31,046 nt of DNA from Nitrospinota bacterium (GTDB taxonomy: Bacteria; Nitrospinota; Nitrospinia; JACRGO01): positions 1-31,046 of the forward strand of contig JACRGO010000224.1 in assembly GCA_016212295.1 (NCBI GenBank), given 5' to 3'. Below are positions 1 through 31,046 of this stretch, one piece after another; the first letter of the stretch is position 1; each line of letters starts with the position of its first letter. The notes under the pieces were generated by a model. That model made no database searches. It was not told where the DNA came from and saw nothing but the letters and a program-made list of their open reading frames with translations. The position numbers were made by a program, and so were the translations under genes.

Positions 1-116
1 CCAAAGGTGTCTCCAATGTCGCGCAAAAGATGAGGCAACTACACCGTAGCGCCAGGTTGGTCTTCGATTACCTGCGCATGACAAAAAACTCCTGCACCCT
101 TAATGGCGTGTGAGAT

Positions 117-932
117 ATGGTAGAACAAATTTACCGTGCCATTGGGGGGCCGTTGATTGACAGTAGCCTGGAAGTTCTCCGTAACCAATCATCGACTTTA
201 CAGAAGCGCATTACACTTGCCGAACATTTGGTCAGTATCAAACGGGATGCTGTCTCCCAGAAGTTCGCGAAGCATGAAGAGCTTGCATCCGCCGAAGACG
301 TCTTGGCCCGCCTCAAAGCCGAACTGGAATCCACCAGGCAGGAGACACAGCGGTTGCAGGGAGCCATTCACGTTCACGCAACGGTAAACGGTGTATTTAC
401 TAACCGCAAGGTCTCCGCGGGCCAAGAGGTTCAGAAGGGCGACAACCTGGCTGAAATCATCTCACTAAACCACATCTACATCGCATCCACGCTTTTTCCA
501 AAAGAAGATGCTGAACTTAAAGGGAAGCGAGCGGTTATTAATTTTGCCGGTGAAAGCTCGATTTCAGGAACAATTGTCAATATTCTGCCGCAAAGAACAG
601 CCGAAGGAGCAGTCGTTGTATGGATTGAAGGGCCTGGTTTAGATAGTGTTCTTCGACCCGGCCAGACAGTAAGCGGAACTGTCGTGCTTTCGCAGCGCAA
701 TAGGGCGCTCGCTGTTCCTCAGAGCGCCATAGTGCTGGACGAGAAGGAGCGGGCGCACGTATTTGTGAAGGATTCCTCCGGCTATCATCAAAAACCTGTC
801 AAGGCCGGTATCGTCTCCGATGGCTGGGTTGAAATCGTGTCCGGGCTAAAGGAAGGGGATGAGGTAGTCGTCCAAGGGGCATACGAATTATTCCATCGTA
901 ATTTCAACAAGCTCTATAAGGTGGCGGACTGA
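117..932 (+). CDS. RND efflux periplasmic adaptor (HlyD/CusB-type), N-terminally short
   Basis: This is a membrane-fusion (adaptor) protein that would link the inner-membrane pump encoded next to an outer-membrane channel. The 271 residues begin with a coiled-coil hairpin (about 15-85). A lipoyl second half follows (about 86-115, with VNGVFTNRKVSAGQEV and KGDNLAEI), then a beta-barrel domain and a membrane-proximal domain (about 185-265, with VPQSAIV and GLKEGDEVVVQGAYEL). Adaptors of this family normally run 350-420 residues and start with a signal peptide or lipoprotein signal plus the first half of the lipoyl domain; neither is visible here. The same frame upstream is closed by TGA at 111-113, and no lipoyl-like sequence appears in any frame of the first 113 bases. 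The gene may be a degenerate 5'-truncated copy, or it may restart after a nonsense change. Its TGA overlaps the permease ATG by one base (TGATG), so translation is probably coupled. Family call is firm; start and integrity are not. Confidence 0.75.
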   Translation: MVEQIYRAIGGPLIDSSLEVLRNQSSTLQKRITLAEHLVSIKRDAVSQKFAKHEELASAEDVLARLKAELESTRQETQRLQGAIHVHATVNGVFTNRKVSAGQEVQKGDNLAEIISLNHIYIASTLFPKEDAELKGKRAVINFAGESSISGTIVNILPQRTAEGAVVVWIEGPGLDSVLRPGQTVSGTVVLSQRNRALAVPQSAIVLDEKERAHVFVKDSSGYHQKPVKAGIVSDGWVEIVSGLKEGDEVVVQGAYELFHRNFNKLYKVAD

Positions 933-3900
933 TGCGGTCTGTGCTTCGGCTGGTTGTAAGCAATCCCATTGCCACTGTGCTCATGGTTATATTTATGGCG
1001 CTTGCCGGTATGTATTCTGCCTGGCATATGCCGGTCGACCTGTTTCCGAACCTTGATATCCCTGTCGTCAACATCATTACCCATTATCCCGGAGCCTCGG
1101 AGGAAGACATGGAACGGCTTGTCTCCCGGCCAATAGAGGACGAGATACTCACTATTCCTGGCGTTAAGCGTGTTGCCTCGACCTCGGTCCAGGGCATCTC
1201 TCAGGTAACCGCGGAATTCACTTGGGGGACGACTATTCTCGACGCGACACAACTTGCGCAGGCAAGACTGGCGAGGCTTGCAGGCCTGCTTCCCGCAGGC
1301 GCCAGCCTGCGTCTCGAAAATATCGGCGCCACCCTCCAGGAAGTTTGCGGCTACGTAATTTACGGTGGCGGGGATATGGTTACTCTCCGGAATATTGTTC
1401 GCCATGACCTGGCCGGACGGCTCATGGGCGTTGAAGGCGTCTCCTCGGTGGAAGTGCTTGGCGGTGATCAGCGGGCCTTCTATGTGGAAATCAAGCCCGA
1501 AGTGTTGATCCGCCTTCACCTTTCCGTCGATAATCTCGTATCGGTATTGAAAGACCACAACATATCAGCGGTGGCCGGCTATCTTGGCCAGTCTGGGCGG
1601 GAATATTTGATTCGTGGTGACGCGCGTTTGAAGACGCTTGACGACATCCGCTCTCTTCCGGTCCGCAACGATGGGGCAAGGCCGGTTCTGCTCGGGGATA
1701 TAGCGAAGGTTTTCGAAGGGCGCGCCCCAAGGCATTACGCTGTTCAGGGAGACGCGGTCCCGGCGGTGGCGATGATTGTGCGTAAGCAGCCCGGGGCAAG
1801 CACGATCCGCGTGGCGCGCGGGGTCGAGAATGCGCTCACCCGCCTTACGGACCTTCTGCCGCGGGAAACGCGTGTAAAGAAGTTCTATGATCAATCGGAG
1901 ATTATTAAGGAGTCTCAGGACGTGATCATGCACGACCTTGTCGTTGGCGCTCTGCTGGTCGTCATCGTCCTTTATTTCTTTCTCGGCTCGGTTCGGCCGA
2001 CTCTCATCGTGGCTCTCACCATACCGATCACCTTTCTTGCCACGGTAGCCATCATGATGTGGTTGGGCATGGGCCTCAACGTGATCACCATGACGGCCCT
2101 GACGCTGGCCATCGGTATGATCGTGGACGATGCCATCGTCGTGGCCGAGAACATTGACCGCCACGCCCATTTGGCCTCAGAGGCGGACGAGGCAAGCATC
2201 GAAGGGGCTCTGGAGATCGCCGGCCCCGATGCCTCAGGCACTTTCACCACTGTAGCCGCGTTCCTTCCCTTTGTCCTGATGACAGGCATTGCCGCGCTTT
2301 TCATTCGGCCTTTCGGCCTGACCATCAGTGCGGCGCTTATCGTCTCTTTGCTCCTGTCACTGACGCTGGTGCCGACACTCTTCAGCCGGATGAAAGGCCT
2401 TTCTTCCAGCAGGAACGACTTTCCCGGCGCACGGCTGCTTAAACGATTGGATGCGGCGCTTCAGGCCACCTTGAGGTTCTCCTTCCGGCACAAGTGGTTT
2501 GTCTTGAGTTTGGCCGCCCTCGCTCTGGGAGCAGCGGGACTTTCCGCGTTCCTGGGTAAGACTTCCGTCCTGCCGCCTATCGACGAGGGGGCCATTCTTA
2601 TCGAGTATGTCATGCCTCCCGGCACATCTCTCAATGAAAGCGATCGGATCGGTGATACGCTCGACAGAATCGCCTTGGCGGATTCAGATGTCTCATGCGT
2701 TTATCGGCGCACGGGTTCTCCCGGAAACGGGTACCAGATCGAGGGAGTCAACAAAGGAGAATTGCTTCTCAAACTGAAAGCCAAGGGCGAGCGAACTCGG
2801 TCGACAGGGCAGATCATTCGCGCCCTGAAAGAATCCTACTCAAAACTGAGCGGTGTGGTTTTCCTTTACCATCAACCGACGCAGGAAAAGATCGACGAGA
2901 GCCTCTCAGGGCTGCCCGCCCTGTTCGGCATCACCATATACGGCGCTGATATGGACACCCTCATCTCGCTTGCCGACCGGGTAGAAACCATGCTCTCTAA
3001 AGAATCAGGCGTTTCAAATGTGGTGAATAATACGAAGGTGAAGGTCCCGCAGATAGACGTGCGGATAAACTACCCCTCCCTTGCGCAGTACGGAGTGGAT
3101 GCCGCCAGCGTGTTGAGCGCGCTTAAGGCCGCTCGTTTTGGAGTTGAGGCGACGCGGATTATCCGGCAAAAAGAGGACGTTGCCGTGTTGGTAAGGATGG
3201 ATGCTGATACACCTTCCGACATTAATAGTATAAAACAATTGCCTATCGGGACCACCCGGGGAGACTGGCTGCCACTTGAACGTATTGCCGAGGTGAGCAT
3301 CAACCATGCGCCATCAGCGATCAGCCGGTTGAACGGCCAACGGGAAATCACGCTTCTGGTGGAGGTGGAAGGCAATATTCCATCCATGGTTAAGGACTTG
3401 AGGCGGCAATTCCAATCCCTTGAACTGCCGGAAGGGTACAGCATCGATTTCACCGGCCAATACCAGGCGCTCATCGAAACGGCGATTGAAATGGGCTTTG
3501 CCGTTGCAGCTTCCGTAGTCCTGATCTATCTTGTCATGGCGATGCAGTTCGGCTCCTGGCTCCAACCGCTTATCATCCTGATGACTGTCCCCCTGTCGCT
3601 CGTCGGCGCTCTGGCCGGCTTGTTCCTGGCCCGGCAGGGCATCGATATATCCGTGGGGATGGGGACTGTCACCTTGGTGGGCATTGCCGTTAACAATGCG
3701 ATTGTCCTCATGGATTTTGCCAACAGGGAACTCGCTTCCGGCAAGAGTGTTACCGATGCCCTGCTTTCCGCGGCCTCCGTTCGCCTGCGTCCCATACTCC
3801 TTACCACGCTCACTACCATCGCTGCGCTACTGCCGGCCGCGATAGGAACAACCGTCGGCTCAAAAATTTTTCAGCCTTTTGCCATTACCGTAATCAGCGG

Positions 3901-4006
3901 CTTGGTCAGTGGGGTGCTTGCAACGCTGGTCATTGTTCCCACATTGATCGCTAAGGCTGAAGTACATGATAGTAAAAAAATAACTTCCACAACTTTAGGC
4001 ACTTGA
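932..4006 (+). CDS. RND family efflux permease (HAE/AcrB-like)
   Basis: This is a proton-driven inner-membrane pump subunit of 1024 residues, the usual RND length. An N-terminal transmembrane helix (about 8-28) is followed by a periplasmic porter domain containing GASEEDMERLVSRPIED and IPGVKRVAST. Helices TM2-6 (about 335-480) carry the proton-relay pair D399-D400 in IVDDAIVVAENI. A second porter domain follows, then TM8-12 with GIAVNNAIVLMDF. The double Asp places it with drug/solvent (HAE) pumps rather than heavy-metal pumps, which usually read DGAVV. At the place of the AcrB TM10 lysine the sequence reads NN, as in many uncharacterised environmental RND pumps, so the substrate cannot be predicted. 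It is translationally coupled to the adaptor in front. No outer-membrane channel gene is in the window. Confidence 0.93.
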   Translation: MRSVLRLVVSNPIATVLMVIFMALAGMYSAWHMPVDLFPNLDIPVVNIITHYPGASEEDMERLVSRPIEDEILTIPGVKRVASTSVQGISQVTAEFTWGTTILDATQLAQARLARLAGLLPAGASLRLENIGATLQEVCGYVIYGGGDMVTLRNIVRHDLAGRLMGVEGVSSVEVLGGDQRAFYVEIKPEVLIRLHLSVDNLVSVLKDHNISAVAGYLGQSGREYLIRGDARLKTLDDIRSLPVRNDGARPVLLGDIAKVFEGRAPRHYAVQGDAVPAVAMIVRKQPGASTIRVARGVENALTRLTDLLPRETRVKKFYDQSEIIKESQDVIMHDLVVGALLVVIVLYFFLGSVRPTLIVALTIPITFLATVAIMMWLGMGLNVITMTALTLAIGMIVDDAIVVAENIDRHAHLASEADEASIEGALEIAGPDASGTFTTVAAFLPFVLMTGIAALFIRPFGLTISAALIVSLLLSLTLVPTLFSRMKGLSSSRNDFPGARLLKRLDAALQATLRFSFRHKWFVLSLAALALGAAGLSAFLGKTSVLPPIDEGAILIEYVMPPGTSLNESDRIGDTLDRIALADSDVSCVYRRTGSPGNGYQIEGVNKGELLLKLKAKGERTRSTGQIIRALKESYSKLSGVVFLYHQPTQEKIDESLSGLPALFGITIYGADMDTLISLADRVETMLSKESGVSNVVNNTKVKVPQIDVRINYPSLAQYGVDAASVLSALKAARFGVEATRIIRQKEDVAVLVRMDADTPSDINSIKQLPIGTTRGDWLPLERIAEVSINHAPSAISRLNGQREITLLVEVEGNIPSMVKDLRRQFQSLELPEGYSIDFTGQYQALIETAIEMGFAVAASVVLIYLVMAMQFGSWLQPLIILMTVPLSLVGALAGLFLARQGIDISVGMGTVTLVGIAVNNAIVLMDFANRELASGKSVTDALLSAASVRLRPILLTTLTTIAALLPAAIGTTVGSKIFQPFAITVISGLVSGVLATLVIVPTLIAKAEVHDSKKITSTTLGT

Positions 4007-4063
4007 AACTTTAGCGCACTTTAGTCACTCGCACTGCCATCCCGTTGATTTTAAAGAAAAATT

Positions 4064-4813
4064 TTAAAATTTCGGTTTCAATGCGTCCCTTGGAAGCTCG
4101 ATAATAAAGACCGCCCCTTCCACGGCGGACGCGTCCAGGTATATTCTGCCGCCGTGCTGTTTTACGAACAGATGGGCGTTGTAGAGGCCTAGCCCTGAGC
4201 CCTTGAAGGCCCTTTGGGATTTCAGATTAATCTGCTCAAACCGGTGGAAGATCCTCTCCCTCTCTTCCTTCGGTATGCCAGGGCCGGTGTCCTTTACTTT
4301 TATAACCACAATTTCATCAGCCGCCTGAACGCCGAGGGTGATCCGTCCGCCTGGAGGGGTGAATTTCAACGCGTTGGACACCAGGTTGTTCAGGACGTGA
4401 TAGCGAAGCTTGGTGATGTCCCAACGGACCGCCGGCAAATGGGATTTTAGTTCCAGTGAAAGACCTATTCCCTTTGCCTTTGCTTCGTATTCGAAGGTTT
4501 TAAGCGCTTCGTGAAATTCCTTTTCCGGCTCAGCAACCCATTCTGGCTCCACGCTTTCCTTTCCCGCCTCCATCTTCGCCATTGCGAGAATGCTTTCAAC
4601 CAGCTTGGACATATCGCGCCCGGCCCCGCTGATCCTTTGAAGCATGTGTATCCATTTCGAGTTAGACGGGCTTTCCTCAAGCATTTCCCGCAGGATTATT
4701 TCCGAAAAACCGATGATGGCCACCAGGGGCGATTTAAGGTCGTGGCTGATGGTGGAAAGGATGTTGTTATGCTTTTCTATTATTGCCTGCTCGCTGAATT
4801 GCTTGTGGTTCAT
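4064..4813 (-). CDS. soluble histidine kinase without sensor domain
   Basis: This is a cytoplasmic two-component sensor kinase reduced to its catalytic core. The ATG at 4813 is chosen over the one at 4840 because AAAGGAAAAAGAAT precedes it, while the upstream ATG has no ribosome-binding site; this gives 249 residues. A dimerisation/phosphoacceptor domain carries ISHDLKSPL (His at about residue 24). The ATPase domain shows an N box (NNLVSNALKFTPPGG), G1 (DTGPGIP), F box (IFHRFEQI) and G2 (GSGLGLYNA). No membrane helix or PAS/GAF domain is seen, so its signal must come from a partner. It lies downstream of phoR on the same strand, about 210 bases away across a repeat-rich gap. It could therefore be a late gene of the Pho operon or an independent kinase. 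It converges with the RND permease gene across only 57 bases. Confidence 0.88.
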   Translation of the reverse strand: MNHKQFSEQAIIEKHNNILSTISHDLKSPLVAIIGFSEIILREMLEESPSNSKWIHMLQRISGAGRDMSKLVESILAMAKMEAGKESVEPEWVAEPEKEFHEALKTFEYEAKAKGIGLSLELKSHLPAVRWDITKLRYHVLNNLVSNALKFTPPGGRITLGVQAADEIVVIKVKDTGPGIPKEERERIFHRFEQINLKSQRAFKGSGLGLYNAHLFVKQHGGRIYLDASAVEGAVFIIELPRDALKPKF

Positions 4814-4848
4814 ATTCTTTTTCCTTTTGTTTAGACGCATTAAAACGT

Positions 4849-4920
4849 TCGATAAAAATCCAAATCACAATTGTCAAATAACAAATAAATCCCGGTAACC
4901 AAAATCACAAAGAACAAGCA
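4849..4920. repeat. A/C-rich dispersed intergenic repeat (CAAATAACAAAT type)
   Basis: The gap between the two kinase genes opens with a run of near-repeats of the words CAAATCACAA, CAAATAACAAATAAATCCC and AACCAAAATCACAAAGAACAAG. Such low-complexity A/C-rich words recur between genes in many environmental genomes. No reading frame or regulatory site is evident in it. It leads directly into the 71-bp inverted repeat at 4940-5010. Confidence 0.45.
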
Positions 4921-4939
4921 AGGAAATGGAATTGTTTTG

Positions 4940-5010
4940 GTTATTCGGATTTGTTTCGTATTTCGGCATCCGGTATTCGGATTTTGGTTGCGGCCAAAGG
5001 CCGCGCCATG
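4940..5010 (+). repeat. 71-bp inverted repeat, left copy, ending in a REP-like hairpin
   Basis: This 71-base stretch matches the reverse complement of 10735-10805 with 4 mismatches by eye and no gaps. It starts GTTATTCGGATTTG and ends with TTTTGGTTGCGGC, a 3-base loop, then GCCGCGCCATG. The last 29 bases are identical in both copies and contain the palindrome GCGGCC-AAA-GGCCGC. The copy lies just downstream of the phoR stop (5028), where the hairpin could also help end transcription. With its partner it brackets phoR, phoB, the porin and pstS. Confidence 0.85.
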
Positions 5011-5027
5011 CCGCTCCGTGGCGGATT

Positions 5028-6866
5028 TTAACCGTTATTAGTTTTACTGCCGGCAATTGGCAGGAGGAAGAAAAAGGACGAGCCCTTCCCCGATTCGCTC
5101 CGCGCCCATACCTTGCCGCCGTGGTTCTCGATTATATGCTTTATGATGGAAAGTCCCAGGCCCGTTCCTCCAAGCTCCCTGGACCTCCCCTTGTCCACCC
5201 TGTAAAACCTCTCGAAAATTCTCGGTAAATCCTTTTCCGGTATGCCGGAGCCGTTGTCCTCAACAGCCACCCTCAGAAAATCCTCCCTCCGGGTTGAAGG
5301 AATTCCCGCCTTCTCCAACTCATCTGTGTCCGGAAGTCCAGCCGCCACTTTAACGGTCCCCTTCCCGTTGCCGATATATTTCACGGCGTTATCCAATAAG
5401 TTCAGAAATACAATTCCCAATTGCTTGCGGTCGGCCGCAACCTGGGCGCAGTCCTTATCAATTTGATTTAAAATAACCACATTTCTTTTCGCCGCTTCTT
5501 CCTGGACAATGGAAATGGCCTCGTTCAACTCATTATGGAGATCCAGGCTTTCCTGGGTTATATCCACGCGTTTGGATTCTATCCTGGACAGATAGAGAAT
5601 ATCTTCTATCAAGACCCGCAGCCGTTCGGCGTTCCTGCAGATCCCGTCAATATATTTTTTCCGCGTTTGCTCGTCCTTCAGGGTCCCGGCCGCAAGGGTC
5701 TCGGCGAAGCCCCGAATGGCGGTCAAGGGGGTCTTCAACTCGTGGCTGACATTGGCCACGAACTCCTTTCGCGCGCTTAAAAGGCGCCTTAGCTCAGTGA
5801 TATCATTGAATACGGCCACCACCCCGATGGCTTTATTATTAAAAAGAATGGGAGAAAAATGGACCATGCAGACCTGGTCCATGTGAGGGACTGGCTTGAC
5901 CTCCACCGCCACGTTGGCCAGTTCATGCAAGGACTTTTCCGCTGAGTCGCTCAGGAGAGTGTTGCGAAACGCCTCCATCAAGGTCAAACCTTCAGCGGGA
6001 ACAGGAGATTTCAGCATATTGGACAGGGCCGGATTAATCGACGCTATTCTTAAGTCCTGGCCCAGGATCAAGACGCCTTCCGCCATGCTGGACAGGACCG
6101 CCTTTACCTCGGCCTTTTCCGAGTCCAGCTTTTCCATGTAACCGTTTAGCTTTCGGGCCATCTCATTAAGGCTTTGCGAGAGGTCCCCCAACTCGTCCCT
6201 GCCCATGCAAGGCAGCTTTGTTTGCAAATCCCCTCTGGCGAATGCCTCCGCGGCTTCCTTGATTTTCAAGGTCCTGCGCGTGATAACCAGGGACGTGGCA
6301 TATCCAAAAACCAGGGAAATAAAAACGCCCAGCAAACCCGCTTTCAGCAGGGAACGCCTCAACTCGCCTGATGCGTTTTCAATATTGGCAAGGGGGAGGG
6401 CGAGGCGGACTACCCAAAGCCCTTTATCCTTTAAATCGAGCGGCAGGGCCATATAGAGCAGCTCACTGTGGACAGTAGCGCTCCGCCGGATATTCTGTCC
6501 AAAACCCGCTGACAGAGCCTGCCTGAATTCAGGCCTGTCTCCGTGGTTGGCGACCTCGCTTATTTTTTCCTTCGGCACCATGGAGTCTCCGAAAACCACG
6601 CCGTCCGCACGGATAATGCTCACCCTCAGGTTAAACAACTCTCCAAGATTGTCCGCCAGGCGGTCCAACTCCTCCGGGAATTTTTCCGCTCCTTCGGCGC
6701 TGATATAGTCCCTCGCGGAATAAATGTCTTTCCGCAAATTCTCCTCAGCGTATTGAACTAACCGGGAATGGAGAAAATTATGAAGAAAGAGGGCCACTAT
6801 GGCGATCACAGTGGACGCGAGCAGGATATAGGAAAGGGCGAGTTTCCAGCGGATTTTAAGAGACAT
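5028..6866 (-). CDS. phoR: phosphate regulon sensor histidine kinase PhoR-like
   Basis: This membrane sensor kinase pairs with the PhoB-like regulator encoded in front of it; the two genes overlap by 11 bases, so they are co-translated. Its 612 residues show TM1 (about 8-28), an extracytoplasmic region (about 30-170), TM2 (about 172-194), a HAMP linker (about 195-248) and a PAS domain (about 255-360). A phosphoacceptor domain follows with FVANVSHELKTPLTAIRGFAE (His375). The ATPase domain has an N box (NLLDNAVKYIGNGKG), DNGSGIP, IFERFYRVDKGRSRELGGTGLGLSI. The last stretch is diagnostic of PhoR-type kinases. The large extracytoplasmic domain, absent from E. coli PhoR, resembles Gram-positive PhoR and deltaproteobacterial-type kinases. 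The phosphate role rests on homology and on the adjacent pstS, porin and Pho-box-like sites. Confidence 0.88.
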   Translation of the reverse strand: MSLKIRWKLALSYILLASTVIAIVALFLHNFLHSRLVQYAEENLRKDIYSARDYISAEGAEKFPEELDRLADNLGELFNLRVSIIRADGVVFGDSMVPKEKISEVANHGDRPEFRQALSAGFGQNIRRSATVHSELLYMALPLDLKDKGLWVVRLALPLANIENASGELRRSLLKAGLLGVFISLVFGYATSLVITRRTLKIKEAAEAFARGDLQTKLPCMGRDELGDLSQSLNEMARKLNGYMEKLDSEKAEVKAVLSSMAEGVLILGQDLRIASINPALSNMLKSPVPAEGLTLMEAFRNTLLSDSAEKSLHELANVAVEVKPVPHMDQVCMVHFSPILFNNKAIGVVAVFNDITELRRLLSARKEFVANVSHELKTPLTAIRGFAETLAAGTLKDEQTRKKYIDGICRNAERLRVLIEDILYLSRIESKRVDITQESLDLHNELNEAISIVQEEAAKRNVVILNQIDKDCAQVAADRKQLGIVFLNLLDNAVKYIGNGKGTVKVAAGLPDTDELEKAGIPSTRREDFLRVAVEDNGSGIPEKDLPRIFERFYRVDKGRSRELGGTGLGLSIIKHIIENHGGKVWARSESGKGSSFFFLLPIAGSKTNNG

Positions 6867-7566
6867 ATTCCTGCCCTTCCTTCAAACGGTAGCCGACCCC
6901 TCTTACAGTTTCGATCATGTCGCCTGCCTTGCCGAGTTTGGTTCTCAACCTTTGAATATGGGTGTCCACCGTGCGCGAGAATATTTCCGCGTTATATCCC
7001 CAAACCTTGTCCAGGAGCTGGTCGCGGCTGAAGACCCTTCCCGGATGTGACATGAATTCATCCAGCAAGCGGAATTCCAGCAGGGTGAACTCCTTTTTTT
7101 TGTCCCCGACCCAAACGGTGTGGCTTGCCTTGTCCATCCGGACATCGCCTACCTGGAGGAATAAACTTTTGCTGTCCTTTCCCTCTACCCTGCCGCCTCT
7201 TCTCAAAACGGCCCGGACCCGGAGGACTAGCTCCCGCACACTGAAAGGCTTGGTGATGTAATCATCGGCCCCTAGTTCAAAACCGAGAAGACGGTCCACC
7301 TCCTCTTCCCTGGCCGTGACCATTATAATCGGGATATGGGCTGTCTTTTCGTTCGCCTTTAAAATCTTGCAGACTTCCAGGCCGTCCGGCTCCGGCATCA
7401 TCAGGTCCAGAAGGACCAAATCAGGTTTTTCCTTTTCAATCAGCTTCAACGCTGGCGCGCCGCCCGAGGCCGCGGCCGTTTCATAACCGGCGTTTTTTAA
7501 ATTGGTGGAAATGATATCCAGGATATCGGGTTCGTCATCCACCACTATTATTTTTTTCTTGCCCAC
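6856..7566 (-). CDS. phoB: phosphate regulon response regulator PhoB-like
   Basis: This is an OmpR/PhoB-family transcription factor of 236 residues. The receiver domain (1-120) has acidic residues D10/D11, phospho-acceptor D54 (LVLLDLMMP), switch T84 and K106 (TKPFS). A winged-helix DNA-binding domain (about 135-230) follows, with LLDEFMSHPGRVFSRDQLL, VDTHIQRLRTKLG and IETVRGVGYRL. The start is GTG at 7566, preceded by AGGAGG eight bases away. The gene leads a phoB-phoR operon. A Pho-box-like direct repeat lies upstream at the correct distance from a -10 element, so positive autoregulation is likely. The assignment as PhoB rather than another OmpR-type regulator rests on the phoR, pstS and porin neighbours. 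Confidence 0.9.
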   Translation of the reverse strand: MGKKKIIVVDDEPDILDIISTNLKNAGYETAAASGGAPALKLIEKEKPDLVLLDLMMPEPDGLEVCKILKANEKTAHIPIIMVTAREEEVDRLLGFELGADDYITKPFSVRELVLRVRAVLRRGGRVEGKDSKSLFLQVGDVRMDKASHTVWVGDKKKEFTLLEFRLLDEFMSHPGRVFSRDQLLDKVWGYNAEIFSRTVDTHIQRLRTKLGKAGDMIETVRGVGYRLKEGQEYVS

Positions 7567-7604
7567 TTAATCCGCCTCCTGCTCACGGCCCCTTAATTAG
7601 GTCA

Positions 7605-7638
7605 ATGATAAGGAAAATTTGTTACAAGATTATTACAA
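7605..7638 (-). promoter_or_regulatory. phoB promoter: Pho-box-like repeat plus -10
   Basis: Read on the minus strand, 7638-7621 is TTGTAATAATCTTGTAAC, two TTGTAA-type units spaced 11 bases apart. It agrees at 12 of 18 positions with the E. coli Pho box CTGTCATAAATCTGTCAC as I recall it. A -10-like TATCAT (7610-7605) follows after 10 bases, the spacing seen in E. coli PhoB-activated promoters where the box replaces the -35. The phoB GTG is about 40 bases further on. The arrangement suggests autoregulation; binding is inferred. Confidence 0.6.
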
Positions 7639-7654
7639 AACGGTAAAATTTTAG

Positions 7655-7735
7655 ATAAGGAAGGCAGGAAACCAGGAAAAAATCGGAAAGGTGGGAAAAC
7701 TATAAAGAATTTTCCTGCATTCCTGCCTTCCTTAT
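7655..7735. repeat. inverted repeat with 25-bp arms (AAGGAAGGCAGGAA type)
   Basis: The arm at about 7655-7680 (ATAAGGAAGGCAGGAA, then ACCAGGAAAA) is repeated in inverted orientation at 7710-7735 (TTTCCTGCATTCCTGCC, then TTCCTTATT). There are about 2-3 mismatches and a loop near 29 bases. It sits in the divergent phoB/porin gap between the two Pho-box-like sites. It could be a small mobile or REP-like element or a bidirectional hairpin; there is no T-tract to make it a clear terminator. Confidence 0.65.
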
Positions 7736-7751
7736 TGGAAATTCTTGGCAT

Positions 7752-7790
7752 TTAACAAAGATTTAACCGTGGCTTCATAATCCCGCAACA
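7752..7790. promoter_or_regulatory. array of four 11-bp-spaced PhoB/PhoP-type units
   Basis: TTAACA (7752), TTAACC (7763), TTCATA (7774) and GCAACA (7785) start exactly 11 bases apart, the helical period of PhoB/PhoP direct-repeat sites. The first two units fit the TTAACA-like word used by PhoP and are clear; the last two are degenerate. The array lies about 170-210 bases upstream of the porin start and 185-225 bases from the phoB start, so it could serve either gene. Function is inferred from spacing and context only. Confidence 0.5.
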
Positions 7791-7819
7791 TTAACAATTT
7801 ACAATATGCAACAGTTAAT

Positions 7820-7825
7820 TATAAT
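7820..7825 (+). promoter_or_regulatory. -10 element of the porin promoter
   Basis: This is a perfect TATAAT, with TTAACAATTTACAATATGCAACAG immediately upstream supplying A/T-rich, Pho-like half-sites in place of a clear -35 TTGACA. A start near 7832 would give an untranslated leader of about 128 bases. That leader holds a partial copy of the CGCGGAGTTTGCGCGG repeat word (about 7900-7916). The porin ribosome-binding site (AAAGGAG) is just before 7960. Confidence 0.45.
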
Positions 7826-7959
7826 TACGTTCAGCTTTTTTTGTAATGACTGACTTGTGCAAAAATAAAGAAAAGGGGGTGGTTGAGGAGTTTCGAGCTA
7901 TCGCGGAGTTTGCGCGGGAAAAATTAAATTATCCGTTATTTCGATAAAAGGAGAATTTC

Positions 7960-9288
7960 ATGGAATTAAAGAACAACAAAATTATTTCAACAGCCTTTAT
8001 TACCCTTCTTTTTTTTATTATGGCCTATTCCCCGCCATTTTACAATGCGGAAGCGGACGAGTTGCTGGATATCCTGAAGGCGAAGGGCCTTCTGACCGAA
8101 GGAGAAGCCGCTAACCTTGAAAAAGGGGGTGATCAAAAACTGAAGGGAAAGTTCAAAGACGGCTTCAAGTGGGAAAGCGGCGACAAGGCATCAAGCATCC
8201 AGATAGGGGGCCGGGTACACGGCGATGTCGACATCTTTGAGACCAGCCACGCCAAGCCCTCCACTATTTACCTGAGAAGGGCCAGGCTTGAGGCCGGCGG
8301 CAGATTTTATGAGTATTATGAATTCAAGGTGCAAGGGGATTATGGTGAAGGCGCCTTCTCCGCCAAGGACCTTTTTATCAACATGAATTATGACGAGAGA
8401 TTGCAGTTAAAGGTGGGACAATATAAGGAACCCCTCGCCCTGGAACAGATAACTTCCACTAAATATATTGATTTCAAGGAGCGCAGCCTTATCGGCGGCA
8501 GGATAGCCCCGGACCGCGACATCGGAATCATGCTCCACGGGCATTTCGCGGAGAAGACCCTTGGATATCAACTGGGAGTTTTCAACGGCAACGGGTCGAA
8601 TGTGAAGGAAGACACGGATGGCGACAAGGACATAGCCATGAGAGTGTGGTATGAACCCTTCAAGGACCTGCACCTCGGAGGCGCGTTCACTTGGGGCCAT
8701 CTGTCCAGAGGACTCACCGACTACAAACAGTCCGGTTCCAGCAGCAATGTGCTGGCCTTTGACAGCGCCAAGGTGAATGGCGCTAACATGGACCTGTTAA
8801 GGACCGGGGCGGAACTGTCTTATGGAATCGGGCCAGCCAGGATCACCTCCGAATACATGAGGGCTGATTACGGGAATGTGAATGTGGTTTCCACCGGGAC
8901 CCCGAATGACTTCTTTGTCCAGGGAGTCTACGCCAACGCCAGTTGGTTCCTGACAGGAGAAGAGAAGCGGCCCAAGGGGGGAGAGTTCGGGAAGCTGCAT
9001 CCCAACCAAAATTTCAACCTCAAGACGGGCGGCCTGGGCGCATGGGAACTGCTAGCCGGTTATGAATGGGTGGATGTGGACAGGGATTGGCTCAACGTGG
9101 CCGGTTTGAGCGGCGCCGACAGGACGGACTCCTATAAAGCAGGCATTAACTGGTACCACAACCCCTTGTTCAGGGTCATGCTCGATTATGTATATAACGA
9201 TTACTCAGCCGACATCGTCAAACAGGACGTAGGCGCAAAAAAAGACTACGAGCATCAGGTCTGGATGAGGTTCAGCTTGGAGTTCTGA
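7960..9288 (+). CDS. phosphate-selective porin (OprP/OprO family)
   Basis: This 442-residue outer-membrane beta-barrel protein resembles the OprO/OprP phosphate porins. A signal peptide (about 1-32, ending near FYNAEA) is followed by the family's typical N-terminal helix DELLDILKAKGLLTEGEA. Barrel strands follow, including IYLRRARLEAGGRFYEYYEF, KVGQYKEPLALEQITSTKYI and ARLEA-type alternations. The chain ends in phenylalanine (WMRFSLEF), the usual outer-membrane insertion signal. The ATG at 7960 has AAAGGAG upstream. The gene faces away from phoB and precedes pstS by about 310 bases. Phosphate selectivity is inferred from family and neighbours; related porins carry pyrophosphate or other anions. 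Confidence 0.9.
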   Translation: MELKNNKIISTAFITLLFFIMAYSPPFYNAEADELLDILKAKGLLTEGEAANLEKGGDQKLKGKFKDGFKWESGDKASSIQIGGRVHGDVDIFETSHAKPSTIYLRRARLEAGGRFYEYYEFKVQGDYGEGAFSAKDLFINMNYDERLQLKVGQYKEPLALEQITSTKYIDFKERSLIGGRIAPDRDIGIMLHGHFAEKTLGYQLGVFNGNGSNVKEDTDGDKDIAMRVWYEPFKDLHLGGAFTWGHLSRGLTDYKQSGSSSNVLAFDSAKVNGANMDLLRTGAELSYGIGPARITSEYMRADYGNVNVVSTGTPNDFFVQGVYANASWFLTGEEKRPKGGEFGKLHPNQNFNLKTGGLGAWELLAGYEWVDVDRDWLNVAGLSGADRTDSYKAGINWYHNPLFRVMLDYVYNDYSADIVKQDVGAKKDYEHQVWMRFSLEF

Positions 9289-9395
9289 TTCCAAATGCCT
9301 GAAAAGTTTTTTTAACCGCGGAGTTCGCGGAGAGAGGAAAAAATAAATGGTCCCCGCCGCAAGCGGCGTGGTATTTGTTGAAGATTTTTTTATAA

Positions 9396-9427
9396 CATCC
9401 CCCTGGCCCCCTTTTTTAAGGGGGAAT
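9396..9427. repeat. CCCCCTGGCCCCC-type hairpin repeat, copy 1
   Basis: ACATCCCCCTGGCCCCC is followed by a T-rich loop and AAGGGGGAAT; the inner arms CCCCCTT/AAGGGGG form a hairpin. A second copy with the same flanks lies at 30988-31020 and differs only in the loop (TTTTTT versus TTTTCC). No coding content. Confidence 0.8.
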
Positions 9428-9537
9428 ATCTCAAAACCTCCTCGGCGGTGAATACTCAAAATTTCCGCTCGGCGGTGAATGTCTCCCAAATTCCCCCCTG
9501 TCAAGGGGGGGATCAAGGGGGGTGTGGTCCATGTATC

Positions 9538-9576
9538 TATTTGATTTTTAAAGATTGAAAATGGAAATTCCTATAC
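9538..9576 (+). repeat. 39-bp dispersed repeat, copy 1
   Basis: This stretch matches 25585-25623 at about 32 of 39 positions in the same orientation. The last 19 bases (AAAATGGAAATTCCTATAC) are identical. It ends 26 bases before the pstS start and may contribute to its promoter. The other copy lies just past the 3' end of the carotenoid fusion gene, which argues for a repeat rather than a promoter element. Confidence 0.6.
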
Positions 9577-9602
9577 GGTTAAAATATAAAAAGGAGATTT
9601 TT

Positions 9603-10592
9603 ATGCGACTAAAAAATTTTTTAAAAACCCTCGTTTTTTTGTTTGGCGCCATTTTGAGTTTCGGGATTTTCAATGCCGACGCCGCCTCTCTCCAAGGGAC
9701 TGTAAGGATAGACGGATCAAGCACGGTCTTCCCCATCACCGAAGCGGTCGCGGAGGAATTTCAAAAGAAAAACCCGGAGGTGCGGGCCACGGTGGGGATT
9801 TCCGGCACGGGCGGCGGATTCAAGAGATTCTGCGCCGGCGACACTGACATCAATGACGCCTCAAGGCCCATCAAGGAACAAGAGGTCCAGAAAGGGACCG
9901 AACATGGGATCGACTATATCGAACTCCCGGTGGCATACGACGGCATCTCGGTGGTGATGAATCTCAAAAATACCATGGTGAACGTCCTGACCTTCGAGGA
10001 CCTGAAAAAAATCTGGCAGCCGGAAAGCAAGGTGAAACGCTGGAACGACGCGCGTCCTGAATGGCCCAACCAGCCCATGACTCTGTATGGGCCAGGAATG
10101 GATTCAGGCACCTTCGATTATTTCACTGAAGCCGTTAACGGAAAGGCCCAGGCAAGCCGGGCGGATTTCACCGCCAGCGAGGATGACAACGTCCTGGTTC
10201 AGGGCATAGCAGGCGACGTCAATTCGCTTGGTTACTTCGGTTTTTCCTATTACGAGGAGAACAGGACCAAACTCAAGGCTGCCCTGATCGACGCCGGAAA
10301 GGGTCCAATCGGCCCAACCGAGCTTACCATCAGGAACGGTACTTATCCGCTTTCCCGGCCTATCTTTATTTATGTGAACAAGAAGGCAGCGGACAGGCCG
10401 GAAGTCCAGGCGTTCGTGCAATTCTATCTGGCAAACGCCCCTGTACTCGTCAAAGAGGTGGGCTATATTCCCCTGCCTGAAAAAATTTATAAATTGGCGC
10501 TGGAGCGTTTTGATAAGCGGGTGGCAGGGACGATCTTCAAGGACAAGGAAACAGCGGGGAAGGGCCTGCTGGAATTGATGATGGGGAAATAG
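9603..10592 (+). CDS. pstS: phosphate ABC transporter substrate-binding protein PstS
   Basis: This is the periplasmic phosphate-binding protein of the Pst transporter, 329 residues from the ATG at 9603, which has AAAAAGGAGATTTTT in front. An ATG at 9555 would add 16 residues before the signal peptide and lacks a ribosome-binding site. The signal peptide is about 1-28 ([18 protein letters not shown]). Phosphate-binding loops are visible: [38 protein letters not shown] and [13 protein letters not shown]. The pstC, pstA, pstB and phoU genes that normally follow are not here: a terminator follows at once and then an unrelated module. It therefore works with a transporter encoded elsewhere, or as a high-affinity scavenging or signalling partner of PhoR. 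Confidence 0.94.
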
Positions 10593-10638
10593 AGGGTTTC
10601 TATGCTGTTACTTTATAAACTCTTTCCGTCCCCATTTA

Positions 10639-10677
10639 ATCCCCAGCGGCTACCCCTCCGCTGGGGATATTTTTTAT
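10639..10677 (+). terminator. rho-independent terminator after pstS
   Basis: ATCCCCAGCGG (10639-10649) pairs perfectly with CCGCTGGGGAT (10658-10668) across an 8-base loop and is followed by ATTTTTTAT. It lies about 46 bases past the pstS stop and closes the porin-pstS unit. Confidence 0.9.
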
Positions 10678-10683
10678 CTGGCT

Positions 10684-10734
10684 CACCGCGGAGTTCGCGG
10701 AGAAGGAACTTTTAACCACGGATTTCACCGATTA
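10684..10734. repeat. ACCGCGGAGTTCGCGGAG / ACCACGGATTTCACCGATTAC repeat words
   Basis: CACCGCGGAGTTCGCGGAGAAGG repeats the word at 9314-9337. It is joined to TTTTAACCACGGATTTCACCGATTAC, the same class of word found at about 22071-22103 in opposite orientation (TAATCTGTGGTTAAAAA). These are non-coding dispersed sequences placed directly against the 71-bp inverted repeat. Confidence 0.65.
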
Positions 10735-10805
10735 CATGGCGCGGCCTTTGGCCGCAACCAAAATCTGAATACCGAATATCGAAATACGAAACAAATCCGA
10801 ATAAC
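10735..10805 (-). repeat. 71-bp inverted repeat, right copy
   Basis: This is the reverse complement of 4940-5010 with 4 mismatches; the first 29 bases (CATGGCGCGGCC and onward to CAACCAAAA) are identical and hold the GCGGCC-TTT-GGCCGC palindrome. It ends 12 bases before the stop of the restriction-module gene, so it marks the boundary between the Pho block and that module. Confidence 0.85.
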
Positions 10806-10816
10806 ATTTAAGCCAT

Positions 10817-11773
10817 TCAATGAAGATTTGGCGGTATTTCCACCATCATGGACTTGTCCATCTCCACGGCTCCCACCCTCTGGTTATAGGTTTCCAATAA
10901 AAGCCGGAATTCCCCGGAAAGTTTTTCCTGGGAAAATGTGGTCAATTCATCGATATTTTGTCCCACAAACAATTCAATGGACTGGATGGCTATTTTTTCC
11001 GAAACCCCTGAATCGGATAGCATTTGCTTGGCCGCCTCCATTTTTTCATAAGGAACCAACAGGTACACCCTAAAGCCTTCCTCTATATTTTTCTTGCACT
11101 TTTCACAAACTCCCAACATGGGGGACACCGTAACATGAAAAACCGTATTTCCAATGAGAAAATCACCCTGCCGATTCAATTGTTGATCAGCGGTGCTGAA
11201 AGATTCGTTGCCTATCTCCAGAGTTGGGAAGCGTATGGCAAGTTTCGCGCCCACCAAATATTGGGCCACGGGGCCGTGCTTTCCATTTTCCTTGGCTAAA
11301 TTAAGAAGATCGCTAATAGATTGGGACGTATTTTTGGAAGGTTCATATATTATTTTTAGTCTTTGGATATTATGGAACTCCCGGACCTTGTTAACCAAAA
11401 ATTCCTGAAAGTCTTCTAAAACAGCGGTTCTTTTTTCCAGGCTTACTTTATTCAAGTTCAAACCTTTTATGGCCATCAACATTCCGTTGATGTCTCCCCT
11501 CAAGCCACGATTGGTTCTTCCTCCTTCACTGACAAATCGTCTCGTCTCTCCAAATTTTCCCAATATCCTTTTGACCGAAGCGCCGCTGGCCCCTATAATT
11601 TGGGCGCCTCCCTTGGCCGTGTGCGCGTCAATATCCAAATTGAAGTCCTTTTCTAATCTTTCAAGAACAACCAAAGCCCCGCTTATAGTGCCTTTGGATT
11701 GAAAACCCCCAAATTTCCTGAGTGACTGAAACCATTCCTTGAATGCCTCGATGGACTTATTTTCTTGTGGCAT
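10817..11773 (-). CDS. DUF4928-like protein, putative restriction endonuclease partner
   Basis: This 318-residue soluble protein is the downstream partner of the Vsr-methyltransferase fusion. Its ATG (preceded by CCGGAG) overlaps the end of that gene by 17 bases, so the two are translationally coupled. It resembles the DUF4928 family, which I recall as a recurrent neighbour of cytosine-C5 methyltransferases; that memory and the tight coupling are the basis for suggesting a nuclease or restriction role. Visible features are a basic N-terminal half with SEGGRTNRGLRGDINGM and a CEKCKKN pair near residues 210-220 that could be half of a metal site. TADQQLNRQGDFLIGNTVFHVTVSPM (about 180-205) has the D...(I/V)xV spacing of a PD-(D/E)XK-like core, but I cannot fix catalytic residues. 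A specificity or control protein is an alternative. Confidence 0.55.
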   Translation of the reverse strand: MPQENKSIEAFKEWFQSLRKFGGFQSKGTISGALVVLERLEKDFNLDIDAHTAKGGAQIIGASGASVKRILGKFGETRRFVSEGGRTNRGLRGDINGMLMAIKGLNLNKVSLEKRTAVLEDFQEFLVNKVREFHNIQRLKIIYEPSKNTSQSISDLLNLAKENGKHGPVAQYLVGAKLAIRFPTLEIGNESFSTADQQLNRQGDFLIGNTVFHVTVSPMLGVCEKCKKNIEEGFRVYLLVPYEKMEAAKQMLSDSGVSEKIAIQSIELFVGQNIDELTTFSQEKLSGEFRLLLETYNQRVGAVEMDKSMMVEIPPNLH

Positions 11774-13385
11774 GTTGTACTCCGGAATTATTTAAAATCA
11801 GCGGACTTGAATGGATTAATTCATTAACCAAAGGATTTAAATAGTACTTGGCGATCCATTCAATAACCGGCACGCATACGGCGTCACCAAAGCCGAATAA
11901 AGCCTGATTTAAAGGGACAGAAAAATTGTAATCGCCCACTCCCATTAATCTAGCGGCCTCCCTGGGGGTCATGAGCCTCACAAAAAACTTCCCTTTCCCG
12001 GCCTTAAAAAGAATCTGCCTTGCGCTGCCGCCTTTTGGAGTTCGAAGACATCCCGCGATTCCATCCGTCCGCAATTCCGCCATGGATTTCCCGTTTCGCA
12101 TCCTTCTGAAGACGGTTCCATAAGACCAATTTGGAAAAGAGATCATTTGCTCCGCCTTGTTCCGGTGGCGCTGACTCATTTGATTCAGTAGATAGTTTGC
12201 CCTTCTTTCATTCCACCATTCGGGAGAAGCTACGGGAATATCTTCAAGAATCGACTCAAGCCTTTGGTAATTTTGGGGCAAGGAAGGCAATTTTCTGATG
12301 TTCCATTTAATTTCCGGGTGATTTTTAATGAACTTGATTAATGCATGCGGCCGGATGTCATCTTCCGTGACTTTGCTCAAATCTTTTTTCAAATTGAAGT
12401 TGCCAAACTCCCCAAGCTGGGCCACAACAAAAAAGCGCTGTCGGCTTTGAGGCACAAAGTTGGAAGCGTCTATGATAAAGGCGTCCACCTCATACCCTAA
12501 CCGGTTTAAGGCCAATAACGCTTGCGTTAAATCATCGCCGCCGTGGGAAGTCAGAAAACCAACAACGTTTTCCAGCATGACCAAAGGGGGCCTCCGGCTC
12601 CCCTTTTTTTCCAGTATACTGATAAACCCCCAAAAAGCGGACGAGTGTTTTCCTTTCAGTCCTTTTCGGGCGCCGGCAAGAGAGAGGTCCGTGCATGGGA
12701 AAGAAGCCGTGGCCAGAGAAACTGATGGGATAAGTTCCGGCGGTAACTGATGGATGTCCTCGCAAATGTAAGGGGTATGGTCGTTATGGAAATTCTGCTG
12801 ATATATCTCGAATTTTTGTTGGTCAATATCATTGGCGAAGGCGCTGGTCCATCCCTGCTTTTCCAGGCCGATGCGGAAGAGTCCGATGCCCGCGAAAAAG
12901 TCGGCAAACGTCATTCGCGGCAACAGGGAAATCGGGTTAAATTCCTTGCCATTTTTTATTGTCTCTAAAGTCACAGAGATGCATTTTTCAAGGTCCCGTT
13001 TAATTTCATCCTCCCAAAAGCGTATGACTGTCCATCCGTGGTCAAGCAAAACACTGGTATTTGTGCAGTCACGCCGGGCGTTCCCTCTGATTTTTTGAAT
13101 CCAGTAATCCTGGTGTGGATTTTTTGGGAACTGCTCTTCAAGACATGAAAGATTTCTTTTTTTCCATTGACCATCGTGCCAGAAATTCCCGTCTATAAAT
13201 ATGGCGATACGATGGGACGTTAATGCCACGTCCGGCTTGCCGGGAAGATTGGATGGTGAAGTCTTATACCGAACACCCTTTGCCCATAGAGCCTTTCGGA
13301 AAAGCATTTCAGGGGTGGTGTCGTCGGAGTGGACCTTGCGCATTCTCGATGAAGTCGCGGGCGTCGTGTTAGGGAAGATTTCCAT
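11757..13385 (-). CDS. Vsr-type nuclease fused to DNA cytosine-C5 methyltransferase
   Basis: This is a two-domain protein of 542 residues. Residues 14-135 match very-short-patch repair endonucleases: SSRMRKVHSDDTTPE, LPGKPDVAL with the catalytic-type D52, FIDGNFWH with H70, KIRGNARRD, and GWTVIRFWED. The Vsr zinc ligands (C66, H71, C73, C117 in E. coli) are N67, G72, W74 and D126 here, so no zinc site is expected. Residues about 158-525 are a C5 methyltransferase: motif I FADFFAGIGLFRIGLE, motif IV SFPCTDLS with nucleophile C231, motif VI ENV (272-274), motif VIII QSRQR (313-317), a target-recognition region (about 370-450), and motif X with FGFGDAVCVPV. It would methylate cytosine in DNA and perhaps process the T:G mismatches caused by deamination of its product. 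A TATAAT on the minus strand (13419-13414) suits a short leader. Vsr is usually a separate gene. Confidence 0.88.
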   Translation of the reverse strand: MEIFPNTTPATSSRMRKVHSDDTTPEMLFRKALWAKGVRYKTSPSNLPGKPDVALTSHRIAIFIDGNFWHDGQWKKRNLSCLEEQFPKNPHQDYWIQKIRGNARRDCTNTSVLLDHGWTVIRFWEDEIKRDLEKCISVTLETIKNGKEFNPISLLPRMTFADFFAGIGLFRIGLEKQGWTSAFANDIDQQKFEIYQQNFHNDHTPYICEDIHQLPPELIPSVSLATASFPCTDLSLAGARKGLKGKHSSAFWGFISILEKKGSRRPPLVMLENVVGFLTSHGGDDLTQALLALNRLGYEVDAFIIDASNFVPQSRQRFFVVAQLGEFGNFNLKKDLSKVTEDDIRPHALIKFIKNHPEIKWNIRKLPSLPQNYQRLESILEDIPVASPEWWNERRANYLLNQMSQRHRNKAEQMISFPNWSYGTVFRRMRNGKSMAELRTDGIAGCLRTPKGGSARQILFKAGKGKFFVRLMTPREAARLMGVGDYNFSVPLNQALFGFGDAVCVPVIEWIAKYYLNPLVNELIHSSPLILNNSGVQHATRK

Positions 13386-13413
13386 GGTTCGGGGGAAAAT
13401 AATTTTTTCTTGT

Positions 13414-13419
13414 ATTATA
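13414..13419 (-). promoter_or_regulatory. -10 element upstream of the Vsr-methyltransferase gene
   Basis: A perfect TATAAT on the minus strand lies 28 bases before the ATG, with an A/T-rich, poorly matching -35 region. No strong Shine-Dalgarno sequence precedes the ATG, which suggests modest translation. Confidence 0.4.
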
Positions 13420-13559
13420 CAGATTTTTATTGATTTTAAAAAATCATATTTGGTTGGCGTAGTTTGAAGCCATTGGTTAATGATAAAAGGCGAAGAAATA
13501 GTGAGGAAATCGCAAAGCTAAAAATTTTTTTAAGTAATATTTGCGCCGCCATGTGGTTT

Positions 13560-16331
13560 TCAGGGAATTTTCTTTTTCTCGAACAGGCGGATGAGAACCG
13601 GGAGCACTGTGCAGGAGGCAAGGAGCACGCTGCCGATCCCCAGGGTCAACAGGAGGCCGATGCTGAAAATCCCGTAATGCCTGGACACCATGAGGCTCCC
13701 GAAGCCGATCATGTTGTTGAAGGAGCAGAGAAACAAGGCCTTGCCCGTGCTGAGAAAAATTATGGATACCGGATCATCAACGTCCCCCTCGTGATAGCGC
13801 TCCACTATGTGGATTCCGTTATCAATCCCGATCCCGGTAATAAGCGGAAGTATGACAAGGTTCGCGAGATTGAAACGGAGATCGAAGACCTCCATCAAAC
13901 CGATAAGCCAGATGAAGCCGACGGAAAACGGGACCATCGACAAAAGAGCGTCCTTGGGTTTGCTGAAGGACAGGAAGGTGATCAGCACAATGGCTATAAA
14001 GGCATAAACCCCTCCCTGGACGTACCCGTCCTTCATCCGCGCCGCCGATTCGGACGACTGCACCGCCAGGCCGGTGACGTCAGGGTCCAGGGTCCGCAGG
14101 TCCGCTATGAACCTGTCCAGGGGCTCCTTGTCCCAAATGAATTCCCTGGGAAAGATCTGCAGAAGATATTTTCCGGTCTTTCCTATGAACCTGTCCTTGA
14201 TAGGCTTGGGAAGTTCCTCCAGTTCGATGGGGCTGGGGTCCATGCTCTTTTCCAAGGTGGAAAACTTGTCCTCGTAATCCACGAATAACCGTTTCTGGTA
14301 AGCGGCAAGAAGGGGAGCGGCCCCTGCGCCAAGGCCTTCCAGTTTGGCCGTTACCTCCTCCATCAGCATCTTGGCCTCCCTGATTGAGCCCTCTTCAGGC
14401 TTTTGGCCTGGGGCCCATGTCCCTCCCTCCTCCCGTAGCTTGAAGCTTATCTTCTTGAGCGTCTTTTTAAGATCATCCGTGTTTACCTCATTCAACTCGC
14501 CCCGCGCCGGAGGGGGGAAACTTGGGATGGAACCCCTCTCGGCCCTCACCAGTTGTATCTTTTCCTCCTGGCCTTCTGGATAGACGGAAAAAACGCTTTC
14601 TATGTCTCCCACTGTGGAAAGCTTCTCCAATTCCTTTTTCAGGCCTCTCGCCTGGTCAATGGAATCGGCGGTTATGGCCCCGTACCATGTGGAGCGTTCG
14701 GCGTTGTTGATTATTTCCTGCTCGAACCTTACTGATTCAGTTCCCTTGTTCTGCAATCTGAGGAGATTGAAATCGAATTTCACTTTGTTTATTAAAAGCC
14801 CGGAATACGCGGCCCAAAGGCCGCCTGCCACTAGGACCGCCACGGGAAACCTAAGCAAAAACTTTAGAAAATCAAGGTGAAGGGTAACGTCCGGGCGATC
14901 GAATACATTAAACAGCCCTTCCCTGACATGCTTGCGGTCCACCGCCACCAGCATGGCCGGCAAAAAGGTGAGCATGGCTGCCAGGCACAGCAAGACCCCG
15001 CTTCCGGCGATGATCCCCAGCTCCACTATCCCTCTGAAATCCGCGAAAACCATGGTGTAAAAGGACAGGGCCATGGTGAGGGCGCCAACCAATATCCCCT
15101 TGCCCGTGCCGCGGATGGCCGCCTCCAGCGCGACCTCGATGGAGGACGACTTCTTCAGCCTCTCCTCTTCGTAGCGCATGAGAATATGGACGCCGTAATC
15201 TATGCCGAGGCCGATCAAAATGCTGAGGAAGACGGCTGAAATAAGATTCAAATGCCCGATGAACAGTGTGGTCAGTCCCAAGGTCCAGCAGATGGAGGCC
15301 ACAAGGGCGATTGTGGCCAGAAGGGGTTTCACTATGCCTCGAAAGGCGAAGATGAAGGCCAGGGTCACCCCTATCAGGGAAATGATGGTTGCCTTGGTGT
15401 TGTCGCTTTGAGAGTCCACCGTTTCATCTGTCTCCAGGGCCGCAACCCCGGTCACCCCGGCTTCTATATCCGGAAAGTCCGCGCGGAGCGCGGCTATGCG
15501 GTCCCTGAGTATATAGAGAGGCTCCTTTGCCGAGGTAAAACTGCCCTTCTTTTTCACGGGGTTCACGGTCATCATGAATATTTTTTTGTTCTCGGAAGAA
15601 AAATAACCGTCCTTTTCCGCGGCCTCTTCCTGCTTGTTAAGAAATCCAGTCCAAGGGGATTTATAGTTTTTATTCCCATCCAGCCGTTCCTTCATCTGAC
15701 GCAGGAGATTATTCAGCAGGCTGAGGTCCGCGGGCGAGGATTTCTCCTCCCCTTCCTCCTTGCCGCTGTCCATCAAGCCGGAGACAAGATGCCCCACCAT
15801 GGCCTCGCTGATCTTGAAATTGATCTGGCGGAAGAGGTTTTCCAGGCCAGGCTCCTCGTTCAACCTGGAGATCATGTCCTCGTTCTCCTTTAACTTCCCG
15901 AACAGGTCCTTGATTTCCTTTTCCTTGAGAAAGAGGAAGAGCTTGTCCTTGAAGTAGCCGGTGTCGATCTTATAAAAGATGTCCATGAAATGGGCGGGGT
16001 CCGTCTGTATTTCAGCGCCGAGGACATCCATGTATTCCTTCAGGCGGTCCGGATCTTCTCCCTTCGCGACCACGATCAATCCGTCGTAGTTGCCGAACTC
16101 CTCCCGGTATTTCTTGAAATTCTGGTTGTACCGGAGGTCCTGGGACACCAACTCGTTCCTCCCGGTCTGAAACGTCAGATTCTTATAGGTATAAACCACG
16201 GAAATAATGGAGAGGAGGACGCAGAAGACAATGATCTTGACTGGATGTCTCTCAACCATCCTCGCCAGGCATAGGAGGAGCTTGTCGCGGACGCCGAGCT
16301 TATTTCTGGTTGGACCGGGAAAAGTTTTCAT
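13560..16331 (-). CDS. HpnN/MMPL-like RND superfamily exporter (HAE-3 type)
   Basis: This is a large inner-membrane transporter of 923 residues built from two MMPL-type halves. Each half is one helix, an extracytoplasmic domain and a five-to-six-helix bundle. The first bundle (about 320-480) reads FRGIVKPLLATIAL, GHLNLISAVFLSILIGLGID, YGVHILMRYEEERL, and the second (about 755-915) reads FSVGFIWLIGLM, FNLANLVILPLITGIGIDNG, IHIVERYHEGD. These phrases closely resemble HpnN, the RND protein that moves hopanoids to the outer membrane. At 923 residues it is slightly longer than typical HpnN (about 860-880), the excess lying in a charged, helical first periplasmic domain (about 100-300). No hopanoid synthesis gene is in the window, so the cargo could be another hydrophobic lipid. 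No Shine-Dalgarno sequence precedes the ATG; a later start is possible. Confidence 0.8.
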   Translation of the reverse strand: MKTFPGPTRNKLGVRDKLLLCLARMVERHPVKIIVFCVLLSIISVVYTYKNLTFQTGRNELVSQDLRYNQNFKKYREEFGNYDGLIVVAKGEDPDRLKEYMDVLGAEIQTDPAHFMDIFYKIDTGYFKDKLFLFLKEKEIKDLFGKLKENEDMISRLNEEPGLENLFRQINFKISEAMVGHLVSGLMDSGKEEGEEKSSPADLSLLNNLLRQMKERLDGNKNYKSPWTGFLNKQEEAAEKDGYFSSENKKIFMMTVNPVKKKGSFTSAKEPLYILRDRIAALRADFPDIEAGVTGVAALETDETVDSQSDNTKATIISLIGVTLAFIFAFRGIVKPLLATIALVASICWTLGLTTLFIGHLNLISAVFLSILIGLGIDYGVHILMRYEEERLKKSSSIEVALEAAIRGTGKGILVGALTMALSFYTMVFADFRGIVELGIIAGSGVLLCLAAMLTFLPAMLVAVDRKHVREGLFNVFDRPDVTLHLDFLKFLLRFPVAVLVAGGLWAAYSGLLINKVKFDFNLLRLQNKGTESVRFEQEIINNAERSTWYGAITADSIDQARGLKKELEKLSTVGDIESVFSVYPEGQEEKIQLVRAERGSIPSFPPPARGELNEVNTDDLKKTLKKISFKLREEGGTWAPGQKPEEGSIREAKMLMEEVTAKLEGLGAGAAPLLAAYQKRLFVDYEDKFSTLEKSMDPSPIELEELPKPIKDRFIGKTGKYLLQIFPREFIWDKEPLDRFIADLRTLDPDVTGLAVQSSESAARMKDGYVQGGVYAFIAIVLITFLSFSKPKDALLSMVPFSVGFIWLIGLMEVFDLRFNLANLVILPLITGIGIDNGIHIVERYHEGDVDDPVSIIFLSTGKALFLCSFNNMIGFGSLMVSRHYGIFSIGLLLTLGIGSVLLASCTVLPVLIRLFEKKKIP

Positions 16332-16565
16332 TGATAATGTAAATTGCTGAACTTAATAATATAGAATTCGGTCTTTGGCATGAAATCCTTGTTATTTTTG
16401 CCGCGCCGTCTTTGCCTGCGGGAAAGCGGATACATCGGGAGGAACTCTATTTGGAAACGATATTTTTCAGTATACCCTAATTCAATAAAAAAATCCCAAT
16501 AATCAAGGGCCTGAAACAAATAAACCTCAATAACCCGCGCGGCCCGCAAAATTACATAAAAGCTA

Positions 16566-16710
16566 GCCAAAAATATTTGAAATTTTCAAAAAAGGCGCAA
16601 TGTTTTTTCACGGTTGGAGATACTTACTCGCCTATTCCGAAAATTTATCGCTTTTTGCCATAAAACGTTTTACTTTTTGCCGCCTTTTTGAAATTTCAAA
16701 TATTTTTGGC
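16566..16710. repeat. long inverted repeat A/A' (GCCAAAAATATTTGAAATTT)
   Basis: Arm A (16566-16598) starts GCCAAAAATATTTGAAATTT and ends AAAAGGCGC. Arm A' (16679-16710) starts GCCGCCTTTTTG and ends CAAATATTTTTGGC. The arms differ by two single-base indels. The loop of about 80 bases contains arm B of the second repeat. Confidence 0.85.
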
Positions 16711-16766
16711 TCATTGCCGAAATGAAATGTGCGAGATAAATTCTCAGAATAGGCGAGTAAGTATCT
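16618..16766. repeat. long inverted repeat B/B' (AGATACTTACTCGCCTATTC)
   Basis: Arm B (16618-16649) starts AGATACTTACTCGCCTATTC and ends AATTTATC. Arm B' (16735-16766) is its reverse complement with 2 mismatches in 32. Arm A' of the other repeat lies in its loop, so A/A' and B/B' cannot both form simple nested hairpins; the order is that of a pseudoknot. Confidence 0.88.
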
Positions 16767-16961
16767 AAATGGATTATTTTGGGTTCACGCGGATTCCGGC
16801 CTTTGAATGTAAATCCGGCAAAAGAGGAGGGTTTTCAGGAAGATAATAATTTGCTCTGGTGGAGGATTTGGGGTTGAGGGGAGTTGTTATAGTGCGGCCA
16901 GGCCTCGCCATGGAAGAGAATCAAAGAATTTCAGGCGTTCAACCGGCAACCCTGAACTTTA

Positions 16962-18383
16962 TCATCTTACTGACTCGCCCTTGCCTTGGGTCTTGAACAC
17001 GGAGAACAGCATATTCAGCAGAAAGGTAATCCCGCCGGAAATCGCCACGAATCCGCCTAACCCCATGATCGTCATGCCGACGATCTTCGCGTATTGGTCC
17101 AGGTTTTGCGCCTCGCCGTATGTCTTTCTCTGGACCCCGTGAGACCCCGCCAGAAACAATCCCAGCATGAACATAAGCTGTCCTATGCCGTAAAGATAGG
17201 GTTGTATCCTGGCCATCTTGGGGAAGTGGACCTTTCTGCCTAAAAGCGGAAGGAGGTAGAATGACAATCCCATGAATGACATTGTGACCGCGCCTATGAC
17301 GCCGTGGTAATGGGCCGGGATCCTCACGTCGCTTCCCTTGATGAGGACGCCGATGATCCCGCCGCAGCCGAATAAAATCATGGAAAAAACCAAGGCGCTG
17401 AATCCAGGCTCAAGCCATGAGGAATTTTGCGCGTCCTTTGTCCTGGAAAAGATGGACCTCAGTATTCCCACCCCGATTAAAAACGCGGCCGGACTGAAGC
17501 ACCACTCCATTATGATGGTAAAAGCGTCCTTGTATTCCTTCGATAAAATATTGGTTTTAAAATAAATCATGGGCGCTGGAAGGACAAAGAAAACGGTGAT
17601 TATGAAAAAGAACTTCACGGCCCGGTCCGGAATAGGCGCCTTTCCCAGGGTCAACCTCGCCAGCAGGAGCCAGGAACAGAGCATCCCTATAGTGTTGGAT
17701 ATCTGGAGTATATGTCCTCCGCCCCAGAAGAGCCTCTCGAAGTATGACTTCGGGCTCATTGTTGGAGGCAAGGCGTTATAGGCCAAGCCGAAACAAACAA
17801 GGGCGATTATTGCCGTTATGCCGAAGGCCCCCATTCCAAAGGACACCTGGGACAGCACGGCTTCGGGCATGGGCCTCCCTTTTCCTGAAAAGGCGTTGTA
17901 AAAGGAATGCAGGAGGGTCAAAAAAAGCCCGGAAGCGAAAAAGATCATCCCGGAATAATAAATAGGGGACTGCAGCACAGGGATATAATTGTTCAACGAG
18001 GGATCGCCCCCCTTGAGAAAGGCCGGGAGTATCAATTGGACCGTGCCGACGGCGGCAAGGGACAATCCAAGCCATCCAAGGGGGACGGCCTTCATCGGAG
18101 TGTTTCTGAAGGCGGAAAAGGAAAGCGACAGCAATACCCCGCAAAAGGTAAGAAACCAGGTGACTATGGCCAGGACCACGTGGACCACCAGGGCGGTATA
18201 GATGAAACTGCCGGAGCTGAAAAGACTTTGGACGCCGGGGGTCCGGCTCGTTGCCAGAAGAAATGCGAAAATACCGGCGAAGACCAGGGACATAATGGCA
18301 AGCAAAAGCCATCCGAGGGCCAGCTTTTTTGATCCCTCATCGATTTTTATTCCAGCGAATACTGTTTCCATGGATTGTATCAT
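16962..18383 (-). CDS. haem-copper-oxidase-like subunit I with altered copper site
   Basis: This integral membrane protein of 473 residues has about 12 helices and resembles catalytic subunits of haem-copper oxidases and nitric oxide reductases. The ATG at 18383 is preferred because AAAGGAAGC precedes it; an in-frame GTG at 18401 overlaps the upstream stop. Visible ligands are H68 in helix II (LVVHVVLAIVTWF, low-spin haem), H224 in helix VI (FWGGGHILQ, the copper or iron-B helix), and H358 and H360 in helix X (PAHYHGVIGAV, high-spin and low-spin haems). The adjacent His pair expected in helix VII is missing; that helix reads FFVLPAPMIYF. It follows the Tat-exported PHP protein by 14 bases and so forms an operon with it. 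It could be a divergent nitric-oxide-reductase-like enzyme, a quinol-linked haem protein or a non-catalytic relative. No subunit II or cytochrome c gene is present. Confidence 0.75.
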   Translation of the reverse strand: MIQSMETVFAGIKIDEGSKKLALGWLLLAIMSLVFAGIFAFLLATSRTPGVQSLFSSGSFIYTALVVHVVLAIVTWFLTFCGVLLSLSFSAFRNTPMKAVPLGWLGLSLAAVGTVQLILPAFLKGGDPSLNNYIPVLQSPIYYSGMIFFASGLFLTLLHSFYNAFSGKGRPMPEAVLSQVSFGMGAFGITAIIALVCFGLAYNALPPTMSPKSYFERLFWGGGHILQISNTIGMLCSWLLLARLTLGKAPIPDRAVKFFFIITVFFVLPAPMIYFKTNILSKEYKDAFTIIMEWCFSPAAFLIGVGILRSIFSRTKDAQNSSWLEPGFSALVFSMILFGCGGIIGVLIKGSDVRIPAHYHGVIGAVTMSFMGLSFYLLPLLGRKVHFPKMARIQPYLYGIGQLMFMLGLFLAGSHGVQRKTYGEAQNLDQYAKIVGMTIMGLGGFVAISGGITFLLNMLFSVFKTQGKGESVR

Positions 18384-18397
18384 CGTGCTTCCTTTAT

Positions 18398-19324
18398 TCA
18401 CACCCGCAAGGAATAAAAAAAGAGGGACGCCTTGAGGAGGGTCTGGTTCACTTGCGCGGTTTTAAAGCCCTGAGTGGCCTTGTCCGCTATGGCGTCGGTG
18501 AGGTCGCCATACAGGCCGCCGTCGTATGAGGTCACGGAAGTCCCGATGAGGGCCTTGAAGTGGTCGTCGCTCGCGCCCATGGGGGCCAAATCGAGCCGCT
18601 CTCCTATCCGGTCAAAATATCCATTGCCTGTGTTCATGTCTTCTATGGCGTCCGGCAGGCCTTTTAAATCCGTCTCCAGGGTGGATATGGGAATTCCAAA
18701 GGGTTTAAAACCTTTATCCAAGCCTGGATGGGGAACAATGGCCTTCCCCCCCAGTTTTTTCGTCATTTCCATAACCCAGGCGGCGTCCATGAATTTTTCT
18801 CCGCATACGGCAAAGGCGGACCGGAATTCCCGGTAAAAATCCTCCCTGCCAAGGTATGACTTTGGAAACAGGGTTATGACATGGCCTTCCCTGGAGCTTA
18901 TTTCCGCTGCTGGATAGACTTCCGGAGGGACGATGCCGTTGTCTCTCAATTTTTTTACCGATTCAGACAGGTCCCTCATGGTTGAAAGCGGAGACTCCAC
19001 GTCAAACCAATCAGGGGTTATGTGTTCGGTCAGGACCAAGTAGTCCAGGTCGAGAAGCCGTGCTCTCAAAAGGATTTGGTCCACTGAGTACCTGCCGTCC
19101 GAGTTGGTGGAATGCAGGTGGGTGTCTCCCAAAAGCAATCGGGGGCCGGAGTTCTTGATCCTGGCCAATCCGGCATGGACTTGCTGGTCCCAAAAGGTCC
19201 GGCAGTATTCGTTGATCACCGGCTTGAGTATCTGGCTCTTGACGCTTTTGGGCAAGACAAGGGTAGCGGCGGAGAAGGCCGCGCCATACCCGAAAATCCT
19301 TTTTGTGAATTCCCTTCGGTTCAT
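18398..19324 (-). CDS. Tat-exported PHP-domain metal-dependent phosphoesterase
   Basis: This protein of 308 residues has a twin-arginine signal (NRREFTKRIFG, then a hydrophobic stretch AAFSAATLVL), which implies export in a folded, probably metal-loaded state. The PHP fold follows: GDTHLHSTNSDG with metal ligands H69 and H71, YLVLTEH, a conserved glutamate in AEISSREGHVITLFP, KAIVPHPG and ASDDHFKALIG. Most PHP proteins are cytoplasmic (DNA polymerase, histidinol-phosphate or oligonucleotide phosphatases), so periplasmic location is unusual; the substrate is unknown. The gene is first in an operon with the oxidase-like gene. The ATG lacks an evident Shine-Dalgarno sequence. Family and export are well supported; activity is inferred. 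Confidence 0.85.
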   Translation of the reverse strand: MNRREFTKRIFGYGAAFSAATLVLPKSVKSQILKPVINEYCRTFWDQQVHAGLARIKNSGPRLLLGDTHLHSTNSDGRYSVDQILLRARLLDLDYLVLTEHITPDWFDVESPLSTMRDLSESVKKLRDNGIVPPEVYPAAEISSREGHVITLFPKSYLGREDFYREFRSAFAVCGEKFMDAAWVMEMTKKLGGKAIVPHPGLDKGFKPFGIPISTLETDLKGLPDAIEDMNTGNGYFDRIGERLDLAPMGASDDHFKALIGTSVTSYDGGLYGDLTDAIADKATQGFKTAQVNQTLLKASLFFYSLRV

Positions 19325-19382
19325 GCTTGGGATTGTAAAGGAGAAAAAAGGCGGCTTATCACTGATAGTGGCCGATATGCAG

Positions 19383-19655
19383 TCAACCTGCCGCGCTGAG
19401 GGCGGCGACTTTTTTGGCGAGTCTGGAGATTTTCCTCGATGCGGTGTTCTTGCGGATTATTCCCTTGCCGGACGTCTTGGCTATAATGGAGGAAGCGGTT
19501 TTCAAACTTTCCACTGCTTTTTCCTTGTTTCCCTCCTGGATGACCTTCAAGGCGCTCTTTACCGCCGTCTTCATGCGGGACCTGATGTCCCGGTTTCCGG
19601 CCTTCTTTTTTATGTTTTGCCTGTTTCTCTTGACTGCTGATGGGTGTCTGGCCAA
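19383..19655 (-). CDS. rpsT: 30S ribosomal protein S20
   Basis: This small, very basic ribosomal protein of 90 residues binds 16S rRNA. HPSAVKRNRQNIKKKAGNR at the N-terminus and SRKISRLAKKVAALSAAG at the C-terminus are typical of S20. The start codon is TTG at 19655, preceded by a strong AGGAGG five bases away. E. coli rpsT also begins with UUG, a feature tied there to autogenous translational control, so the rare start may be kept for regulation. A short hairpin (ATCAAC/GTTGAT) lies about 40 bases upstream. The gene is on the same strand as the PHP gene, 58 bases in front of it. Confidence 0.95.
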   Translation of the reverse strand: MARHPSAVKRNRQNIKKKAGNRDIRSRMKTAVKSALKVIQEGNKEKAVESLKTASSIIAKTSGKGIIRKNTASRKISRLAKKVAALSAAG

Positions 19656-19771
19656 TTTTGCCTCCTAACGAATTAAGAAAATAAAGGAATATAAAAATCA
19701 ACCGCGATAATCGTTGATTATTGTTGCCTTAATGATAATGAATTCCTTGAAGAAAAGTCAACTCTATAACG

Positions 19772-20014
19772 TCATAACAACTTGGCCAGCGCGGCCACGA
19801 GGGCGATGGAGGCGGCCATCATGCCGCCCAGCCGGAGGGTAAGGTCGTATTTCAGCCGGATTTCCAATTCCTTTAAATCCTGTTTGGTGGCGAGGCGGTC
19901 ATCTATCAGTTCGGCCTGGGTGGATGCCAGGACTTCAGCCTGCTCCTCAGTGAAACCGGCTGCCTTGAGTTTTTTCACATATACGTGCGTGTCAAAGGCA
20001 ATGGCGTTTCCCAT
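19772..20014 (-). CDS. DUF1640/CCDC90-like small coiled-coil membrane protein
   Basis: This protein has 80 residues in the order FDTHVYVKKLKAAGFTEEQAE, a coiled-coil (about 30-60, STQAELIDDRLATKQDLKELE), and one C-terminal helix (GGMMAASIALVAALAKLL). That layout matches the DUF1640/CCDC90 family, single-pass proteins with a membrane-anchored coiled coil, whose mitochondrial relatives include the calcium-uniporter regulator MCUR1. The bacterial function is unknown. No good ribosome-binding site precedes the ATG. It stands alone between rpsT and the receiver gene. Confidence 0.75.
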   Translation of the reverse strand: MGNAIAFDTHVYVKKLKAAGFTEEQAEVLASTQAELIDDRLATKQDLKELEIRLKYDLTLRLGGMMAASIALVAALAKLL

Positions 20015-20142
20015 GCAAATAATGTAGCACGAGGGCTATTGGAGTTCAAGGAAGGAATGGCCAGTGGCCGCAACCAAAAAGAAAATATAAGCCTATCGAT
20101 TCCCTCAAAATTTTAAAATAGTTTTTCTTGCCTGAATTTAGC

Positions 20143-20556
20143 TCAACCAGCGGGAAGATTTTGAAAAAGCCGGCGCAGACGGGAAAGTCTCGCGCAGGCC
20201 TCGTCCACCCTTTCCCGGACCGACGCGAGGTCCTTGAAGGGCTTCATGATGCAATCCACGGCCCCTTCCCTGAAGCAGTCAAGCACCTTGCCCTGGGTGG
20301 CAAAGCCGGACATGATAATGATCTGGGCGGTGGGCCGGATTTTTTTTATTTCCCTGATCAGTTCCTGGCCGTCTCCGTCAGGCATGGAGAGGTCCAGCAG
20401 ATAAATCAGGAAATCCGATTCCCTGGCCATGTTCATGGCCTTCGTGAAACCATCGGCGGTCTCGATTTCGTAGTCCTCGAAGCGGAAAAAGGTTTGGAGA
20501 GACCCGCAGATCGCGGCCTCATCGTCGATAACAAGAATTTTATATTTATCTTCCAT
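20143..20556 (-). CDS. single-domain response regulator (receiver only)
   Basis: This 137-residue CheY-like receiver has no output domain. The acidic pocket is D11/D12, the phospho-acceptor D55 ([11 protein letters not shown]), the switch residue S83 (IIMSGF, with Ser in place of the more usual Thr) and K105 (MKPF). A basic helical tail ([17 protein letters not shown]) could mediate partner binding. Its ATG lies inside the end of argH (11-base overlap), so it is co-translated with argH. No kinase partner is adjacent; the nearest kinases are those at 4-7 kb. Confidence 0.88.
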
Positions 20557-21925
20557 GAATCCGCTCCAGTTCCTTAAGCCTTTTCTCTATTTCCACGAGG
20601 GCCGAGCCGCCGGGAGAGGTTTTCCGGTCCGCCGAGGACCTGACATCAATCGCCTCGAACACGTCCGCGTTGAAGATAGGGGAGAATTCCCTGAGTTTTT
20701 CCAATGGGACCTCCTCCAAGCCCATCCCTCTTTTTTCGCAAAAGGACACGACCTTCCCCGCTACCTCATGGGCCTCCCGGAACGGCAGCCCCCGGCCGGC
20801 CAGGTAATCCGCCATTTCCGTTGCGGTGGTGAACCCCAGGCGAAGGGCGTTTTCCATGTTTTTCTTGTCAGGCGTTATATTACCCATGAGGGCGGTGGTT
20901 ACGGCAAGGACGTTTTTCAAGGTATCCACTGTGTCGAATAAAGGCTCCTTGTCCTCCTGCATGTCCTTGTTGTATGCCAGGGGAAGGGATTTCATGATGG
21001 TAAGCAGGGAGAGCAAGTGTCCGTATACCCGGCCTGTCTTGCCCCGGACCAGTTCAGGCACGTCCGGATTTTTCTTCTGGGGCATAATGCTGGAGCCGGT
21101 GCAAAATCCGTCCGCCAGGCGGACAAACCTGAATTCCTGCGAGGACCACAGGACCAGCTCCTCGCTCAGCCTGCTGAAGTGCATCATCATGATTGAGGCC
21201 GCGGCGCAGAACTCGATCGCGAAATCGCGGTCGCTGACGGCGTCCATGCTGTTTTTTGAAATTGCCCGGAAGCCCAACAGCCCGGCGCAGTATTCGCGGT
21301 CAATCGGGTATCCTGTCCCGGCCAGGGCCGCTGAACCGAGGGGCATAACGTCCGCCCTTTTCAGGCAGTCCTGGAGGCGTTCCCCGTCCCTCAGAAACAT
21401 CTCCACATAGGCCAGGAGGTGATGGGCGAAGCGGATAGGCTGCGCCCTCTGGAGATGTGTGTATCCGGGCATGAGGACGCCGATGTTTTCCCTGGCAAGG
21501 CGGACCAGTGAGCGGACCAGTTCCGGGATCAAACCGGTGATTTCACCGATTTCGTCCTTCAGATACATCCGGATGTCCAGGGCCACCTGATCGTTCCTGC
21601 TCCTGGCCGTGTGGAGTTTACCGCCGGCCTGGCCGATCTTTTCCGTCAGACGCCTCTCGATGTTCATGTGGATGTCTTCGTGGGCCACGGTGAATTCAAA
21701 CTCACCGTTCTCGATTTCCTTTTGGATTTCCCGCAGGCCGGACACTATTTTTCTTGAATCGGATTTGGTGATGATCCCGCATTTTGCCAGCATTTTCGCG
21801 TGGGCGATGCTGCCGCGGATGTCTTGCCTGTACATCCGGCGGTCGAAAGAAATGGAGGCGGTGAACTCCTCCACCAGATTGTCGGTGGGTTTGGAAAATC
21901 TTCCACCCCATAATTTTTTTTTCAT
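20546..21925 (-). CDS. argH: argininosuccinate lyase
   Basis: This enzyme cleaves argininosuccinate to arginine and fumarate, the last step of arginine synthesis, in the cytoplasm as a homotetramer. It has 459 residues from the ATG at 21925 (AAGGA five bases before it), beginning [14 protein letters not shown]. The fumarase/aspartase-superfamily signature [19 protein letters not shown] is intact, as are [20 protein letters not shown] and [18 protein letters not shown]. An upstream in-frame ATG at 21961 would add 12 unlikely residues. No other arginine gene is nearby. The upstream gap is filled with dispersed repeats. Confidence 0.97.
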
Positions 21926-21960
21926 AAGTTCCTTGCTCGTGAATTCATTAACCAAAAACA

Positions 21961-22104
21961 AGAAATAACCACAAAGGACACAAAAAATTCACAAAGAACA
22001 CGGAGAAAAACTTTGTGGTCTTTGTGCCTCCTTTATGCGCTTTGTGGTAAAAAGCTTTTATTAAAAAATAATTAATCCGTGCCATCTGCGTAATCTGTGG
22101 TTAA
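21961..22104. repeat. ACCACAAAGGACAC / CTTTGTGGT dispersed repeat cluster
   Basis: ACCACAAAG (21968-21976) and ATTCACAAAGAACACGG are followed by inverted words CTTTGTGGT (22011-22019 and 22040-22048). The gap then continues into CCGTGCCATCTGCGTAATC and TGTGGTTAAAAA, another common dispersed word. Together with the REP-like element at 22110-22136 this fills the argH upstream region. It is non-coding; the inverted words can fold into a long hairpin. Confidence 0.7.
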
Positions 22105-22109
22105 AAAAG

Positions 22110-22136
22110 TTTTGGTTGCGGCGAAGCCGCGCCATG
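22110..22136 (+). repeat. REP-like palindrome TTTTGGTTGCGGC-GAA-GCCGCGCCATG
   Basis: This is a 27-base copy of the same element that ends the 71-bp repeats at 4982-5010 and 10735-10763. An inverted copy lies at 22832-22857 on the other side of the AMMECR1 gene. The palindromic core GCGGC-N3-GCCGC and the conserved flanks are constant while the loop varies. Confidence 0.8.
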
Positions 22137-22144
22137 AACAATTA

Positions 22145-22699
22145 TCATTTTTTCTCGCCAAAGACCTCGGCTGTGAAGACCTCGAACCTGGCGTCCTTGT
22201 CCTTCCATGCGTTTTCGCTGAGCCCTGCCTTCCTGCTCAAATGCCGGAGGGTCTCGTCCCTGTCCCAACCCTGTTCCGTCGCCACCTGAGGCAGGAACAC
22301 GGCTGAATAAATACCCTTTTTCAAGATGACGCCGTGAAGGCCCGGCTGAAAATGACTTGGGCCAGGGACCTCCTCCGGGACGCTGAGCACCGAGATGGAG
22401 ATATCTATATCGTCCAACTCGGACCCGTCCACTGGAGAAAAGCGCGGGTCCTGGAAGGCGGCATTGATGGTGCTGTCGATAACCGCCTGGTAAAGTGGCT
22501 CCCTTGGGGTGATATAGCCGATACAGCCGCGAAGCTCGCCATGTTTTTGCAAGGTGACAAAGACCCCCGCGTTTTTTTTCATGGTCCCGGTGATTTCAAA
22601 ATCCTTGATCAAATCCTTTGTTGCCTTGCCCTTTATGGCGTACTCCCGCAAGACGCGGCGGGACAACCGGAGGAGGATTTTTTGTTCTATTGGGTCCAA
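22145..22699 (-). CDS. AMMECR1-domain protein (AmmeMemoRadiSam system protein A)
   Basis: This 184-residue protein has the AMMECR1 fold with the hallmark ELRGCIGYITP (about 55-65), followed by AFQDPRFSPV, LDDIDISISVLS and FLPQVATEQGWDRDETLRHL. In many bacteria and archaea it is part of a three-gene set with a Memo-like dioxygenase-fold protein and a radical-SAM enzyme; neither partner is in the window. The start is TTG at 22699, since an in-frame TGA lies seven codons upstream and no ATG is available before residue 40. The gene is bracketed by inverted REP-like copies (22110-22136 and 22832-22857). Biochemical role unknown. Confidence 0.9.
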   Translation of the reverse strand: MDPIEQKILLRLSRRVLREYAIKGKATKDLIKDFEITGTMKKNAGVFVTLQKHGELRGCIGYITPREPLYQAVIDSTINAAFQDPRFSPVDGSELDDIDISISVLSVPEEVPGPSHFQPGLHGVILKKGIYSAVFLPQVATEQGWDRDETLRHLSRKAGLSENAWKDKDARFEVFTAEVFGEKK

Positions 22700-22831
22700 G
22701 GGATTTCCCCGTTTGAATCAAAGACGGTTCTAATGGAAAGGCATAGTTTACCAGAGGGACAAAAAAAGGTCTACCATCTTTTTCAAAAATTCCCGGGGAT
22801 GGAAGAAGAGGAGGAGAAAGGCGATAGTTCG

Positions 22832-22857
22832 TGGCGCGGCGAAGCCGCAACCAAAAC
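22832..22857 (-). repeat. REP-like palindrome, inverted copy
   Basis: TGGCGCGGC-GAA-GCCGCAACCAAAA is the reverse complement of 22110-22136 apart from the loop and end bases. Both copies share an A/T run outside the palindrome (AAAAAAGTTTTGG). Confidence 0.78.
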
Positions 22858-22904
22858 TTTTTTAAGGACAATGAAAAGGATTTGGCAGGAAGGCTAAGGA
22901 GTAA

Positions 22905-22980
22905 AATATCGAATATTGAACAAGGAATAATGAATTCAGGAGGTAAAAATTTCAACCTTCGAAATTCGGTGTTCGATATT
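22905..22980. repeat. ATATCGAATATTGAAC / TTCGATATTC inverted repeat words
   Basis: ATATCGAATATTGAACAAGG and, inverted, CGAAATTCGGTGTTCGATATTC flank a short centre. The same words occur in the outer part of the 71-bp repeats (CGAATATCGAAATACG at 10773-10788). This is a dispersed, non-coding element at the 3' end of the flavoprotein gene. The rest of the gap 22700-22994 shows no gene. Confidence 0.6.
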
Positions 22981-22994
22981 CAAACTCATCATAT

Positions 22995-24374
22995 CTAAAA
23001 CGAATATCCGTCGCCTAAGGGCCTTTTCGGGCCTTTGCCCTGGTGAAGCAGACGGTAGGTTTTGTCCCACAAAGCCTCTTCGATGCTGAGTTCTCCAAGC
23101 TTGAGAAGAAGCAGGTAGTCCTCCCTCGGCAGAATCTCGATAAGCTCCTTAAGCTCAAAGGTCTTGAGCACGGCGTTTATGCAGGTTTTCAGATCGGATT
23201 CGGTTATTTTGAGCGTGAACATTTTTTCACAGATTATCGGGTCCACGTGGACGGAAGAGTCCTGGTTGAAAAGCTTGACGAATTTGTCCAATTGCGCGGC
23301 GGTGCCATTGGCGAGGAAATGGCTGGCTAACTGGTTCAGGACGGTTTGGTATTGATCATAAACCGGCAGGGAGACCAGGTTCTCCAGGCTGGACCGGTCC
23401 AGTTTGTTTTCATTTATATTTTGTATCAGATTTTTGGCATATCCTTTGTAATTGTCCAGTATAAATCCCATGCCCCAGCCGCAAGGCGTGCACCAGGAGC
23501 CCGCGTCGCCTATGAAGGCCACATTGTCGCGGGCCACCCTCATGGTAAGGCCGCCGGACGGATACCATCCATATCTCCAATCCTTGTCCGTGATTTCAAG
23601 ATCATGGAACGGTTCCGTGTCTTTTTCCTCGCGTATGACGCGCAGGTAAACTTCCTTCATGAAATCCACATCCACCATCTCCCTTGTTAGCCACAGGACC
23701 AGGGAAAGAGAGGTGTTTTCGTCATAAATCTCGTATTCAAAAACCGGCCTGCCGCTGCGCAGGGAAGCGTTTTTATCCAGATTGGTGTCCTCGAAAGTTT
23801 GCCACAGCATGTAGTCGCCGACCTCCATGGGTTTCTTGATGCCTCCCGGATGCTTGGCCACCGCCCCAAAAACAGACCACCAGTAATAGGAGTTGTGGGT
23901 GATTTCATATTTGGCGAGGATGGGGGAGTTCCAGCCCGAGGCGTCGATAAGAAGCCGGGCCTCGGCGGTCCCCTTGGAGGTCTTCAGGACCACCTTGCCG
24001 TTTGCGGCCAAGTGGTCTTCATAAAAGCACCGGCTGACGATTTTGGAGCCGTTTTTTTCAATAATGTTTTTCCAATAACCAAGTATTTCCGGCTTGACAT
24101 ACGGATAGCGATCGAAGAGTTCTGTTTTCCATCGGGCCTTGGCCCCGGAATAGGTTTGCGCCATGAAGCGCGTGACGCCTCCAAAGGTGTAGGGCTCGAC
24201 ATCAGGGTTTTTCTCCACCAGATCCTTGGGTATGAACCACGCCTTTATGGTGGCGGGCGGTTCGCCTTTATCAATCACCAGCACCTTAAGTTTTTTACTA
24301 AGCTCAGAGCCCACGGCCAAACCGGCGGGACCTCCGCCTACGATAGCGACGTCGTAATTGCCTTGTACGCTCAT
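22995..24374 (-). CDS. FAD-dependent oxidoreductase, lycopene-cyclase-like
   Basis: This flavoprotein of 459 residues has an N-terminal Rossmann motif YDVAIVGGGPAGLAVGSEL (about 8-26) and the second FAD motif IGDAGSWCTPCGWGMGF (GDAG at 289-292). The overall pattern resembles the lycopene cyclase/geranylgeranyl reductase group of flavoproteins. GDYMLWQTF, VFEYEIYD and YGWYPSGG suggest the CrtL/CruA side of that group, which cyclises lycopene ends without net redox. The C-terminal 100 residues (LVSLPVYDQYQTVLNQ onward) are helical and unassigned. AAAGGAACATC precedes the ATG. It follows the membrane protein gene by 13 bases and is in operon with it. A geranylgeranyl reductase role is the main alternative. 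Confidence 0.7.
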   Translation of the reverse strand: MSVQGNYDVAIVGGGPAGLAVGSELSKKLKVLVIDKGEPPATIKAWFIPKDLVEKNPDVEPYTFGGVTRFMAQTYSGAKARWKTELFDRYPYVKPEILGYWKNIIEKNGSKIVSRCFYEDHLAANGKVVLKTSKGTAEARLLIDASGWNSPILAKYEITHNSYYWWSVFGAVAKHPGGIKKPMEVGDYMLWQTFEDTNLDKNASLRSGRPVFEYEIYDENTSLSLVLWLTREMVDVDFMKEVYLRVIREEKDTEPFHDLEITDKDWRYGWYPSGGLTMRVARDNVAFIGDAGSWCTPCGWGMGFILDNYKGYAKNLIQNINENKLDRSSLENLVSLPVYDQYQTVLNQLASHFLANGTAAQLDKFVKLFNQDSSVHVDPIICEKMFTLKITESDLKTCINAVLKTFELKELIEILPREDYLLLLKLGELSIEEALWDKTYRLLHQGKGPKRPLGDGYSF

Positions 24375-24387
24375 GATGTTCCTTTCT

Positions 24388-25107
24388 TTATCCTTGAAAA
24401 ATCATGTAGGAGACATAATAAAACAGCCAGATCCCAAGGCCCATTATAATTCCGGCTGGTATGGAGACAGGGTGTTTTGCGTTGCTCAGCCTTAAAAAAA
24501 TATAGGTTAATGAAGGCACGAACAGCGCCTCGCCGGTGACAATAAACAAAGGCGCGTCGTAAATCATTATCAGGTCCTTGCCCTGGTAATACCAACAACC
24601 CGCTCCCTTTGCCAGGCCCTCCCAAAATATCCCCAGGCAAAGGCCAACCACGGACTGCGCAAGGAGGATCCTAAAAAGGCCGAATTTTTTTATAAAGGCC
24701 CAGCCGATGTAGGCCACGCATATGGGTGTGGCGGCCCACAATAACGGCATATAGGAAGGAGAAACCCAAATATGCGGCTCATCTTTGGGATAAAACAGGA
24801 CTTGCAGCGTGGAAACCAGCCAGTGGTCCGCGAATAGTTCCACGAATCCCATGACGGTGGTGCACAATAAAAATTTTGAAAGGAGATAATCCCTGGTAAG
24901 GATAATGAACAGGATTTGGCAGAAATATATGAAAAAGACCCAGGTAGAAAAAACTTTCCATCCCAAATTAAACCGCCAGTCCACGGCGGTAACCAGTCCG
25001 GATAAACTAATGATAATAAATAGGAACAGGAAGGTGTTTTTACGAAAACCTTCCACTTCTTTTTCAAGGCTGTTTATAACCCAGCGGCGCCAAAATATTT
25101 CAACCAT
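24388..25107 (-). CDS. multi-spanning membrane protein of the carotenoid-type cluster
   Basis: This protein has 239 residues and about seven hydrophobic helices; I do not recognise it with confidence. Two segments look related to each other and to CruF/CrtYcd-type proteins: GFVELFADHWLV...SPSYMPLLWA (about 95-135) and IFWEGLAKGAGCWYY...APLFIVTGEALF (about 160-200, W162-E163). Each has an acidic residue in a helix, an aromatic pair, then Pro and a second polar position. That pattern and the operon with a lycopene-cyclase-like flavoprotein suggest an isoprenoid-modifying or binding membrane protein, perhaps a divergent half-cyclase. GGAGG lies ten bases before the ATG. A possible group II intron remnant ends just upstream. 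Confidence 0.65.
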   Translation of the reverse strand: MVEIFWRRWVINSLEKEVEGFRKNTFLFLFIIISLSGLVTAVDWRFNLGWKVFSTWVFFIYFCQILFIILTRDYLLSKFLLCTTVMGFVELFADHWLVSTLQVLFYPKDEPHIWVSPSYMPLLWAATPICVAYIGWAFIKKFGLFRILLAQSVVGLCLGIFWEGLAKGAGCWYYQGKDLIMIYDAPLFIVTGEALFVPSLTYIFLRLSNAKHPVSIPAGIIMGLGIWLFYYVSYMIFQG

Positions 25108-25133
25108 ATACCAGTTGCCTCCGCATCCTCTCG

Positions 25134-25166
25134 GAACTGTACGTGTTGAGCTACCGTGTCCGGTTC
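25134..25166 (-). mobile_element. possible group II intron domain V remnant
   Basis: On the minus strand this 33-base stem reads GAACCGGACACGG, loop TAGCTCAA, CACGTACAGTTC. It is followed by CGAGAGGATGCGGAGG. Bacterial group II introns have a 34-nucleotide domain V of the form GAGCCGGATGCGG-GAAA-CCGCACGTCCGGTTC followed by TGAGAGG, so length, arms and 3' flank agree. The GAAA tetraloop and one catalytic-triad base do not. No intron-encoded reverse transcriptase is present, so at best this is the decayed 3' end of an intron. A chance hairpin is possible. Confidence 0.33.
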
Positions 25167-25584
25167 TCCTTGGTTTCTTGCTAAGCCTTTGGATAGCTCA
25201 GTTAAAGCAAGGAATGCGCCAGTTTTGAAGAAAACGAAGAAAAATCTTTAACTCCTTGTTTTGTAAGGAGTTTATTGGGAAAGAGGAGGAGGGGTGGGAA
25301 AGGACGGCAAGAAAGAAATGGGAATTCATGTCCCGGTCAATTTGTTGATCTTTATGCAACTACCGGAAAAATAAGGAAAAATCATAGGGACAAAAATGTC
25401 CCTATATAAATAAGGATAGGGTAAAGACCATTACTTTTGGCAATTGGCTTGAGTTTGCAAGTCATGAACTTATCGCCCTTTGGGCGGACTTTAAAGAGTC
25501 ATTGGTAACTGGTCATTAGGGTGTCTTCCTGTTTATCAATGACAAATGACTAATGACTATCACCCGATGTCGCTAATATACAAC

Positions 25585-25623
25585 TGTTTGATTTATAAAC
25601 GGAAAAAATGGAAATTCCTATAC
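25585..25623 (+). repeat. 39-bp dispersed repeat, copy 2
   Basis: About 32 of 39 positions match 9538-9576, with the last 19 identical. It ends ten bases before the stop of the carotenoid fusion gene. Confidence 0.6.
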
Positions 25624-25633
25624 TATTTTAAAT

Positions 25634-27622
25634 TTATTGCTGAAGCGGCATGCGCGCCTTTTGTTTTATGTCAATTGTTCCTTCAACCTCACGGCAGTAA
25701 CCGTTAAGTTCCACGTATGCCTTGCCGTTCGCATCTCCCGCCACGCTACCGGCCCCTTCCCAATACTCCGGACCTGCCCAAAAGTGATGTTGCGCCCTCA
25801 GTTCCTGGTCCACCACCAAGGGTTCAACTTTAAGTTTCAAATCTCCTATGGTGACATTCCATCCCATGGGATAGGTACATCCGGTATGGGGACTCTTCCA
25901 TTCGCCCAGTTTCTCCACTTTGTAGTCATTGGGACCTAAATCGCGGGTCTGGTTGCCGGGACCAGTGATGGAGCCGTATCTTTCCACGTCCGCGTATTTT
26001 CCACGGTAGTCGTAGAGCATGATCTCCCGTCCGTCCTCCAGTTCGATGGCAAACCATTGCCACCCTTTTACTATGGCCTGGTAAAGCTCGCCGTATTGGC
26101 GGTCATACCAGGCAGTTCCTTTCACCTTATACGCCTTGTCTCCGATTTTAAGAGTGCCGTTGGCCGCCATTTTTTCCCGCGAATAATAATAGGTGTTGCC
26201 GCCGTATGCAAAGGGATGGGCGTTTCCACCGTAATGAAGGACCGGGGCCTTTGTCGATTCCGCGGCCAGGTCCAGGACGTAACCATCCACTTCCGTATGG
26301 AGAGAGTCCTTGCCGTTTCCGCCTTTTGCTATAATCTGGTTTCCAGGGCCGGCTACGAGGTCAAATTGATTCGGGACCTCCTTGGGCAGGGAGAAATGGA
26401 CATACTCCTTAAAATGAAAACTATCGCCGGTCACATCGGTAACGGCTGTTTGCGCCAGTTGCGCGTCAAAGCCCTTGAAGGCAAAGAATACGATCTCAAA
26501 CCCGAAACGCCGGGGTTCTTCCGTTTCCACCGTTTCCAGGTGTCCGGTCCAGTACCACCATTGAATAGGCTCCTGCTTTAAAAAAGCGTCATCTTTAGGC
26601 AACTCCACTTGGCCGATGATTCCCTTTTCATGATGAAAAAGGAAAAACCACGCAAAAAATACCAGCAATGCCCAGGGCAGCCAGGATTTAAATTTGTTAT
26701 TTTCTTCTTTCTCCCCGGCCAATTTGAGAGGAAGGATTTTATTCAAATAGGGCCAGCAGAAGCCTAAAACACCAAGGATGACAAAGACCGGTATTACAAT
26801 TACCAATTCGGGAAATTTTTTGTATAAAGCAGTGGCGAAGAACGTAACCAAAATCCATGCGTAGGTATACAAAGGGACCGCCAATACCACGGGATCAGCA
26901 GAGTGGTTCTGTTGGAATTTCTGGATAAAAGGTATCGTTAACAGTGCAAAAAAACCAAAAAAGATTGCTACTATCAATGCTTCCGGGAGGGCTTCCGGGT
27001 TGAGTTGGGCCAGCCATTCATAGGCGTCCATTATAACTTTATCTGCAAAAAACGCGGGGACAGTTGCCAAAAAGGCCACCAGGAAATCCCTGAATAATCC
27101 CTTTCCCCCTGGAGGAAACCAACGAAATCCCAATACCTGCATAAAAGACAGACTGCTTATAACCACGAACCAGCCTACGTAGTTGTCCCATGGAATTCCA
27201 AACCATTGGCCGTAATGGGATTCCGTCCAGGTCCAGAAATTTAAAGCTACCGCCAGGGGGTCCATTATAAAATCCATGCTCACGGCCAGGAAGCCGCAAA
27301 GTACTGGGCGAAGCGCCCAGGGGGGGGCAAGCCACATAGCGGTCTGTGTAACCGCATAAAAAATCACCCCCCACCCTAGGGCGACTCCCAAAGGGACCGG
27401 GCCGGGGAGTTGAAAAATAAAATAATTATAATGATATTGTTGCGGGACGCTGGCAACGGCGGAATATTCCAGTACAAATCCATAAATCATGGCGGACGCC
27501 ATGATAAAGAGCGGATACCGTCCCTGTCTCCAGGCGTGGCGGAAACAAAGGACCGACAAAATAAAATTACCTATTTCTATAAACAGAAAAGGCAAGGAGT
27601 AGTCGGAGGTGGTGATATGCAT
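25634..27622 (-). CDS. CruF-like carotenoid hydratase fused to CrtC/AttH lipocalin-like domain
   Basis: This two-part protein has 662 residues. Residues about 5-250 match the CruF/DUF422 family of integral-membrane carotenoid hydratases: FILSVLCFRHAWRQGRYPLF, YGFVLEY, GPVPLGVALGWGV, the acidic motif D117...D121-P122 (MDFIMDPLAVALNFWTW) and GIPWDNYVGW. Further helices run to about 340. Residues about 350-655 are a soluble CrtC/AttH-type lipocalin-like domain beginning QWWYWTGHLET (354 onward), with FGFEIVFFAFKGF, GTAWYDRQYGE, WQWFAIELEDGREIMLYDYR and HFWAGPEYWEGAG. CruF and CrtC are unrelated families that both include 1,2-hydratases of carotenoid end groups, so the fusion may hydrate both ends or pair catalysis with substrate handling. 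AttH relatives with no carotenoid role make this tentative. It is divergent from the cyclase-like gene; the ribosome-binding site is weak. Confidence 0.78.
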   Translation of the reverse strand: MHITTSDYSLPFLFIEIGNFILSVLCFRHAWRQGRYPLFIMASAMIYGFVLEYSAVASVPQQYHYNYFIFQLPGPVPLGVALGWGVIFYAVTQTAMWLAPPWALRPVLCGFLAVSMDFIMDPLAVALNFWTWTESHYGQWFGIPWDNYVGWFVVISSLSFMQVLGFRWFPPGGKGLFRDFLVAFLATVPAFFADKVIMDAYEWLAQLNPEALPEALIVAIFFGFFALLTIPFIQKFQQNHSADPVVLAVPLYTYAWILVTFFATALYKKFPELVIVIPVFVILGVLGFCWPYLNKILPLKLAGEKEENNKFKSWLPWALLVFFAWFFLFHHEKGIIGQVELPKDDAFLKQEPIQWWYWTGHLETVETEEPRRFGFEIVFFAFKGFDAQLAQTAVTDVTGDSFHFKEYVHFSLPKEVPNQFDLVAGPGNQIIAKGGNGKDSLHTEVDGYVLDLAAESTKAPVLHYGGNAHPFAYGGNTYYYSREKMAANGTLKIGDKAYKVKGTAWYDRQYGELYQAIVKGWQWFAIELEDGREIMLYDYRGKYADVERYGSITGPGNQTRDLGPNDYKVEKLGEWKSPHTGCTYPMGWNVTIGDLKLKVEPLVVDQELRAQHHFWAGPEYWEGAGSVAGDANGKAYVELNGYCREVEGTIDIKQKARMPLQQ

Positions 27623-27698
27623 AATGTTTACTCACGGTTTAGGTTATGGTAATCTTTGGCATGGCGGATAAATGTTAAAGTTAACTGGAGGCCAAAGA
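27623..27698. promoter_or_regulatory. divergent promoter gap between the fusion and cyclase-like genes
   Basis: Only 76 bases separate the two divergent starts, so promoters for both must lie here or inside the genes, and coordinated control is likely. The plus-strand ribosome-binding site is TGGAGG, seven bases before the ATG at 27699. I see no clear operator. Confidence 0.4.
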
Positions 27699-28661
27699 AT
27701 GAAATTAACCCCCCAAAAAGATTTTAAAATCGTTTCCATGATGATAGGGATGCTCTTGTTTCCCTCTGTCCTGACCCTGCTCCGGGTGGAAAGGCCGGGA
27801 ACCCTTGTTCTTCCCGACAATCCCTCTCCCCTAGGATATACTTGGAGTCTCCTGCTCTTTATAGTTCCCATCGTGACGATCCTTGCATGGCTCCACCTGA
27901 ACCATGATAAAAAATTTTTAAAAAAATCCTTTTGGTTGACCATCGCAACTTTGGCGCCCATTGGCTTTCTTCTGGATATATTTTTAGGAAATCTTTTTTT
28001 TAACTTTCCCAACCACGAGGCAACGATTCAGTTTAATCTGCCCGGCTATGATTTGGAAACCCAAAAGTGGTTGTGGGACCTGCCCATTGAGGAGTTTATT
28101 TTTTATGGCTCAGGCTTTATGGCCATTCTTCTGCTTTATATCTGGTGCGACGAATTCTGGTTTGGGGCTTATAATTTGCCGGACTACCATGGCGAAACCA
28201 AGGCGTTGGAAAAAATAGTGGCTTTCCATCCCCGTTCCGCGATTTTAGGATTAACCTTAGTCGTATTGGGAATTATTTATAAAAAATTCTTTCAGCATCA
28301 ATATAATGAAGGATTTCCAGGTTATTTTATTTTTCTAACGCTTGTCAGCATTGTCCCCTCCTGCGCCTTTTTTAAAGCCACCTTTCGGTTCATCAATTGG
28401 AGGGCCTTTAGTTTCACCTTCTTTTTTCTTTTGCTGGTCAGCTTAATGTGGGAGGCTACTTTGGGTGTTCCTTATCAATGGTGGACCTATAATTATAGCC
28501 AGATGCTCGGAATAACCATTGGGGCCTGGGGCAATTTGCCCATCGAAGCCGCGCTGTTATGGATGGCCGTCACCTTCACAACGGTTATCATTTATGAGGT
28601 GATCAAAATCTGGCTCCACTCCGGAAGGAGAGCCAGGGAAGCCTTTTTTGGTAAAGGCTAA
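27699..28661 (+). CDS. CrtYc/CrtYd-type lycopene cyclase-like membrane protein
   Basis: This integral membrane protein of 320 residues has about eight helices and two cyclase-like halves. The ATG at 27699 is chosen because TGGAGG precedes it; an ATG at 27672 lacks a ribosome-binding site. The first half carries LWDLPIEEFIFYGSGF (P129-I-E-E) and the second carries LMWEATLGV, WWTYNY, GNLPIEAALLW (P281-I-E). This PxE(E) pattern marks the heterodimeric/fused CrtYc-CrtYd lycopene cyclases of actinobacteria, archaea and fungi. A middle stretch (about 150-200, HPRSAILGLTLV) joins the halves. In this neighbourhood a role in carotenoid ring formation or another prenyl cyclisation is likely. The second motif has lost the usual second Glu, so activity is uncertain. 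Confidence 0.7.
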   Translation: MKLTPQKDFKIVSMMIGMLLFPSVLTLLRVERPGTLVLPDNPSPLGYTWSLLLFIVPIVTILAWLHLNHDKKFLKKSFWLTIATLAPIGFLLDIFLGNLFFNFPNHEATIQFNLPGYDLETQKWLWDLPIEEFIFYGSGFMAILLLYIWCDEFWFGAYNLPDYHGETKALEKIVAFHPRSAILGLTLVVLGIIYKKFFQHQYNEGFPGYFIFLTLVSIVPSCAFFKATFRFINWRAFSFTFFFLLLVSLMWEATLGVPYQWWTYNYSQMLGITIGAWGNLPIEAALLWMAVTFTTVIIYEVIKIWLHSGRRAREAFFGKG

Positions 28662-28677
28662 CCAGTGATGAGTCACG

Positions 28678-28730
28678 AGTGACAAGTGACGAGTTACGAC
28701 AGATTGTTCTTGTCACTTGTCACTTTTTTT
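28678..28730 (+). terminator. terminator built from GTGACAAGTGAC repeat words
   Basis: AGTGACAAGTGAC (28678-28690) pairs perfectly with GTCACTTGTCACT (28712-28724) across a 21-base loop and runs into seven T residues (28724-28730). It ends the cyclase-like gene. The arms consist of the same dispersed TGACAAGTGACGAGT word family that sits nearby at 28666-28695 and, in related form (TGACAAATGACTAATGAC), at 25541-25558. Confidence 0.85.
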
Positions 28731-28746
28731 GTGCCCTTCTGAGTAT

Positions 28747-30801
28747 CTAAAACCTCCACGTGACCTTTCCGTACACGCTCCGCTCCACCTCGGTAACCGG
28801 CACCCCTAGGGTGGAGTCCATGAACTCCGGATGGCTCGCATCCAATAAATTCCGTCCTACAAGGGAAAGTTCCAGGTCTTTCATGGGGCTCCATCCCAGG
28901 CGGACATCCATCTCAGTGTACCCGTCGATTTTGTATTCGGGAAGATTGTCAACGTACCGGAGAAAGGCGTCCAGTTCCAGATCAAAGGGAAGGTCCATGG
29001 AAGATCTCAGGGAAAATTGATTGTCCGGAGAAGATCCCTCGAACCTTTTAGGTCCCGGGTCCGTGCTGCCCCTTGGGTACAGTTGAATCTGGAGCCTTGT
29101 ATAAGAAGCCTGGAATCGCCACCATGACAGGGCGTGCCATTTTGCTGAAACCTCGGCGCCATAAGTTTCTCCTGACATTTTATCGTTGGCGGGAAACGCG
29201 GGAATGACCAAGTGGGACATCACCGCGTCTCCAGGATAGGGCGCGCCGGTTTCAAAGGTCAGAAGGTTGTCGTAATTATTGTAAAAGGCCGCGATATCGA
29301 GGGAAAGTTTGTCCATGGGCTGGACGCGGTAACCCAATTCATAGGCCAGGAGGTCTTCCGAGTTAAACCCCTTATTTCCGGTAATGGTATAAAGGGCCGT
29401 GGGAGAGCCTGGAAACAGGGCGTTCGCCGGAATCGGCGCGGCGTAAAGCGAGGCCAGATCTTGGTCCGCCCGGCTCGGTGTCCTGACGGCGCGGGACACT
29501 GATGCCCATAACGTGTGCCGCTCGTGCGGGGTCCAGAGAATCCGTCCACTGGGCTGCACCTCAAACTGGCTATAATCGTTGTCCTCGAATTTCGAGCCTA
29601 CAATAAACTTGAGCCTGTCCGGGACAATGGTGATTTCATCCTGAAGAAAAACATTGTATGTCTTCGCGCCACGAGACCCACGGGCATAGGAAATATTGTA
29701 GGAGTTGTCCATGTTATCGGATACGTAACGGAATCCTAGGCCCCAGGTTATTTCCTGCCTTCCGTCCGCCTGAAACCGGTGCTGAAAATCCACGTCATAG
29801 GTCCTGACCACTTGGCCGAATTTGTCCAGGAACCGGCTCTCGGAATCCGTGTGGTCGTAATACAACTGCAGAAACGAATCCGATGTGTCCGACCAGATAT
29901 GTTTCCATCGTCCCAATATATTCGCGCCCTTGTCCTTTGCGTTGACCTCCGTGGGGACCGAAAAGGGGGAAAAGGGGACTGTGACATTTTCCATGTCCCC
30001 GCTGGTGTTTTTATACAAATCTCCCTGAAGGGTAAAAGAATCATCCTCGTTGGCCTCCCAATCCACCTTGAATCCTCCCTGGACGTGGTCCCAATCGTCC
30101 TTGGCGTTTTCACCTGTGGTCCAATTGAAATTGTCCTTTTTGGAACCTTTCGCATAGGCCCTGTAATGCAGGTTGTCTCCCAACTCTCCTCCGTACCGGA
30201 GAGACCCGAACCCGGTCTCTTCCTTGCCGCCTCCGCCGGAGAGCAGCCCACCCTGGGTGTCCTTCGCGTTCTTAGTGATAATATTGATGATCCCGTTCAC
30301 AGCGTTTGCTCCCCAGAGCGTTGCTCCAGGCCCGCGTATGATTTCTATCCTTTCCACGTCTTCCAGCATCGTGTCCTGCTTGTGCCAGTAGACCCCGGAA
30401 AAAACCGGGGTGTAGAGCGTCCTGCCGTCCAAAAGCACAAGGAGCTTATTGGCGAAGCGAAGGTTGAATCCCCGGACCGATATGGCCCATGTGCTGGAAT
30501 TCAGTTGCGCAACCTGGAGACCGGGGACCATGCGCAAGGCGTCGGGAATGGTGTTAACCCCGGAGCGGCGGATGTCATCCTGGGTGATGACGAAGATGGC
30601 CGCGGCCGACTCCGATAGCTTGCTCTCCTTTTTTGAGACCGAGGTGACGGTGATGTCCATCAACTCCTCAAGGCTTAGTTCAGTGATATCGTTGCGCGCG
30701 AGCAGCATAGGTTCCGGTTTGGACGAGGCCCTGGCGGGAAGGGGGAAGAGCTGAAAAATAAAAAGGGCGGCGATAAAAATTCTAATTGCCAGGTTTTTCA
30801 T
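28747..30801 (-). CDS. TonB-dependent outer membrane receptor
   Basis: This energised outer-membrane transporter has 684 residues. The signal peptide (about 1-26, IFIAALFIFQLFPLPARAS) is followed by a TonB-box-like and linker region ELSLEELMDITVTSVSKKES. The plug domain (about 55-165) contains VITQDDIRRSGVNTIPDALR, MVPGLQVAQL, LLDGRTLYTPVFSGVYW, IEIIRGPGATLWGANAVNG and INIITK. A 22-strand-type barrel ends in GRNLLD...YGKVTWRF with the terminal Phe. Several strands resemble vitamin B12/siderophore receptors, but the ligand cannot be named and no ExbB/ExbD/TonB or siderophore gene is adjacent. AGGAGAATCTCC precedes the ATG, and a TATAAT lies on the minus strand at 30877-30872. It converges with the cyclase-like gene. 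Confidence 0.92.
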   Translation of the reverse strand: MKNLAIRIFIAALFIFQLFPLPARASSKPEPMLLARNDITELSLEELMDITVTSVSKKESKLSESAAAIFVITQDDIRRSGVNTIPDALRMVPGLQVAQLNSSTWAISVRGFNLRFANKLLVLLDGRTLYTPVFSGVYWHKQDTMLEDVERIEIIRGPGATLWGANAVNGIINIITKNAKDTQGGLLSGGGGKEETGFGSLRYGGELGDNLHYRAYAKGSKKDNFNWTTGENAKDDWDHVQGGFKVDWEANEDDSFTLQGDLYKNTSGDMENVTVPFSPFSVPTEVNAKDKGANILGRWKHIWSDTSDSFLQLYYDHTDSESRFLDKFGQVVRTYDVDFQHRFQADGRQEITWGLGFRYVSDNMDNSYNISYARGSRGAKTYNVFLQDEITIVPDRLKFIVGSKFEDNDYSQFEVQPSGRILWTPHERHTLWASVSRAVRTPSRADQDLASLYAAPIPANALFPGSPTALYTITGNKGFNSEDLLAYELGYRVQPMDKLSLDIAAFYNNYDNLLTFETGAPYPGDAVMSHLVIPAFPANDKMSGETYGAEVSAKWHALSWWRFQASYTRLQIQLYPRGSTDPGPKRFEGSSPDNQFSLRSSMDLPFDLELDAFLRYVDNLPEYKIDGYTEMDVRLGWSPMKDLELSLVGRNLLDASHPEFMDSTLGVPVTEVERSVYGKVTWRF

Positions 30802-30871
30802 GGAGATTCTCCTAATTAAATTGCGCGGAAAACAAAAATTTCTGAACGTAATAATATACTAAAGTTTGGCT

Positions 30872-30922
30872 ATTATAACAGAATACACTGGAAAAGAAAT
30901 AAAAATTGTAACTATTCAGTGT
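30872..30922 (-). promoter_or_regulatory. receptor promoter -10 and adjacent inverted repeat
   Basis: TATAAT (30877-30872, minus strand) lies 70 bases before the receptor ATG. Just upstream of it on that strand is an inverted repeat, AATACACTG (30882-30890) and CAGTGTGTT (30917-30925), one mismatch, with a 26-base spacer. It could be a dyad operator; it does not match the Fur box I know. Confidence 0.35.
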
Positions 30923-30987
30923 GTTTTTATTTTTGTTCTCCTTAAAACTGAATTTTTATAGTTAATAAGGGAGCCTGCGGTCTTTTT

Positions 30988-31020
30988 ACATCCCCCTGGC
31001 CCCCTTTTCCAAGGGGGAAT
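30988..31020. repeat. CCCCCTGGCCCCC-type hairpin repeat, copy 2
   Basis: This is the same element as 9396-9427, with loop TTTTCC; the arms CCCCCTT and AAGGGGG are intact. It lies in the receptor upstream region near the end of the window. Confidence 0.8.
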
Positions 31021-31046
31021 CAGGCGATGTCTGGGAACATACCACG

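Follow-up and report, generated by a model that had tools for sequence, protein, structure and literature searches.

A membrane protein joining a PF04240 domain to an AttH-type lipocalin domain, encoded beside genes for TonB-dependent receptors

The locus and its fusion gene

The window, by which we mean the whole stretch of DNA analysed (31,046 nucleotides, contig JACRGO010000224.1 of assembly GCA_016212295.1, phylum Nitrospinota), carries towards its right-hand end a gene in which two protein families are joined. The features of the locus are the following.

22995..24374, minus strand: FAD-dependent oxidoreductase, geranylgeranyl-reductase/lycopene-cyclase-like at a low score, of uncertain relevance
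24388..25107, minus strand: neighbouring membrane protein of the DUF6989 family (PF22497)
25634..27622, minus strand: fusion gene, 662 aa; PF04240 membrane domain plus PF07143/PF17186 two-barrel lipocalin domain, kept as a full-length fusion in other genomes
25688..26617, minus strand: C-terminal domain, residues 336-645; AttH/kievitone-hydratase-like double lipocalin barrel, predicted periplasmic, from an AlphaFold2 (AF2) model and fold search
26054..26110, minus strand: motif W505-Y-D507-RQYG...G-W521-Q-W523, aligned with Y266/D268/W283/W285 of CrtC (WYDRQWG...NWTW in kievitone hydratase)
26618..27622, minus strand: membrane domain, residues 1-335; ten predicted transmembrane helices, PF04240-like, from an AF2 model (pLDDT 87), an alignment and a positive-inside count
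27179..27199, minus strand: GIPWDNY loop, residues 142-148, between helices 4 and 5, on the predicted periplasmic face
27672..28661, plus strand: divergent lycopene-cyclase-like neighbour, 329 aa, with PIEE and PIEA motifs; 24.6 bits to PF18916, just under the cut-off of 27
28747..30801, minus strand: TonB-dependent receptor, 684 aa, with counterparts in genomes G015 (51% identical) and G910 (42% identical)

The fusion gene is one unbroken frame of 662 codons, from ATG to stop, on the minus strand; the plus strand holds stops. An earlier note on this DNA had recognised the single fused frame, without giving its strand, and the motifs it named are all present at those residues (D117, D121-P122, G142-IPWDNYVGW and Q354-WWYWTGHL). 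Searched with hmmscan at the curated Pfam cut-offs, the protein matched PF04240 (Caroten_synth) at residues 21-170 (57.4 bits, cut-off 25, E 2.5e-15), PF07143 at residues 353-511 (87.9 bits, cut-off 22.5, E 1.6e-24) and PF17186 at residues 518-642 (114.2 bits, cut-off 26.2, E 6e-33). The profile check that the note had proposed thus returned all three families over their cut-offs, and its central observation, that two unrelated families of hydratase type share one protein, stands on these matches and on the recurrence of the fusion described below. For the architecture, sought as PF04240 with PF07143, as a fusion of CruF and CrtC, and as a receptor with a lipocalin and a 'carotenoid biosynthesis protein', no description was found in the open-licence literature. 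The component families are known, whereas their combination, the topology and the genomic setting appear to be new.

Recurrence and origin of the fusion

A search of other genomes for the same fusion, likewise proposed in the note, recovered it in full length from at least 12. Ten full-length single-frame relatives, 47-49% identical over residues 2-657, came from a scan of named genomes in the Zoogloeaceae/Rhodocyclaceae (Denitromonas, Azoarcus, Aromatoleum and Rhodocyclaceae MAGs), and a sample of 398 Pseudomonadota genomes added a further two, those of G458 and G466, which are full-length as well but less closely related. A sample of the Azoarcus family yielded further fusions, plus one genome (G910) that has the C-terminal domain alone, without PF04240. 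The same three Pfam domains are present in those other fusions that were scanned, and the position of the linker is kept across the full-length fusions of at least 12 independent genomes. This recurrence rules out a frameshift or assembly error as the origin of the frame, and leaves an artefact or a chance joining of two genes hardly credible, even though the PF04240 part stands as a gene of its own in two near relatives of the window genome, G001 (a congener) and G015.

G001 has the PF04240 gene and no match to the C-terminal domain, and G015 has a stand-alone gene for the C-terminal domain at the end of another contig. As G001 has the PF04240 part only and G910 the C-terminal domain only, neither half always depends on the other. 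In the trees, the membrane domain of the window protein is nearest to those of G001 and G015, and its C-terminal domain groups in a single starred clade with those of the remaining fusions and with the stand-alone ones of G015 and G910. A single origin of the fusion was neither rejected nor demonstrated by the tree tests (p-AU 0.226 and 0.445, one for each half). Judged from the sequences, the fusion may have arisen once and then been undone, or may have arisen twice, as both histories are compatible with the trees.

Genomic context

The surroundings of the fusion gene recur outside the window lineage. In all ten Zoogloeaceae/Rhodocyclaceae loci the genes follow each other with short gaps in the order TonB-dependent receptor, fusion, YfiR-like protein (DUF4154), hybrid histidine kinase and GGDEF response regulator. 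G466 and G458 have the receptor, the YfiR-like protein and the kinase in that order, with the fusion adjoining in the opposite orientation; the receptor frame of G458 is interrupted in the stored stretch. Outside the window lineage, every one of the 12 carriers therefore has the receptor, the YfiR-like protein and the hybrid kinase beside the fusion, with two gene orders among them. Moreover, the stand-alone C-terminal domain gene of G910 lies between a receptor gene and a kinase gene, and this receptor, directly upstream of it, is the counterpart that is 42% identical to that of the window. The counterpart in G015 (51% identical) belongs to the cluster that holds its stand-alone PF04240 gene.

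In the window itself the lycopene-cyclase-like gene and the receptor gene lie to the right of the fusion, and the contig ends at position 31046, beside the receptor. The lycopene-cyclase-like neighbour is retained in G001 and G015, whereas the nine remaining genomes tested lack it. The DUF6989 protein is probably not a member of the module: it was absent from all 11 other genomes tested, and G001 has other genes after its PF04240 gene. The same protein resembles, though weakly, the bacterial Insig model NF047899 (18.4 bits against a cut-off of 280), and the membrane domain of the fusion resembles, likewise weakly, the fold of an Insig homologue (MvINS, see below). Elsewhere in the window, positions 13560-16331 encode an HpnN/BstA-like RND transporter, of the type for hopanoids or sterols, whose score to HpnN (584 bits) stays under the cut-off. 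Another fusion, at positions 10817-13385, joins a Vsr/DUF559-like nuclease region and a C5 cytosine methyltransferase (542 aa); it adjoins a DUF4928 protein and resembles a restriction-modification unit.

The C-terminal domain

The C-terminal half is of the AttH/kievitone-hydratase type and is not a CrtC. Its closest solved relative is AttH NE1406 (PDB 2ich, E 6.6e-27), and the AF2 model of the domain (pLDDT 72) matched both this structure (Z 30.2) and the kievitone hydratase of Nectria haematococca (PDB 7a0q/7a0t; Z 26.6 for 7a0q, 286 residues, rmsd 3.3) over the whole domain. The model also matched a 25-phosphosteroid lyase (PDB 9g4c, 9fzn; Z 19.0, 270 residues, rmsd 3.8) and decalin-forming pericyclases (Z about 18). 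The likeness to AttH lies in the layout YYYS...WxD...WxW, of which the W-x-D...W-x-W part is common to most AttH-type proteins. AttH, however, is a stand-alone protein without an assigned function, whereas the fusion clade has a signature of its own (WxDRQYG[ED]L..AI..GWQW), particular to it within the set examined.

The likeness to kievitone hydratase comprises the double lipocalin fold and a core of WYDRQ[WY]G and WxW (HTWYDRQWG...NWTWF versus GTAWYDRQYG...GWQWF in the fusion). This enzyme is a proven prenyl hydratase, which hydrates a terminal prenyl double bond (PMC5805349). It differs in being a secreted fungal enzyme with 18% identity to the domain, without a membrane domain and without a linkage to a receptor. 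The 25-phosphosteroid lyase acts at a tertiary side-chain carbon and yields a subterminal alkene (PMC11061730); it resembles the domain in fold and differs in its low identity (14%), in the lack of a membrane domain and in its role, the elimination of phosphate in anaerobic sterol breakdown. These two enzymes of the fold share a site of action, a tertiary carbon in a prenyl or isoprenoid side chain (PMC5805349, PMC11061730).

A genuine CrtC, encoded on the photosynthesis plasmid of Roseobacter litoralis (NC_015741.1, L073:10801-11673), has H, W, Y, D, W and W spaced exactly as H239, W241, Y266, D268, W283 and W285 of the R. gelatinosus enzyme, with a different spacing around W110. H239, W241, Y266 and D268 of the latter are each essential, and D268, W283 and W285 are required for activity (PMC4717167, PMC12402844). 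The fusion is a distant homologue by position (about 13% identity) that keeps D268, W283 and W285 as D507, W521 and W523, whereas Y478, Y480 and W505 take the places of H239, W241 and Y266, so that one of the four essential residues is retained. The profile matches also differ. The Roseobacter CrtC scores 521 bits to NF045922 (cut-off 400), which by its name covers the rhodobacterial type only, and matches neither PF07143 nor any other Pfam family even at E 10; the fusion matches PF07143 and is not listed for NF045922 at E 0.1. As a real CrtC fails to match PF07143 and AttH-type proteins match it strongly (up to 194 bits), the name 'CrtC' given to this Pfam family does not identify a CrtC, and annotations as 'carotenoid 1,2-hydratase' that rest on PF07143 are unsafe.

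The N-terminal membrane domain

Modelled alone with AF2, the membrane domain gave ten transmembrane helices (pLDDT 87, pTM 0.86). In an alignment with diverse and distant PF04240 proteins, no variation was seen at E52, Y65, P77, D117, W130, P144, N147 or W151, and hardly any at D121 and P122. At E 0.001 a fold search with this domain alone returned nothing. The Insig homologue MvINS stands out weakly (Z 7.2, 137 of 335 residues, rmsd 3.0): it leads the next match by more than 2 Z units and is below the value of 8 taken as the level for a reliable match. The loops on one side of the membrane hold 107 Lys and Arg among 666 residues, against 43 among 1133 on the other side (nine fusions). This distribution predicts a position outside, in the periplasm, for the N-terminus, the GIPWDNY loop and the lipocalin alike. 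The periplasmic placement of the second domain, already suggested in the earlier note, is borne out as a prediction from this charge distribution.

With CruF, the gamma-carotene or bisanhydrobacterioruberin hydratase, the domain shares the Pfam family and the conserved acidic and W/N/P positions. The CruF equivalogs are its nearest NCBIfam models, but it remains far under the cut-off of each (34.3 versus 154.7, 30.2 versus 300 and 22.4 versus 400 bits), as do L025, L093 and L021. The fusion further differs from CruF in an additional C-terminal transmembrane helix, the lipocalin and the lack of a carotenoid cluster. The initial reading of the protein as CruF-like plus CrtC/AttH therefore holds for membership of PF04240 and for the AttH type, and fails for CruF proper and for CrtC.

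Other PF04240 genes have a different setting. Stand-alone genes in G010 and G043 adjoin a gene whose start resembles a nucleotide-sugar epimerase, as judged by eye only, so PF04240 alone is no proof of carotenoids. Of the stand-alone genes from the class of the window, those at L077:4324-5112 and L080:4140-4940 adjoin an epimerase-like gene, and the L077 protein scores 55-60 bits to the CruF models. The neighbourhood of epimerase-like genes is possibly a further non-carotenoid setting of the family.

Carotenoids and squalene as candidate substrates

The family names PF04240 and PF07143, the PxEE motif of the lycopene-cyclase-like neighbour and the CruF models as nearest relatives of the membrane half would all fit a carotenoid 1,2-hydratase fusion, in which a CruF half and a CrtC half act as hydratases on both ends of an acyclic carotenoid. 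The genomes speak against it. The known phytoene/squalene synthase family, PF00494, is absent from the window genome (90.5% complete), G001 (99% complete) and G015, where the controls did give matches, and no CrtI-family desaturase scored over the cut-off in nine genomes, including the window genome and six other fusion carriers. These absences go against the carotenoid function proposed in the earlier note, which had itself named a lack of carotenoid genes as a ground for refutation, and they led us to reject, for the window lineage, a home-made carotenoid as substrate. The Pseudomonadota carriers have two PF00494 copies each, which in the clusters inspected stand in tandem next to an amine-oxidase-type gene, presumably the HpnCDE layout of squalene genes. 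Taken together, these gaps and pairs make a carotenoid role unlikely, and with a C-terminal half outside CrtC and a receptor as context we regard this particular pathway enzyme as quite improbable.

The same gene pairs raise the question of squalene, an acyclic C30 isoprenoid with an end group identical to that of lycopene, whose ends, or those of a derivative, the fusion could hydrate. In favour of this are the two PF00494 copies of the Pseudomonadota carriers and the lack of a squalene-hopene cyclase over the cut-off in the tested carriers G149, G153, G458 and G466, and also in G910. The window genome and G001 do have a squalene-hopene cyclase of the DNDDT type. However, PF00494 is present in 94 of 101 genomes of the Azoarcus family, a base rate at which its co-occurrence with the fusion is uninformative, and with the known enzymes the window genome would be unable to produce squalene. 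We regard squalene as an unlikely substrate. The cyclase genes are full-length (G000:C152:5349-6302, where G000 is the window genome, in L112:5328-7391; and G001:C338, L113:3779-5845) and lie between lepA/lepB-like and infC/rplT-like genes; a gene of the squalene synthase family was found in neither genome. In Azoarcus sp. L1K30 (L114, G149:C1:1342000-1360000) the surroundings of the two PF00494 genes and an amine-oxidase-type (HpnE-like) gene include an FtsX/MacB permease gene and an AttH-type match (G149:C1:1347801-1348796), which hints at AttH-type lipocalins linked to squalene.

A proposed prenyl hydratase or lyase facing the periplasm

The fusion has receptor genes, and not carotenoid genes, as neighbours, and its probable substrate is therefore an isoprenoid lipid other than a carotenoid of the cell's own making. 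Our preferred reading, at a probability of roughly 45%, is that of a membrane-anchored prenyl hydratase or lyase facing the periplasm and acting on an isoprenoid lipid that is taken up or sensed with the TonB-dependent receptor. A shared first step, protonation of the terminal isopropylidene group of an isoprenoid, is generally assumed for lycopene cyclases, CruF, CrtC and kievitone hydratase. Relatives of three such protonating kinds beside a receptor suggest that the substrate has a terminal isopropylidene group.

From the sequence comparisons and models we infer the following course of catalysis, class of substrate and handover of lipid between the domains. The lipid would reach the inner membrane by way of the receptor, and the ten-helix PF04240 domain would bind it from the membrane via the conserved acids E52, D117 and D121. 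The two-barrel domain would lie directly over the membrane and take up the prenyl end in the space separating the barrels; D507 would be the proton donor, and W521/W523 would stabilise a tertiary carbocation, as proposed for CrtC. In this way the fusion would protonate and hydrate, or in reverse dehydrate, the terminal prenyl double bond. Hydration of both ends of a substrate, or channelling between the two domains, is possible. The protein would work with the receptor and, in most carriers, also with the YfiR-like/histidine-kinase sensory set, a partnership that makes an imported or sensed envelope compound a more likely substrate than a home-made carotenoid.

Several observations count against a prenyl hydratase. 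The fold family of the C-terminal domain also includes non-hydratases (the pericyclases, a lyase and AttH, which has no assigned function), the W-x-D...W-x-W motif is shared by most AttH-type proteins, and three residues essential in CrtC are Y, Y and W in the fusion. The halves also occur apart, in G001 and G910, and the membrane domain gave no clear fold match. The protein might instead be a lipid-binding relay or sensor: the receptor would import a lipophile, which the lipocalin and the membrane domain would bind, signalling to the YfiR-like protein and the kinase, or pass on. The strong linkage to the receptor, the YfiR-like protein and the hybrid kinase would suit such a role, as would the GGDEF response regulator of the Zoogloeaceae loci, the lipocalin fold and the resemblance of the membrane domain to MvINS, its closest fold, if only by a weak match. 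Nevertheless, both halves conserve acidic and aromatic residues of catalytic type, proven enzymes are among the close folds of the C-terminal domain, and the MvINS match is under the reliability level of the tool; we consider a relay or sensor a serious though rather doubtful alternative to the hydratase or lyase. A complete, hitherto undescribed envelope module can also be envisaged: an isoprenoid lipid would enter through the TonB-dependent receptor and be processed, on the periplasmic side of the membrane, by one membrane protein that combines two unrelated prenyl hydratase/lyase domains, both proton-driven, while the YfiR-like/histidine-kinase set would sense the ligand or the product. This full scheme is put forward as speculative and, as a whole, on the improbable side.

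Significance

The addition of water to an unactivated prenyl double bond is a hard reaction, and two putative, unrelated solutions to it share one polypeptide here, in bacteria that apparently have no carotenoid pathway. For the fusion, the labels 'carotenoid biosynthesis protein' and 'CrtC' are misleading. The fusion is a candidate for a cofactor-free enzyme of terpene hydration, and because receptor and sensor genes are conserved beside it, ordinary genetics in cultured Azoarcus, Denitromonas and Aromatoleum strains should be able to reveal the substrate. More generally, it suggests that the bacterial envelope hosts an isoprenoid transformation yet to be characterised.
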